A stretch of DNA of 64,000 nucleotides, taken from Bacteroidetes bacterium HGW-Bacteroidetes-2. Lineage in GTDB: Bacteria; Bacteroidota; Bacteroidia; Flavobacteriales; Flavobacteriaceae. This document shows positions 1 to 64,000 of this stretch, piece after piece. Positions within the stretch are counted from its first letter, which is position 1, and every line of letters starts with the position of its first letter. Both the position numbers and the translations under genes were made by a program. The DNA lies in contig PHDJ01000002.1 of NCBI GenBank assembly GCA_002842575.1, positions 97,647-161,646 on the forward strand. The letters run 5' to 3'. Under the pieces are notes generated by a model. The model was not told the origin of the DNA. It saw only the letters and a list, made by a program, of their open reading frames with translations, and made no database searches.

Positions 1-1147
1 CTTCTCCCGGTTCCAAACCATCCTGAATTATATAGGCATCCCCGAGGGCCGGTCCCAATGTGATTTCGCGTATTTTGAAACCCGAACCTTCTTTAATATA
101 AACCACCGAACGTTTCCCTGTCCACAATACCGCCGATTTCGGAATAACGATTTCCTGGGTATCCACTTTTCCGATTTTATTTTTCACAACTCCGGAAGCG
201 AACATTTCGGGTTTTAACCGACCGTCCTTATTACTTACCTCAACGCGGGCCGAAGCTACCCGGGTTTGGGAATTGATCAGCGGATCTATAAAACTGATTT
301 TTCCTGTAAAGGTTTCTCCCGGTAACGATTTGACGGTATATTCAATTTCACTGCCTTCCCTGATCCAGGCGAGTTCACTTTCATATAAATCGAATAGCAC
401 CCAAACTTTGGAAAGGTCTGAAATTTGATAAATAGGCATCCCGCGTTCAACATAATCTCCCAGTTCCACCATTTTTTCGGTCACTATCCCATTTACATCA
501 GAATGTATGGAAAACCGCTGTATCGCTTTTCCATTGGCGATGATCTTGTCAATTTGCGCCTGACTTATTTTCCAATTGCGCAGTTTTTCCTGGGCAGCTT
601 CAAACAACTCCGGTTGACTTTTTTTAATACTCGCCGCCTGCAAAAGTTCTTCTTGAGCAGTAACCAATTCCGGAGAATAAATTATGGCCAATGTTTGTCC
701 TCGGCTCACTTTTTCTCCTGTAAAATTGACCGCGAGTTGCTCTATGCGTCCCGGAATATGAGTAGATTGCGAATAGGCATGTCGCTCATCTACCTGCACT
801 TTTCCATTGAGTCGAATTTCTTTGGAAGCATCTCCTTTTCCAACAATTATTGTTTGAATATTCGCCAATTTTATGGCGTTTTCGCTCATTTGATACATAT
901 TGGGGTCATCACTAACTCCTTCTGATTCCAGCGGAATTAAATCCATTCCACAAATTGGGCAGGAACCCGGTTCATCCCTACGGATTTGCGGATGCATGGA
1001 GCAAGTCCATATTTGCTCTATATCTGCATTTGCGTGATCGTGATTTTCCTCCTGTTTTTCATCGCCTCCAAATAGCAACCAGCCCAATAAGATTCCTATT
1101 ATAAGGATTCCGGCTGTTTTAAGATATTTTTTATTTTTTGCTTTCAT
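1..1147 (-). CDS. Efflux RND transporter periplasmic adaptor subunit (CusB/CzcB-like), truncated at window start, with heavy-metal-binding domain
   Basis: Open minus-strand frame running off the window from the ATG at 1147; N-terminal part reads ...WTCSMHPQIRRDEPGSCPICGMDLIPLESE, typical of the heavy-metal-binding domain of CusB-type adaptors; adjacent to TolC-like and CusA-like genes. Confidence 0.88.
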   Translation of the reverse strand, partial: MKAKNKKYLKTAGILIIGILLGWLLFGGDEKQEENHDHANADIEQIWTCSMHPQIRRDEPGSCPICGMDLIPLESEGVSDDPNMYQMSENAIKLANIQTIIVGKGDASKEIRLNGKVQVDERHAYSQSTHIPGRIEQLAVNFTGEKVSRGQTLAIIYSPELVTAQEELLQAASIKKSQPELFEAAQEKLRNWKISQAQIDKIIANGKAIQRFSIHSDVNGIVTEKMVELGDYVERGMPIYQISDLSKVWVLFDLYESELAWIREGSEIEYTVKSLPGETFTGKISFIDPLINSQTRVASARVEVSNKDGRLKPEMFASGVVKNKIGKVDTQEIVIPKSAVLWTGKRSVVYIKEGSGFKIREITLGPALGDAYIIQDGLEPGE

Positions 1148-1155
1148 TATTTCCC

Positions 1156-2418
1156 TTATTTAGAAATTAAATAATCCATTTTTGCTTTTGCCATAAATCC
1201 ACTTTTTATGGCTTCTATCTCTTGAGTTTGCAGCATTAATATATCTTGGTTCATCTGTAATACCTCTTCAAAATCTATGATGGAATTACTGAATCCTGAA
1301 ATAAGCAATTTGCTTGCATGTCCAGAACTAACTAGTTGTTTTTGATATAAGGCGATGAGCTGTTCTGCTTTTTTAAGATCGTAAAGTGTCATTTCATAAG
1401 TACTTTGCAATTCGTTTTTCTGTGCTTCCTGTTGTTGTTTGATGCTGCTTGCCATAAATTCCGCTTCTTTTTTTGCAGCTCTATATTTATTTCTGAAAAT
1501 GGGCAGCGTCACCGTAAGCATCGGCATAATGGCATCTTGCCCGTTCTTATCTGGATTGGCATCGGTGCGTTTTGAAATGACGGAATAATCAATTCCCAAT
1601 CCAAACATCGGCAATCCTTCTTTTTGAGCCACAATTTGCTGCATTTCATAAGATTTTTTTTGCTTTTCTAAACCAGTAATACTAGGGTGCTTTTCAAATA
1701 TTTCTTTAGGATTCACTAAAATTTCGTCCTTGTTAAATATTAATGTATCCTGAATTTGAACAGCTATTTCCGTCTCTCGGTTCAGCATTAAATTAAATCT
1801 TGTTTCCAAAGGTTTTTTAATTTTCTCAAGCAATTCAATTTCTGTAATTGCCGCTTCCCGCTTGATATCTACTTTTATCACATTTACCATTGGTGCGTTT
1901 CCGCTTTTGAAACGGGTCAGGGACAATTCATGATAGGAATTAAGGATGCTCAGGTTTTCTTTTTTAAGCTGAATCGTTTTTTCAATGGCATATAATTCGG
2001 CATAAACTGATTTTATTTCAAAGAACAATTGGTTCCGTAGATCCAGATAATTCTGAAATTTAGCTTCCGCCATTAAAACCGAAGCATCTTTCTTTGCCTG
2101 AAGGGTTCCAAACCAGGGAAACATTTGCGTGAGCGAAACCCGGGCTTCTTGCGTTCCTATTCTTGTTTCAATCATTCGCCCAAAAGCACTCATGGTTAAA
2201 GTAGGGTCGGACAAACTCGATACTTGAGGCGCTTGTTGCATTGCTGCTTCAAACTGTGCATAAGAAGATTTCAACTTCGGATTGTTTTCTACAGCTGTTT
2301 GCAAATAATCGTCCAGTGTTTGTGAATATCCCCCCAACCCGCAAAAGGGAAGCAAAAGCAGGATAAATTTTATTCCTGAAAATCGCTTTTGAAAATATTT
2401 TATTAAAGATTCTTTCAT
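1156..2418 (-). CDS. TolC family outer membrane efflux protein
   Basis: 420-aa ORF with signal peptide and coiled-coil TolC-like repeats; operonic with RND genes. Confidence 0.88.
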   Translation of the reverse strand: MKESLIKYFQKRFSGIKFILLLLPFCGLGGYSQTLDDYLQTAVENNPKLKSSYAQFEAAMQQAPQVSSLSDPTLTMSAFGRMIETRIGTQEARVSLTQMFPWFGTLQAKKDASVLMAEAKFQNYLDLRNQLFFEIKSVYAELYAIEKTIQLKKENLSILNSYHELSLTRFKSGNAPMVNVIKVDIKREAAITEIELLEKIKKPLETRFNLMLNRETEIAVQIQDTLIFNKDEILVNPKEIFEKHPSITGLEKQKKSYEMQQIVAQKEGLPMFGLGIDYSVISKRTDANPDKNGQDAIMPMLTVTLPIFRNKYRAAKKEAEFMASSIKQQQEAQKNELQSTYEMTLYDLKKAEQLIALYQKQLVSSGHASKLLISGFSNSIIDFEEVLQMNQDILMLQTQEIEAIKSGFMAKAKMDYLISK

Positions 2419-2438
2419 TATCTATTACTTTTTTAATA

Positions 2439-5400
2439 CTATGATTTCAGGTTAGGTAAAACTGATCCTCCTACTTCAGGAAGCCCTGAATTGTTTTTTA
2501 CTTCAGATTCCCTCCAAATGGCCTGCAACACGGGCACCACAAAAATAGTCATGATTTGAATGACCATTCCCCCAAAAATAGGGATTGCCATAGGCACCAT
2601 AATATCAGCTCCTTTTCCAGTGGAAGACAATACCGGCAAAAGCGCAATAAGAGCTACTGCAGCAGTCATCATCGCAGGCCGTACCCTTTTTAATCCGGCT
2701 TCCATTACTGCATCGCGAACTTCGGGAACGGTTTGTGGTTTTCTTTTTTCAAAAACATCGTGAATGTATGTCCCCATTAAAACGCCATCATCGGTTGCAA
2801 TTCCAAAAAGGGCTATAAAACCTACCCAAACTGCCACACTCAAATTAATGGTGTGAATTTGAAACAAGTCTCGCATATTCTCTCCAGATATCGCAAAATC
2901 CATAAACCATGGTTGCCCGTAGAGCCAAATCATAATAAATCCACCAGAAAATGCCACAAATACTCCTGAAAAGTGAATGGTGGAAGCGATGATGGTTTTA
3001 AACTGGAAATACAACAACAGGAATATCAAAACCAAACTGATAGGGATGACAATTGCAAGACGTTTAACTGCCCGAAGCTGGTTTTCATAATTTCCGGAAA
3101 ATTTATAACTTATCCCTGCCGGAACTGTTAATTCGCCTGCATCAATTTTATCCTGAATGTGTTTTTGTGCATCGTTTACTACATTTACCTCAGCAAAACC
3201 ATCGCGTTTGTCAAAAAGTACATAGCCCACTAAAAAAGTTTCTTCACTTTTTATCATTTGCGGACCGCGCACATAATTTAATGCAGCTAATTCTCCTAAG
3301 GGAATTTGCGCACCACTTTTGGTAGGCACGAGAATTTTTTTAATGCTTTCTGGATCATCGCGCAGCTCTTGGGGGTAGCGCACCCGAACGGGAAAACGCT
3401 CCCTGCCTTCAACCGTAGTGGTGATTTCCATTCCGCCAATGGCAGTTTCTATGGTTTGCTGCACATCCTCAATGCTTAAACCGTAGCGCGCAATGGCATT
3501 TCTGTCAATATCTATTTCCAGATATGGTTTTCCCACGGTTCTATCGGCAAAGACGGCTTCGGCTTTCACAGAAGGGACTTCTTTTAAAATGCCTTCCAAT
3601 TGTAATCCAAACTTTTGAATGGTAAGCAAGTTAGGCCCATACACTTTTATACCCATTGGTGCCCGCATTCCGGTTTGCAACATCACCAAACGCGTTTCGA
3701 TAGGTTGCAGTTTAGGTGCTGAAGTAACTCCAGGAATATTAGTGGCTTTAACAATTTCATCCCAAATATCATCAGGATTTTTGATGTGTTTACGCCAGTT
3801 TCGGTAATATTCTCCTTTTTTATCTTCAATCAGATTTTCCTGCGAAACTTTTTGATTTATGGCGTCTTCATTGCTTAAATTATCGCCAGATTTGAGGATA
3901 AATCTTTCCTTTTTATCCACTTTAAAAGCAAGAGGTTTTCCGTCATCAGAAAGGATATATTTAGGCTTATAATTGATGATATTTTCATACATAGAAATAG
4001 GAGCGGGATCCAAGGCGCTTTCCACCCTACCCAATTTTCCTACCGCCACATCTACTTCCGGAATATTGGTTATTGCAATATCCAGTTTTTGCAAAGTTTC
4101 TTTGGAGGCTTCAATTCCCGCATGGGGCATAGAAGTAGGCATCAGCAAAAAACTTCCTTCATCTAAAGAAGGCATAAACTCTTTTCCAACTCCGGGAAAA
4201 GTATTGGCCATTCCGGTCCAAACCGATGTCGTTCTAATATTCCACCCAACTTTATCAAATCCGTTTGCCACAAAACCAAATATTTTTGGAAAGCCCAGCC
4301 AGATTAATATTCCGAAGAAAATGGTTATAATTGGCACCATCAAAAATTTCTTTTGATTGATTAGGCACCAACTTAAAATAGGTTGGTAGTATTTAACCAT
4401 ACTCATTAAAATTGCCAAAACACCCGTCAATAAAACAATCACGAAAATATAGTTGGAAAACACCGAATTTTGATGTCCCAGCGGCAGCCATTCCTCGGTA
4501 AGAAAAAACAAGGTTACCGCAACAATAATAAACAAGGTGATTTGTGTAGAATATTTTCCTAAAAACTGTGGATTTTTGTCTTCCACCAATCTTAAAATTC
4601 CTATTATCACTAAGGCCAATGGCAACCAAAAGCTGAAGTAAATAGACAAAAACAAGCCCGCAACTATCAAGATAATGTTCCATACCCGCACCATTCTGGC
4701 TTTTTGAACTCGGATATTGAAGGCAAAATAAGTCAGCATAGGTAGAATAAGAATTCCTATGATAAACGAAGCAAGAAGCGCGAAGGTTTTAGTAAAAGCC
4801 AAGGGTCTAAACAATTTCCCTTCGGCATTTTCCATAAAAAATACCGGAAGAAAACTTACAACCGTAGTTAAAAGCGCTGTGGTTACCGCAGGAAAAACTT
4901 CCATGGTAGCCTCGTGGATAATGGCCAGCAGCCGGGCTCCTTTGGCATCTTTATTTTCGGGCATTTCTAGGTGCCTAATGGTATTTTCTACAAAAATAAT
5001 CCCAACATCTACCATTACACCTATGGCAATGGCAATTCCCGATAGCGCAACCACGTTTGCATCTACCCCAAAATAACGCATGGCGATAAAGGTCATTAGC
5101 ACACCAACCGGGAGCAAACTGGAAATTAAAATGGAGGCCCTTAAATTGAGCACTAAAACGAGGATTACGAGGATACTTATCAGTATTTCGTGTGAAAGGG
5201 CGTTTTCTAGGGTACTAATGGTTTCGTTTATAAGTTGTGTTCTATCGTAATACGGAACAATGGTAACCTTACTGACAGTGCCATCGGCCAGGGTTTTTTG
5301 GGGCAATCCAACGGAGATTTCCTTAATTCTAGCTTTGGTATTTTCAATGGTCTGCAACGGATTGGAACCATAACGTGCCACCACCACTCCACCAACAACA

Positions 5401-6296
5401 TCGGCACCGCCTTTGTCTAAAATTCCGCGACGTTCGGCAGGACCTAAATGCACCACGCCCAAATCTTTGATCAAGATAGGTTTGTTGTCTTTTTCGGTGA
5501 CAACCGAATTTTCAATATCTTCAACAGATTTAATATAGCCAAGTCCGCGAACGAGATATTCAACTTTGTTTATTTCCAGTGTTTTTGCGCCAATGTCGCG
5601 GTTAGAATTTTTTACCGCCATCATCACCTGATCAATCCCAACGTTAAAAGCTTTCAGCGCATCGGGGTTTACATCGATTTGGTATTCCTGAACAAATCCA
5701 CCTACAGAGGCAACTTCTGAAACGCCAATAGTACCACTTAAGCCCAGTTTTACATAAAAATCCTGGATGGTGCGCAATTCGTGCAAATCCCATCCGCCGG
5801 TAACGTTTCCTTGCGGATCGCGTCCTTCCAGGGTGTACCAAAAAACCTGTCCCAATCCGGTTGCATCTGGCCCCATAGAAGGAGATACGCCTTGAGGTAA
5901 TATATTGGCGGGAAGCGAATTTAATTTTTCCAAAACCCGGGTTCGCGACCAATAAAATTCTACATCTTCTTCAAAAATGATGTAGATAATGGAAAACCCG
6001 AACATCGAGGTGCTTCTTATAGATCGTACTCCAGGAATTCCAAGTAAAGAAGTGGTTAAGGGATAAGTGATTTGGTCTTCAATATCCTGAGGAGATCGTC
6101 CGGACCAATCGGTAAATACAATTTGTTGGTTTTCCCCAATATCGGGAATGGCATCAACAGGCACCGAATCTTTTGGAAGAAACCCGATATCCCAGTTAAA
6201 AGGCGATGTAACCAATCCCCAACCAATTAAGGAAGCGAGCAGAATAACGGTAACCAAACGGTTGTAAAGAAAATATTTAATAAGTTTGTCAAACAT
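2439..6296 (-). CDS. CusA/CzcA family heavy-metal efflux RND transporter permease
   Basis: 1285 aa; PDIGENQQIVFTDWSGRSPQDIEDQITYPLTTSLLGIPGV motif typical of heavy-metal RND pumps. Confidence 0.95.
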   Translation of the reverse strand: MFDKLIKYFLYNRLVTVILLASLIGWGLVTSPFNWDIGFLPKDSVPVDAIPDIGENQQIVFTDWSGRSPQDIEDQITYPLTTSLLGIPGVRSIRSTSMFGFSIIYIIFEEDVEFYWSRTRVLEKLNSLPANILPQGVSPSMGPDATGLGQVFWYTLEGRDPQGNVTGGWDLHELRTIQDFYVKLGLSGTIGVSEVASVGGFVQEYQIDVNPDALKAFNVGIDQVMMAVKNSNRDIGAKTLEINKVEYLVRGLGYIKSVEDIENSVVTEKDNKPILIKDLGVVHLGPAERRGILDKGGADVVGGVVVARYGSNPLQTIENTKARIKEISVGLPQKTLADGTVSKVTIVPYYDRTQLINETISTLENALSHEILISILVILVLVLNLRASILISSLLPVGVLMTFIAMRYFGVDANVVALSGIAIAIGVMVDVGIIFVENTIRHLEMPENKDAKGARLLAIIHEATMEVFPAVTTALLTTVVSFLPVFFMENAEGKLFRPLAFTKTFALLASFIIGILILPMLTYFAFNIRVQKARMVRVWNIILIVAGLFLSIYFSFWLPLALVIIGILRLVEDKNPQFLGKYSTQITLFIIVAVTLFFLTEEWLPLGHQNSVFSNYIFVIVLLTGVLAILMSMVKYYQPILSWCLINQKKFLMVPIITIFFGILIWLGFPKIFGFVANGFDKVGWNIRTTSVWTGMANTFPGVGKEFMPSLDEGSFLLMPTSMPHAGIEASKETLQKLDIAITNIPEVDVAVGKLGRVESALDPAPISMYENIINYKPKYILSDDGKPLAFKVDKKERFILKSGDNLSNEDAINQKVSQENLIEDKKGEYYRNWRKHIKNPDDIWDEIVKATNIPGVTSAPKLQPIETRLVMLQTGMRAPMGIKVYGPNLLTIQKFGLQLEGILKEVPSVKAEAVFADRTVGKPYLEIDIDRNAIARYGLSIEDVQQTIETAIGGMEITTTVEGRERFPVRVRYPQELRDDPESIKKILVPTKSGAQIPLGELAALNYVRGPQMIKSEETFLVGYVLFDKRDGFAEVNVVNDAQKHIQDKIDAGELTVPAGISYKFSGNYENQLRAVKRLAIVIPISLVLIFLLLYFQFKTIIASTIHFSGVFVAFSGGFIMIWLYGQPWFMDFAISGENMRDLFQIHTINLSVAVWVGFIALFGIATDDGVLMGTYIHDVFEKRKPQTVPEVRDAVMEAGLKRVRPAMMTAAVALIALLPVLSSTGKGADIMVPMAIPIFGGMVIQIMTIFVVPVLQAIWRESEVKNNSGLPEVGGSVLPNLKS

Positions 6297-6416
6297 TTAT
6301 TTGATTATTTAATGATATAATCCTGAAAGAGCAAATGGGAATGATTTCAAAGAAACCATAACAATGCTTTAACGCCGGGAGCTAAATGCTTCGGCGGTCA
6401 AAAAATCATTAAATAA

Positions 6417-6827
6417 TTAAATAAGGAAAGTATCGTTAAGAACCAAAATGTCCTTGACGATAAGTGGTGGGGTATAATTTCTAAAAGGAAGTATCTGTTG
6501 TGGTAACCTTTCAAATAGATTGATGTAAGAAGAAGTGAAAGCACTTAAAAAAACCTGCTGATTAAAATCTAAAGAGGTAAAGGACAACTTAAGTTGATCT
6601 TGTCCTTCAATAGAAATATTTTGATTACTACAGCAATTTTCTTCGTCCATCATAGATTTTTCCGAAGTGGAGTGCATATCCATTCCACAAGATGCTGCTT
6701 TTGCAAAAACCGCTTGATCAACTAACAAATTTCCACAGTAATGCTTATCTACGGTAAATGAAAACGTAGAAATCAACACTAAAAGTGCCATCAAAAAAGA
6801 TGCTATTTTTTGAAAAATCTGTTTCAT
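6417..6827 (-). CDS. Small Cys-rich secreted protein, HYC_CC_PP family-like
   Basis: Signal peptide, then DKHYCGN...CGM...ENCCSNQ (HYC and CC motifs); next to metal efflux operon. Confidence 0.7.
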   Translation of the reverse strand: MKQIFQKIASFLMALLVLISTFSFTVDKHYCGNLLVDQAVFAKAASCGMDMHSTSEKSMMDEENCCSNQNISIEGQDQLKLSFTSLDFNQQVFLSAFTSSYINLFERLPQQILPFRNYTPPLIVKDILVLNDTFLI

Positions 6828-6882
6828 GGAATACAAATGTAGGCAATTTTTTAATATGAAAATTAATTTATAATTTTCTTAA

Positions 6883-7326
6883 CTATCTGAAAATGTGCTT
6901 ATGATAATAAAATGCGGGCAACAGAAATAGAATAAAAATAGGTTGAATTAAAAAACGACGCACGTAAAAAAGTAGGTTGTAATTGCTTTCTGGCGAGGCA
7001 TTTATAACCAGATAACCCATCCAAGGAAGTAGAATAACAAGAGCCAAAAGGTACAAAAAAGAGGAAAACTTTATCACGTCTTTATCTTTAAAAACAACAT
7101 AAAGGATGGTAAGCGATATCATGGTATTTAATACATAGCGAAAAAAGGTATTAAGTAGTAATAAAAAAACGTTTACTTCCGGAACTTTTTTAAGTAAATA
7201 ATCTTGTTTAAAAAAGGAGAGCAAAGGGTCATAAAACAATTCCGTTTCAAAAAGTCGCACCAAAACCAGAAGCACAAATAATAAAAGAACTCCTACAATG
7301 CTAATCATTTTTGAATTAACGCTCAT
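6883..7326 (-). CDS. Exosortase F system-associated membrane protein
   Basis: Multi-TM protein, FETELFYDPLLSFFKQDYL motif, directly downstream of an exosortase; start moved from 7401 to internal Met to reduce overlap with the upstream gene. Confidence 0.75.
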   Translation of the reverse strand: MSVNSKMISIVGVLLLFVLLVLVRLFETELFYDPLLSFFKQDYLLKKVPEVNVFLLLLNTFFRYVLNTMISLTILYVVFKDKDVIKFSSFLYLLALVILLPWMGYLVINASPESNYNLLFYVRRFLIQPIFILFLLPAFYYHKHIFR

Positions 7327-7906
7327 AAACTTGTGCATCAGAAAGTTGTTTTGTTGGTATTTTTCGTATCCAAAGTATCCAAAGTAAAAACACCATACCA
7401 TAAATAATGGCTGGAAAAATTACGCCGTGTAATATATTTTCATACTGAGGATATTTATAAAGAGCAATAGATAATAATACTATTCTAAACAAATTAGCAG
7501 AATAAATTAATACCGAGCCAACTAAAATATACGATAAAGTGGGTTTAATTTTTTGATAAAAAGCGACTATAAAAGCAATAAACAATACCATAACACTCAA
7601 CGCATTGCAACCTTCCACAATGCGTGCCAAGTATTTATCATTTATCAGTAATTTCATTGAAGCCTCATTTTGGTGTGGAATTATTTCTGCTTTATAGCCA
7701 AATGCTGATGTTAGTACAGAGGTTTGATTTGCCACTAAATGGGTAATGGGATCCGGATAATAGGTGTCTGATTTTCCAAAATGCAAATACCCATTATACA
7801 AAATACTAAGCACCACATAGGTGCCCAGAAAAAGCACTAAAAATCGAATAACCGATTTGTATTTTAGGAACAGTACTTTCAAAAAAAAAATCTTTAGTTT
7901 TAACAA
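7316..7906 (-). CDS. xrtF: Exosortase family protein XrtF
   Basis: Multi-TM with EGCNALSVMVLF (Cys motif) and NLFRIVLLS (Arg motif) typical of exosortases. Confidence 0.85.
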   Translation of the reverse strand: MLKLKIFFLKVLFLKYKSVIRFLVLFLGTYVVLSILYNGYLHFGKSDTYYPDPITHLVANQTSVLTSAFGYKAEIIPHQNEASMKLLINDKYLARIVEGCNALSVMVLFIAFIVAFYQKIKPTLSYILVGSVLIYSANLFRIVLLSIALYKYPQYENILHGVIFPAIIYGMVFLLWILWIRKIPTKQLSDAQVYER

Positions 7907-7948
7907 AAATATACAAAACCAATGGCATTGTTGTATTTTGTTTTTAAA

Positions 7949-7956
7949 TACTTTTG
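7949..7956 (+). promoter_or_regulatory. Bacteroidota -7 promoter box TACTTTTG
   Basis: Matches TAnnTTTG consensus upstream of the GAF gene; supports the downstream start at 7972. Confidence 0.55.
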
Positions 7957-7971
7957 CGAAAACATTTTACC

Positions 7972-8427
7972 ATGCCATTTAAAGATTTGACATCTGAAAT
8001 TTCTGAAATAGTAGCATCCATAAATTTAACAAAGGAGGAAAAACTTACAAAAGTTTGTGAAGCCCTTCAATCAAAAGTGTCCTACTATACTTGGGTTGGT
8101 TTCTATTTTGCAAACGAAGCAGAGAAAACATTGCACTTAAAAGCCTTTGCCGGAGAGCCTACAGAGCATACCGTTATTCCATTTGGGAAAGGCATTTGCG
8201 GTCAGGTAGCCGTTTCAAACACCAATTTTGTGGTTCCCGATGTAAAAGCTCAGGATAATTATATTGCGTGTAGTATTACTGTTAAAGCAGAAATTGTAAT
8301 TCCATTATTCAAAAATGGAAAAAACATAGGGCAAATTGATATTGATTCCAACACCGCAAATCCTTTTACCGAATCCGATGAGCGATTTTTAGAGTGGGTA
8401 AATGACGAAGTAGCAAAAATTCTATAA
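7972..8427 (+). CDS. GAF domain protein, free methionine-(R)-sulfoxide reductase-like
   Basis: PFGKGICGQVAV...DNYIACSITVKAEIVIPL resembles fRMsr GAF proteins with conserved Cys. Confidence 0.75.
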   Translation: MPFKDLTSEISEIVASINLTKEEKLTKVCEALQSKVSYYTWVGFYFANEAEKTLHLKAFAGEPTEHTVIPFGKGICGQVAVSNTNFVVPDVKAQDNYIACSITVKAEIVIPLFKNGKNIGQIDIDSNTANPFTESDERFLEWVNDEVAKIL

Positions 8428-8504
8428 TAATATCATTAAGAATACCCAGTTGTCAAGCTACTGGTAAAATGGTCAACCAAATCCTAAACACGTTAGATAA
8501 AAAA

Positions 8505-9758
8505 TTACATCCCTGTTCTTATTGCCTCCACCGGATCCAGTTTTGAAGCTGAAATTGCAGGAATTATACCTGCAATTAACCCAATGATTGCTGAAACTGC
8601 CGTACCTATAAACATATTTTTTGCAGAAAGTACAAATTGAAAATCGCCCATAAGCATAGAGGCAAATATGGATACTATCCAAACCATTAATAAACCAACC
8701 AAACCGCCAATAACCGCAAGAATAACTGCTTCAAAAAGAAATTGAAACAAAATAAACTTGTTTTTAGCACCTAACGACTTTTGAATTCCTATTAAATTAG
8801 TTCTTTCTTTAACGGAAACAAACATGATATTGGCAATACCAAAACCACCAACTAAAAGCGAAAATCCGCTAATTATTAGTCCCCTAATGTTCATTTGGCT
8901 GGTAAGATTATCTATTAAATCGGTAAAACCCTTTAATTGATTGACAAAAAATGTATCTATTTGATCAGGTTTTAATCCGCGTGAACTTCGAAGTCGTTGT
9001 TTTAAAACAGCAATAAATTCGGCATCATCTACACCTTTTTCTGGCATAATCACTAATTGCGGAAAGGTAGATCTGTTATTATCTCCAAAAATTCTTCTAG
9101 TAACATTCACCGGCAAAAAAATTGAGCTGTCTTTTGAATTTCCAAATAACCCTGCCCCTTCTTTTTTCAAAACACCAATAACAGAAAATTTTCTGCCATA
9201 CAAACGAACCGTTTTACCAATAGGATCGATACTACCAAATAAACTAGTTGCTATTTGATTACCCAGAATTACTACAGGAGTACCGCTATTAGATTCCGAT
9301 TCATTAAAAAATCTACCAGATTCTAACTGTAATGCCTCGATATCGTAATATTCATGAGTTGTAGCCCCAATTTGAACATTAGCAACGGTTTTATCTTCAT
9401 AGCGAATACTTTCAGAAGGAACATTCATTACATAAGAAACAGCTTTTGCGTTATTCAAAGTCCTGCTTATGTACTGGTATTCTTCATAATTTACATCTGG
9501 AAATTGGTCTCTTCGCCAGCGAGGTATTTCTGAAGGCCCAAATGTAAAACGAGCAACAATAAGCATTCTATTATCTAAACCACTAAGACTTCCTTGTATT
9601 TCCCTTTTCAAAGAATCTACAGCTGCCAAGATACCAATAATAGAAAAAATGCCTATAGTAACGCCTAACAAAGAAAGAAATGTGCGCAACTTATTGTTTA
9701 CTAATGCATTGATAGCAAAATTAAAACTTTCTTTAAGTACTCTTAGATAAATAAGCAT
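8505..9758 (-). CDS. ABC transporter permease, MacB/FtsX-like
   Basis: LRTFLSLLGVTIGIFSIIGILAAVDSLK N-terminus and four TM FtsX architecture; C-terminal SKLDPVEAIR. Confidence 0.85.
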   Translation of the reverse strand: MLIYLRVLKESFNFAINALVNNKLRTFLSLLGVTIGIFSIIGILAAVDSLKREIQGSLSGLDNRMLIVARFTFGPSEIPRWRRDQFPDVNYEEYQYISRTLNNAKAVSYVMNVPSESIRYEDKTVANVQIGATTHEYYDIEALQLESGRFFNESESNSGTPVVILGNQIATSLFGSIDPIGKTVRLYGRKFSVIGVLKKEGAGLFGNSKDSSIFLPVNVTRRIFGDNNRSTFPQLVIMPEKGVDDAEFIAVLKQRLRSSRGLKPDQIDTFFVNQLKGFTDLIDNLTSQMNIRGLIISGFSLLVGGFGIANIMFVSVKERTNLIGIQKSLGAKNKFILFQFLFEAVILAVIGGLVGLLMVWIVSIFASMLMGDFQFVLSAKNMFIGTAVSAIIGLIAGIIPAISASKLDPVEAIRTGM

Positions 9759-9874
9759 AGGAAGCTCTTTACTGGTTTTATTTTTTGTACTTGATAGGAC
9801 GTTTAGCAATATAAAAAGTTACAAACTTTTGTAAATATACACGCTATTTCTAAAGATTTTTCTATGTAAATACC

Positions 9875-9882
9875 TACTTTTG
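9875..9882 (+). promoter_or_regulatory. Bacteroidota -7 promoter box TACTTTTG upstream of purH
   Basis: Exact TAnnTTTG match 23 bp before the purH ATG. Confidence 0.55.
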
Positions 9883-9904
9883 CACTTTTAATCCACCCAA
9901 CACA

Positions 9905-11437
9905 ATGAACGAATTAAAAACTGTAAAATCTGCTCTAATTTCTGTATTCAGTAAGGAAGGTTTAGAGCCTATAGTACTAAAATTAAATGCCTTAGGAGTC
10001 ACTTTGTATTCAACCGGAGGTACAGAAAAATTTATTTCCGAATTAGGAATTTCTGTTACTCCTATTGAAGAAGTAACCTCCTACCCTTCTATACTTGGCG
10101 GTAGAGTAAAAACCCTACATCCTAAAGTTTTTGGTGGAATTTTAAACAGACAAAGTCACCAAGGAGATATAGCCGAAATGCAACAATATAAAATTCCACA
10201 AATTGACGCCGTCATTGTCGATTTATATCCTTTTGAAAAAACCGTAGCATCGGGTGCTAAGGAAGAAGATGTTATTGAAAAAATTGATATAGGTGGCATT
10301 TCACTCATTCGTGCAGCTGCCAAGAATTTTGCAGATACTATTTGTATATCTTCCGTGGAAGATTACAAAGAGTTTTTAAATTTATTAAATGAAAAAAATG
10401 GAAAAACCTCACTAACAGATAGAAAACGATTTGCAGGAAAAGCATTCAACATATCATCGCATTATGATACTGCTATTTTTAATTATTTTAATGCCGAGGC
10501 AAAAATTCCTTCCTATAAAGCAAGTATTTTAAAAGGAAAAGAACTTCGATATGGTGAAAACCCTCATCAAAGAGGGTATTTCTTTGGCGATTTTGATGCT
10601 ATTTTTGATATCGTTCACGGAAAAGAATTATCCTATAACAACCTTCTGGATGTTGATGCCGCTGTAAATTTAATCGCCGAATTTAAAAACGAAGCCCCCA
10701 CTTTTGCTATCCTTAAACACAATAATGCCTGCGGAATTGCCCAACGAAAAACTCTTTTAGAGGCTTACAATGCAGCATTAGCAGGCGATCCGGTTTCTGC
10801 CTTTGGCGGAATACTAATCAGTAATACAGAAATAGATGGAGCAACCGCTAAAGAAGTTAATAAACTTTTTTGTGAAGTTGTCATTGCACCTTCTTATACA
10901 ACAGATGCAGAAATAATATTAAAAGAAAAGAAAAACAGAATACTATTAATACAAAAAGAAGCAAACTTGCCTACAACACAAGTAAGAACAAGTTTAAATG
11001 GTGTTCTCCTTCAAGATAAAAACCAAAAAACAGATACCGCTTCTGGTTTAACGCAAGTAACTAACAATAAACCAAGCAATATCGAGTTAGATGATTTATT
11101 ATTTGCGTCAAAAATTTGTAAAAACACCAAATCAAACACCATAGTTTTAGTAAAAAACAAACAACTTTGTGCATCCGGTACTGGGCAAACCTCTAGAGTG
11201 GACGCCTTACGCCAAGCAATTGATAAATCGACTTCTTTTCATTTTGACTTAAAAGGAGCTGTAATGGCAAGTGATGCATTTTTCCCATTTCCGGACTGTG
11301 TAGAAATTGCAGGAAATGCAGGAATAACTGCCGTAATTCAACCAGGTGGATCCATTAAAGACCAATTGAGTATTGATTATTGTAATGCAAATAATATTGC
11401 TATGGTATTTTCTGGCACACGACATTTTAAACATTAA
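9905..11437 (+). CDS. purH: Bifunctional AICAR formyltransferase/IMP cyclohydrolase
   Basis: 510 aa; GGRVKTLHPKVFGGIL, KELRYGENPHQ, LKHNNACG motifs. Confidence 0.97.
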   Translation: MNELKTVKSALISVFSKEGLEPIVLKLNALGVTLYSTGGTEKFISELGISVTPIEEVTSYPSILGGRVKTLHPKVFGGILNRQSHQGDIAEMQQYKIPQIDAVIVDLYPFEKTVASGAKEEDVIEKIDIGGISLIRAAAKNFADTICISSVEDYKEFLNLLNEKNGKTSLTDRKRFAGKAFNISSHYDTAIFNYFNAEAKIPSYKASILKGKELRYGENPHQRGYFFGDFDAIFDIVHGKELSYNNLLDVDAAVNLIAEFKNEAPTFAILKHNNACGIAQRKTLLEAYNAALAGDPVSAFGGILISNTEIDGATAKEVNKLFCEVVIAPSYTTDAEIILKEKKNRILLIQKEANLPTTQVRTSLNGVLLQDKNQKTDTASGLTQVTNNKPSNIELDDLLFASKICKNTKSNTIVLVKNKQLCASGTGQTSRVDALRQAIDKSTSFHFDLKGAVMASDAFFPFPDCVEIAGNAGITAVIQPGGSIKDQLSIDYCNANNIAMVFSGTRHFKH

Positions 11438-11496
11438 TTTTGTTACATTTGTTTGTTAACTAAGACACTAACATTAATTTGAACAACTAACATAAA

Positions 11497-12525
11497 ATGG
11501 GATTTTTTGACTTCTTAACCGAGGAAATAGCCATAGACCTTGGAACCGCTAATACATTAATTATTCATAACGATAAGGTTGTGGTGGACAGTCCTTCCAT
11601 TGTTGCCCGCGACAGAATGTCTGGAAAGATTATTGCTGTAGGAAAAGAAGCTGCTATGATGCAAGGAAAAACGCACGAAAACATTAAAACGATTCGCCCA
11701 TTAAAAGACGGTGTTATAGCCGACTTTGATGCCAGTGAAAAAATGATAAATATGTTTATCAAAGACATTCCTGCATTAAAGAAAAAATGGTTTACACCAT
11801 CATTACGCATGGTTGTTTGTATCCCAAGTGGCATTACTGAAGTTGAAATGCGTGCAGTAAAAGAAAGTTGTGAACGTGTAAATGGAAAAGAAGTTTACTT
11901 AATTCACGAACCAATGGCTGCTGCCATAGGTATAGGAATAGATATTATGCAGCCAAAAGGAAATATGGTTATAGACATAGGAGGCGGCACCACAGAAATT
12001 GCAGTTATAGCACTAGGCGGAATTGTTTGTGATAAATCAGTTAAAATTGCTGGTGACGTTTTTACAAATGATATTGTTTATTTTATGCGAACACAACACA
12101 ACCTATATGTAGGCGAACGCACAGCAGAAAAAATTAAAATACAAATAGGTGCCGCAACCGAAGATTTAGAAACCCCTCCAGAAGAAATGTCAGTTCAAGG
12201 TCGTGATTTACTTACTGGAAAACCAAAACAAGTACAAATTTCTTATCGCGAAATAGCAAAAGCACTGGATAAATCCATTCTTCGTATTGAAGATGCGGTT
12301 ATGGAAACCCTATCGCAAACACCACCTGAACTTGCAGCAGATATTTACAATACCGGCATTTTTCTTGCTGGTGGTGGATCGATGTTACGCGGTTTAGACA
12401 AGCGTTTGTCTCAGAAAACAGATCTTCCCGTGTATATTGCAGAAGATCCACTTAGGGCCGTAGTAAGAGGCACCGGAATTTGTTTAAAAAACTTAAATAG
12501 ATATAGAAGTATTTTGATAAAATAA
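11497..12525 (+). CDS. mreB: Rod shape-determining protein MreB
   Basis: MGFFDFLTEEIAIDLGTANTLI; actin-fold motifs; followed by mreC, mreD, pbp2, rodA. Confidence 0.97.
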   Translation: MGFFDFLTEEIAIDLGTANTLIIHNDKVVVDSPSIVARDRMSGKIIAVGKEAAMMQGKTHENIKTIRPLKDGVIADFDASEKMINMFIKDIPALKKKWFTPSLRMVVCIPSGITEVEMRAVKESCERVNGKEVYLIHEPMAAAIGIGIDIMQPKGNMVIDIGGGTTEIAVIALGGIVCDKSVKIAGDVFTNDIVYFMRTQHNLYVGERTAEKIKIQIGAATEDLETPPEEMSVQGRDLLTGKPKQVQISYREIAKALDKSILRIEDAVMETLSQTPPELAADIYNTGIFLAGGGSMLRGLDKRLSQKTDLPVYIAEDPLRAVVRGTGICLKNLNRYRSILIK

Positions 12526-12641
12526 TACCCCTTGCTTTTCTCTGCCAACTGGCTGAAAATTTAGGAATAGCTATTTTAAGGATACCATATCCTTTTACCT
12601 TGTAGAATTAATTATTTACAACCATATAGGATTTTCAAAAC

Positions 12642-13475
12642 ATGCTACAGATTATTAATTTTTTTATTCGGAATAAAAATTTTCTGTTGTTTCTTTTTTT
12701 ACTAGCTATTTCTTTAAGCCTAACCATTCAATCACACTCCTATCACCAAAGTAAATTTGTACATTCTGCAAATTTTGTCTCAGGAAATCTGCTTTCTTTA
12801 AAACATGAAATTACGGGTTATTTTGGATTGCGAAAAGAAAATAAGCTTTTAGCAGAAGAAAATAATAGATTAAGAAATCAGTTAGAACTCTTCACAGAAG
12901 CATCATCGCTGTCTGTTAGGATTTCTGATTCATTAACAGAAGATATACCCTACTACTATAGGACTGCAGAAGTAATCAATAATAATTACTCAAAAACAAA
13001 CAACTATTTAACCTTAAAATCTGGCAGAAAACAGGGTATTCAAAGCGAAATGGGAGTTATAAGTTCGCAAGGAATTATTGGAATTGTAGATCAAGTTTCC
13101 GAAAATTTTTCAACCGTATTGTCTATACTAAATTCTAAATCCAGCATTAGCGTAAAACTGAAAAAATCTGGACATTTTGGCTCCTTAGTTTGGGATGGAA
13201 AACTACCAAATACTTTACAACTCATAGATATTGCTAGACTAGCTTCTATTTCAATAGGCGATACCATAACAACAGATGGGCGATCAACCATATTTCCAAA
13301 AGGATTGCCTGTTGGAGTAATATCAAATTTTAAACTTGATCAAGGCGAAAATTTTTATATTATTGATGTAACTTTATTTAATGACATGACCAAAACTGAA
13401 TATGTATATATTATTGAAAACAAAAAAGCAGAGGAAATAAAAGAATTAGAAACAACCACTAAAAATGAGTACTAA
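12642..13475 (+). CDS. mreC: Rod shape-determining protein MreC
   Basis: TM plus coiled coil and MreC beta domain; operon context. Confidence 0.93.
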   Translation: MLQIINFFIRNKNFLLFLFLLAISLSLTIQSHSYHQSKFVHSANFVSGNLLSLKHEITGYFGLRKENKLLAEENNRLRNQLELFTEASSLSVRISDSLTEDIPYYYRTAEVINNNYSKTNNYLTLKSGRKQGIQSEMGVISSQGIIGIVDQVSENFSTVLSILNSKSSISVKLKKSGHFGSLVWDGKLPNTLQLIDIARLASISIGDTITTDGRSTIFPKGLPVGVISNFKLDQGENFYIIDVTLFNDMTKTEYVYIIENKKAEEIKELETTTKNEY

Positions 13476-13971
13476 TATATTAATACATAGTACCCGTTTT
13501 TTAGTTTTGCTGTTAGCACAAATTTTTCTTTTTAATAATATCGATTTTTTAGGATTTGTAAATCCTTATGTTTACATTTTATTTATTTTGTTGTATCCTG
13601 TAAACTCAAACCAGCTATTATTTTTATTACTAAGTTTCTTTCTAGGCATTAGTATTGATTTTTTTAGCGATTCGGGAGGCATACACGCTGCTGCTTGCTT
13701 AGTTACCGCTTTTATTAGGCCAGTAATCCTAAAATTTTCATTCGGTGTTAGCTATGATTATAATAATGTAAAAGTTAGCAATACTCCATTTGGAAGTAGA
13801 TTAACCTATATTTCTTTTTTAGTTGTAATCCACCATTTGGTGCTTTTCAATTTAGAAGTTTTTAATTTCAACCATACAATTTTAATCTTAAAATCGACGT
13901 TATTCTCAAGTATATTCACCATATTACTTTGTATGGTGTTTATGATTTTATTTAGTAAAAGATCCACATGA
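13465..13971 (+). CDS. mreD: Rod shape-determining protein MreD
   Basis: Small multi-TM protein overlapping mreC; operon context. Confidence 0.88.
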   Translation: MSTNILIHSTRFLVLLLAQIFLFNNIDFLGFVNPYVYILFILLYPVNSNQLLFLLLSFFLGISIDFFSDSGGIHAAACLVTAFIRPVILKFSFGVSYDYNNVKVSNTPFGSRLTYISFLVVIHHLVLFNLEVFNFNHTILILKSTLFSSIFTILLCMVFMILFSKRST

Positions 13972-15836
13972 GAAAATGGTTACTTTATTCATTAGTTATT
14001 TTATCTGGGATTATATTTACGGCAAGACTACTTTATCTTCAGGTTTTTGATTCTTCTTTCCAACAAATGTCTGAGGTAAATGCAGTTTCTATTGTATATG
14101 ATTACCCCCAACGAGGATATGTATATGACCGAAACGGAAAACTACTTGTTGCTAATCAGCCTTCTTATGATGTAATGGTAATACCAAGAAACGTTAAAAC
14201 ATTAGATACACTTGAATTTTGTAAAATGCTCCGCATGGAAAAGGAAGACTTAGAACGCATTTTAGCAAAATCAAGAATCTATTCACCAAGGTTACCTTCC
14301 GTAGTTTTACCACAACTCACAAAAGATGAATATGCTTACTTACAAGAAAGAATGTACAAATATCCAGGATTTTATATTCAAAAAAGAACTTTAAGAGATT
14401 ATCATATAAACCATTCTGGAAATATCCTAGGCTATATTGCTGAAGTAAACCAAAAAACAATAGAAGAAAAACCATACTATCAAATGGGTGATTTGATCGG
14501 AATTACTGGAGTTGAAGCGCAATACGAAGAAGTTTTACGCGGCGTAAAAGGGGTTAAATATATTCAAAAGGATCGTTTTAATAGAGATATTGGTGCCTAC
14601 AAAGAAGGCATTTTTGACACCTTACCAATGCCAGGAAAAGACATTACACTTTCCATAGACGAAACCCTTCAAGCGTATGGCGAATTACTAATGAAAAACA
14701 AACGTGGAGGTATTGTAGCCATTGAGCCTGAAACTGGTGAAATTCTAGCCTTGGTTTCAGCTCCAGGATACGACCCCGCTTTACTAGTAGGAAGACAGCG
14801 CTCAAAAAACTATACCACTTTATACCACGACAGCATTGCAAAACCACTTTATGACAGAGGTCTTCTTGCAGAATATGCCCCGGGATCCACCTTTAAAATC
14901 ATGAATGCACTGATAGCATTAGAAGAAAATGTTATTGATGAAAACAACACTTTTAGTTGCAGTCATGGATACAGTTATGGACGAGGAAGAAAAATGGGAT
15001 GCCACTCCCACCCAAGTCCGGTAAACTTAAATAAGGGAATTTATGAATCTTGTAATGCTTATTTCGCAAACATATACCGTAGGATTATCGAAAAATATCC
15101 TACACCACAAGATGGAATTGACAGATGGTCACACCACTTGAAAAGCTTTGGTTTAGGAGGTTTTCTAGGAAACGATTTACCCATAGGCAGACCGGGAAAA
15201 ATACCAACATCTACATATTATAATAAAATTTACAACTTTCCCACCTACAAATGGTTTAGCACCGCTACCATTTCAAATGCCATTGGTCAAGGGGAAGTTA
15301 TAACCACACCCATTCAACTTGCAAATATGACTGCGGCTATAGCTAACAGAGGCTACTACATTACGCCTCATGTTATCAAAGAAATTGACGGAAAACCAAT
15401 TGATGACCCAACCTATACAGAAAAAAATTATACCACCGTACATCCTCAATATTTTGAACCAGTTATTGAGGGAATGTTTGATGTGTACAATAAAGGAACT
15501 GCCTCAAGATTACAAGTAGAGGGCATCGAAATTTGCGGAAAAACAGGTACTGCTGAAAATTTTACTAAAATTGACGGCAAAAAAACGCAACTTACAGATC
15601 ACTCCATTTTTATAGCCTTTGCACCAAAAGATAATCCAAAAATAGCCGTCGCCATATTTGTGGAAAATGGGTATTGGGGAGGTAGATATGCCGGAAGAAT
15701 GGCAGGTTTAATGATAGAAAAATATTTAAAAGGAACCATAACTAGACAAGATATGGAAGAATGGGTGTTAAGCAGAAGTTTAGAAGATGAATATGCAAAA
15801 CCACTTAGTGGAAAACCTTTTAGCATTAACCAATAA
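13968..15836 (+). CDS. mrdA: Penicillin-binding protein 2
   Basis: YAPGSTFKIMNALIALE (SxxK), KTGTAEN motifs; between mreD and rodA. Confidence 0.95.
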   Translation: MRKWLLYSLVILSGIIFTARLLYLQVFDSSFQQMSEVNAVSIVYDYPQRGYVYDRNGKLLVANQPSYDVMVIPRNVKTLDTLEFCKMLRMEKEDLERILAKSRIYSPRLPSVVLPQLTKDEYAYLQERMYKYPGFYIQKRTLRDYHINHSGNILGYIAEVNQKTIEEKPYYQMGDLIGITGVEAQYEEVLRGVKGVKYIQKDRFNRDIGAYKEGIFDTLPMPGKDITLSIDETLQAYGELLMKNKRGGIVAIEPETGEILALVSAPGYDPALLVGRQRSKNYTTLYHDSIAKPLYDRGLLAEYAPGSTFKIMNALIALEENVIDENNTFSCSHGYSYGRGRKMGCHSHPSPVNLNKGIYESCNAYFANIYRRIIEKYPTPQDGIDRWSHHLKSFGLGGFLGNDLPIGRPGKIPTSTYYNKIYNFPTYKWFSTATISNAIGQGEVITTPIQLANMTAAIANRGYYITPHVIKEIDGKPIDDPTYTEKNYTTVHPQYFEPVIEGMFDVYNKGTASRLQVEGIEICGKTGTAENFTKIDGKKTQLTDHSIFIAFAPKDNPKIAVAIFVENGYWGGRYAGRMAGLMIEKYLKGTITRQDMEEWVLSRSLEDEYAKPLSGKPFSINQ

Positions 15837-17092
15837 TGAGCGTATCCAATAGCATTGGTAAATTTGATTGGGTAACTATTTTTATCTATTTTGCACTAAT
15901 TGCCTTTGGTTGGGCAAATATCTATTCAGCTACCCTAACCGATTCATCCTCTACTTTTTTTGATTTTAGTCAAATACAAACCAAACAATTGGTTTGGATA
16001 GCACTCAGTTTTATTTTAATCGTTTTTATACTAGCAATAGATTCCAAATTCTATGAACGATTTTCAAGTTTACTTTTTTTGATTGCAGTTGTTTCCTTGT
16101 TAGGGTTATTTATATTTGGAAGTACCATAGCGGGACAAACTGCATGGTATGCTTTTGGAAGTTTTAGAATTCAACCCTCTGAATTTGTAAAAGCAGCAAC
16201 AGCATTGGCTATGGCAAAATACTTGAGCGATATACAAACCAATATCCACACTTTTAAAGACCAATTAAAGGCATTTGCTATTATTGCTATTCCCATTGTA
16301 TTGGTTTTATTGCAACCAGATCCTGGTAGTGCATTGATTTATTTTGCTTTTCTTTTTCCACTCTTTAGAGAGGGAATGCATTTTGTTTATCTTCTTCTAG
16401 GTTTTTTTGCAGCCGTTCTATTCACCACCACATTAGCTTTTGGCCATGAATGGGTAATTTTTGGCGTTATTGCTATTTCATTACTAGTATATTATAAACA
16501 CCGAAAAAAACGCCCTAATCTTTTTAAATATATTTTTATAGCTGCTTCTTGTATTATTTTTTCCCTCTCTGTTGAATATGTTTTTGAAAATGTTTTTAAA
16601 CAACATCACAGAGACCGATTTAATATTATATTAGGAAAAGAAGTTGATTTAAAGGGTGTTGGGTACAACACCAATCAAAGTGAAATTGCAATTGGAAGTG
16701 GTGGATGGACTGGAAAAGGATGGACGGAAGGCACACAAACCAAAGGTAACTTTGTGCCAGAACAACACACAGATTATATCTTTAGCACTGTAGGTGAGGA
16801 GTGGGGTTTTCTTGGCAGTTTTTTAGTGGTTGCCTTGTTTGTGTTTCTTATTTTAAGACTGTTATATCTGGCTGAAAATCAAAATTCTACTTTCAGCAGA
16901 GTTTATGGTTATAGTGTGGCATCCATTTTATTTGTTCACTTTTTTGTGAATATAAGTATGGTAATTGGCTTATTTCCTACCGTAGGAATTCCTTTACCTT
17001 TTTTGAGTTATGGTGGTTCGGGACTTTGGGCGTTTACGATATTGCTTTTTATTTTTATAAAGTTAGATAGTCAAAAGCACGTGAATAGATGA
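15836..17092 (+). CDS. rodA: Rod shape-determining protein RodA (SEDS)
   Basis: Multi-TM SEDS family; FVPEQHTDYIFSTVGEEWGF and GLFPTVGIPLPFLSYGGSGL motifs. Confidence 0.95.
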   Translation: MSVSNSIGKFDWVTIFIYFALIAFGWANIYSATLTDSSSTFFDFSQIQTKQLVWIALSFILIVFILAIDSKFYERFSSLLFLIAVVSLLGLFIFGSTIAGQTAWYAFGSFRIQPSEFVKAATALAMAKYLSDIQTNIHTFKDQLKAFAIIAIPIVLVLLQPDPGSALIYFAFLFPLFREGMHFVYLLLGFFAAVLFTTTLAFGHEWVIFGVIAISLLVYYKHRKKRPNLFKYIFIAASCIIFSLSVEYVFENVFKQHHRDRFNIILGKEVDLKGVGYNTNQSEIAIGSGGWTGKGWTEGTQTKGNFVPEQHTDYIFSTVGEEWGFLGSFLVVALFVFLILRLLYLAENQNSTFSRVYGYSVASILFVHFFVNISMVIGLFPTVGIPLPFLSYGGSGLWAFTILLFIFIKLDSQKHVNR

Positions 17093-17101
17093 TGTTTAAA
17101 A

Positions 17102-18211
17102 CTATTCTTTCACATCCATAGCATCCCGAAGTGCATTTCCCATCAGCATAAACGCCATGACTAAACTCATAATGGCAAGTCCGGGTATGACAGCGAGATA
17201 CGCTTTTCCTAGAATAATATAGGAATAATGATCTTTTATCATTGCACCCCAACTTGGTGTTGGTGGTTGCGCTCCTATACCAAGAAAACTTAGTCCACTT
17301 TCCATAAGAATTGCTCCTGCAAAATTTGCAGCTGAAATAACAATAACTGGTGCCATTATATTTGGCAGTATATGTTTGGTAATGATCCTAAAATCCTTAA
17401 AACCAAGTGCTCTTGCTGCGGTTACATATTGCATTTGTTTTACACCCATTACTTGCCCTCGCACAACTCTAGCCACTTCTACCCACATAGTTAAGCCTAC
17501 TGCTATAAAAACCTGCCAAAATCCTTTGCCCAAGGCTAAAGTAATGGCAATTACAAGTAACAAGGTAGGTATAGACCATGTTACATTAATCAGCCACATG
17601 ATTAGAGCATCTAATTTTCCTCCATAGTAACCAGCTATTGCACCTAAGGTGATTCCAATTACTAATGATATAAAAACTGCTACAAAACCTATAGACAAAG
17701 ATATACGCATACCTACAAGCATTCTACTAAGTAAATCTCTGCCGTATTTATCGGTACCTAAGAGAAACTTTTGCTCTTTTACATAAATAGTAGGTATGTT
17801 TTCGGGAGTACTTGCTTTAGGAAAAGATGCTATTGAAAATTCCTGCGTTTGTCCTTGAAGTCCGTCTTCCATATATTCTTCTATTTGAATTCCGGATGTT
17901 GTAATTGTATAATTCTTTATAGGTAGTGCGGTCTCTGTGTTTTCTTTGCCTAAAAAAATATCCTCCACTAAATTTTGAGAAGAAGTAATTCCAGAAGGTA
18001 AAATAAGCATAGCTACTGAAAATCCGGGGGCTTTTGAATGAATGGACAAATGCATTTGATTTGCATTCTTTGAGTTGTCAGGAGCAAGTAGATACGCAAA
18101 AACTGCCGCCAAAATACAAAGTGCTAAAAAAGAAAAACTAAAAACGCCCCAAAAGTTTTTTTTATACTTTTGGAGCGCAATTTTACTTAAAGATGTAGAT
18201 GTATTGCTCAT
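17102..18211 (-). CDS. ABC transporter permease, OppC/DppC-like
   Basis: TDKYGRDLLSRMLVGMRISLSIGF and EAARALGFKDFRIITKHILPN-type motif. Confidence 0.88.
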   Translation of the reverse strand: MSNTSTSLSKIALQKYKKNFWGVFSFSFLALCILAAVFAYLLAPDNSKNANQMHLSIHSKAPGFSVAMLILPSGITSSQNLVEDIFLGKENTETALPIKNYTITTSGIQIEEYMEDGLQGQTQEFSIASFPKASTPENIPTIYVKEQKFLLGTDKYGRDLLSRMLVGMRISLSIGFVAVFISLVIGITLGAIAGYYGGKLDALIMWLINVTWSIPTLLLVIAITLALGKGFWQVFIAVGLTMWVEVARVVRGQVMGVKQMQYVTAARALGFKDFRIITKHILPNIMAPVIVISAANFAGAILMESGLSFLGIGAQPPTPSWGAMIKDHYSYIILGKAYLAVIPGLAIMSLVMAFMLMGNALRDAMDVKE

Positions 18212-18219
18212 AAAGCAAT

Positions 18220-20394
18220 TTAGTCTTTAATATTAGCAACTTTACGGTTTTTAAGATTATTTATCTTTAAATCTTCTAATACATGCAATGCTTCTTCTAC
18301 ATATACATCTTGACTCAAACTTTTATGCCAACGATTTCTTTTTTCTAGTAGCGAACTATCTGCTTTTTTCAATTCCTCTTCGTAGGGCAATGAGGTATAA
18401 ATAAGTTTTGTTTGGTAATCAGAAATGGCATCAAATTCTTTAGATCTCTCCTTATTTTTTTCGATTTCAGAAATGTATTTTTTATAATTTAATGAAATGG
18501 TATTATTATCCCTTCGCTCTTTAATCCATTTTGCATTTTTTTCTATAAGTAGTAGTTGATTACTGGCTGCCATTCGTTCTGAGCTGTTTTTAATAACCTC
18601 TGCAAAATCATTAAAACCATCCCAAACATTATAAGTAGCAGGTGAAATTTTATCGTAAGGTAATGGATTATCATAATCGCGTTCTCCTACTTCTATAAAG
18701 CTAAAACGATCTGGAACAACTACATCACTTTTTACACCTTCTAATTGTGTAGAACCTCCATTTACACGATAAAACTTTTGGGTTGTAACCTTTAGCGCTC
18801 CTAAATCACCATGCTCATTATTACGCATCCATCGGTTTAAGTCAATTAGATTTTGAACGGTTCCTTTGCCATAAGTTTGTTTGCTTCCTATTACAATTGC
18901 CCTTTTATAATCTTGCATTGCAGCGGCTAATATTTCTGAGGCTGAAGCAGATAATTCATTTACAAGAATTACTAATGGCCCATCCCATTCAATACTTTTG
19001 TCTTTGTCTTCTAAAACCTCAATTTTTCCATCGCTACTTGCTACTTGAACCATAGGTCCGCTTTTAATAAATAGCCCACCAATGTCAATTGCTGTTTTTA
19101 GTGAGCCTCCACCATTATTTCTTAAATCTAAAACAAGACCCTCCATTCCTTCTGCTTTAAGGCGAATAATTTCTTGTTTTATATCACTTGCAGCATTTCT
19201 AGCTTTGTAATTTTCCATATCAAAGTAAAAACGAGGAAGTTCAATTAGTCCAAAAGTGATGTCATTAGATTTTACAACTGCAGATTTTGCATAGGTTTCT
19301 TCTATTTCAACAACATCTCTAATAATTATAATTTCTTTAAAAGTACCATCCACTTTTTTAACGGTTAAGGTTACTTCTGATCCTTTTGGGCCTTTGATTA
19401 AATTAACGGCATCATCAAGTCGCATGCCGCCTATGTTTACAGATTCGGCTTCACCTTCTTGTTTTACTCTTGTAATTAAGTCACCAACTTCAAGGTCTTC
19501 GCCTCGCCAAGCAGGACCACCACTTATAACTTCTACTACTTTTACGTTATCTCTTTGTTTTTGTAACCGTGCACCAATGCCTTCTAATTTTCCCGACATT
19601 GCCATATCAAAACGGTCTTTATCTTGTGGTGCCATATAATTGGTGTGAGGGTCAAATTCTTCCACAATGGAATTTATATATAAAGAAAAATAATCCTTGC
19701 GTTCTAAATCATTGACAAATGCAAAATAATCATCTAAAGAGGTGCCTGTAGATTCTCTTGCTTCTTTTTCTAATTCTACATCGCTTTTAAGAACCAAATC
19801 TGCATTTATTTTTTCTGAATCAGGATTTACTTTTCCTAAAGAATCTTTTCCTTCTAGTTTAAATTTCTGTTCCTCTTTTAGATCATAATAGGTGGAAATA
19901 GCAGAAAATTTTAATTGTTCTTTCCAGCGATTTTCTAACTCTTTTTTATTAGCGGCATAAGGCAGTTTTTCATAATCTAAATTTATGGATTCCTCTTTAT
20001 TATAATCAAATGGGGTTTCTAAAACCTTTTTATACAAGGATTTTGCTTCTCCTATACGTATGTTTAATCGATCAAGAACCAAATCAAAGAAGGTTAAATC
20101 CTTACTTTTTAATTGATCGTCAATCAGAAATTCATATTTACTAAACTCTTTTATGTCTGATTCAAAAAAATATCTTTTTAATGGATCTACATCATTAATA
20201 AATTTAGAATACACTTTTGCAGAAAAGGCATCGTCAAAATCCTTATTTGAGAAATGTGTTTTTTCTAACACATAAGTAATAAGGTCAAGGAGCATTTTAT
20301 CTTTATCGGGATTGTCAAAACTTTTTGTGGTAAAACTGCAAGAAGCTGCAGCTACAAAAACGGCTAGCAATAGTACTTTAAAATTCTTTTTCAT
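18220..20394 (-). CDS. Carboxy-terminal processing (tail-specific) protease, S41 with PDZ
   Basis: PDZ plus LVNELSASASEILAAAMQDYKRAIVIGSKQTYGKGTVQ catalytic region. Confidence 0.93.
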   Translation of the reverse strand: MKKNFKVLLLAVFVAAASCSFTTKSFDNPDKDKMLLDLITYVLEKTHFSNKDFDDAFSAKVYSKFINDVDPLKRYFFESDIKEFSKYEFLIDDQLKSKDLTFFDLVLDRLNIRIGEAKSLYKKVLETPFDYNKEESINLDYEKLPYAANKKELENRWKEQLKFSAISTYYDLKEEQKFKLEGKDSLGKVNPDSEKINADLVLKSDVELEKEARESTGTSLDDYFAFVNDLERKDYFSLYINSIVEEFDPHTNYMAPQDKDRFDMAMSGKLEGIGARLQKQRDNVKVVEVISGGPAWRGEDLEVGDLITRVKQEGEAESVNIGGMRLDDAVNLIKGPKGSEVTLTVKKVDGTFKEIIIIRDVVEIEETYAKSAVVKSNDITFGLIELPRFYFDMENYKARNAASDIKQEIIRLKAEGMEGLVLDLRNNGGGSLKTAIDIGGLFIKSGPMVQVASSDGKIEVLEDKDKSIEWDGPLVILVNELSASASEILAAAMQDYKRAIVIGSKQTYGKGTVQNLIDLNRWMRNNEHGDLGALKVTTQKFYRVNGGSTQLEGVKSDVVVPDRFSFIEVGERDYDNPLPYDKISPATYNVWDGFNDFAEVIKNSSERMAASNQLLLIEKNAKWIKERRDNNTISLNYKKYISEIEKNKERSKEFDAISDYQTKLIYTSLPYEEELKKADSSLLEKRNRWHKSLSQDVYVEEALHVLEDLKINNLKNRKVANIKD

Positions 20395-20642
20395 AAATGG
20401 CATAAACATTCTTATTTAGGTTACTAAATTATACAAAAAACCGTGCCATAAAAGTTAATGCATACTAATTTTATGTTAAACCACAGACCAAGCTTTTTCA
20501 AATTGCAATATAAAAATTGATTTCCTATATTTAAACCTAAATTTCGGGTTTTTTAAAAACACTTTTTCAAAAAAGAAAGTCTATCGTTTATGTTGTTGAT
20601 TGGGTTATAAATTATGTATTTTAGCAACAAAAATTAACAGCA

Positions 20643-21419
20643 ATGATGACTAAAAAAAAGCCACTTATTTTAGTGACCAATGATGATGGAATTTCTGCTC
20701 CAGGTATACGTGCTTTAATTGCTATTATGAAAGAAATTGGCAATGTAATTGTCGTTGCACCTGACAAACCCCAATCTGCAATGGGTCATGCTATCACAAT
20801 AAACAACACCCTATACATCAATAAAATAAATATTGACGACGATGTGCAAGAAGAGTACAGTTGTTCTGGCACACCGGTTGATTGCATAAAACTTGCCGTT
20901 CACGAAATATTAAAACGAAAACCAGATTTATGTGTTTCTGGCATTAACCACGGCTCAAATTCTTCTATAAATGTTATTTATTCTGGAACCATGAGTGCTG
21001 CATTAGAAGCAGGTATGGAAGGAATTCCTGCTATTGGATTTTCACTCCTAGATTATGCTTGGGATGCCGATTTTGAATCATCACGCACTTTTATAAAAAA
21101 AATAACCCTAGAAGCACTAAAAAATGGATTGCCAAAAGGAGTTATCCTAAATGTAAACATTCCTAAATTAACGAAAGAAAAAATAAAAGGCATTAAGGTT
21201 TGCAGACAAGCAAATGCCCGCTGGGAAGAAACCTTTGATAAACGCACAAACCCACAAGGAAGAGATTATTATTGGCTTACTGGAGAGTTTGTTAATGAAG
21301 ACAAAGGCAATGATACCGATGAAGCCGCGCTTGAAAATGGATTTATTTCTATTGTTCCAGTTCAATATGACTTGACAGCACATCATGCAATAAAGTATAT
21401 TAATGATTGGAATATTTAA
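20643..21419 (+). CDS. surE: 5'/3'-nucleotidase SurE
   Basis: ILVTNDDGISAPGIRAL; SGTPVDCIKLAV; SGINHGSNSSINVIYSGTMSAALEA. Confidence 0.97.
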   Translation: MMTKKKPLILVTNDDGISAPGIRALIAIMKEIGNVIVVAPDKPQSAMGHAITINNTLYINKINIDDDVQEEYSCSGTPVDCIKLAVHEILKRKPDLCVSGINHGSNSSINVIYSGTMSAALEAGMEGIPAIGFSLLDYAWDADFESSRTFIKKITLEALKNGLPKGVILNVNIPKLTKEKIKGIKVCRQANARWEETFDKRTNPQGRDYYWLTGEFVNEDKGNDTDEAALENGFISIVPVQYDLTAHHAIKYINDWNI

Positions 21420-21454
21420 AATCACAAACCGCATAAAATATTAACAAAAATAGA

Positions 21455-21730
21455 TTGAAAAAAGAAATAATCATCGGATTTTTAATAGGTATTACTGCTA
21501 ATTTTATTGGCACGTATCTCTATATTTTCTTTTTCTTAGACTACGATTTTGAAACAAGCATTCGGTTTGCTAGGATGAATGATACAGTAGGCAATCTAAT
21601 TGCTTTAGGCGCAATACTCAATCTGCTTGCTTTTTTTCTTTTGCTGAAAAAAGGACAATTATATAGAGCCCGAGGAGTCGTTTTGGCTACAATAGTAGCG
21701 GCAATTATTATATTATTGTCTAAGTTTTAA
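21455..21730 (+). CDS. Small hypothetical membrane protein
   Basis: 91-aa ORF (TTG start) with three hydrophobic segments between surE and lpxB. Confidence 0.6.
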   Translation: MKKEIIIGFLIGITANFIGTYLYIFFFLDYDFETSIRFARMNDTVGNLIALGAILNLLAFFLLLKKGQLYRARGVVLATIVAAIIILLSKF

Positions 21731-21807
21731 TAATATATATAAGAAAATTATCTTTTTTAAGAAGAAACAAAAACGTAAAAGATTCTCATATTTTCGATAA
21801 GAATACA

Positions 21808-22929
21808 ATGAAATATTATATCATAGCAGGAGAAGCTTCTGGCGATTTACACGCCGCTAATTTGATGAAAGAACTCAAGGAGAAAGACGCGTTTGCAAAC
21901 TTTCGTTTCTGGGGTGGAGAGCTTATGGAGGCACAGGGCGGTACTTTAGTAAAACACTATCGTGAACTTTCTTTTATGGGTTTTCTAGAAGTAGTTTTAA
22001 ACCTAACCACCATCCTAAAAAACATAACTTTCTGTAAACAAGACATATTAAACTTCCAACCAGACGTTCTTATTTTTATTGATTATCCCGGTTTTAATCT
22101 GCGCATTGCTAAATGGGCTAAAGCACTAGGCTATAAAACCCATTATTATATTTCGCCACAAATCTGGGCTTGGAAAGAAAACCGAATAAAAGATATTAAA
22201 AACGATGTGGATGCAATGTATGTCATCCTTCCTTTTGAAAAAGAATTTTATGAAAAAAAACACCTCTTCCCTGTACATTTTGTAGGCCATCCTCTAATTG
22301 ACGCAATAGCAAACAGACCATTAATAATTCCTAGAGTTTTTAGAGAAGAAAATGGGTTAGACGAAAAACCAATTATTGCGCTTTTGCCGGGAAGCCGAAA
22401 ACAGGAAATAAAAAAAATGCTTTCGGTAATGCTTTCAGTAGTTACAGAATTTCCGGAATATCAATTTGTAATAGCAGGCGCTCCAAACCAAGAGCAAGCT
22501 TTCTACCAGCAATTTATTAAAGAAAACAACGTTCATTTATTGTTGAATAAAACCTATGATTTGCTTTCCGTTTCATATGCTGCTTTAGTAACTTCTGGCA
22601 CAGCCACATTAGAAACTGCCTTATACAAAGTGCCGCAAGTGGTTTGCTACAAAGGAAGTAGAGCTTCCTATGAAATAGCAAAAAGAGTCATCAGGTTAAA
22701 GTATATATCCTTAGTAAATCTTATTTTAGACAAGGAAGTGGTGACTGAACTAATACAAACCGATTTTAATAAAAAGCGTTTAAAAGAAGAACTAGTAAAA
22801 ATACTAGACCAATACAATCGCGCAAAACTGTTTTTAGATTATTATGATTTAGAAATTAAATTAGGGGGTAAAGGTGCAAGCAAAAAAACGGCTGAACTTA
22901 TTTTTCAACAAATTCGCAAACAAAATTAA
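21808..22929 (+). CDS. lpxB: Lipid-A-disaccharide synthase
   Basis: YYIIAGEASGDLHAANLM; PQIWAWKENR; LLPGSRKQEI. Confidence 0.97.
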   Translation: MKYYIIAGEASGDLHAANLMKELKEKDAFANFRFWGGELMEAQGGTLVKHYRELSFMGFLEVVLNLTTILKNITFCKQDILNFQPDVLIFIDYPGFNLRIAKWAKALGYKTHYYISPQIWAWKENRIKDIKNDVDAMYVILPFEKEFYEKKHLFPVHFVGHPLIDAIANRPLIIPRVFREENGLDEKPIIALLPGSRKQEIKKMLSVMLSVVTEFPEYQFVIAGAPNQEQAFYQQFIKENNVHLLLNKTYDLLSVSYAALVTSGTATLETALYKVPQVVCYKGSRASYEIAKRVIRLKYISLVNLILDKEVVTELIQTDFNKKRLKEELVKILDQYNRAKLFLDYYDLEIKLGGKGASKKTAELIFQQIRKQN

Positions 22930-23517
22930 ATGATAAAAAGTATATACATACTATTAGCATGCTTGTTTTTATGGTCGTGCAGCACCTATAAGAACAAGAA
23001 AAACATCCCTTATACCGAAAATAAAATAGAAATAGGGGAAGGTTCTTCTAAACAAAAAACTACTTCTATAAAAAAATCAAAGCCTCAAGAAATTGTGCCT
23101 TATGGTGAAACAGAAGAAATAGAAAAACCACTTGATTTAAAAGTAAAAAATATTATCGATATTGCTAAATCGTTTAATGGCACACATTATAAATTTGGCG
23201 GCACCACAAGTGCAGGCATGGATTGTTCAGGATTAGTGTTCACCGCTTTCAAGGAAGAAGAAGTTATATTGCCTAGGTCTTCCATAGAGATGGCTTCAAT
23301 GGGCGAAAAAGTTAATTTTCGCGAAATAAATAAAGGCGATCTCGTATTCTTTAAAACAAATAGAAGCAAAAACATAAATCACGTTGGTTTAGTAGTAGAA
23401 GTACTTCCTGGAAAAATTTTATTTATTCACTCTACGACCTCGCAAGGCGTAATTATTTCTTCGCTAGATGAAAGGTACTGGAACGAAAGTTTTGTGGAAG
23501 CACGTAGAATTATTTAA
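22930..23517 (+). CDS. NlpC/P60 (C40) family lipoprotein peptidase
   Basis: Lipobox LWSCS; GMDCSGLVFTAF and INHVGLVVE catalytic motifs. Confidence 0.9.
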   Translation: MIKSIYILLACLFLWSCSTYKNKKNIPYTENKIEIGEGSSKQKTTSIKKSKPQEIVPYGETEEIEKPLDLKVKNIIDIAKSFNGTHYKFGGTTSAGMDCSGLVFTAFKEEEVILPRSSIEMASMGEKVNFREINKGDLVFFKTNRSKNINHVGLVVEVLPGKILFIHSTTSQGVIISSLDERYWNESFVEARRII

Positions 23518-23669
23518 AAAAATATTTTATTAAAACCAAATTTTCATAGATTTTCCATCTTAAGCAATTGAAAATGAATTTTACAACAGCAATATATTAT
23601 TACTATCCTATTCTTTCATTAAGAGTCGAATCGTAATGTATTGCTAAAAACACAAATATACATTAACCC

Positions 23670-23704
23670 AAATCCCGGTTCTTTTTTAGAATCGGGATTT
23701 TTTT
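23670..23704 (+). terminator. Intrinsic terminator
   Basis: AAATCCCGGTTCT/AGAATCGGGATTT hairpin followed by T-run. Confidence 0.8.
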
Positions 23705-23730
23705 GTGCTTAAATTTTTAAAAGATATACT

Positions 23731-24456
23731 ATGATACAAAACATGAATTCTTACACCAAAGAGGACCAAAAAGTTTGGAAACTGCTTTTTAAACGTCAAT
23801 TTAAAAATCTGTTTAAAAAAGGGTCTAATGATTATTTGGAATGTTTAAAGTTGATGCGTCACGTTTTAAACGACAATGAAATCCCCGATTTTATAAAAAT
23901 GAATTCTTGGTTTGCATCCCAAACTGGATGGCAAAATGAAGTTGTTCCCGGACTAATTCCTGTGGAAGATTTCTTTGAAGTTCTTTCTCAAAAGCGATTT
24001 TGTTCCTCAACTTAGTTACGGAATATAAAAAATTTAGATTATTTGGAAGAACCGGATATGTTTCACGATATTTTTGGGCATATTCCATTATTGACAAACC
24101 CTATTTTTTCTGAATTTGTGCGTGCCTTTGGAAAACTAGGCAAGCTGTTTATTCACGAAAAAGAAAAACTGTTGCAGTTACAACGGTTATACTGGTTTAC
24201 AATTGAATTTGGCGTTATAAAAGAAAAAGGTGTATATAAACCCTATGGTGCTGGAATTATTTCATCTTTTGGCGAAACCAATCAAATTTACAATCAGGAA
24301 GCCAATTTTTTTCCGTTTAAATTAGAAACAATTCTAAACAAACCGTTTAGAACTGACCTGATGCAGGATGATTATTTTGTGATAGATTCTTTAACGCAAC
24401 TCTTTGAATCGCTTCAAGAGGTTAAAAGATTGTTTACAGAAAAAGTTTTGGTTTAA
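23731..24456 (+). pseudogene. phhA: Phenylalanine 4-monooxygenase, interrupted by in-frame TAG at 24013-24015
   Basis: ORF 23731-24015 and ORF 24043-24456 are in the same frame, separated only by TAG; combined product ...VVPGLIPVEDFFEVLSQKRFCSST*LRNIKNLDYLEEPDMFHDIFGHIPLL... matches the aromatic amino acid hydroxylase fold. Confidence 0.85.
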
Positions 24457-24532
24457 AACGCAAATAGCATCACACAAGAAAAATATTCAAGCATAAATCT
24501 TAAAATTGTCCTTCCTAAATAATCTCGAGTTT

Positions 24533-26434
24533 TTATAAGGTTTCTTTCAACCATCTAAAAAATTCGTGTTGCCAAATCAGGCCATTTTGGGGGTTCAATA
24601 TCCAATGGTTATTTTCTGGAAAGAGCATAAACCTACTTTTTATACCCATTTGTTGCATGGCTTGAAAAGCTTCTTGGCTTTGCCCAATTGGCACGCGGTA
24701 ATCCTTTCCGCCTTGAATGATTAGCATAGGAGTATTCCATTTTGCCACATTGGTTATGGGGTTAAACTTAGCATAACTTTTTTGAGCAGCAGTATTGGTT
24801 TCTTCCCAATAAGGGCCTCCAATATCCCAGTTTACAAAAAATAATTCTTCGGTAGTGCCATACATACTTTGTAAGTTAAATATTCCTGCATGTGAAATAA
24901 ACGTTTTAAACCGATTGTTGTGAATTCCTGCTAAATAAAATGCAGAATACCCTCCAAAACTAGCTCCAACAGCTCCCACTCTAGCAGCATCCACAAAAGG
25001 CTCTTTACAGATGGCATCAATAGCTGAAAGATAATCGTCCATGGCCTGCCCACCCCAGTCTTTGCTTATTTGTTCATTCCAGACAATCCCATGACCGGGC
25101 ATGCCTCTTCGGTTTGGTGCCACTACAATATAACCCTGAGCAGCCATTAATTGAAAATTCCAGCGAAAAGAATAAAACTGTGTTAATGCTCCTTGCGGGC
25201 CACCTTGCAAATATAATAATGTTGGGTATTTTTTGGTTGTATCAAAATTTGGTGGGTAAATAACCCAAACCAGCATTTCTTTACCATCGGTTGTTTTTAC
25301 AAACTTTCTTTCAAAGGAGCTTAAAGCAATACCCTCATAAAAAGTACTATTTATACTAGTGATTTGCTGCCATGTATTCTTTTCCAAATCAAAAGAAAAG
25401 ATTTCGGCAGCGTGATTAAAATCGGTTCGGGTGAGAATAATTTTGCCTTCAGAAAACCCAACAATTCCAGTAATATCAAAATCACCTTGTGTAACCTGAT
25501 TGATGGTAACTGCTATTTTTGATACTCCTGGAAAGTTTACTTCAAAGAGTTGAATGGTACCTTTAGTAGCTGCAGTGAAATAGATTTTTTTTCCGTCAGA
25601 ATGCCATTGAAAAGAGCGTATACTTTCATCCCAATTTCCGGTAAGGTTAATATTGGTATTTTTATGGCGAACAATGATGTCGTTTTTATCCGCTTCGTAG
25701 CCATCGCGTTTCATTTGGAGCCAAGTTAAATCGCCATTTGGCGAAAAATTGGGTTGGGTATCATACCCTACATTTCCTTCGGTTAGGCTTTTAGTTGTTT
25801 TGGATGCTATATCGTATTCATAAATATCGGTGTTAGTGCTATTTGCATACGCAGTACCTTTTTTCTTTTTACTTACATACAGAATTTTTTTACTATCTGG
25901 ACTCCAAATATAATCCTCATCGCCCCCAAAGGGTTTTTGTGGGGCGTGATATGGCTCTCCTTCCATAATATCCACACCCACAGAATCTTCTTTATTTTCT
26001 TTATAAAAAAGGTGATTAAAAGTGCCTTCATTGTACTCGTCCCAATGTCTGTAATCTAAAGCATCATATATATGCACATTCGATTTTTCCATTTTGGGAT
26101 AATAATCTTTCCCAAGTACATTTTCTATTTTAACAGTTTTGTGATACAAAAGGTAGTTTCCATCAGGAGAACTATTTTTATCGTTCAACAGTTTTTTATA
26201 ATCTTCCAACTTTGTTGCCTTACCACCTGAAATAGGTATAGAAAAAAAGAGATTACTAAAATCGTTGTTTTCCACCGAAGGCGTTGCTACTTTATAAATG
26301 ATTTGTTTTGTGTCTTTTGAAATGCCTAATGGAGAAACTCTGCCAAGCTCCCAAAGATTTTCAGGAGTCAAAACGTTTTGAGAAAGTAATGAAGTTGTTA
26401 TGAAAACCATAGTTATTGAGAATATATGTTTCAT
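24533..26434 (-). CDS. S9 family (prolyl oligopeptidase-like) peptidase
   Basis: GxSxG-type VGAVGASFGGYSAFYLAG; beta-propeller N-terminus; signal peptide. Confidence 0.92.
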   Translation of the reverse strand: MKHIFSITMVFITTSLLSQNVLTPENLWELGRVSPLGISKDTKQIIYKVATPSVENNDFSNLFFSIPISGGKATKLEDYKKLLNDKNSSPDGNYLLYHKTVKIENVLGKDYYPKMEKSNVHIYDALDYRHWDEYNEGTFNHLFYKENKEDSVGVDIMEGEPYHAPQKPFGGDEDYIWSPDSKKILYVSKKKKGTAYANSTNTDIYEYDIASKTTKSLTEGNVGYDTQPNFSPNGDLTWLQMKRDGYEADKNDIIVRHKNTNINLTGNWDESIRSFQWHSDGKKIYFTAATKGTIQLFEVNFPGVSKIAVTINQVTQGDFDITGIVGFSEGKIILTRTDFNHAAEIFSFDLEKNTWQQITSINSTFYEGIALSSFERKFVKTTDGKEMLVWVIYPPNFDTTKKYPTLLYLQGGPQGALTQFYSFRWNFQLMAAQGYIVVAPNRRGMPGHGIVWNEQISKDWGGQAMDDYLSAIDAICKEPFVDAARVGAVGASFGGYSAFYLAGIHNNRFKTFISHAGIFNLQSMYGTTEELFFVNWDIGGPYWEETNTAAQKSYAKFNPITNVAKWNTPMLIIQGGKDYRVPIGQSQEAFQAMQQMGIKSRFMLFPENNHWILNPQNGLIWQHEFFRWLKETL

Positions 26435-26582
26435 TTTTAGAGTGTTTTATTACAAAAAAATTAAGACTTTAAATTTAGTAAAATATTTACTATATTCGTT
26501 CTTTAAAATTGATTGACTCCTCAATATATTCTATCCCCAAAAAATTTTTTAGTCGCTATTAAAATGAAAAAACAGTTTCATT

Positions 26583-28613
26583 ATGCGACTTATTTCGATA
26601 ACTTCGTTTAAAATTACCTTAGTTTTTCTACTTGGAATTCTTTGTAGTCGTTATATTTACTTTGAAACAAGGCAAATTCATTTCACTATAATAATTATTG
26701 CTTTGGTTTTGTTACTTGCATGGCTACGAGCCAGAAAGCAATTTTTTCAAGATGTATTTTTTGGTTGGGTTACGTATGTTGCACTTTTTGGCTTGGGAGT
26801 TTGGGTGTATTATATACATCAACCTATGCATCAACATACCCATTACACACAAAAAATAATTGACAACCAAAGTTATTTCATCCAACTTAAAATTCTAGAG
26901 AAATTAAAACCTGACCTGTACAATCAAAAGTATATTGCCCAGGTTTTAGGCATAAATGAAACAAAGGCTTCTGGAAGTATTTTGGTACTATTTCCAAAAG
27001 ATAGTGGTTTAAAAAAACTACAGGTGGATAAAGTGCTTTTGTTAAAAACTGCTGTTGAAAATCTTCCTCAATCAAAAAATCCAAACCAATTTGATTATGC
27101 TTCTTACCTAAATCAAAAAGGAATTTACCATCAAATTAAAGTAAATAGTAATGAAATTCTTTCTATAACTAATGGTTCAATATCTATGAAAGGTATAGCA
27201 AGCTATGTGCGAACTAGCATACAGGATAATCTTGTTGAAAACCATTTTGAGGGCAATGCATTGGCACTAATAAATGCCTTGCTTTTAGGACAACGACAGG
27301 ATCTTTCTGAAGACGTTTATCGTGATTTTGCAGCTGCAGGTGCGGTACATATTTTAGCGGTTTCAGGACTTCACGTGGGCATTATTATGCTATTGCTGCA
27401 ATTTATATTTAAACCTCTAGAGCGCATCAAAAAGGGAAAAGATCTGAAAATTATCATTATTGTAATTTGTCTTTGGATTTTTGCAATCGTAGCCGGTTTA
27501 TCTCCTTCCGTTTTGCGGGCGGCATTGATGTTTTCATTCTTGACCTACGCAATGGAGTCAAATAGACCAACAAGTACATTAAACACATTGTTTACTTCCG
27601 CATTTGTTTTATTATTAATAGACCCTAATTTACTTTTTCACGTTGGTTTTCAAATGAGTTATCTGGCAGTTTTTTCTATTTTTTGGATTACGCCATTGCT
27701 TGCAAAATTTTATAGCCCGAAATTTTACTTAGATAAATTAATTTGGGGGATTTTCACCGTTACCATTGCGGCACAAATTGGTGTTGGGCCTTTAAGCATA
27801 TACTATTTCAACTATTTTCCGGGCTTATTTTTTGTGACAAATTTGGTTATTCTCCCTTTTTTAGGAATTCTCTTAGGAATGGGAATTATTGTTATATTTT
27901 TAGCATCTACAAACCTATTACCTACTAGTTTTTCAATTGGGTACAGCTATATTTTAGATTACATGATTCGTTTTATCTCGTGGATAGCAAGTAAAGATAG
28001 TTACTTGTTTGAGGATTTGTCAATGTCAAAAGTTCAGTTAATTCTTTTTTATTTGATGCTTATATCTATTTTTCTATATGTTCAAAAAATGAGATTTTTA
28101 AGATTTGTTTTAATCACATTAATCTTCTTGCAATTAACTTATATTTCAGAAAAAATACCATCCAAAAATCAGGAACTTATTCTATTTCATAAAAGCAAGA
28201 ATACAATAATTGGTCATAAAAACGGTAATAAATTAGCTATTTCAACTCTTTTAGATTCTTCTAAAATTAGTACAGAAAAGCTACTTAAGGGGTATCTAAT
28301 AAAAAATCAAATTAAAGAGATTACCTCAACAAAGGTTCATGACATTTTTCAGTTTAATTCTGAAATAATAGTTGTAGTGGATAGTCTTGGTGTATATCCC
28401 ACTTTAGAAAAAGATGTTGCCTTAGTGATTTTAAGAAATAGTCCAAAAATACATTTGGAACGATTACTAGACAGCTTGAAGCCAAAAAAATTAGTGGCTG
28501 ATGGAAGTAATTATACCTCTTATGTAAGTCGCTGGCGTGAAACCTGCAAAAAAAGAAAGCTCCCTTTTCACTATACAGGAAGTGAGGGGGCTTTTGTTTT
28601 AAAATCTAATTAA
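26583..28613 (+). CDS. ComEC/Rec2 family competence protein
   Basis: Multi-TM; LINALLLGQRQDLSEDVYRDFAAAGAVHILAVSGLHVGII motif. Confidence 0.92.
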   Translation: MRLISITSFKITLVFLLGILCSRYIYFETRQIHFTIIIIALVLLLAWLRARKQFFQDVFFGWVTYVALFGLGVWVYYIHQPMHQHTHYTQKIIDNQSYFIQLKILEKLKPDLYNQKYIAQVLGINETKASGSILVLFPKDSGLKKLQVDKVLLLKTAVENLPQSKNPNQFDYASYLNQKGIYHQIKVNSNEILSITNGSISMKGIASYVRTSIQDNLVENHFEGNALALINALLLGQRQDLSEDVYRDFAAAGAVHILAVSGLHVGIIMLLLQFIFKPLERIKKGKDLKIIIIVICLWIFAIVAGLSPSVLRAALMFSFLTYAMESNRPTSTLNTLFTSAFVLLLIDPNLLFHVGFQMSYLAVFSIFWITPLLAKFYSPKFYLDKLIWGIFTVTIAAQIGVGPLSIYYFNYFPGLFFVTNLVILPFLGILLGMGIIVIFLASTNLLPTSFSIGYSYILDYMIRFISWIASKDSYLFEDLSMSKVQLILFYLMLISIFLYVQKMRFLRFVLITLIFLQLTYISEKIPSKNQELILFHKSKNTIIGHKNGNKLAISTLLDSSKISTEKLLKGYLIKNQIKEITSTKVHDIFQFNSEIIVVVDSLGVYPTLEKDVALVILRNSPKIHLERLLDSLKPKKLVADGSNYTSYVSRWRETCKKRKLPFHYTGSEGAFVLKSN

Positions 28614-29149
28614 TTAAAAGTTGGTTTGAATTTATTTTGATATGCTTGCCACGTTTCCGTTGTTGTTAACTTTTTATAATCATCGGTTGCTATCATTCTA
28701 AGGTATAATTCTAATTGCTGTGGCGTTCTGTAACCCGGAACCGCTTGAATAAAATTTCCATTTTCATCAAAATATGCCAAACTTGGATAGGCATTTACTT
28801 TAAGGGCGTGTGCAAAAAGATGGGTTGCATTTCTACCTTTTCTTGCTGCTTGATAATTAGGATTTGTATATTTAAAATCTTTATAAGTAATCTCTTCGGT
28901 GCCTTCGGCATTAAATTTTACCGCATAATAGTTTTTATTAATAAATGCAATGACATCTTTATTGCTGAAGGTGTTTTTGTCTAAAAGTTTACAAGGCCCG
29001 CACCATTCGGTATAGACATCTACAAAAATCTTTTTTGGATTTTTTTTTTGGGCGGCTAAGGCTTCATTCATAGACATCCATTGAATTCCTTGGGCATTTA
29101 TAGCCAATGAACTAAATATAAAAACAACGGTTAATAAAAAATACTTCAT
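28610..29149 (-). CDS. Thioredoxin family protein (secreted)
   Basis: Signal peptide; VDVYTEWCGPCKLLDKNTF CxxC motif. Confidence 0.92.
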   Translation of the reverse strand: MKYFLLTVVFIFSSLAINAQGIQWMSMNEALAAQKKNPKKIFVDVYTEWCGPCKLLDKNTFSNKDVIAFINKNYYAVKFNAEGTEEITYKDFKYTNPNYQAARKGRNATHLFAHALKVNAYPSLAYFDENGNFIQAVPGYRTPQQLELYLRMIATDDYKKLTTTETWQAYQNKFKPTFN

Positions 29150-29256
29150 TTTATTTTATTTTTTGTTAAGTCGAAAGCAAATTAAAAACATTTCAAGAGT
29201 AATTACAAATAACGTTCCAAAAATTTGAAACGTTATTTATAGCATTCATTTTTATA

Positions 29257-31347
29257 TTAGCGAACTCCGTGCATTAGTTTCTTTAACAATGGGTTTAATA
29301 AAATGGCAACTAACCCCAATCCAACTGGAATGAAGGTAAATATTAAAAAGAATGTTGTCATATCATATTGTTCAGTAATAGCGTCAATTTTTCCTCCCAT
29401 AGAACCCGCAATTTTATTTCCGATAGCAATGGCAATATACCAAATACCAAACATCATGGCAATCATTCTACCTGGCACTAATTTACTTATGTAAGAAAGA
29501 GCTACAGGAGAAAGGCACAATTCACCTAACGTATGAAATAAATAGGCGAGTACCAGCCAAATGATGCTAACGGAAGCTACTTTAGCCCCTTGATCAATGC
29601 CCATGGATCCAAAAGCTAGTGCTGAAAACCCAATACCAAGTAAAACTAGACCTAGTCCGTATTTTGTTGCTCCACTAGGGTTGTACTTACTTTCCCACCA
29701 TTTAGAAAACAAAGGAGCAAAAATAATGATAAAAAGAGAATTTAAAATTAAAAACCAGGTTGCAGGAATTTCAATTTCATTTTCTTTAATTTTATTTACG
29801 TTTGCTTTTACTATGGTACTTTTTTCATTTGCTTTAAAGGAATTTCTTAATGTTGCGGCTTTTTCTTTATTCAAAAAAATAAAATTACCTCTTTTATCCA
29901 CATCAACAATGGTTACTTCATCTCCAACATTCAGTTCAATGGGCTCAATTATAGTAACCTGTTGGTTCACTATTTTATCGTTTTGCTGAATTTGGGTCGA
30001 TTCTGTAATTACCTCATACGTTAGCATAGTTTTCTTAGAGGTTTCATCTAAAACTGGAAGCCCTTGGTTATCTAAAATTGGTTTTTCTATAGCCAGGTAA
30101 TCTATAACAAAAGCGTTAGAATTCATATCTCTATTAATCATCCAAGCCACAAGTGCCCATATTAAAAGAAAACTAAAACCTAAAATTACATTTGAAAGTA
30201 AGTACTTTTTATAGGTTTGTTTAAATAATAAATAAAGAACCCAAGTAATTATAGCAATAGGAACTATAGTAATTAAAATATTTGAAATTAAAAATAGCGT
30301 AGCCCAATTTCCCGACATGATTCTATTGGTGTAATCTTTTGCAAAAATAGTCATAGAACCTCCGGCTTGCTCAAAAGATGCCCAAAAACACACTGTGAAA
30401 ATGGCGAAGAAAATAATAGCAATCATTCTATCTCTAATAATCGCCGGATATCGAAGGATTCTTGAAACAAGAAGTACTAAAAACAAAACTAGTCCAACAA
30501 GAATGGTTTGATTAGAATAATCTACGCCCCCTATTTCCAATAAATTACTTCCTCCTATTTTTGAAGCGGGATCATTAATAATCCAAACAAGGCCTATTAT
30601 AGTTACAAGTACGATAATAATTTTATCAAAAAGTGTAAATGGATTTAAACGGTCACCCTCAAAATCGAGTGCCGCAGCTTTTGATTCTGTAGTTTCAATT
30701 AGCGGTTTTTTACCTACTTCACCAAAAATTTTCTGTGCAAAGTAAAATTGGAGCATGCCTAAAAGCATAAAAATTCCCGCTAATCCAAATCCATAACTCC
30801 ATCCTATTTTTTCACCTAAATAGCCACATAATAATATTCCCAGAAAAGCGCCTGCATTTACGCCCATATAAAATATGGTATAGGCACCGTCTTTTTTTTC
30901 TGGAAAATCTTTATAAAGTTGTGATATAATGGAAGTAATGTTTGGTTTAAAAAATCCGTTTCCTGCTATTAAAAGTCCTATTCCAATATAAAGAAAAATG
31001 GGTTCAAATTCCATAGCCATAGAAGCGTGACCAAGTGTCATTAAAAAAGCACCTATAACTACTGCTTTTCTAAAGCCTATATATTTATCAGCGATGTAAC
31101 CTCCTAAAATGGGGGTTAAATAAACCAATGCTGTGTAGGTGCCGTAAAGAGCTAAAGCGTGTTCTCGTGGCCAGTCCCATCCGCCAAGACCAAAGGCACT
31201 AACTAGAAATAAAACTAAAATAGCGCGCATTCCATAATAGGAAAAACGCTCCCACATTTCGGTAAAAAACAAAACAAATAATCCAGCTGGATGCCCTAAA
31301 ACATTTGTTGCAAAAAAGTTTTCAGACGAGGAGTTTGTAGTAGCCAT
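29257..31347 (-). CDS. POT/PTR family peptide MFS transporter with large inserted domain
   Basis: HPAGLFVLFFTEMWERFSYYGMRAILVLFLV; GYIADKYIGFRKAVVIGA. Confidence 0.93.
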   Translation of the reverse strand: MATTNSSSENFFATNVLGHPAGLFVLFFTEMWERFSYYGMRAILVLFLVSAFGLGGWDWPREHALALYGTYTALVYLTPILGGYIADKYIGFRKAVVIGAFLMTLGHASMAMEFEPIFLYIGIGLLIAGNGFFKPNITSIISQLYKDFPEKKDGAYTIFYMGVNAGAFLGILLCGYLGEKIGWSYGFGLAGIFMLLGMLQFYFAQKIFGEVGKKPLIETTESKAAALDFEGDRLNPFTLFDKIIIVLVTIIGLVWIINDPASKIGGSNLLEIGGVDYSNQTILVGLVLFLVLLVSRILRYPAIIRDRMIAIIFFAIFTVCFWASFEQAGGSMTIFAKDYTNRIMSGNWATLFLISNILITIVPIAIITWVLYLLFKQTYKKYLLSNVILGFSFLLIWALVAWMINRDMNSNAFVIDYLAIEKPILDNQGLPVLDETSKKTMLTYEVITESTQIQQNDKIVNQQVTIIEPIELNVGDEVTIVDVDKRGNFIFLNKEKAATLRNSFKANEKSTIVKANVNKIKENEIEIPATWFLILNSLFIIIFAPLFSKWWESKYNPSGATKYGLGLVLLGIGFSALAFGSMGIDQGAKVASVSIIWLVLAYLFHTLGELCLSPVALSYISKLVPGRMIAMMFGIWYIAIAIGNKIAGSMGGKIDAITEQYDMTTFFLIFTFIPVGLGLVAILLNPLLKKLMHGVR

Positions 31348-31350
31348 ATA

Positions 31351-32919
31351 TTAAATTGTTTCTTTTTCTTCTATTTTAACAGCTTCTTCACCCATCAATT
31401 GTCTTTCATTATCTTCAGCACCATGGGTAAGTCGTTTAAGTGGTTTCAACATTATTAAAACGATAATGGCGAAGATAACTGTAAATATAGTTATTCCCGA
31501 AAAAATAGCTATATCTCCTGCCTCAGAGGCAAAAGAACCAAGTTCACCAGCAACTTTATTACCCAATCCTGTAGAGGCAAAATAAACTCCCATCATTAAG
31601 GAAGCATATTTTACTGGTGCTAATTTTGTGATAAAGGAAAGTGCAACGGGTGAGGAACACAATTCACCAATGGTATGAAATAAATAGGCAAATACTAACC
31701 AGTACATTGCAGATGCGCCATTGGTTTCAAATTGTAACGCGGCAAAGACCATAAATACAAAACCAAAGCCCATAATAATTACCCCAATTGCCATTTTAAA
31801 AATGGAAGAAGCCTCTTTGGTTTTTAATTTTCTTTTCGCCCAATAGTTTGCTACAAGAACTCCAAAAAGGATAATAAATAAGGCATTTAAGGATTGAAAC
31901 CATGAAGCAGGCACTTCATTACCTATTAGAGGCAATGTAAAAGGAAGAATTCTATTTGTTTTTTCGAGTGCATAAATGTTCATAAGACCTCCTGCTTGCT
32001 CAAAAGCACCCCAAAAAACAATTACAAGCAGAAAGGAAAGCAGCATAACTACATATCTGTCTTTCATAATTTGTGTAGTAAGATCTTTATATACCATCAT
32101 CATCATAGCAATCACTACGGTAAGAAAAATAAATAAGAAACCATAAGCAATACCCAATACATACATGCCATAAAAAGAAATTGCCAAAAGGATTCCGGAA
32201 ATCAAAAGTTGGGTTGGAGCTTTAAACAAACCACTAAAAAGTGAGCTTAAAGAAGCGCCTTCATTCCTTTCTTCTTTAGAGAGTAAATTGCCAACATCTT
32301 TTAAATATTTTTGACCCCATAAGTAAACAACTATCCCTAATGCCATAGCAAAAGCAGCAAGACCAAAACCATAATGCCATCCTATTTGCTCTCCTACGTA
32401 ACCAACAATTAAACTTGAAAGGAATGCCCCAAGATTAATGCCTATGTAAAAAATTGTAAACCCTTTATCTCTTCTTATATCACCTTCTCTATAAAGACCA
32501 CCTACCATAGTAGAAATATTTGGTTTTAGCAAACCAACTCCCGCAACTATTAAACCAAGTCCTGTATAAAATGCCCACATTTCTTCTATAGACAAAATGC
32601 CATGACCCATAACAAGTATTATTCCGCCTATGAGTACTGCCCTTTTTTGACCAAACACTTTATCGGCGAGTATCCCACCTGGTATAGAAACAATATAAAC
32701 TAACATGGTGTACCATCCGTACAAAACAAGTGCTTCTGCCGCAGTCCATCCTAGACCGGCATTACCTCCTGTTGTTGCACTTACAAGATAAAGTACAAGT
32801 ATAGCTCGCATTCCATAATAGGAAAAACGTTCCCACATTTCTGTAAAAAATAAAATGTACAAGCCAACTGGATGGCCTAAAAAATCCTTTTGGACTGCTG
32901 AAGTTGAGGTATTTTCCAT
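31351..32919 (-). CDS. POT/PTR family peptide MFS transporter
   Basis: HPVGLYILFFTEMWERFSYYGMRAILVLYLV; tandem paralog of 29257-31347. Confidence 0.93.
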   Translation of the reverse strand: MENTSTSAVQKDFLGHPVGLYILFFTEMWERFSYYGMRAILVLYLVSATTGGNAGLGWTAAEALVLYGWYTMLVYIVSIPGGILADKVFGQKRAVLIGGIILVMGHGILSIEEMWAFYTGLGLIVAGVGLLKPNISTMVGGLYREGDIRRDKGFTIFYIGINLGAFLSSLIVGYVGEQIGWHYGFGLAAFAMALGIVVYLWGQKYLKDVGNLLSKEERNEGASLSSLFSGLFKAPTQLLISGILLAISFYGMYVLGIAYGFLFIFLTVVIAMMMMVYKDLTTQIMKDRYVVMLLSFLLVIVFWGAFEQAGGLMNIYALEKTNRILPFTLPLIGNEVPASWFQSLNALFIILFGVLVANYWAKRKLKTKEASSIFKMAIGVIIMGFGFVFMVFAALQFETNGASAMYWLVFAYLFHTIGELCSSPVALSFITKLAPVKYASLMMGVYFASTGLGNKVAGELGSFASEAGDIAIFSGITIFTVIFAIIVLIMLKPLKRLTHGAEDNERQLMGEEAVKIEEKETI

Positions 32920-32950
32920 AGTATATTGATTGGTTTTTAGATTTATATGT

Positions 32951-35122
32951 TTATAAATTATTTTTAATGAAATTTGTCATTTTATTATATAGATGCAAGC
33001 GTGTATTACCTCCATAAATGCTATGGTTTTTGTCTGGATATATTGCCCACTCAAAATCTTTGTTTGCCTGAACTAATTTTTCTACTAGCCGTGTGGTGTT
33101 TTGTAAGTGCACATTATCGTCAGCGCTTCCGTGTACTAATAAAAATTTTCCTTTTAACTTATCTACATGGAAAATTGGGGAGTTTTGGTCATATCCGTTT
33201 GGGTTTTCCTGGGGAGTAAGCATATAACGCTCTGTATAAATGGTGTCATAAAACCGCCAGCTACTCACAGGCGCAACGGCTATTGCAAGTGAAAAAACAT
33301 CAGCTCCCTGAAATAATGAATTTGAAGACATAAATCCACCATAACTCCAACCCCAGATACCAATTCTGTTTTCATCTATATAAGGCAACGCCCCTAGTTT
33401 TTTTGCTACATCAATTTGATCGATAACTTCGTATTTTCCTAATTCATTTTGGGTTATTTTTTTAAAATCTCTGCCTTTTAATCCGGTTCCCCTTCCGTCT
33501 ACGCAGGCAATGATATATCCCTCTTGCGCAAGCATTTGATGCCAATAATCGTTTGAGCCATTCCATGAATTAGCAACCATTTGTGACCCAGGACCGGAAT
33601 ATTGATACATGAAAAGAGGATAATTTTTATTGGAATCAAAATCAACCGGTTTGATGAGATACATGTTTAAATCGTTACCGTTTATGGTGATGGTAGAAAA
33701 TTCTTTTGGAGAAATGATATACTCTTCTAATTTTTTTGATAATTGACTGTTATCCTTTATCAGTCGCAATTGATTCCCGTCTTTTGCATTGCATAAGGTA
33801 TAGGATGGAGGTGTATTTGCATTAGTAAAAGTAAGGATAAACAGACTAAAATCTGCGCTAAAAGAAGCGCTATTGGCTCCTACTTTTTCTGTTAGTTGGG
33901 TTTTGTCCTTTCCATTTATTTTTATGGAATACACATCTCTATTAATACTTCCATTTTCTGTGCTTTGATAAAAAACTTTATTTGTGTTTTTATCAAACCC
34001 GTAGTAATCTGTGACTTCCCAATCGCCATTGGTTACTTGATTAAGAAGTTTTCCTTCGTTACTATAGTGGTAAATATGATTCCATCCGTTTTTTTCACTG
34101 GTCCAAATAAAACTATTGTCCTCTAAAAAAGTTAGATTGTCGGTAACATCTACATAAGCTGCATCCGTTTCTTTTAATATTAATTTGCTAGTATTTTTTG
34201 ATGCATCTACAAAAACAATGTCTATTTCGTTTTGTTTTCTATTTGTAACTTGAACACTTAATATATTTTCCTGATTGGTCCACAGAATTCGAGGAATATA
34301 GTAGGCGTTATAGGCATTTAAATCTACCTTAGTAGTATGGTTAGTTTTTATGTCATACAAATGAAGTGATACAACGGCGTTTTTTTCACCGGCTTTTGGA
34401 TATTTAAAAACTTCTTGTGTTTGGTATAAATCTGTACCGTAAACATCCATAGAAAACTCAGGCACTTCGGTTTCGTCAAAACGAATAAAGGCTATTTTAG
34501 TGCTTGAGAAATTCCAGTCAAAGGCACGAACAAAACCAAATTCTTCCTCATAAACCCAATCGGTGATACCATTTATGATTTGGTTTTTCTTCCCGTCAAA
34601 GGTAATTTGGGATGTGGTATTGTTTTCTAGATTTTTGATGTATATATTATTTTGATAGCCAAATGCTAATTTGGTTCCATCTGGAGAAAAAGTGGGCTCT
34701 TGTATGGCAAAGTCAGAAACCAATTGCAGGTTTTTAGATTCTATATCATATACATAATAGGTACCAAGAGAAGAACGACGGTATATAGACTCTAATTCTG
34801 TAGCCAAAAGAATCTTTTTTTCATCCTTACTAAACTGATAGTTTGAAATTTGATTTATACCCTTTAAATCTGCAGAATTTACAATGGTAGCAACTTTATT
34901 TGACGTTTTATAATCATAAACATCAACCGTTGATGCTCTTTTGAATCGGTCATAATTTAAAACAGAATACTCCTTGCCATTAGCTAGAGAATGAAGTCGT
35001 TCTAAAGATTCTGTACGGAAAGTGCCGCTCCAAATTTCTTCTAGTGTTATTTGTTTTAATTGTGCAGAAGCACTAGCGGTAATAAACAAGATAATGGGGA
35101 AAATCGTTTTGAAAAAACGCAT
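32951..35122 (-). CDS. S9 family dipeptidyl peptidase (DPP IV-like)
   Basis: GIWGWSYGGFMSSNSLFQGADVFSLAIAVAPV; N-terminal propeller; DPDKNH-type C-terminal His. Confidence 0.93.
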   Translation of the reverse strand: MRFFKTIFPIILFITASASAQLKQITLEEIWSGTFRTESLERLHSLANGKEYSVLNYDRFKRASTVDVYDYKTSNKVATIVNSADLKGINQISNYQFSKDEKKILLATELESIYRRSSLGTYYVYDIESKNLQLVSDFAIQEPTFSPDGTKLAFGYQNNIYIKNLENNTTSQITFDGKKNQIINGITDWVYEEEFGFVRAFDWNFSSTKIAFIRFDETEVPEFSMDVYGTDLYQTQEVFKYPKAGEKNAVVSLHLYDIKTNHTTKVDLNAYNAYYIPRILWTNQENILSVQVTNRKQNEIDIVFVDASKNTSKLILKETDAAYVDVTDNLTFLEDNSFIWTSEKNGWNHIYHYSNEGKLLNQVTNGDWEVTDYYGFDKNTNKVFYQSTENGSINRDVYSIKINGKDKTQLTEKVGANSASFSADFSLFILTFTNANTPPSYTLCNAKDGNQLRLIKDNSQLSKKLEEYIISPKEFSTITINGNDLNMYLIKPVDFDSNKNYPLFMYQYSGPGSQMVANSWNGSNDYWHQMLAQEGYIIACVDGRGTGLKGRDFKKITQNELGKYEVIDQIDVAKKLGALPYIDENRIGIWGWSYGGFMSSNSLFQGADVFSLAIAVAPVSSWRFYDTIYTERYMLTPQENPNGYDQNSPIFHVDKLKGKFLLVHGSADDNVHLQNTTRLVEKLVQANKDFEWAIYPDKNHSIYGGNTRLHLYNKMTNFIKNNL

Positions 35123-35330
35123 AATTTGTCTGTTAAAAAATTGGTATGCCAAGTTTACTAAAATTTCAGCAAAAAAAGAGAATTTTTGATGTTAAATAGT
35201 AAAAATAGCACTTTTTAATTAGCTTCAAAGAAGGAATTAAGTGTTTCTTTAAAAAAGTAAAAATAAAAATTGTTGGTTTGAAAACACAAAATTCGTAAAT
35301 CGTAAATCCTATTTGGTAAAACCTATATGT

Positions 35331-35338
35331 TATCTTTG
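35331..35338 (+). promoter_or_regulatory. Bacteroidota -7 promoter box TATCTTTG
   Basis: Exact TAnnTTTG upstream of HMG-CoA reductase; indicates start at 35358, not 35313. Confidence 0.6.
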
Positions 35339-35357
35339 CCAGATAAAACAAAATAAC

Positions 35358-36671
35358 ATGGTAAAACCTGTTTCCGGTTTCTCTAAACTTAGCAAAGAAA
35401 AAAAAATTTCATGGCTAATTTCTAATTATTGCCATAGCGAGGTCAATATATCAAAGATTTTAAAATCCTATTGGAATACCGACGCAAAACTCCAGCAACT
35501 GCACGATGAGTTTATTGAAAACACTATCAGCAACTTTTATCTTCCATTTGCAATTGCTCCTAATTTTTTAATAAATGGAGAACTGTTTACCATACCAATG
35601 GCAATCGAGGAGAGCTCTGTAGTTGCTGCGGCAAGTAATGCAGCAAAATTCTGGTTAGATAGAGGCGGCTTTAAGGCAGAAGTACTTTCCACTACAAAAA
35701 ATGGCCAAGTTCACTTTAATTTTTTTGGTAATAAACACGAGTTGCTTTTATTTTTCAACACTATTAAACCAAAACTTCTCTTTTCCATAACTTCTATTTC
35801 AAAAAATATGGAAAAACGAGGCGGCGGATTACTAGATATAGTGCTTGTAGATAAAACCAAAGATTTAGAAAACTATTTCCAATTGCATTGCACCTTTGAA
35901 ACACTAGACGCCATGGGTGCTAACTTTATTAATAGTTGTTTAGAACAATTTGCCAAGACTCTTCAAGAAGAAGCCATTCACTTTACACCTTTTATATCTT
36001 CCAAAGCACGGCTGGATATAGTTATGAGTATTTTATCTAATTATGTACCCGAATGCTTAGTTAGAGCAGAAGTGCAATGCTCAGTGTCAGACTTGACTAC
36101 AAAAGAATTTCAAGGAAAAGATTTTGCCGAAAAATTTGTAAGAGCCGTTGCCATTGCAAAAGCTGAACCTAGAAGAGCTGTTACACATAACAAGGGCATA
36201 ATGAACGGTATTGATGCGGTGGTTTTAGCTACGGGTAATGACTTTAGAGCTGTAGAAGCGGGAGTTCACGCTTATGCTTCAAAAGACGGCAGATATAGTA
36301 GCTTAACGCACGCTGAAATAGTAGGCGACCAGTTTCATTATTGGATTGAAATTCCATTGGCTATAGGCACTATTGGTGGTCTTACCTCCTTACATCCCTT
36401 AGTAAAAGTAGCTTTAGAAATTTTACAGAAACCAAATGCAAAAGAAGTTATGCAAATTATTGCTGTTGCTGGATTAGCTCAAAATTTTGCAGCAATCAAA
36501 TCCTTAGTAACTACTGGAATTCAAAAAGGACATATGAAAATGCATTTAATGAATATTCTCAATCAAATGCAAGCTTCACCCATTGAAAAAAACAAAGCTG
36601 TAGAATATTTCAAAAAAAATATAGTAACCCATAATGCAGCAGTAACTTTTATTGAAGATTTAAGAAAATAA
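35358..36671 (+). CDS. Hydroxymethylglutaryl-CoA reductase, degradative-type
   Basis: EESSVVAAASNAAKFW, NKGIMNGIDAVVLATGNDFRAVEAGVHAYA, IAVAGLAQNFAA motifs. Confidence 0.92.
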   Translation: MVKPVSGFSKLSKEKKISWLISNYCHSEVNISKILKSYWNTDAKLQQLHDEFIENTISNFYLPFAIAPNFLINGELFTIPMAIEESSVVAAASNAAKFWLDRGGFKAEVLSTTKNGQVHFNFFGNKHELLLFFNTIKPKLLFSITSISKNMEKRGGGLLDIVLVDKTKDLENYFQLHCTFETLDAMGANFINSCLEQFAKTLQEEAIHFTPFISSKARLDIVMSILSNYVPECLVRAEVQCSVSDLTTKEFQGKDFAEKFVRAVAIAKAEPRRAVTHNKGIMNGIDAVVLATGNDFRAVEAGVHAYASKDGRYSSLTHAEIVGDQFHYWIEIPLAIGTIGGLTSLHPLVKVALEILQKPNAKEVMQIIAVAGLAQNFAAIKSLVTTGIQKGHMKMHLMNILNQMQASPIEKNKAVEYFKKNIVTHNAAVTFIEDLRK

Positions 36672-36672
36672 A

Positions 36673-37581
36673 TTGAAGAAAACCTTTTACAGCAACGGAA
36701 AACTTATACTCACTGCAGAATATCTTGTATTAGATGGTGCAAAGGCGCTTGCCATACCAACTAAATATGGACAATATTTAGAGGTTGAAGATATTTCTGA
36801 GAAAGTTTTATTATGGAAAAGTTTGGATGAACATGATATGGTTTGGTTTGAAGCCATTTTTAATATTTCGAATGACACCCTAGAATTACTTACAGAAAAA
36901 AATGGCATTTCAGAAACCTTACTTTTAATTCTTCAGGAAACAAAAAAACTAAATTTCAATTTTTTGGGAGAAACTCACGGTTATCAAATAACTACAAAAT
37001 TGAATTTTAGCAGAAATTGGGGTTTAGGCACGTCCTCTACACTTATTTCAAACATTGCTACTTGGGCAAAGGTAAATGCTTTTTCTTTGCTTAAAAACAG
37101 TTTTGGTGGCAGCGGTTATGACATTGCGTGTGCCTTACACCACAAACCAATACTTTATTCTAATAAGGAACATCCCCCTATAACAGATGAAGTACCATTA
37201 GATTGGAGTTTTAAAGAAGAACTTTTTTTTGTGTATTTAAACAAAAAACAAGATAGCAAGCAAGCTATTAATAATTATAAGAATTTAAATACAGACAAAA
37301 AAGAAGCTATTGCAAAAGTAAATATACTTACTAATGCACTTATTTTTTCTAAAACACTTTCTGAATTTGAAAATTTACTGCAAGCACATGAAGAAATCCT
37401 TTCCAATCTTCTGCATTTGCCAATGGTAAAACAAACTTATTTTAAGGATTACTCAGGGAGTATAAAAAGTCTTGGTGCTTGGGGTGGTGATTTTGTTTTA
37501 GCTACAAGAAAAGATGCAATAGAATATTTTCCAACAAAAGGATATACTATAGTAATTCCCTTTTCTACTATGTTAAAATAA
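36673..37581 (+). CDS. GYDIA family GHMP kinase
   Basis: GHMP motif NWGLGTSSTLISN and GGSGYDIACA signature; TTG start; directly follows HMG-CoA reductase. Confidence 0.87.
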   Translation: MKKTFYSNGKLILTAEYLVLDGAKALAIPTKYGQYLEVEDISEKVLLWKSLDEHDMVWFEAIFNISNDTLELLTEKNGISETLLLILQETKKLNFNFLGETHGYQITTKLNFSRNWGLGTSSTLISNIATWAKVNAFSLLKNSFGGSGYDIACALHHKPILYSNKEHPPITDEVPLDWSFKEELFFVYLNKKQDSKQAINNYKNLNTDKKEAIAKVNILTNALIFSKTLSEFENLLQAHEEILSNLLHLPMVKQTYFKDYSGSIKSLGAWGGDFVLATRKDAIEYFPTKGYTIVIPFSTMLK

Positions 37582-37611
37582 AAAATGCCTTTCGGTGTGA
37601 AAGACATTTTT
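37581..37611. terminator. Bidirectional intrinsic terminator
   Basis: AAAAATGCCTTTC/GAAAGACATTTTT hairpin between convergent genes. Confidence 0.75.
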
Positions 37612-37635
37612 ATTCATTCAAAAGCAACCTATTTT

Positions 37636-39759
37636 TTAATAGAAATTTGCTCTTCTATCTTTTATGGTTGCTTTATCTTTTAAAGCATTATATACATTAG
37701 CATTAACCTGAGCTGCTCGTTTTGTGTTTATTTGATTAAAATACAGTGTATAATTATCGGTTTTAGGGGCATCGCTGCGAGTTAAAACTTTTATTTTATA
37801 TACTCCATTTTTGCCTTCAATAAGTTTAGAGGTAACCCCTTCTTTTAAACCAAATGCTGTCCCTACAACTTTAGGCTCTGTACCGGCATCAGCAAGAGTT
37901 GGGGCTTTCATGGTGATGGCATTTGCTTTTTTTACCTGAACATTTTTTTCTTGAGCTATTTCTTCTAGGGAAGAACCTTTAATACTTTCACTTATTTTTT
38001 TGGCTTTTTTCTCGTTTCTAAGAATTGGTGTAACTGAAATAGAAGCTTCTGCAGCACTCAACAGTCCTTTTTCTTTTTTATTTGTCAATTGTACAATGGC
38101 ATATCCATTGTTTATATTAAATCTTTTAACTTCCCCAACTTTACTTTCTTTTCCAAAAGCCCATGTTACAATGGAGCGATTGTTACCAATACCGGGAATA
38201 TTTTCTTCTAATTCGCCTATTTTATTTACAGGTCTTACATCGTATTCTGATTCTTTTGCTACCTTTAAAAAGTCTAAAGATGCAGCACTTGATTCAAATT
38301 TTGTGGCATCTACAAATATTTTATTTACCGTTTCTTCTGAAGGTACAATGGCTTTAGTGATGTTTGCAACTTTTATAGCTCTTTGAACATTTTTTTGGTC
38401 TTCAATAAAAACAATATGGTAACCAAAATCTGTTTCTATAACACCTTTATCTCCTTTTTTGTTGTCAAACAAATAATTATTAAAAGCTTCTATGGTTGCA
38501 CCGGGAGTTAAATATCCAAGGTCTCCTTTGTTTTCTTTTGCACTTTGGTCATCAGAAAATTGGGTAACTATGGATTCAAATTTTTTGTTGTCTTTTTGTA
38601 ATACATTGAGCAAGCTATCTGCAAGAGTTTTTGCTTGCTCTTTTGTTCTTGCTGTTGTTTCAGATGCAGATGGTAATCCTTCCCAAGTTATAAGAACGTG
38701 TTTGGCTTGAACTGAATCTGCAAGTTGTCTTACATCAATAACTTTTAAAAGATTATAACTGTTATCTAACTTGTATGGACCATATATTTCTCCTTTATTC
38801 ATTCCAAAAACAGTATCTGCTATGGTTGCTGGCAAATCTTTTTTAAACCACCATCTGTCTTGGTATTTTCCTTCAGAATTTTGACTTACAAAGGCAATAT
38901 CGTCATTGGTATCTTTAAATCCTGGCAAGGTGTCATTTTGTTTTGTAATGTTGTTATACTCTATTTTTTGCGATAACAAGGATGCGATTTCTTCTCTTAC
39001 AGCTTCATCATCTTTTGAAGATGGGTTTTCAGCAAAAAGCACATATTGGATATCTACAGAGGCTTCTGTTTTAAATTGTTTTGTGTTTTTTTTGATGTAT
39101 TCTGTAATATCACTTTCGGTTATGGTAATTTCGCTATCTGGTATACTAGAATATGGTATTTGAACAAATTCAAGATCTACTTTATCGTTTTCTATTCTGT
39201 ATTCTAACTCACCTTCTGCATTAGTTGCTCCTATACCTGCTTTTACGAGATTATAATAGGTTTGCTCCAATGCATTTTGTGTAACGGATTTTTCAAATTC
39301 AATAAATTGCGCATAAAGAGGCGGATTGTTTGCTTTCACATCGGCTATGTATTCTTGTAGTTTATTGTTATCAAAAACACCTGCTTCATTTAAGAAAGCC
39401 TGATTTCCTGCAAGATTTTGGGCTAAAGCATTTCTTAATTGGTCTGCACCTACTACTAATCCCAATTCTTCAAATTGTTTAGTTAATAGAGCCTTGCGAA
39501 GTTCATTGTTCCAGACCATATTCATGGCTTGAGCATTGGTAGCATTTGGGCCAAGATTTCTAAGTGCGTCATCTACTTTTTTAGCAAAATCTTCTCTAGA
39601 AATGTCTGTGTTGTTAATTGTAGCTATGGTATTTAGCGATTTTTGAGAGGTAAACCCTCCATTTTGTATAACGTCTGCTAACACAAAAGAGAATAGCGCA
39701 AGGGCTATTATAATAATCAAAAAGATAGAACGTTGTCTTATTTTATTTAATACTGCCAT
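37636..39759 (-). CDS. Peptidylprolyl isomerase, SurA/PpiD-like (SurA_N plus parvulin domains)
   Basis: N-terminal TM MAVLNKIRQRSIFLIIIIALALFSFVLADV; parvulin KHVLITWEG...GDLGYLTPGATIEAFNN. Confidence 0.93.
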   Translation of the reverse strand: MAVLNKIRQRSIFLIIIIALALFSFVLADVIQNGGFTSQKSLNTIATINNTDISREDFAKKVDDALRNLGPNATNAQAMNMVWNNELRKALLTKQFEELGLVVGADQLRNALAQNLAGNQAFLNEAGVFDNNKLQEYIADVKANNPPLYAQFIEFEKSVTQNALEQTYYNLVKAGIGATNAEGELEYRIENDKVDLEFVQIPYSSIPDSEITITESDITEYIKKNTKQFKTEASVDIQYVLFAENPSSKDDEAVREEIASLLSQKIEYNNITKQNDTLPGFKDTNDDIAFVSQNSEGKYQDRWWFKKDLPATIADTVFGMNKGEIYGPYKLDNSYNLLKVIDVRQLADSVQAKHVLITWEGLPSASETTARTKEQAKTLADSLLNVLQKDNKKFESIVTQFSDDQSAKENKGDLGYLTPGATIEAFNNYLFDNKKGDKGVIETDFGYHIVFIEDQKNVQRAIKVANITKAIVPSEETVNKIFVDATKFESSAASLDFLKVAKESEYDVRPVNKIGELEENIPGIGNNRSIVTWAFGKESKVGEVKRFNINNGYAIVQLTNKKEKGLLSAAEASISVTPILRNEKKAKKISESIKGSSLEEIAQEKNVQVKKANAITMKAPTLADAGTEPKVVGTAFGLKEGVTSKLIEGKNGVYKIKVLTRSDAPKTDNYTLYFNQINTKRAAQVNANVYNALKDKATIKDRRANFY

Positions 39760-39847
39760 TTGTCTTTAAATTTATAGGGGGCGAAAATACCAATTTTGAA
39801 CAACTTATGAAAAGGTTAATGGGTAAATTTTCATAAAAATAAAATTA

Positions 39848-41119
39848 TTATTTTTCTGAAGTGATTTCTAACGCCACCAACTCAATTTTTGTATTTGAAA
39901 CTTCTAGAATTTTAAAGTTAAAATGCTCAATCTCAACAATTTCATTTTTATTAGGGATTTCTTGTGCGAAATACACAATCATGCCGCCTAAAGTTTCGTA
40001 GTTTTCGTCTTCTGGAAGATTTAATTTATAGTTTTCGTTTAAATAATCTACTTCAAGACGAGCGGAAAATTTATACAGGGTATCTGAAAATTTTTCTTCA
40101 ATTAATTCTGTTATATCGTGTTCGTCTTCAATTTCACCAAAAAGTTCTTCTATAATATCTTCTATGGTCATCATTCCAGCTGTACCTCCATATTCATCTA
40201 AGATAATTGCAATACTCTCTCTTTTTTTAATTAAAATATTTAAACTGTCCTTTACTAACATCGTTTCGGGAACAAAAATTACTGGAATAAGAATTTCTTT
40301 TAAAGTTTCGGGCTTTTTGAAGAGTTCAAATGCGTGTACATAGCCTATAATATCGTCAATATTTTCTTTGTAAACTAATATTTTAGAATACCCTGTTTCA
40401 GAAAACAACTTCACTAGGTCTTTGGGCAAGGTATTTATGTCAACTGCAACAATCTCGGTTCGTGGTATCATTACTTCCCGAGCTTTTACTTCTGAAAAAT
40501 CTAATGCATTTTGAAATATTTGTATTTCAGAATCTATAGTGTCCTCCTCTCTAACAGATTCCATTTGTTCTGAAATATAATTTCCTAATTCCACTTTTGA
40601 AAAACTTAGCTGAAGAGAGTCGCCTTGGGTTTTAAATACTTTTTTTAAGATTACATCGGATATCCAAATAACAAATTCAGAAATAAAAGAGAAGATTATA
40701 TAAAAAATATAAGCTGGAATAGCAAAAAACTTTAAAAGGCTGTTAGCATATACTTGAAAAAATACCTTAGGTAAAAACTCTGCGGTTAAAAGAATAACTA
40801 GTGTTGAAATAATGGTTTGAATAAATAGGATTTTAATTGGTAATTCAGAAGAAACAAGATATTGTGAAAAAAGCAGATGGGTAAGAAGATCTCCCATCAT
40901 AAATCCATATACAACTAAAGTAATATTGTTACCAACAAGCATGGTTGCAATAAATTTAGAAGGTCTTTTTGTTAGTCTTTTAAGGATAGTGGCCAAAAAA
41001 CTATGTTGTTTTTTTTCAATTTCAATATAAATTTTATTGGCAGACACGAAAGCAATCTCCATTCCAGAAAAGAATGCAGAAAGGATTAGCATTAAGAGGA
41101 TAACAAAATAGTGCTCCAT
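39848..41119 (-). CDS. Hemolysin family protein (CNNM plus CBS plus CorC domains)
   Basis: DUF21/CBS: AREVMIPRTEIVAVDINT; DEYGGTAGMMTIEDIIEELFGEIEDEHD. Confidence 0.93.
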   Translation of the reverse strand: MEHYFVILLMLILSAFFSGMEIAFVSANKIYIEIEKKQHSFLATILKRLTKRPSKFIATMLVGNNITLVVYGFMMGDLLTHLLFSQYLVSSELPIKILFIQTIISTLVILLTAEFLPKVFFQVYANSLLKFFAIPAYIFYIIFSFISEFVIWISDVILKKVFKTQGDSLQLSFSKVELGNYISEQMESVREEDTIDSEIQIFQNALDFSEVKAREVMIPRTEIVAVDINTLPKDLVKLFSETGYSKILVYKENIDDIIGYVHAFELFKKPETLKEILIPVIFVPETMLVKDSLNILIKKRESIAIILDEYGGTAGMMTIEDIIEELFGEIEDEHDITELIEEKFSDTLYKFSARLEVDYLNENYKLNLPEDENYETLGGMIVYFAQEIPNKNEIVEIEHFNFKILEVSNTKIELVALEITSEK

Positions 41120-41319
41120 TAGTTATTTTGCTGATTTTTTTCCATTTTTTTTCTAAAATCTCGTTTAAAGAAAAACATTAATATAGAAACTACGGCAAAA
41201 AATATAAATAAATACGCTCTATTTTTGTCTGAATTCCAACTGGAAATTATTGCGAAGATAGACAATACAAACACCACTAAATAGGCATATTCAAATATTT
41301 TATAGACTGTTTTGTTCAT
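41119..41319 (-). CDS. Small hypothetical membrane protein
   Basis: 66-aa ORF with two TM segments overlapping the next gene by 1 nt. Confidence 0.6.
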   Translation of the reverse strand: MNKTVYKIFEYAYLVVFVLSIFAIISSWNSDKNRAYLFIFFAVVSILMFFFKRDFRKKMEKNQQNN

Positions 41320-41377
41320 CTTTTTTAAGTAGTATTAAAAAAAGTAAATAAAAAAATCTACTTTTTTATTAAACAAA

Positions 41378-41965
41378 TTACTGTTCTGCATCGGTTTTAC
41401 TTTCTAATTTAGTTTTATCCACAAATTGTACTCCTATGTTTTTTCTGGACAGAAAGTTATTAAATTCTTCATTAGAATCAAAACGGCCTCCGTCGTTATA
41501 CGAACCATCTTTAAATTTAATTTTGTAGGGTTGGTCTGTAAAAATCCATTTATTTTTTTGGTCCCAGTACATTTGTTGTGCGTGAAGAACTACACTGTCG
41601 CTAGTTATTAAAACTACATTTCCTCTTAAATCAATCAGTTCTGCTTTATCGTAATTTATGCCATAATCTGAGGTTACGGTCGTTTTATCGCCATTGTCCT
41701 TCCAAAACTGAACTTCTAAACCTTCTGGAAATTCAGAATAGGAAAAATTATAATTAGAAAAATCTAAAAGTTTTGGCGTAATTAGATTAGCTACTAGTTT
41801 ACCAGAATCTGTGTATTTTAAATCTACCCCATTTCCTTCAGCCATTGGTCCCAGATCTGCAGTATTGAGTTGCTTTATTTTTTGATAATTTCCTTCACAA
41901 GCAAAAAGCGTTATGGCTATAAAAATAGCCATAACGCTTTTTCTTCTACTAGTATTTAATTTCAT
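41378..41965 (-). CDS. lptC: LPS export ABC transporter periplasmic protein LptC
   Basis: Lipobox TLFAC; YSEFPEGLEVQFWKDNGDKTTVTSDYGI...LIDLRGNVVLITSDSVVLHAQQMYWDQKNKWIFTD. Confidence 0.88.
   Translation of the reverse strand: MKLNTSRRKSVMAIFIAITLFACEGNYQKIKQLNTADLGPMAEGNGVDLKYTDSGKLVANLITPKLLDFSNYNFSYSEFPEGLEVQFWKDNGDKTTVTSDYGINYDKAELIDLRGNVVLITSDSVVLHAQQMYWDQKNKWIFTDQPYKIKFKDGSYNDGGRFDSNEEFNNFLSRKNIGVQFVDKTKLESKTDAEQ
41903..41942 (-). terminator. Terminator-like perfect 18-bp hairpin inside lptC signal-peptide codons
   Basis: AAAAAGCGTTATGGCTAT-AAAA-ATAGCCATAACGCTTTTT on + strand; perfect inverted repeat with A-run and T-run. Confidence 0.7.
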
Positions 41966-41966
41966 T

Positions 41967-43343
41967 CTATAAGTTTGGCACCTTTACGCTACCACCTACC
42001 CAACAGTTAAAAGTTACTGTTTTTCCTTGCATCCCTTCTTGAAAGATATCACTTTTTGATGGCGCTCTAGCTGTATAACTTTCAATGGCTGAGTTTGCAT
42101 TATTAGCTACTGACGGATCAACACGTGCCGCAGTTCTAGCTAAATCAGCAGCTAACCAGTTAATTGCTCTTTTTTCAAATACGGTTTCACCACAACTGTT
42201 TGAACTTGCAGCTATCATGTTTGCTATTTGTAGATACGCTCTTCCAAAAGAAGGTTTTGCATCAATGGCTTTTCTATAAAAAGCTCTAGCTTGACTTGAG
42301 TTTCCTCCTTTTCTGTAGTTTTCAGCAATTTTATAATAGGTGTTTGCTTTTCTAGAATTGTCAGTTTCTAGCTCAGCAGATTGATTAAAATATTGTAGTG
42401 CTAATTTAGATTTGCCATCTGCTTCTGCTTGTAATCCTAAAGAATATGCAGACCTTGCTGACGGCTCTAAATCGTGTAGTGCTTGTGAAACTTTAAAAAA
42501 TAATGGGTCTTCTGTACATTCTTTTTCTGAAAGTCTAATATTAACTCCCTTTAACCAATCTACATCGGTTTTTCTTTCTTCAAAATCTTTGTTGTAAAGT
42601 GGTATTAAATTAGTACAATCTGCAAGAATACCTAATTTTCCGTTAACACTTTCTTTTACTTGTGCATATGCCCTAAGGTTTATTTCGCCATTTTTAAGAA
42701 GTTTATCTTCTGTTTGATTTAAATCTCCACCAGCATCTTGTCTTTCGATTAAAGGTGTAATTCTAGAGGCAAGTGCATTTTCTTCTTCTTCAATTTTACT
42801 AATTATTTCATCATAAAGGTTAAATACTTCTTGTATTTGTTTTTTTCCAATTTCTTGTAAATCAACCGCTAATGAAAAGTAAGTGTATAAAGCTTTAGGG
42901 CTTGTAAAATTTTCTTTGTCTTTGGCATAAGCACTTTCAAAAGCTTGAAATTGTTCTTCCACTGTACCAATTTGATGATCAAACATTACTTGTGCAAAGT
43001 CAGCAAGCATAGCGCCTTCCTTTTTACCGTTAGGGAAGTATTGCAAACGTTCTCTACTTATTTTTTTATATTCATTGAATTCCTTTATTTTATCTGCTCC
43101 GCTTGCTTTTTCTATTCTATCCAAATAAAGTCTCTCTCCGTATTGATAAATGCTTAAGTGATAGGATGGGCAATCTCTGCGCAATTCTTCTAAATAAGGA
43201 AGTGCTGTACTGTAATTTTCAATTTTTGCTGACTCGGCAAAGAGTGAAAGCGTTGTTGCACAATCTTCATTGTTTGTGTTTGCATCATTTGCTTGGGCAG
43301 TGAATAGAATGCCTAGTAGGAATAATGTGGCTTTAAGTTTCAT
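41967..43343 (-). CDS. Tetratricopeptide repeat protein (secreted)
   Basis: Signal peptide MKLKATLFLLGILFTAQA; C-terminal TPR ANTYYKIAENYRKGGNSSQARAFYRKAIDAKPSFGRAYLQIANM. Confidence 0.8.
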   Translation of the reverse strand: MKLKATLFLLGILFTAQANDANTNNEDCATTLSLFAESAKIENYSTALPYLEELRRDCPSYHLSIYQYGERLYLDRIEKASGADKIKEFNEYKKISRERLQYFPNGKKEGAMLADFAQVMFDHQIGTVEEQFQAFESAYAKDKENFTSPKALYTYFSLAVDLQEIGKKQIQEVFNLYDEIISKIEEEENALASRITPLIERQDAGGDLNQTEDKLLKNGEINLRAYAQVKESVNGKLGILADCTNLIPLYNKDFEERKTDVDWLKGVNIRLSEKECTEDPLFFKVSQALHDLEPSARSAYSLGLQAEADGKSKLALQYFNQSAELETDNSRKANTYYKIAENYRKGGNSSQARAFYRKAIDAKPSFGRAYLQIANMIAASSNSCGETVFEKRAINWLAADLARTAARVDPSVANNANSAIESYTARAPSKSDIFQEGMQGKTVTFNCWVGGSVKVPNL

Positions 43344-43372
43344 TTGTAATTGTTTTTCAATTATTGTAATTT

Positions 43373-44617
43373 TTAATCGTATAAAGTTTTTATAAACCAT
43401 TTATCATTAAGAGATAGACTTATAAAGGTGTTGAAAAAATTTTCTTGTATTAATCCTGAATTAACAGTTCCTCTTTTCCCAAGTTCAAATCCAATGTTAA
43501 TATTTGAAAATAATTTTCCAACAGGTAGTCCTACCCCAAAAGATATGCCAAACTCATTTATGTTTTCATTATTAATAACTAAACCAGTGTCTTCAAAACG
43601 TATTCCAGCCCGATAAGTAACTCTGCTAAAATAGCTTGAAAATGAATTTGAATTAGGAACAAAAAAACCTCCTAACTTATATCTAGAAGCATCTGAAAAT
43701 TCAACATTATCTAATGTAAAAGTTCTGTTGTTAAAATTACTAGTTTTTTGATTGGTATATTCCGCACCTACAAACCAATTTCTTTGTTTCCCAACTCCCA
43801 AACCAAAGGTAAACTGTGAGGGAAAAGTTAAGCTTGTATTAGCAACATCCACATCTCTAGTATCTACATTTATTTGAAGGTTTGAATTAGGGATAAAAAC
43901 ACTAGCAAATTGTCTAAAATTTTCAGAATCTAAATTTGTTTCAGGAGTGTAGCTAACCGAGGTAATAATTTCAAGGTTTTTGAATACTGTTTCTCTGTAT
44001 GCTGCTCCAAAATTAAAACTGAAACCCGATAAATTTGATCTGTTCGATTCTCTTGTGGCAAGTTCTACATCTTCTTGTGAAAGCAATGTTACGTTTTCTA
44101 TATTTCCAAAATTATAGCTAGTTTCTATACCAAAACTTAATTTGGGTGTGATTTGATACCCCCCAGAAACGAATACTTTATTCATTCCACCAGATCCTGA
44201 ATTTTGAATTAAGGTTGTGCCCGACAAATTTTCTAAATTATACCCTACAGCAGTAAGAGGTAGCACTCCAAAACTTAATCCAAATTTTTCTCCTATAGGT
44301 ATTCCCAGTGCTAAATAATTAATGGATGTTGCTGTTGTTTTTCCGCTTTCGGTTTCTGTTTCCTGTGTAACCGATTTATGACTACCTCCTACTGTAAAAG
44401 TTACATATTTTAAAGAGGCTAATCCTGCTGGATTTTGCAAATTTAAGTGAATACTATCAGAATACATACTTATTCCGCCCATCAATCTGTTTTCAACAGT
44501 GCCTCTAAAATTTAAAGACCCAATACCAAAAAAAGAGTAGGGAGACGAAGTGGCTTCTTGTGCAGAGGCAATAGCAGTAACTACTACCAATGTTATAACT
44601 AAAAATTTTCTTATCAT
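43373..44617 (-). CDS. Outer membrane beta-barrel protein, FadL/OmpP1-like
   Basis: Signal peptide; SSPYSFFGIGSL...NLQNPAGLASLKYVTFTVGG; repeated amphipathic strands. Confidence 0.7.
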   Translation of the reverse strand: MIRKFLVITLVVVTAIASAQEATSSPYSFFGIGSLNFRGTVENRLMGGISMYSDSIHLNLQNPAGLASLKYVTFTVGGSHKSVTQETETESGKTTATSINYLALGIPIGEKFGLSFGVLPLTAVGYNLENLSGTTLIQNSGSGGMNKVFVSGGYQITPKLSFGIETSYNFGNIENVTLLSQEDVELATRESNRSNLSGFSFNFGAAYRETVFKNLEIITSVSYTPETNLDSENFRQFASVFIPNSNLQINVDTRDVDVANTSLTFPSQFTFGLGVGKQRNWFVGAEYTNQKTSNFNNRTFTLDNVEFSDASRYKLGGFFVPNSNSFSSYFSRVTYRAGIRFEDTGLVINNENINEFGISFGVGLPVGKLFSNINIGFELGKRGTVNSGLIQENFFNTFISLSLNDKWFIKTLYD

Positions 44618-45345
44618 GTATTTTGATTGTATTCTAGCAAATAATTTAAACCTTCTAGAAGGAAATTTGAATTGGCAAATATGCTATTTTTTAAACTATC
44701 TCGCAAAAAATGAGCATTGCCTCCTGTTAAAATAACTGTTAAATCTTTAAATTCTTCTTTATAACGGTTAATTACTCCATCTATTTCAAAAGAAACACCA
44801 TACATAACTCCCGAATGAATGGATGTAGCCGTTGAATTTCCAAGAATCGTTTTTGGCGTATTGGCATCAAGCAATGGCAACTTTTCGGTAAAAGTATGCA
44901 GTGCTTTATATCTCATTGTTATACCCGGTGAAATTGCACCTCCTTTAAAATGCATTTTTGAATCCATAAAATCATAGGTTATGCAGGTACCCACATCAAT
45001 AATTAACACATTTTTATTTGGAAATAATTTACATGCTGCACTTGCCAAAGCAATTCGGTCAAAACCTAAAGTTTTCGGCGTGGTGTAATCATTTACAAAG
45101 GGAACTTTTGTAGCATTAGTAATGACATATAAATTAAATAATTTTTCTAATCTTTCTACATTTTTTATAGAAAAAGAGCCCACAACTCCTAATATTGCAT
45201 TTTTGATTTTAGGGAAATCGCCCTCTATTTTTTCAAGATTCTTTTTAAAATCTGAAAGAATAAAAGTTTCCTTATGAATCAATACGCTTTCTTGAAAAAC
45301 CGCAAACTTTACCAGAGTGTTTCCAACGTCAACTACTAAGTTCAT
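44614..45345 (-). CDS. coaX: Type III pantothenate kinase
   Basis: MNLVVDVGNTLVKFAVF; LIIDVGTCITYDF; GGAISPGITMRYKALH. Confidence 0.95.
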   Translation of the reverse strand: MNLVVDVGNTLVKFAVFQESVLIHKETFILSDFKKNLEKIEGDFPKIKNAILGVVGSFSIKNVERLEKLFNLYVITNATKVPFVNDYTTPKTLGFDRIALASAACKLFPNKNVLIIDVGTCITYDFMDSKMHFKGGAISPGITMRYKALHTFTEKLPLLDANTPKTILGNSTATSIHSGVMYGVSFEIDGVINRYKEEFKDLTVILTGGNAHFLRDSLKNSIFANSNFLLEGLNYLLEYNQNT

Positions 45346-45456
45346 TTTGAAATGAATAAGCGGCAAAAATACAATTTGAATTTATAAATACAACACGTCA
45401 AGTAAGAAATAAAACTTTTTTTTTAAATTTATATTTTGTTCAAAGCAAAATAGGTT

Positions 45457-45464
45457 TATATTTG
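45457..45464 (+). promoter_or_regulatory. Bacteroidota -7 promoter box TATATTTG
   Basis: Exact TAnnTTTG with TTG ~18 bp upstream, 60 bp before tRNA-Phe. Confidence 0.6.
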
Positions 45465-45524
45465 CAGCCGCTTAGGAGATAACTTATACTTTGTTTCTAT
45501 TGCCTAAAGCAGATTAAAAACAAT

Positions 45525-45597
<73 letters not shown>

Positions 45598-45603
45598 CTA
45601 AAT

Positions 45604-45638
45604 AAAATCCCCTTTTTTAACAATTGGGGATTTTTTAT
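45604..45638 (+). terminator. Intrinsic terminator of tRNA-Phe
   Basis: AAAATCCCC/GGGGATTTT hairpin with T-run. Confidence 0.75.
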
Positions 45639-45811
45639 TTATTAGCAGATGCAGCCTTCCCCTCAACCCTCGGAGCTTTAGCCACCACAATTTAAATCAT
45701 GAAACGTTTGTATTTGAAAGGTCTTGTTTTTATAAAAACTAACCTTTCTTTTTTTCGTAAATTTTGTAAGGAAACACCTTAATATACCGACTATTTGCTT
45801 ATTTTTATAAA

Positions 45812-46498
45812 ATGAATCCAAATACTGCCTTATTAATTTTTGCCAATACTGCAATTGAAGAATGTAAGAATAAACACTTCAGCCAAGCGCATAATCTATT
45901 TGAAGCGCTGAATAAAAACACCCTTAAAACGGTTCAAAAAACCGGAATTCCCTATTTTATTTTTACTGAAAAAGAGCAAGTTGGAACCAATTTTGCCCAG
46001 CGTTTTACTAATGCCATTCAAGCCGTTTTTGATAAAGGTTTTCAAAACATTATTACTATTGGTAACGACACGCCACATTTACAATCAAAACATATTGTAG
46101 ATACCGTTGAAAAACTACAAAACAACCAACTGGTTTTAGGGCCGTCAACCGACGGTGGTTTTTATTTAATGGGACTGAAAAAATCGCATTTCAACCCTAA
46201 GACTTTTTTAAAATTACCCTGGCAAACTGCCCAACTTACTAAAACTATTGCCAGACTTATTGGCAAAAAAAACAAAGGCGTTTCTTTTCTTGAAACCCTT
46301 CAAGATATCGATTTTGTTGCCGATGTTAAAGCCATTTTAAAAGACAAACTTCATCAAATTTCACTGGGTATTTTGCTTGTTTTAAAACAAGTGATTCGTT
46401 CTTTAAAACCTGCCCACAACAAAATTACTTCCCTTTATCATTCGCTTTGTAAATCAACTTACTTCAACAAGGGCTCGCCTCAAATGCTTCATATTTAG
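45812..46498 (+). CDS. TIGR04282/DUF2064 family glycosyltransferase-like protein (divergent)
   Basis: IITIGNDTPHLQSKHIVDTVEKLQNNQLVLGPSTDGGFYLMGL resembles DUF2064; lacks the usual N-terminal KTRL motif. Confidence 0.75.
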   Translation: MNPNTALLIFANTAIEECKNKHFSQAHNLFEALNKNTLKTVQKTGIPYFIFTEKEQVGTNFAQRFTNAIQAVFDKGFQNIITIGNDTPHLQSKHIVDTVEKLQNNQLVLGPSTDGGFYLMGLKKSHFNPKTFLKLPWQTAQLTKTIARLIGKKNKGVSFLETLQDIDFVADVKAILKDKLHQISLGILLVLKQVIRSLKPAHNKITSLYHSLCKSTYFNKGSPQMLHI

Positions 46499-46542
46499 TT
46501 TTTTACATTTTAAATATTATTAACAAAAAAACATTTTAAATA

Positions 46543-49536
46543 ATGAAGCATCTATTACTATTGGTGTTGCTTTGTATTTCCTATACAGCAATTGCCCAAG
46601 ACGATTTTACTGTAACCGTTATAGACAGTGAAACCAACCAAACCATACCTAATATTGAAATTAAATTAATAAACAGTTCACAAGGTATCAACCTTACCCA
46701 AACCACCAACGAACAAGGAAAAGCTATTTTTAGAAACATTCCGGTGTTAAATGGCTATCAAGTTTTTTTTGAAGGAAATAGCGACTTTGGGCCTTCTTTT
46801 AGTAGCCGAATTGACGTGCGCTCTAACCAAAGTCCAAACATTCAGTTAGTACTTTCAAAAAGCATTTCAAACGCGCAAGAGCTAGATGAAGTAGTACTTT
46901 CCAATCGTGCCATTGCAAAAATTAACCGCCGCGATGCCGAAGTGTCTTTTGAGCTTAAAGCCGAAGAAATTGAAGAAATTCCCGTTGAAGGTAGAGACAT
47001 TACGCGTGTGTTGTTTCGCTTGCCAAACGTAACGCAAGCCACCGGATTTTTCCCGGAAGCACCAAATGTGAGTGTCAATGGCGGTAATGGACTCTTTACC
47101 AATTATACCATAGACGGTATGGACAATAACGAACGCTTTTTAGGCGGACAAAAATTTAACATTCCTGCCGGAGCCGTAAAAGACATCACGGTTTTTACCA
47201 GTAACTACTCGGCTGAATATGGTTTAACCGGTAATGGTATTATTGATATTACCACAAAATCTGGAAGTAATACCACCAGAGGCGAGGCCTATTTCATCAC
47301 GCGTCCAGGACCGGATATTGATGGTTCCAGCCCGTTTGCGCAACGCGACTTATCCGGAAATCAAGTAAAAGACGGCTTTGCACGCTACCAAGCCGGTGGT
47401 GCTGTGGGCGGCGCTTTGGGAAAAGACAAAACCTTCTACTTTTTTAATTTTGAGCACACCACCGATATTAAAGACAACCTCTTAAACGTGCCCGATTTAG
47501 GGGTTAATGAAACCGTAAGAGGGAATAACTTTTTCAATTATTTCACCACAAAAATTGACCACAACTGGAACGCCAATTTTAGAAGTTCACTTAGAGCAAA
47601 CGTTGGTATTGTAGGTATAGAGCGTCAAGGTGGCGGTTTGGATGGCGGCGTGCAGTTTGAAAGCGCCAAAAATACCCAAGAACGCAACAGCATTAATATA
47701 GCCTTTAAAAACAGCTATAACTTTGGCAACCTTTCTGCAGAAACCAATGTGCTTTATAGCCGTTTTAGATGGAATTATGCCGACCCCGAGAATGAAAACG
47801 ACCCACAAGTGATTGTGCGCAACCCAAACGAAGAAACCATTGCCGTGTTAGGCCATCCCGGATTTGTGTTTGACGCTATTGAAAACACCTTTCAAGTGCA
47901 ACAAAAATTCAAATATTACCTAAACAACCATACCATTAAAGCAGGTGCTAACATCATTAGTGGCGACCACGAGCTTTTTGGTGGTGGCAACCCAAATGGC
48001 ATTTATACCGTTGACCTAACCCAAGCACAAATAGATGCCCTAAGAGCCGGTGGTGTAAATAAAAACCTAGGCGTAAATGATATTCCGCTAGATGCTCAAG
48101 TGGTAAATTATAATGTAGAATTGCGTCCTGCTTCCTTCGGAAAAACCCAAAATATCATTAGCTTTTATGTAGAAGATTTGTGGGCTGTTAACGAAAAACT
48201 AAACCTTACCCTTGGACTTAGATATGACTATGACAATTTATCAAAAGGCGGCAGTACTAAAGGCGACACCGACAATATTGCACCACGATTTAATTTCAAT
48301 TATGAATTAACCCAAAAAAGCACTATTAGAGGTGGTTATGGTATTGTGTACGACAAAATAAACTATGCACTTTACAGCGATGCCTTGCAGCAAAACACCA
48401 CTTCGGCTGATTATAGATTGCAAATACAAGAACTAATCAACCAAGGCATTTTACCCGCTAATACCGATATAGACCGCGTTACCTTCAACGGAAATATATC
48501 TGCCAATATAAGTGGTGTTGACTTTCTACAAGGACCTTCAGGTGCCGACTTGCAGGACCAACGCGAAGGTGTATTTTCAAACGAACGACGTATTTTAAAC
48601 CCCAACGGTTATGACAATCCGTTATCGCATCAGTTTTCATTGGGATACCAATTGCAAATGGACGATGACAAGTTGTTTTTTGTGGATGTGTTTCATAACC
48701 GTGGCGAAAACTTATTCCGTTTACGCAACTTAAATGCTGCTGAAGAATTTCCTATCGATGCCAATTTTCAGCCCGGCGATGTACGACCTACCGATGTTGC
48801 CGATGCCACCAGACCCATTCCCATTGTAAACGGTGTAGGTATTATAAATGGTCAAGAAGTAAGTGGTGTTGCCAGAAATGTGGTAATGAGCGAAGCTGAA
48901 GGCCGTTCAGAATATTGGGCTGCCAGTTTCAACCTGCAAAAAGTGCGTGGCAATAACAACTATTCGTACCGCTTAAACTACACGCTTTCTTCGCTAAAAA
49001 ACAATACCGAAGACATCAACTTTAGAGCTCAAGATGGTAATAATTACGGTACAGAATGGGGTCCGTCTATTAATGACAGAACCCATAATATTAACGGAAT
49101 ATTTAACTATTATCCAATAAAAGGAACAACCATAACCTTAGCCTCTTTATTACAAAGCGGACAACCCATTAATAGAATTCCCGATGCTGCCATTTTTGGT
49201 ACCACCGATTTAAATGGTGATGGCTCGGGCTTTGGTGATGCTTTTGTGGGCAATAGCGACCGCTCGCCCGGCGAAAGCAGAAACAACGACAGACTACCGT
49301 GGTCTTTCAATTTTGATGTGGGTGTGCAACATCAGTTTGCATTCGATAACAACACAAAAATTGAATTAAGAGCCGATATTTTTAATGTGTTTGATGTTGA
49401 AAACCTAAGCGGTTACAGCAACAATGCTACCCAAAGTAACCAAATTCAGGCTGGACCTGCGTCTTCAGGACGTTTTGTGCAGCGCAATGCCGGACCACCA
49501 AGACAGTTTCAGTTTGGGGTGCGTTATTTGTTTTAA
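46543..49536 (+). CDS. TonB-dependent receptor with carboxypeptidase-regulatory-like N-terminal domain
   Basis: Signal peptide, plug (GGNGLFTNYTIDGMDNNERFLGGQ...VKDITVFTSNYSAEYGLTGNGIIDITTKSGSN), barrel ending FQFGVRYLF. Confidence 0.93.
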   Translation: MKHLLLLVLLCISYTAIAQDDFTVTVIDSETNQTIPNIEIKLINSSQGINLTQTTNEQGKAIFRNIPVLNGYQVFFEGNSDFGPSFSSRIDVRSNQSPNIQLVLSKSISNAQELDEVVLSNRAIAKINRRDAEVSFELKAEEIEEIPVEGRDITRVLFRLPNVTQATGFFPEAPNVSVNGGNGLFTNYTIDGMDNNERFLGGQKFNIPAGAVKDITVFTSNYSAEYGLTGNGIIDITTKSGSNTTRGEAYFITRPGPDIDGSSPFAQRDLSGNQVKDGFARYQAGGAVGGALGKDKTFYFFNFEHTTDIKDNLLNVPDLGVNETVRGNNFFNYFTTKIDHNWNANFRSSLRANVGIVGIERQGGGLDGGVQFESAKNTQERNSINIAFKNSYNFGNLSAETNVLYSRFRWNYADPENENDPQVIVRNPNEETIAVLGHPGFVFDAIENTFQVQQKFKYYLNNHTIKAGANIISGDHELFGGGNPNGIYTVDLTQAQIDALRAGGVNKNLGVNDIPLDAQVVNYNVELRPASFGKTQNIISFYVEDLWAVNEKLNLTLGLRYDYDNLSKGGSTKGDTDNIAPRFNFNYELTQKSTIRGGYGIVYDKINYALYSDALQQNTTSADYRLQIQELINQGILPANTDIDRVTFNGNISANISGVDFLQGPSGADLQDQREGVFSNERRILNPNGYDNPLSHQFSLGYQLQMDDDKLFFVDVFHNRGENLFRLRNLNAAEEFPIDANFQPGDVRPTDVADATRPIPIVNGVGIINGQEVSGVARNVVMSEAEGRSEYWAASFNLQKVRGNNNYSYRLNYTLSSLKNNTEDINFRAQDGNNYGTEWGPSINDRTHNINGIFNYYPIKGTTITLASLLQSGQPINRIPDAAIFGTTDLNGDGSGFGDAFVGNSDRSPGESRNNDRLPWSFNFDVGVQHQFAFDNNTKIELRADIFNVFDVENLSGYSNNATQSNQIQAGPASSGRFVQRNAGPPRQFQFGVRYLF

Positions 49537-49548
49537 TTCATTTAATAA

Positions 49549-49587
49549 AAACCAAACAGGAAGTTTCAGAGGCTTTCTGTTTGGTTT
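49549..49587 (+). terminator. Intrinsic terminator after TonB receptor
   Basis: AAACCAAACAGGAAG/CTTTCTGTTTGGTTT hairpin (one G-U). Confidence 0.65.
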
Positions 49588-49601
49588 CATATATTTAGCT
49601 T

Positions 49602-50813
49602 ATGAGAAAGTATCTAATTATTTTATTTGCTGTAATGGTTTTTTCTTGTGGTGAAAACAAAAAGCAAGAAGCTGTTGATGTGTTATCACTTTCGTGGGAA
49701 GACATTGAGCAACAAGCCAACGGTAAAACCGTAACGATGATGATGTGGACTGGCGACTCAAAAATTAATGCTTATATAAATTCGTTTGTTAAACCAAAGA
49801 TTAAGAATACATATGGTATTAATTTAGAAATTATTGGTGGTCAAGGCGGAAATATCGTTCAAATATTAATGACCGAATTACAAGCTTCTGCATCTAAAAG
49901 TGATGTAGATATGATGTGGATTAATGGCGAAACTTTTTATCAATTAAGACAAATAAATGCGCTTTTTGGTCCTTGGACAGATAAATTGCCCAATTCAAAA
50001 TACATCGATTTTGAGAATCCTTTTATTGGTATGGATTTCCAACAACCTATTGAAGGCTTTGAACTTCCGTGGGGTAATGTGCAAATGGCTATTGTATATG
50101 ACAGTGCTAAAGTTGAAAATCCACCTATGAATCGTGAGGATTTATTAAACTTTGTAAAAGCAAATCCCGGAATTTTCACTTTTGACAATCAATTCACCGG
50201 ATTGACTTTTTTAAAAGCTTTGTTAATTGACATTGCTGGAGGTGGTGAAGTTCTGCAAGGAGATTTTGACGAGGAAAAATACAATCTATATAGTCAAAAA
50301 CTTTGGGCATACATCAACCAACTAAAACCTTATTTATGGCGAAAAGGACAAGTATTTCCGGAAAGTGTGGCACAAATGCACCAGTTATTTGCCAGTGGTG
50401 AACTTTGGTTTACAATGAGCAACAACGATGCAGAAGTAGATAGCAAAACCGCAGAAGGCTTATTTTCAGAAACTTCAAGAGCTTATGTACCCGATTTTGG
50501 CACCATACAAAACTCTCATTATTTGGGCATTACTAAATTGTCAGGGCAAAAAGCAGCCAGTATGGTGGTAGCAAATTTTATGGTATCGCCTGAGGCTCAG
50601 TTAGAAAAAATGAACCCTGTTATTTGGGGCGATGGCACCGTTTTAAATATGGAAGCACTTCCTAAAGATATGAAAGCCAAATTTCAAAACTTGCCTAGTA
50701 GAACCAAAGCACCTCAACGAAGTGAGATTCTGCATAAAGCACATTTAGAATTGGCACCGATGTATATGATTAAACTGGCCGAAGATTTTAGAAAAAAAAT
50801 TATCAATCCTTAA
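49602..50813 (+). CDS. ABC transporter substrate-binding lipoprotein, YnjB-like
   Basis: Lipobox VFSCG; WINGETFYQLRQINALFGPWTDKLPN...GFELPWGNVQMAIVYDS; followed by two permeases and ATPase. Confidence 0.85.
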   Translation: MRKYLIILFAVMVFSCGENKKQEAVDVLSLSWEDIEQQANGKTVTMMMWTGDSKINAYINSFVKPKIKNTYGINLEIIGGQGGNIVQILMTELQASASKSDVDMMWINGETFYQLRQINALFGPWTDKLPNSKYIDFENPFIGMDFQQPIEGFELPWGNVQMAIVYDSAKVENPPMNREDLLNFVKANPGIFTFDNQFTGLTFLKALLIDIAGGGEVLQGDFDEEKYNLYSQKLWAYINQLKPYLWRKGQVFPESVAQMHQLFASGELWFTMSNNDAEVDSKTAEGLFSETSRAYVPDFGTIQNSHYLGITKLSGQKAASMVVANFMVSPEAQLEKMNPVIWGDGTVLNMEALPKDMKAKFQNLPSRTKAPQRSEILHKAHLELAPMYMIKLAEDFRKKIINP

Positions 50814-50817
50814 ACTC

Positions 50818-51687
50818 TTGAAAAAGCTTTACAACATAAAATCGTTTAGCACCCTATTATTTTTAATAATTGTGGTCTTACCTGTGTTTTGTGGTTTGGT
50901 GTATGCTACGCTGTATAGTTTTGAAATAGTAGGTATTATAAACTCTGGATTTACTACCAAACATTGGGAAGATATTATCCAGGGTTCGGCATTTTGGAGC
51001 AGTATTGGTTTTAGTTTTTATGTAGCAATTTGCAGTGTTGTAATCAGTTTGATTTTTGCCTTAGCAATGGCTTTAAGTTGGAAAAAAAACCTTCAAAAAG
51101 GTGCGCTCTCCACCGCTATTTATCTTCCCTTGTGTTTTCCGGGTACGGTGATGGCTTTTTTTATGTTTCAGTTTCTGTCTAAATCAGGGTTTTTATCCCG
51201 ATTGGGTTTTGCGTCAGGTGTTTTAGAAGACATCAACAGCTTTCCGGCTTTGATAAACGACGCCTATGGTATTGGTATTATCATCACTTCGGTGGTTTTA
51301 ATTACACCTTTTTTTGTGATCTTATTTAGTAATATTTACCACACCGAAAACATTGAGGCTTATAAAGAATTGGCTACCACATTTGGTGCATCAAAGCGTC
51401 AATTATTGCAAAAAGTAACACTTCCTATTTTATTAAAAAAATCGTCGGTTACCATTTATTTGTTCATCATTTTTGTGATGGGAAGCTATGAAATTCCATT
51501 GTTACTTGGCAGGCAAAGTCCTCAAATGATATCGGTAGCAACTGTACAAAAAATTCAACGTTTTAATCTTTACGACATTCCAAAAGGCTTTGCAATGAGT
51601 ATTTTATATGTTTTAATTATTATGAGCGTATTGCTATTTCTGTATTTCAGAAATCGCGATTATTTTAAATCAGAAACAACTAAATGA
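50818..51687 (+). CDS. ABC transporter permease (first of two; YnjC-like)
   Basis: Six-TM permease with EAYKELATTFGASKRQLLQKVTLPILL (EAA loop). Confidence 0.88.
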   Translation: MKKLYNIKSFSTLLFLIIVVLPVFCGLVYATLYSFEIVGIINSGFTTKHWEDIIQGSAFWSSIGFSFYVAICSVVISLIFALAMALSWKKNLQKGALSTAIYLPLCFPGTVMAFFMFQFLSKSGFLSRLGFASGVLEDINSFPALINDAYGIGIIITSVVLITPFFVILFSNIYHTENIEAYKELATTFGASKRQLLQKVTLPILLKKSSVTIYLFIIFVMGSYEIPLLLGRQSPQMISVATVQKIQRFNLYDIPKGFAMSILYVLIIMSVLLFLYFRNRDYFKSETTK

Positions 51688-52457
51688 TAAAAAGGACATT
51701 ACAATATGGTTTTATCATTTCCATCGGGTTTCCGGTAGTATTTTTACTCGTGTTATCACTCGGAAGGCGTTGGGCTTATCCCAATATTTTGCCAGAACAA
51801 ATCAGTTTTGCTAATTGGGAATTTCTGCAACAAAGCGATTCAAAATTGTTTCAAGCGTTTTTTGTTTCGTTAGGAATTTCATTATGCGTTGCCGTTTTTG
51901 TAACCGCATTGGGCTTTGTGATTTCAAAATTTATTGCTTACAGCCAACGGCGCAATACCTTTTTGGTTTTGGCTTACATCCCTTATTTACTTTCGCCGGT
52001 GATAATGGCTATTATTTTTCAATATTATTTTATTATAACCGGGCTAACCGGAACTTTTTTGGGAGTGATTATTGCACAATTTTTAGTGGCTTTTCCATTT
52101 GGCATTATCATTTATCTCAACTTTTGGAATGCCCAATTAAAATCTATGGAAGAACTCAGTTATACCTTAGGTGGAAGCCGTTGGCAAACCTATAAAAAAG
52201 TGTTGCTTCCACTTTCAAAAAACGCCTTGATGCTTTGCTTTTTTCAGGTGTTTTTAATCTCTTGGTTTGAATATGGATTAACCAATCTTATCGGCTCCGG
52301 AAAAATAAGAACACTTACCGTGAGCGTTTTTAATTTTGTAACAGAAGCTAATATTTTTTATGCCGCATTGGCGTGTTTTTTGCTTATTTTACCACCAATG
52401 TTGCTTCTTTATATCAATAAGCGTTTTATTCTTTTTGTAGAAAAAACTGAACTATGA
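51684..52457 (+). CDS. ABC transporter permease (second)
   Basis: EELSYTLGGSRWQTYKKVLLPLSKNA EAA loop; 4-nt overlap with previous gene. Confidence 0.88.
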   Translation: MIKRTLQYGFIISIGFPVVFLLVLSLGRRWAYPNILPEQISFANWEFLQQSDSKLFQAFFVSLGISLCVAVFVTALGFVISKFIAYSQRRNTFLVLAYIPYLLSPVIMAIIFQYYFIITGLTGTFLGVIIAQFLVAFPFGIIIYLNFWNAQLKSMEELSYTLGGSRWQTYKKVLLPLSKNALMLCFFQVFLISWFEYGLTNLIGSGKIRTLTVSVFNFVTEANIFYAALACFLLILPPMLLLYINKRFILFVEKTEL

Positions 52458-53188
52458 GCCAATTTTTAACCATACAGCACCTCTATAAAACCTTTGGAAA
52501 GGAAACTGTTCTTCAGGACATCAATCTTACTTTGGATAAAAATACGGTTTTAAGTCTTTTAGGCTCTTCCGGAAGCGGAAAAACTACCTTATTAAAAATT
52601 ATTGCCGGTATAGAAACTGCGGATAAAGGCAATATATTTCTTGAAGGCAACAACATTAGTGACCAAAAACCTCAAGAACGACATATTGTTTATCTATATC
52701 AGGAAGCTTTGTTATTTCCGCATTTGAATGCCTTCGAAAATATTGCCTTTGGGTTACGACTACAAAAAATGAACGAAAGCCTAATTACAGAAAAAGTACA
52801 TTTAATGCTAAAAAATATAGAAATGACCAAACACGCCAAGAAAATGCCGCCTCAATTATCAGGTGGTCAAAAACAGCGCATTTCTTTTGGTCGTGCAATG
52901 ATTATTGAGCCCAAATTATTGCTTTTAGATGAACCTTTTGGTGCTTTAGATGCTTCCACACGAAGCAAAATGCAAGAACTTTTTAAAACTTTGGCGCACA
53001 ATATGAACCTTTCTGCCCTGTTTGTAACCCACGACTTAAAAGAAGCGATTGTTATGGGTGACCAGATTGGAAAAATTCAAAAAGGTCAACTCGTTCAATA
53101 TGAAACAAAAAATGAATTTTTTAACGATGCATTTTCAGGAGTTCAAAAAGAAATTGATTTCTGGAAAAGCATTGGTCAAAACACCTAA
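52454..53188 (+). CDS. ABC transporter ATP-binding protein
   Basis: Walker A GSSGSGKTTLL, LSGGQKQRISFGRA, LLLLDEPFGALDA. Confidence 0.95.
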   Translation: MSQFLTIQHLYKTFGKETVLQDINLTLDKNTVLSLLGSSGSGKTTLLKIIAGIETADKGNIFLEGNNISDQKPQERHIVYLYQEALLFPHLNAFENIAFGLRLQKMNESLITEKVHLMLKNIEMTKHAKKMPPQLSGGQKQRISFGRAMIIEPKLLLLDEPFGALDASTRSKMQELFKTLAHNMNLSALFVTHDLKEAIVMGDQIGKIQKGQLVQYETKNEFFNDAFSGVQKEIDFWKSIGQNT

Positions 53189-53191
53189 TCT

Positions 53192-53836
53192 ATGATACAA
53201 GCAGCAGTAATTTCAAATGGTTTAGAAGGTTTGCACCGATATTATGTGTCTAATAATTTGGTGCAATACACTGTTTTAGAAATCGATCAATATTTTAATC
53301 CTAATCTCGATGTGTTTGATTTATTAATTGTTCCAAATGGAAGCGACCACATAGCTATGGCAAAAATGAAGGATACAGTTTCGCAATTTTTAAACGATGG
53401 AAAAGCACTCTTTTGTTTTGATGGTTGGTTCACAAATTGGGTTCCCGGCAACCAATGGATTATGAGTAACGACAAAAAAACCATCGACATTAGGTATCGT
53501 GTTCATACAGACACTTACAAGCTTTTTGATGGGATAGACATCAACAAACTTATTTACAGTCACAATATTAGCGGTTGGTGGGCTTGTGGCTATATAGAAG
53601 CTTCTAAAAATGCAGAAGTTGTATTAGAAGACACCTGGAAACGTCCCATAATAGTGCTAGATGAAAAAACCACCAATGGCATAATGATTCTTACTGCAAG
53701 TGGCCCTTTAGGCGATAGCGGAGCCATACCGTCAGATGAAGCGTCTTCTTACACGACACTCGCAAACTTGTATCAAAATATGTTACATTTAATCATAAAA
53801 AAGAAAAATAATGAAAACCATAGGATTACTTTTTAA
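53192..53836 (+). CDS. ThuA-like / class I glutamine amidotransferase-like protein (copy 1)
   Basis: LLIVPNGSDHIAMAKMKDTVSQFLNDGKALFCFDGWFTNWVPG...; resembles ThuA-type flavodoxin-like fold. Confidence 0.5.
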   Translation: MIQAAVISNGLEGLHRYYVSNNLVQYTVLEIDQYFNPNLDVFDLLIVPNGSDHIAMAKMKDTVSQFLNDGKALFCFDGWFTNWVPGNQWIMSNDKKTIDIRYRVHTDTYKLFDGIDINKLIYSHNISGWWACGYIEASKNAEVVLEDTWKRPIIVLDEKTTNGIMILTASGPLGDSGAIPSDEASSYTTLANLYQNMLHLIIKKKNNENHRITF

Positions 53837-54461
53837 TGGTGTTTGGAGCCATTACACTTTTGCTACAGCACCCAAATACAAAGAGCTTATTAAACTTATT
53901 TACATTCACGATTTTAATGAAGCATCCTTAGAGGGTTTGGAAGCTCTAATAATTCCGTTTCAATCCAATCAAAAAGCTATTGCAAGCAAAAAAGAATTGA
54001 TTTATAATTTTCTTTCTAAAGGAAAAAAAATATTTGTTGAAGGCGACTCCTCTATGGAATGGCTTGATGCCAAATGGGAAGACCGCCCAACCAACAACTA
54101 TTGGTGGGTAGAAAACCCAAACAATCCGCCCATTAGCGAAACCGATTTTACACACCCTATCTATCAAGGATTAAGTGCCAGACATTCTTGTTGGCACACA
54201 CACGGTGCGTACACGGCTATTCCCAGCGAGGCAAAATCTATTCAAAAACATCCTAATGGTGAAATTATAAGTTGGGAAACAAACCAATATGGCGGCACGC
54301 TTTTTGCCACCACATTAGACCCTATCGTAGAGCACGGTGTACAACAAATTACACACCTCGATAATTATGTAGATAAACTCATTTATTGGTTGTCCGGAAA
54401 CAAAGTTTCGGGAACCTTCGAAGTTCCAAAAGAAAATTACGGTATTTCTATAGAATGTTAA
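53811..54461 (+). CDS. ThuA-like / class I glutamine amidotransferase-like protein (copy 2)
   Basis: LEALIIPFQSNQKAIASKKELIYNFLSKGKKIFVEGDSSMEWL...HPIYQGLSARHSCWHTHGAY; similar layout to copy 1. Confidence 0.5.
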   Translation: MKTIGLLFNGVWSHYTFATAPKYKELIKLIYIHDFNEASLEGLEALIIPFQSNQKAIASKKELIYNFLSKGKKIFVEGDSSMEWLDAKWEDRPTNNYWWVENPNNPPISETDFTHPIYQGLSARHSCWHTHGAYTAIPSEAKSIQKHPNGEIISWETNQYGGTLFATTLDPIVEHGVQQITHLDNYVDKLIYWLSGNKVSGTFEVPKENYGISIEC

Positions 54462-55195
54462 AAGAAAAAATTACAGAAGATTATACTCAAATTGTTTCTT
54501 TGAATGAAGCCAATGCTCAATTTCAAAGAAACAATGTTTGTGCTCCAATTTTTGAACCCATAAAACACAAATATCAACAGTTTAAAGGCTACAAATCGGA
54601 AGCCGATTTAGGTTTGGGTTGCGATTTTCCTTTTCAATACATCACAATTTCAAAAGGTCAGAAAGTTGCCGATTTGGGTTGTGCAGCAGGAATTGATTCT
54701 TTTATTTTGGCCGAAATGGTAGGGAAACAAGGCGTTGTTTATGGTTTTGATTTAACCGAAGCACTCATCTCTCGTGCCAATGCCATTAAAACAAAATACA
54801 CCATAGAAAACGTTCATTTTCAAACAGCAGACATTGCACAAATACCCCTAAATTCCGCTTCTGTTGATGTGGTAACAAGTAACGGCGTTTTTAGTTTGCT
54901 GCCTAATTTGGAATTGGTTTTTAAAGAAGTTTACCGAATTTTAAGGCCCAACGGTATTTTTTGCCTGTCGGATATTAATAAAAAAACACCTTTTAGTGAA
55001 GCCGATTATACCAAATTAAAGACATTTACGGGTTGCTTAAATGGCATCCGATTTCAAGAAGTTTATACCAATCATATCAAAAAAACAGGGTTTGCTCACT
55101 TTGAAATTGTTTCAGAACGTCCAGTTACGCTCCCCGAAAATATTTCAAAAAAGCAAGGTGTTTTTATTACAACTTTTAAAATTAAAAAAAATTAA
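54455..55195 (+). CDS. ArsM-like SAM-dependent methyltransferase
   Basis: VADLGCAAGIDSFILAEMVGKQGVVYGFDLTEALISRA; GLGCDFPF and FTGCLNGIRFQEVY align by eye with the conserved-Cys segments of arsenite methyltransferases. Confidence 0.75.
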   Translation: MLKEKITEDYTQIVSLNEANAQFQRNNVCAPIFEPIKHKYQQFKGYKSEADLGLGCDFPFQYITISKGQKVADLGCAAGIDSFILAEMVGKQGVVYGFDLTEALISRANAIKTKYTIENVHFQTADIAQIPLNSASVDVVTSNGVFSLLPNLELVFKEVYRILRPNGIFCLSDINKKTPFSEADYTKLKTFTGCLNGIRFQEVYTNHIKKTGFAHFEIVSERPVTLPENISKKQGVFITTFKIKKN

Positions 55196-55196
55196 A

Positions 55197-56138
55197 ATGA
55201 ATCAAGATTTCAACCACATACAATCCATCTATTGGGTGTTTACCCAGCTTTGCAACGACGATTGCGACCATTGCTATAACGACAGTAGCCCCTTTGGTGC
55301 GCGTATTTCTAAAGAAGATTGTATGGCCATTATAGAAAATCTTCCCGAAAAAGTAGATCGCCTCATTTTAAGTGGTGGCGAACCCTTGGCAGACCGCAAA
55401 TTGCTCTACGCCATTTTAGATAAAGTACACGAAAAATACCAAGGCAAAACCCAAATAATGCTGCAAACCAATGGCGATTTGCTCAACAAAGAACGCCTGG
55501 AAAAACTCATAGAAAAAGGCGTTACCCGTTTTGATATTGCCAGTATAGACCGCTATCACAAACACGCTGGTAATCGCCTGATGCAATTGGCAGATTTGTT
55601 TGAAAGCTGTGGCGTAAACGGCGACGACAAAGACCCTTTGGTTGACAGTAATTATTTAACCAACAAAAATTTGAGCTGGGGTTATTGGGGTGCCAACGAA
55701 GAAATGTGGATTGGCGGCAATTGGGCGCGCGGCAAAGCCTTAAAGCACGATATTTGGCACAAAGACCCCAATCATAATTTTTGCACCATACTTTCCGGTG
55801 CACGAAATTTTTTAGGAGGTTATGACGATATTCCGCAGGAAATTAGCATACAGTTGTGGCGCATCAATCCGTGTTGTCCCGGCACGCATTTCCCAATGGG
55901 CGATGCCCGAAAACAAAAAGTGGCAGAGGTTTTGCAGCGTGCATCACAAAACACCGTTTTTAAAATGCTTAACGATGGCGAACCCTTAAAAATGGGATTG
56001 CATTTAGGCATTTCAGAAGCAGATGCAAAAACTAAAAACGAAGAACTGAAAAACATTTGCCTCTATTGCGACCATTTTATGAAATGCCATAAAGATGATA
56101 TATTTGACAAAAACGGCGTTAAAATAACAGAAGAATGA
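55197..56138 (+). CDS. Radical SAM protein with C-terminal Cys cluster
   Basis: CNDDCDHCYND (CX3CX2C), LILSGGEPLADRKLL; C-terminal INPCCPG and ICLYCDHFMKC. Confidence 0.88.
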   Translation: MNQDFNHIQSIYWVFTQLCNDDCDHCYNDSSPFGARISKEDCMAIIENLPEKVDRLILSGGEPLADRKLLYAILDKVHEKYQGKTQIMLQTNGDLLNKERLEKLIEKGVTRFDIASIDRYHKHAGNRLMQLADLFESCGVNGDDKDPLVDSNYLTNKNLSWGYWGANEEMWIGGNWARGKALKHDIWHKDPNHNFCTILSGARNFLGGYDDIPQEISIQLWRINPCCPGTHFPMGDARKQKVAEVLQRASQNTVFKMLNDGEPLKMGLHLGISEADAKTKNEELKNICLYCDHFMKCHKDDIFDKNGVKITEE

Positions 56139-56629
56139 AACCAAAAAATTTAATAATGTTTTTAAGCCTTATGCCTGCCGTGCTTTTTAGCCAAGACAGT
56201 TTAGAAAAACTACTCAAAAAGCACAATGACAACTCGGTTCCTTATATTTCTGTGGATGAATTAAATGGAATTAAAAACGAAGTGATACTGCTAGATGCCA
56301 GAGAAAAAAACGAATTTGAAATCAGCACCATTAGCAGTGCTTATTTTGTTGGTTTTGATACCTTTTCAATAGAAAACTTCACTCAAAATTTTCCCGATAA
56401 AAATGCACACTATGTTGTTTATTGTTCCTTAGGAATACGCTCTGAAATTATTGGGAAACAACTAAAAAAAGCCGGCTATACTAATGTAAAAAACCTGTAT
56501 GGCGGTATTTTTGAATGGAAAAACAACAATTTTCCTGTGGTTGATTCCACCGGAACTGAAACCGAAAAAGTACACGCCTTTTCAAAACAATGGAGTAAAT
56601 GGCTAACTAAAGGAAATAAAGTATATTAA
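56135..56629 (+). CDS. Secreted rhodanese-like protein
   Basis: Signal peptide; VILLDAREKNEFEIS...VVYCSLGIRSEIIGKQLKKAGYTNVKNLYGGIFEW. Confidence 0.9.
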   Translation: MKPKNLIMFLSLMPAVLFSQDSLEKLLKKHNDNSVPYISVDELNGIKNEVILLDAREKNEFEISTISSAYFVGFDTFSIENFTQNFPDKNAHYVVYCSLGIRSEIIGKQLKKAGYTNVKNLYGGIFEWKNNNFPVVDSTGTETEKVHAFSKQWSKWLTKGNKVY

Positions 56630-56630
56630 C

Positions 56631-57308
56631 ATGGCAATTTCAACAAAAAAAGACACAAACGGGGATAATGAAATCCTGACAGATTTTTATTACCCAACCT
56701 CAAAAAAAGCACTGATTATTTTCACCCGAAACCCAGAGTTAGGCAAATGTAAAACTCGCCTTGCTAAAACTATAGGTGATGCCAATGCTTTAAATATCTA
56801 TAAGTTTCTTCTAATGCATACCGTTGAGATTACGACTAAACTAAAAGCAGATACGTTTGTGTATTATTCAGACACTATTTGGAAGGAAGACATCTGGAAT
56901 CCCGAAATTTTTAGAAAAAAACTGCAACAAGGAAAGGATTTAGGAGAACGTATGGAAAATGCATTTATCGATCTTTTTAAAATGGGATACAAACAAATCA
57001 TCATCATCGGCAGTGATATGCAAGACCTCTATCAAGAAGATATCGATGAGGCATTTCAGGCACTTGATACTTTTGATTATGTTTTAGGACCCTCTGAAGA
57101 CGGCGGCTATTATCTTTTAGGCATGAACCAATTCAAACCTGAACTTTTCAAAAACAAAGCCTGGGGCACCGATACCGTTTTACGCGACACACTCATCGAT
57201 TTAAAAAATGAGCAGATGCAATTACTGGAAGAACGAAATGACATCGATGTTTATGAAGACATAAAAGACAATCCCGTTTTTCAACAATTTTTAAATAAAA
57301 CTAACTAA
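56631..57308 (+). CDS. TIGR04282 family arsenosugar-biosynthesis-type glycosyltransferase
   Basis: ALIIFTRNPELGKCKTRLAKTIGD; IIIIGSDMQDL; YVLGPSEDGGYYLLGM. Confidence 0.9.
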   Translation: MAISTKKDTNGDNEILTDFYYPTSKKALIIFTRNPELGKCKTRLAKTIGDANALNIYKFLLMHTVEITTKLKADTFVYYSDTIWKEDIWNPEIFRKKLQQGKDLGERMENAFIDLFKMGYKQIIIIGSDMQDLYQEDIDEAFQALDTFDYVLGPSEDGGYYLLGMNQFKPELFKNKAWGTDTVLRDTLIDLKNEQMQLLEERNDIDVYEDIKDNPVFQQFLNKTN

Positions 57309-57327
57309 ATATTAATCTATAAACATT

Positions 57328-57346
57328 CCCCCTCCTTAGGAGGGGG
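57328..57346. repeat. Perfect GC-rich palindrome CCCCCTCCTTAGGAGGGGG
   Basis: 9-bp arms, 1-nt centre, ends 12 nt before the PNP ATG. Confidence 0.7.
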
Positions 57347-57357
57347 CAGGGAGGACA

Positions 57358-58170
57358 ATGAAAGAACAACTAAACAAAACTGTACAATTTTTAAAAGAAC
57401 GGGGCTTCGGTACACCAGAGGTAGGAATCATTCTTGGCACCGGACTAGGCCAGCTGGCTGAGGCTATTCAGACAGAAGTGGAAGTGAGTTACAACCACAT
57501 TCCTTTTTTCCCAACAGCCACTGTGGAGTTTCACCAAGGGAAATTTCTTTTTGGCGATCTTTCTGGCAAAAAAGTCGTAGTGATGCAAGGACGTTTTCAC
57601 GTGTATGAAGGATATTCCTTGCGCGATGTTACTTATCCTGTTCGTATTATGGAGCAGTTGGGCATTAAAACACTTTTAGTGTCTAATGCTGCTGGAGCAA
57701 TAAATCTCAACTTCAAAAAGGGCGAATTGATGCTGATTAACGACCACATAAACTTGCAAGGAAGCTCGCCATTAGCATTTAAAGGCGTAACTCAGCTAGG
57801 CGAGCGTTTTGTAGATATGAGTGCGCCCTATGATCTAAAACTAAATGATACATTAAAAGAAATAGCAAAAAAACAACATATAACTTTGCACGAAGGTGTT
57901 TACGCATCTGTGGTAGGACCACAATTAGAAACAAGAGCAGAGTACCGAATGTTAAAAATATTAGGTGCAGATGCCGTAGGAATGAGCACAGTGCCAGAGG
58001 TAATAGTTGCCAACCATTTAAACCTTAACGTTATTGCCGTTTCAGTTATCACTGACGAGTGCAATCCCGCTGATTTAAAACCGGTAAACATTCAAGAAAT
58101 CATAGCTTATGCCACCAAAGCCGAACCCGATTTGGTAGCACTTTTTAAAGAATTAATAAAAGAATTATAA
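57358..58170 (+). CDS. Purine-nucleoside phosphorylase
   Basis: GIILGTGLGQLAEAI; VVMQGRFHVYEGYS; VSNAAGAINLNFKKGELMLINDHINL; STVPEVIVANHLNL. Confidence 0.95.
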   Translation: MKEQLNKTVQFLKERGFGTPEVGIILGTGLGQLAEAIQTEVEVSYNHIPFFPTATVEFHQGKFLFGDLSGKKVVVMQGRFHVYEGYSLRDVTYPVRIMEQLGIKTLLVSNAAGAINLNFKKGELMLINDHINLQGSSPLAFKGVTQLGERFVDMSAPYDLKLNDTLKEIAKKQHITLHEGVYASVVGPQLETRAEYRMLKILGADAVGMSTVPEVIVANHLNLNVIAVSVITDECNPADLKPVNIQEIIAYATKAEPDLVALFKELIKEL

Positions 58171-58179
58171 CTAGTAGAA

Positions 58180-58252
58180 GCCTATCCCGCTATTCGCTTT
58201 ATCTTTTTTTACTCTAAAGAAGCAAAAAAAGGATGCCGCTACTATCGAGGCT
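58180..58252. repeat. Intergenic hairpin-forming element (imperfect inverted repeat)
   Basis: GCCTATCCCGCTATTCGCTTTATCTTTTTTT...AAAAAAAGGATGCCGCTACTATCGAGGCT. Confidence 0.4.
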
Positions 58253-58322
58253 AAAAAAATTATTTACAAAACCCCTGTAAGGTTTGTAGATTACACCCTA
58301 ACTAAAGCAACAAATTGTTTGT

Positions 58323-59126
58323 ATGAAAAAAATAACCTATCTCACCTTAACACTTAACCTACTCCTATTTATGCCACAATGCAACAATCTTTCAGCTGCG
58401 GGATTAAGCAATAAAGGACTTCCCATAAAAGAAGTAACCGGAAAGTTAACTTCCACCACGGCTAATTCATCTGTAAACTTAAATCACGATGCTTGGACAG
58501 CTTTACTTAAAAAACATGTGGACCATCAGGGAAATGTAGATTATAAAGGTTTTAAAAAAGACCAAGAAAAATTAAAAGAATACCTTAATTACCTTTCTAA
58601 AAACAAACCCAATGACGGTTGGTCTGTTCAAGAACTTTTAGCATATTATATCAATGTTTACAATGCTTTTACTGTAGAATTAATTGTAGAAAACTATCCC
58701 CTAAGTAGCATAAAAGATATTCGGGGCCCTTGGAAACAAAAATTTATTCTCATTGGCGATGAAACTTTTTCCTTAGGAGATGTAGAACATAAAATTTTAA
58801 GAAAGATGAACGAACCGCGCATTCATTTTGCGATAAATTGCGCATCCCAATCATGCCCTAAACTTCTTAACGAGGCTTATGTAGCAGCAAAAATTGATCA
58901 ACAACTTAATGCAGCAGCAAAAAAATTCATCCTCTCTTCTGAAAATAAACTATCTGAAAAGCAGTTGCAACTTTCTAAAATATTTGATTGGTTTGGAAAA
59001 GATTTTATTAGTGATTCAACCCCCACAGTTGCATCATTTATAAACAAATATACTGAAATCCACATTCAGCCCAATGCTAAAGTTACTTATTTTGATTACA
59101 ATTGGAGTTTAAACGAAAAAAAATAA
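58323..59126 (+). CDS. DUF547 domain-containing protein
   Basis: NVDYKGFKKDQEKLKEYLNYLS...LLAYYINVYNAFTVELIVENYPLSSIKDI...RIHFAINCASQSCPKL. Confidence 0.9.
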   Translation: MKKITYLTLTLNLLLFMPQCNNLSAAGLSNKGLPIKEVTGKLTSTTANSSVNLNHDAWTALLKKHVDHQGNVDYKGFKKDQEKLKEYLNYLSKNKPNDGWSVQELLAYYINVYNAFTVELIVENYPLSSIKDIRGPWKQKFILIGDETFSLGDVEHKILRKMNEPRIHFAINCASQSCPKLLNEAYVAAKIDQQLNAAAKKFILSSENKLSEKQLQLSKIFDWFGKDFISDSTPTVASFINKYTEIHIQPNAKVTYFDYNWSLNEKK

Positions 59127-59144
59127 GCACTTTTGTGCTATTCC

Positions 59145-59885
59145 ATGAAGATTAGCATAATTATTCCGGTTTTAAATGAAGAAGAGCATATCTCTATACT
59201 AATTTCCTATCTTAAAAAAAATTCTTCTTCTAAAAACATTGCTGAAATTATTGTTGTTGATGGCGGCAGTACAGATGGTACATTTACGGTTGCCGAAGCA
59301 GAAAACGCCGTGGTTATTTCTTCTAAAAAAGGCCGTGCTATACAAATGAATACCGGAGCAAAACAGGCAACCGGCGAAATTCTTTATTTTCTTCACGCAG
59401 ATTGTTTGCCTCCCAAAAATTTTGATATTGAAATCTTACAGGCTATACAAAACGGGCATTTAGCAGGATGTTTCCGCCTTAAATTTGACAGTAACCACTG
59501 GTGGCTCAAACTTGCAGGATGGTTTACCAGATTTAATTGGAGCAACTGCCGTGGCGGTGACCAAAGCCAATTCATTACAAAGGCTTTGTTTGAAGATATT
59601 GGTGGTTATGATGAATCTTTCCTAATTTATGAAGATAATATCCTTATCAAAGAACTATATAAAAGAAATCGTTTTACCGTACTCCCTAAAACGATTACTA
59701 CCTCTGCGCGATTGTATAAAGAAAAAGGCATCTGGACATTGCAATACCATTTCTGGGCAATCCACTTAATGAAAAGACTTGGTGCAACAGCTAAAGAATT
59801 GTATGCTTACTATGCAAAAAACATCAAAGAGTCAGAAACCAATTCACATACAACTTCCTCTCAAAAAAATTTTGCAGATAAATAA
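59145..59885 (+). CDS. TIGR04283 family arsenosugar-biosynthesis-type glycosyltransferase
   Basis: ISIIIPVLNEEEHISILISYL; EIIVVDGGSTDGT; GRAIQMNTGAKQATGEILYFLHADCLPP. Confidence 0.92.
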   Translation: MKISIIIPVLNEEEHISILISYLKKNSSSKNIAEIIVVDGGSTDGTFTVAEAENAVVISSKKGRAIQMNTGAKQATGEILYFLHADCLPPKNFDIEILQAIQNGHLAGCFRLKFDSNHWWLKLAGWFTRFNWSNCRGGDQSQFITKALFEDIGGYDESFLIYEDNILIKELYKRNRFTVLPKTITTSARLYKEKGIWTLQYHFWAIHLMKRLGATAKELYAYYAKNIKESETNSHTTSSQKNFADK

Positions 59886-59922
59886 TTCCTAGTTTCAGCG
59901 CTTCTATATTTTGTAAAATACT

Positions 59923-59957
59923 AACCGGTTTCTAACCACAAGAAATCGGTTTTTTTA
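59923..59957 (+). terminator. Intrinsic terminator (start of direct repeat copy 1)
   Basis: AACCGGTTTCT/AGAAATCGGTT hairpin plus T-run. Confidence 0.75.
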
Positions 59958-60389
59958 TTAAGGAATTTTGGATTGGATAGCAAAAAAATTGATGAAAATT
60001 TCAATGAATTAATTGTGTCTTATGCCTTAGTTCACAACAAAAAATCCGTGAAGACCAGCTTAATCCGTGTCATCAGTGTTCTATTTATATCATAGTTAAA
60101 GATAATTTACAATATCACACCGATGACGCGGATGTAACGGATAACCGTTGGTTTATTACTGCCTATCTAAGGTGTTTTTAAACTTAGATTATAATAATTT
60201 TTGTTTTGCACTACTATCCTATGCTTACTATTTTTAATGTTTTATTGCATATAATATGAAAAAATAAGAATAAACTAATTCGTTATATAACTAATGAACT
60301 GACTTCTACCCAATTTCAAAAATTTCTTAAAATTTTATTAAAATTTTATTAAAAAAAAGGGATAAAAATTAGTTTATGTGGGGGGGGGG
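59923..60389 (+). repeat. ~0.47-kb direct repeat, copy 1, ending in a G10 tract
   Basis: Aligns by eye along its length with 63505-64000 (shared ...AAAAAATCCGTGAAGACCAGCTTAAT...CACCGATGACGCGGATGTAACGGA...TTACTATTTTTAATGTTTTATTGCATA...). Confidence 0.85.
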
Positions 60390-60397
60390 TATATTTA
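60390..60397 (+). promoter_or_regulatory. Putative -7 box TATATTTA immediately 3' of G10 tract
   Basis: 7/8 match to TAnnTTTG; upstream of surface-gene cassette. Confidence 0.35.
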
Positions 60398-60579
60398 CGA
60401 TGAAAAATCCCCCTTAATTTATTGTTGTACAAAATTATCTAGACTCGATACCTAGTAAAAATGATGCTGCCTATGATTTAGAACCAAAGAAACAATTTTA
60501 AGGGGAATTGTGCTACAAAGTTAGTATTTCCCACCGTAAAAACAAAACAAAAGAAATAATTAACTTAATTTATTTAAAA

Positions 60580-61599
60580 ATGAAACTAAAATTTTTAATA
60601 CCCATATTATTTTTATCATTAATACTACTAAACTCGTGTAGTAAAGAAGATGCCATTGCAAATGATGTTGCAAACAGTACACAGGAAATTCAAAAAGTGG
60701 TTTTTGAGGTTCCGGGAGCTAAAAGCATTTCTACTTCTGGCACAATGTTGTCTTTTTCAAGTTTTGAAGAATTTGAAAGCACCGTGTCTAATCTAGTAGA
60801 TTTGGTAGATGCTCATGAAGATGTCTTTGTCAGACAATATGCAGAACTTAGTGATGAGGAATTAAATGCTATAGAATTGACAACAGGTTTTGTGTCTCAA
60901 CAACCCCTTATAGATTTTGAAAACCAATATAGTTTCACAAATTCTTTACGTAAAAAGTATAATGAATTAGAAGCAATTTGGTTAAATAATGAAGAGTTGG
61001 ACCCAACTACAGATCCCGATAACACAATATATTTTAGTGCCGCAGAACAAACCCTTATAAATGAACATCAAGAGGTAATGGTTGCAGGTAAGGTATATGT
61101 GTTTTCAAAAATGAGTAATACGTTTGAGGTACACGATGAGTATGGTGCTTCATTGGCTAAGATTAAAAATAATGAGGATGTGTCACAAGATCCTAACATT
61201 ACTTCTTATGAAAAATCTAGTGGGAGTTGTACAACCTGGAAAAGCCAAGAAGATTTTCACACTTATATCACAAATTATAAAGCTAAAAGAATTATAACAT
61301 TTAGGTCATTACCACAATATACTAAATCCAAAGCAAAAGTTATTTCTTATAAAAAAAGCGGCAATAGTTGGACTAGATACAGGACGAATCTTTATGTTAG
61401 TGTACAAACTTACTTAAAAGGAAGCGATTGTGCAACTACAGTAAAACAAGGCTATGGCAATAAGAGTAAAAGAAGAAAAGAACTAAAAAAGACCCTTACA
61501 GATTGGGGCAATAACACTCTTAGAGCAAAAAACGGTCAATCTGTTTTTGCTAATTATGGATATAATGGTTATTCAAGTTCTAAAGTACTAGCATGGTAA
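60580..61599 (+). CDS. Hypothetical lipoprotein
   Basis: Lipobox MKLKFLIPILFLSLILLNSCSKE; start moved from 60508. Confidence 0.75.
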   Translation: MKLKFLIPILFLSLILLNSCSKEDAIANDVANSTQEIQKVVFEVPGAKSISTSGTMLSFSSFEEFESTVSNLVDLVDAHEDVFVRQYAELSDEELNAIELTTGFVSQQPLIDFENQYSFTNSLRKKYNELEAIWLNNEELDPTTDPDNTIYFSAAEQTLINEHQEVMVAGKVYVFSKMSNTFEVHDEYGASLAKIKNNEDVSQDPNITSYEKSSGSCTTWKSQEDFHTYITNYKAKRIITFRSLPQYTKSKAKVISYKKSGNSWTRYRTNLYVSVQTYLKGSDCATTVKQGYGNKSKRRKELKKTLTDWGNNTLRAKNGQSVFANYGYNGYSSSKVLAW

Positions 61600-62423
61600 T
61601 TCTGTTAAATTTTAAAAAGGCGAATTTTATATTCGCCTTTTTCTTTTCATTAATAAGCTTTTCCCAAGAAAAAAAACAGATATTTTATCCTGAATTTGAA
61701 GGTTTCAAAAAAATTGGGTTTTTTATAGCTCCTGTCATGTATCAAAAGGCGAGTATAGATAGGAAATTTGGGGAGTATGAAATTATAAATAAAAACATAT
61801 TGAGTTTTAGCTTTGGTTTTGAATACGTAAAAAACCATACAAAGGAATGGACTTTTAGATCAGGTTTACGATTTGATTTAGTGCCCTTTTATAATATTGA
61901 GTTTGTTATACCAAATTTTGATCTAGATGGATTCGGTGGCATGAACCTCGAAGATGATAATCTCAGGAATGTTTCAAAAATAAATATTACAATCCCCTTG
62001 TTGTATGAGGTTAAAAAACAAATGGGGGAAAATGTTTTTTTCTCTGCATATTCCGGATTTAATATGATGCTTATGCAACCAGGTCGTTTTGAATTAGGCT
62101 ATCATTATGCTCCTGATTCAAACCCTAATGAAGGTAGACAGGTATTTGGTTTGTATGGAGAAGCAACAAACCCAACTATTATATATCCTAATTTTGTTAT
62201 AAGTCCCGGTTTCTATTTTGTTTTTAATAAATCCATCATGCAACTAAACATAATGTATCAAAAAGCATTAGTTAAACATTTTAAGGGAGAGTATCAATTT
62301 GGCAATTTAGAAGTTTCACCACCTTCAAGAGGCGATTACATATTGTCCGGCAATTATTTAGGGATGAGCTTGACCATGTTTTTGAAAAAAAAGAAAGTCA
62401 AAAATAATAAATTTGACTATTAA
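61593..62423 (+). CDS. Hypothetical outer-membrane beta-barrel-like protein
   Basis: Signal-peptide-like N-terminus ending SFSQ; alternating amphipathic strands; overlaps upstream stop by 7 nt. Confidence 0.65.
   Translation: MVILLNFKKANFIFAFFFSLISFSQEKKQIFYPEFEGFKKIGFFIAPVMYQKASIDRKFGEYEIINKNILSFSFGFEYVKNHTKEWTFRSGLRFDLVPFYNIEFVIPNFDLDGFGGMNLEDDNLRNVSKINITIPLLYEVKKQMGENVFFSAYSGFNMMLMQPGRFELGYHYAPDSNPNEGRQVFGLYGEATNPTIIYPNFVISPGFYFVFNKSIMQLNIMYQKALVKHFKGEYQFGNLEVSPPSRGDYILSGNYLGMSLTMFLKKKKVKNNKFDY
61614..61642 (+). terminator. Terminator-like perfect 12-bp hairpin inside signal-peptide codons of ORF 61593
   Basis: AAAAAGGCGAAT-TTTAT-ATTCGCCTTTTT; 15 nt after upstream stop codon. Confidence 0.65.
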
Positions 62424-62535
62424 ACCAACCAAATCCTTTTATAAGTAAATTAGTTTTTAACCCTGCGTCCAATAGAAAGAAAGTCTTATTCAATAAATTA
62501 CCTATACAAAAAATCTAACATTTAATAAAAAAGCT

Positions 62536-63474
62536 ATGAAAAAAATGTATTTGTTCACCGTAATAATTTTTTTATTTCACACAGCCCAAGCCCAATTCAC
62601 CGCCATCCCTGATTCTAATTTTGAGCAAGCCCTTATTGACTTGGGTTATGATGATGTTATAGATGGTCAAGTGCTTACTGCAAACATTGTTAGTCAAATA
62701 GAACTAGATATGTGGGATTATGCCATTCAAGACCTAACAGGTATAGAAAGTTTTCTCGCTTTGGAAATTCTTACTGTAGATGAGAACTTATTAACCACGA
62801 TTAATCTTCAAAATAATGTAAATCTTAAATTTTTATGGGCAGACTTTAATAACATCACGCAATTAGATCTTTCTAATAATACCCAACTAATTCAAGTTAT
62901 TCTGGACGATAATAATCTAACGCAAATAGACTTAAGCAACCAGCCCAATCTTGAAAGTTTGTGGATAGATAATAATAATCTAACGCAGCTTGATTTAGGT
63001 CTAAACGCTACTTTTACCGAACTGTATAGTAGTAATAATCCAAATTTAGCTTTCATAAATATTAAAAATGGAAACAATCTTTTCCTAGAAATATTTGAAG
63101 CCATGGGAATGGCCACAAACGCTTGCATTCAAGTGGATGATGCTCAAGCCGCAACAAATGCCAATACTTTCCCATACAATCAGTGGATCGTTTCAGCTTC
63201 TAGTACGTTTTCCGAAAATTGTGCTTTGACTGCTGAAGATTTTACCTTTCAAAACCTAGCGTTTTACCCAAACCCTACTACAGATCAACTTACATTTGTG
63301 AATGCCATCATCGCTTCTTTTGAAATTTATGATTCTAAAGGAAGTGTAGTGCTTAAAAACACCAATTTAAACAGCAATACTATGGATGTTTCAAGCCTAA
63401 CTCCGGGCATTTATTTTCTAAAAATACATACCGATAAAAACCAAACCCAAAACATTCGGTTTGTAAAAAAGTAA
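62536..63474 (+). CDS. Leucine-rich-repeat surface protein with T9SS type A sorting domain
   Basis: Signal peptide; NLTQIDLSNQPNLESLWIDNNNLTQLDL repeats; C-terminal FYPNPTTDQLTF...LTPGIYFLKI...FVKK. Confidence 0.9.
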   Translation: MKKMYLFTVIIFLFHTAQAQFTAIPDSNFEQALIDLGYDDVIDGQVLTANIVSQIELDMWDYAIQDLTGIESFLALEILTVDENLLTTINLQNNVNLKFLWADFNNITQLDLSNNTQLIQVILDDNNLTQIDLSNQPNLESLWIDNNNLTQLDLGLNATFTELYSSNNPNLAFINIKNGNNLFLEIFEAMGMATNACIQVDDAQAATNANTFPYNQWIVSASSTFSENCALTAEDFTFQNLAFYPNPTTDQLTFVNAIIASFEIYDSKGSVVLKNTNLNSNTMDVSSLTPGIYFLKIHTDKNQTQNIRFVKK

Positions 63475-63504
63475 ACAGAACGTAATCATTTACCAAAAAT
63501 AATT

Positions 63505-63538
63505 AACCGGTTTCTCCGCAAAAGAAATCGGTTTTTTT
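63505..63538 (+). terminator. Intrinsic terminator (start of direct repeat copy 2)
   Basis: AACCGGTTTCT/AGAAATCGGTT hairpin plus T-run. Confidence 0.75.
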
Positions 63539-63655
63539 ATTAAGAAATTTGGATTGCATTACAAAAAAATTGGCAGAAAATGCAATGAATTAATTGTTTC
63601 CTATGCTTTAGTTTACAACAAAAAATCCGTGAAGACCAGCTTAATCAGTGTCATC

Positions 63656-63678
63656 CCTGCCTTTGCCGGCAGGCAGGT
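63656..63678. repeat. GC-rich palindromic insert CCTGCCTTTGCCGGCAGGCAGGT in repeat copy 2
   Basis: Present in copy 2, replaced by a single A in copy 1. Confidence 0.6.
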
Positions 63679-64000
63679 GTGTTCTATTTATATAATGGTT
63701 GGGAATATCGTTCAATAGCACACCGATGACGCGGATGTAACGGACAACCGCTGGTTTTAATTTTTTTTTTAAATACTGCCTATCAAAGGTGTTTTTGAAC
63801 TTAAAAAGTCTTTTAAAAATGCAATAAATTCATAGTATCCTATTCTTACTATTTTTAATGTTTTATTGCATATTATGTAAAAAAATAAGAAAAAACTATT
63901 TCATAATAAACCTAATAAACTGATTTATAGCCTATTAAAAAAAATCTTAAAAATTTCTTAAAAAAAAGTGAAAAAAATTAGGTTATGGGGGGGGGGGGGG

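Follow-up and report, generated by a model that had tools for sequence, protein, structure and literature searches.

An importer module with an unnamed radical SAM family joined to the downstream half of a Bacteroidota arsenosugar locus

Introduction

One of the closest described systems to the locus reported here is the arsenosugar locus, which pairs the methyltransferase ArsM with the radical SAM enzyme ArsS (TIGR04167), as represented by the ArsS of Synechocystis. In CmArsM, arsenic is bound by Cys72, Cys174 and Cys224, and the C174A substitution abolishes arsenic methylation (PMC3877260). For the uptake genes, a close counterpart is the E. coli ydjXYZ-ynjABCDEF region, which encodes the orphan importer YnjBCD. 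Our literature search returned no work tying YnjB to a radical SAM enzyme and none in which such genes are described as a system for taking up arsenosugars.

We analyzed a 64,000-nt stretch of Bacteroidetes bacterium HGW-Bacteroidetes-2 (GCA_002842575.1, contig PHDJ01000002.1, positions 97,647-161,646, forward strand), hereafter the window. The locus was compared across 48 genomes carrying its importer module (module A) and 295 Bacteroidia genomes, many of these genomes being incomplete MAGs.

Results

A run of 15 genes, all on the + strand, occupies positions 45812-59885 of the window, and 9 of its 14 gene junctions are at most 4 nt apart or overlapping (Table 1). Every gene named in the initial annotation was found there, on that strand and correctly placed. 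The run consists of two joined modules. Module A comprises T1, a TonB receptor, a YnjB-type binding protein, two permeases, an ATPase and a radical SAM enzyme; module B comprises a rhodanese, the TIGR04282 protein T2, a purine nucleoside phosphorylase (PNP), a DUF547 protein and a TIGR04283 protein.

Table 1. Genes of the locus and the flanking tRNA, with window coordinates and supporting matches
Feature	Position	Strand	Remarks
tRNA-Phe(GAA)	45525..45598	+	Left edge of the slot; relative L122 has its ArsS locus in the same slot
T1, degenerate TIGR04282/DUF2064 paralogue	45812..46498	+	First gene of the importer module
TonB-dependent receptor, 997 aa	46543..49536	+	Plug, CarboxypepD_reg, OMP_b-brl_4
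YnjB-family solute-binding lipoprotein	49602..50813	+	NF008633, 377.8 bits (cut-off 203)
ABC permease 1	50818..51687	+	BPD_transp_1; matches one half of YnjC
ABC permease 2	51684..52457	+	BPD_transp_1; matches the other half of YnjC
ABC ATPase (YnjD)	52454..53188	+	HMM match
ThA, ThuA-like protein	53192..53836	+	No family model; optional insert
ThB, ThuA-like protein	53811..54461	+	No family model; predicted fold nearest 1t0b
ArsM-like methyltransferase	54455..55195	+	SNG for SNC at the Cys174 equivalent
Radical SAM enzyme, uncharacterised	55197..56138	+	PF04055, CX3CX2C, five extra invariant Cys, twitch/SPASM-like predicted fold
Rhodanese-domain protein	56135..56629	+	NF045521, 202.6 bits (cut-off 145)
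T2, TIGR04282 transferase	56631..57308	+	214.6 bits (cut-off 134); KTRL loop intact
PNP	57358..58170	+	PRK08202, 354.4 bits (cut-off 218)
DUF547 protein	58323..59126	+	97.9 bits (cut-off 27)
TIGR04283 glycosyltransferase	59145..59885	+	240.5 bits (cut-off 182)

The HMM searches supported the proposal that the cluster has its own uptake system, with a TonB receptor and a YnjB-type protein that exceeds the NF008633 cut-off and adjoins its permeases and ATPase. This binding protein is 34% identical to E. coli YnjB, and no PDB relatives of YnjB were found by phmmer or by a 32-sequence profile. Both arsenosugar-type transferases named earlier, T2 and the TIGR04283 protein, also scored above their cut-offs. 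The first gene, T1, had been called TIGR04282-like; the relationship stood, but T1 is a degenerate paralogue that reaches 104.9 of the required 134 bits and belongs to a single clade, common to ArsS loci and module A loci, throughout which the GKxKTRL nucleotide loop is lost.

Module A is linked far above chance. Its gene order is kept across Bacteroidota, and our neighbourhood survey recovered the seven-gene order from T1 to the radical SAM gene in 25 of 48 related loci and the importer together with the radical SAM gene in 35 of 48, in agreement with the conserved linkage anticipated at the outset. The radical SAM gene tracks the importer rather than ArsS: among the 295 Bacteroidia genomes, 4 have YnjB, and 3 of those 4 also carry the radical SAM gene. 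Module A genomes show neither an excess nor a deficit of ArsS (10/48 versus 46/295; p 0.40, ignoring kinship), and its association with the module is one of physical linkage only, where both occur; ArsS adjoins module A in five of the ten genomes having both (chance about 5e-8 before phylogeny). A search for the radical SAM gene on plasmids found none.

The radical SAM core was confirmed (PF04055, 59.6 bits; cut-off 29.5), with the CX3CX2C motif invariant in 47 sequences; five further cysteines, at positions 197, 227, 228, 289 and 292, are invariant as well. The predicted fold resembles that of twitch/SPASM enzymes, and an auxiliary FeS cluster is putative. No family model finer than the core scored above its cut-off. 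Against TIGR04167 the protein reached 22.3 bits (cut-off 300), over the core only, and it lacks DUF3641, the C-terminal domain of ArsS; the earlier remark that it does not read like ArsS is thus upheld. It is a member of an unnamed, strongly conserved and probably twitch/SPASM-like family, not an ArsS. Selenocysteine was considered for the match in L004 and rejected, the in-frame TGA being a natural stop near the C-terminus.

The genes of module B are those of the downstream half of the arsenosugar locus found in Bacteroidota. In relative L122 the order is PanK, tRNA-Phe and then AhpD-ArsS-RHO-T2-PNP-AsSugarArsM-D547-GT (PanK, pantothenate kinase; RHO, rhodanese; AsSugarArsM, arsenosugar ArsM; D547, DUF547; GT, TIGR04283), and the window has PanK, tRNA-Phe and, further along the same slot, RHO-T2-PNP-D547-GT, so that the accessory set is present in its conserved order. 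Sister loci contain AhpD, a genuine ArsS (436 bits, cut-off 300) and an arsenosugar ArsM (576 bits, cut-off 400) within the same cluster, which supports the arsenosugar neighbourhood assigned to TIGR04282, TIGR04283 and PNP. ArsS and the arsenosugar ArsM were both missing from the whole genome of the window, and no ArsS or AhpD remnants were detected within the window. Some relatives carry both ArsS and module A, with ArsS before T1 (L010, L011/L127, L014) or after ThB (L039, L045).

Module A can carry an optional insert made up of ThA, ThB and the methyltransferase. They had been described as two ThuA-like proteins and an ArsM-like methyltransferase, and each description held in part. The top PDB match of the predicted ThB structure is the ThuA-like protein 1t0b (E 6.4e-6), and ThA and ThB appear homologous by profile comparison (E 4.9e-6), but neither matched a Pfam or NCBIfam model and PDB searches by sequence gave nothing meaningful for either. 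The methyltransferase aligns with the ArsM model NF008823 over almost its full length and keeps the Cys224 equivalent (GCLNG) and one N-terminal Cys, but it scores 181 bits against a cut-off of 263 and has Gly at the Cys174 equivalent in all four orthologues, so it falls outside ArsM. In L035 a true ArsM is encoded beside it. The insert was also considered as an ArsS replacement and rejected: L011/L127 has all three genes together with ArsS, and L039 and L045 have ThA-ThB with ArsS.

As the methyltransferase gene immediately precedes the radical SAM gene, PNP lies downstream, and ArsS is gone while its companions are retained, it could be supposed, as in the initial annotation, that a new organoarsenical is made de novo: the ArsM-like protein would methylate an arsenical taken up by the cell, and the new radical SAM enzyme, instead of ArsS, would then adenosylate it. 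We give this reading a slim chance. The methyltransferase is missing from most relatives of the cluster, and the radical SAM family is conserved also in loci without it and is unrelated to ArsS outside the common core. Because ArsS and AsSugarArsM are missing, the methyltransferase is only ArsM-like and the radical SAM protein is not ArsS, a de novo arsenosugar pathway is unsupported here. True ArsS moreover coexists with the radical SAM enzyme in L010, L011, L014, L039 and L045, so the latter is not merely a replacement for it.

The downstream genes occur with either ArsS or module A. Among ArsS-negative genomes, TIGR04283 was found in 16 of 38 with the radical SAM gene and in 1 of 246 without it (p 6e-15, ignoring kinship), and the importer is present in that single genome; the rhodanese NF045521 was found in 31/38 and 14/246, respectively. 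TIGR04283 otherwise accompanies only ArsS in the Bacteroidia sample. Its co-occurrence with the radical SAM gene where ArsS is lacking supports a link to arsenosugar metabolism. It was noted that PNP, T2 and TIGR04283 are not next door in most module A loci and that TIGR04283 is wholly missing from 26 of the 48 module A genomes.

These distributions bear on a parallel path without arsenic, in which the importer would take up another small molecule (a nucleoside, a thio- or seleno-riboside or a polyol), the radical SAM enzyme would modify it, the same tailoring enzymes would finish it, and the "arsenosugar" names of TIGR04282 and TIGR04283 would reflect neighbourhood only. Such a path would fit the genome-wide lack of ArsS and AsSugarArsM in the window genome and in all 38 ArsS-negative relatives (AsSugarArsM, 0/38), the methyltransferase without the cysteine essential in CmArsM (PMC3877260), and the fact that no ArsS lies beside YnjBCD in E. 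coli or the other operons inspected. It is harder to square with the relatives that hold ArsS and AsSugarArsM inside the cluster, the slot shared with the ArsS locus and the otherwise exclusive pairing of TIGR04283 with ArsS. Taken as a whole, we judge it unlikely, at odds of the same order as the arsenical form of salvage discussed below.

The neighbours of other importers point to a nucleoside or a 5-substituted ribose as the substrate, as genes for a nucleoside hydrolase and an S-methylthioribose-kinase-like protein come after the importer in G202, and in Peptoclostridium one for a nucleoside hydrolase lies ahead of it. Together with the ThuA-like pair and the TonB receptor, the G202 arrangement would suit a catabolic role, in which the importer and the radical SAM enzyme would scavenge and degrade algal arsenosugars or nucleosides as nutrients and the downstream genes would be neighbours by history. 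We regard this as improbable, since TIGR04283 and the rhodanese co-occur with module A genome-wide even when unlinked, a pattern that speaks for a common route of an anabolic or tailoring kind. Other YnjBCD operons and ArsS loci have TVP38, AhpD, rhodanese, FAD oxidoreductase, DUF547 and sterol desaturase in common. Across 20 loci from the phylum to which L049, a deltaproteobacterial relative, belongs, YnjBCD was never found beside ArsS, although the neighbours FAD oxidoreductase, DUF547 and hydroxylase are common to both.

Discussion

The gene content suggests that a compound already made, which may contain arsenic, is imported rather than synthesized by the cell. Our preferred, tentative reading, to which we give somewhat less than an even chance, is that the operon represents a salvage form of the arsenosugar locus known from Bacteroidota, with module A standing in for ArsM and ArsS. 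The more specific version, in which arsenosugars or 5'-deoxy-arsenoadenosine are salvaged and the TonB/ABC importer and the new radical SAM family replace de novo synthesis, appears doubtful.

Under the salvage reading, the TonB receptor and YnjBCD would import a 5-substituted ribosyl or nucleoside compound that is scarce and already formed; an arsenosugar or its deoxyadenosyl-arsenical precursor is the likeliest candidate. The radical SAM enzyme would then act on it, probably on its sugar or nucleoside part. PNP and the TIGR04282, TIGR04283, DUF547 and rhodanese proteins would subsequently handle the compound as they would the ArsS product in other species, and the importer and radical SAM enzyme would thereby take over from ArsM and ArsS, which have been lost. 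Against salvage, most module A loci are without adjoining PNP, T2 and TIGR04283, and ArsS is neither rarer nor commoner in module A genomes. Were the import the plain ArsS product, the obligately linked radical SAM enzyme would also be superfluous.

If true, the salvage reading would provide a substrate class for the orphan YnjBCD importer, suggesting a role for it in E. coli, and a function for the unnamed radical SAM family. It would describe how bacteria in the environment recycle organo-arsenic compounds, with an importer that lets cells lose ArsM and ArsS much as the uptake of a vitamin can take the place of making it. A further consequence would be a warning that the "arsenosugar biosynthesis" labels of TIGR04282 and TIGR04283 are also found in genomes that lack the known route to arsenosugars.

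Compared with known systems, the radical SAM enzyme is similar in predicted fold and core motif to the twitch/SPASM enzymes EpeE, BtrN, SpeY and AbmM (AbmM, EpeE and BtrN being its best PDB profile matches, over the core only), but identity is about 16% and it has its own cysteine set. ThB resembles 1t0b in predicted fold, whereas ThA and ThB differ in occurring as a pair without a family match. The methyltransferase resembles ArsM arsenite methyltransferases in model coverage and two of its cysteine positions and differs in score and at the Cys174 equivalent. The E. coli ydjXYZ-ynjABCDEF region likewise has a YnjB-type binding protein, permease, ATPase and nearby rhodanese; however, its permease is fused, it also encodes DedA proteins, AhpD and a CDP-alcohol phosphatidyltransferase, and genes for a radical SAM enzyme, a TonB receptor, PNP and TIGR04283 are missing there. 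With the arsenosugar locus the window shares NF045521, TIGR04282, PNP, DUF547, TIGR04283, T1 and the slot itself; in place of ArsS, AsSugarArsM and AhpD, it has a TonB/YnjBCD importer and a radical SAM enzyme from a different family.

Gene content and conservation of the cluster

The gene list and coordinates of the initial annotation were found to be correct, and HMM searches matched its importer, radical SAM, rhodanese (NF045521), purine nucleoside phosphorylase (PNP), DUF547, and TIGR04283 genes. The TIGR04282 label held for the second copy (T2) and failed for the first (T1), which scored under the cut-off and no longer contains the GKxKTRL loop. In a tree, T1 formed a separate clade, with the T1 genes of ArsS loci nested within those of radical SAM loci. 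The two ThuA-like proteins (ThA, ThB) did not match family models, and the predicted ThB structure was nearest to the ThuA-like protein 1t0b. An inverted repeat lies ahead of the binding-protein gene and may serve as an attenuator or terminator parting the receptor from the ABC genes.

Features of the window and of loci in other genomes
Feature	Source	Position	Remark
Cluster	window	45812-59885 (+)	
Inverted repeat	window	49549-49587	18 pairs, near-perfect; between TonB receptor and binding-protein genes
Methyltransferase gene	window	54455	improved start codon
Radical SAM gene	window	55197	improved start codon
TIGR04283 gene	window	59145	improved start codon
Region of radical SAM relative	L049	3143-4734	about 44-45% identity; VTT/TVP38 protein directly after
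GH32-radical SAM gene region	L041	153-2645	after GH32 gene
T1-YnjBCD	L121	8447-14649	then nucleoside hydrolase and methylthioribose-kinase-like protein; no radical SAM gene
YnjBCD operon	L134	1575-12104	TonB receptor-FAD oxidoreductase-DUF547-YnjBCD-CDP-alcohol phosphatidyltransferase-sterol desaturase

A radical SAM profile run over GTDB genomes recovered 48 loci, for the most part in Bacteroidota. The proteins form a family without a name, with CX3CX2C and five more invariant Cys, sharing 59-96% identity with the window protein everywhere except L049, a deltaproteobacterial MAG whose TIGR04283 gene lies at a separate locus (L190) adjoining a T1-like gene. The complete T1-TonB receptor-YnjB-permease-permease-ATPase-radical SAM unit (module A) was present at 25 loci, and importer genes adjoined the radical SAM gene at 35, with some loci ending at a contig edge. 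Rhodanese-T2-PNP followed downstream in the window, L008-L011, L013, L014, L017, and L019. Among the 48 loci, ThA-ThB occurred only in the window, L011, L017, L035, L039, and L045, accompanied by the methyltransferase in all but the last two. In a Saprospiraceae group (L038, L041-L044, L052), the radical SAM gene followed a GH32 gene of sucrose/levan type with no importer nearby. The MAG labels of L045 (Armatimonadetes) and L025 (Thalassovita) may be wrong, since their contigs resemble Bacteroidota sequence.

Association with arsenosugar loci

In relatives, gene c51 is a true ArsS (TIGR04167, 436 bits; cut-off 300) and c50 encodes an AhpD-like protein. Canonical Bacteroidia ArsS loci carried changing subsets of AhpD, ArsS, rhodanese, T2, PNP, arsenosugar ArsM (AsSugarArsM), DUF547, and TIGR04283. 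L122 held the whole set next to tRNA-Phe and pantothenate kinase, and its genome also has module A at another locus (L007). The kinase and the two genes past it match those of the window (40-51% identity), which indicates that the window has the same slot, with module A in place of the arsenic-specific genes. ArsS and module A occurred together in L010, L011/L127, and L014.

ArsS itself did not differ in frequency between radical SAM genomes (10/48) and sampled Bacteroidia (46/295; p 0.40, shared ancestry ignored). TIGR04283 was found in 25 of the 295, 23 of them with ArsS; the remaining pair, G202 and the genome of the window, carry YnjB. Across the 295, YnjB was present in four genomes: G202 and the three that have the radical SAM gene. 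Of the 22 radical SAM genomes with TIGR04283, 16 lacked ArsS. Among ArsS-negative genomes, TIGR04283 accompanied the radical SAM gene in 16/38 versus 1/246 without it (p 6e-15, taking no account of shared ancestry, and incomplete MAGs can conceal ArsS), and rhodanese in 31/38 versus 14/246. Completeness is 99.99% for the window genome, and the pattern recurs in the non-MAG genomes L008, L009, L016, and L017. AsSugarArsM was found in 0/38 ArsS-negative and 6/10 ArsS-positive radical SAM genomes.

Substrate and enzyme chemistry

The AlphaFold model of the radical SAM protein (pLDDT 83) resembles EpeE and BtrN, with a weaker resemblance to SpeY, viperin, and AbmM. Several of these enzymes have sugars or nucleotides as substrates, so a reaction on a ribosyl group would be plausible. 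In G202, the genes after the importer encode a nucleoside hydrolase and a protein resembling S-methylthioribose kinase (112 bits, under its cut-off of 275); in Peptoclostridium, a nucleoside hydrolase lies upstream of the importer. YnjBCD operons of other phyla carry varying subsets of TVP38, rhodanese, FAD oxidoreductase, AhpD, DUF547, sterol desaturase, and CDP-alcohol phosphatidyltransferase; in a distant phylum, several of these are likewise neighbours of ArsS. The Pseudoalteromonas operon (L134) could join the imported compound to a phospholipid. The simplest common denominator is an imported 5-substituted riboside or nucleoside. An ArsS product or derivative would fit, as ArsS is the enzyme that adenosylates arsenic on the route to oxo-arsenosugars (PMC12159101) and, in Synechocystis, acts jointly with ArsM in the first steps (PMC8552651).

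The methyltransferase, aligned with ArsM, has SNG in place of SNC (CmArsM Cys174) in 4/4 orthologues and keeps one N-terminal Cys. Arsenite methylation is unlikely, because CmArsM C174A is inactive with arsenite or MMA (PMC3877260) and L035 carries a true ArsM (367.8 bits; cut-off 263) close to its orthologue. The protein may act on a different compound, or on an arsenical that is already in organic form and held by fewer thiols.

By neighbourhood and co-occurrence, the cluster belongs within arsenosugar-type metabolism. The initial annotation had read it as methylating, adenosylating, and glycosylating an imported metalloid compound with release of the base; the cluster does not encode de novo arsenosugar synthesis by the known route. 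The best-supported reading is that importer and radical SAM enzyme stand in for ArsM/ArsS, in a route that may involve arsenic. The window shares its slot with the ArsS locus of L122 but lacks the arsenic-specific genes, and its methyltransferase has Gly where ArsM has Cys174 while retaining the Cys224 equivalent.
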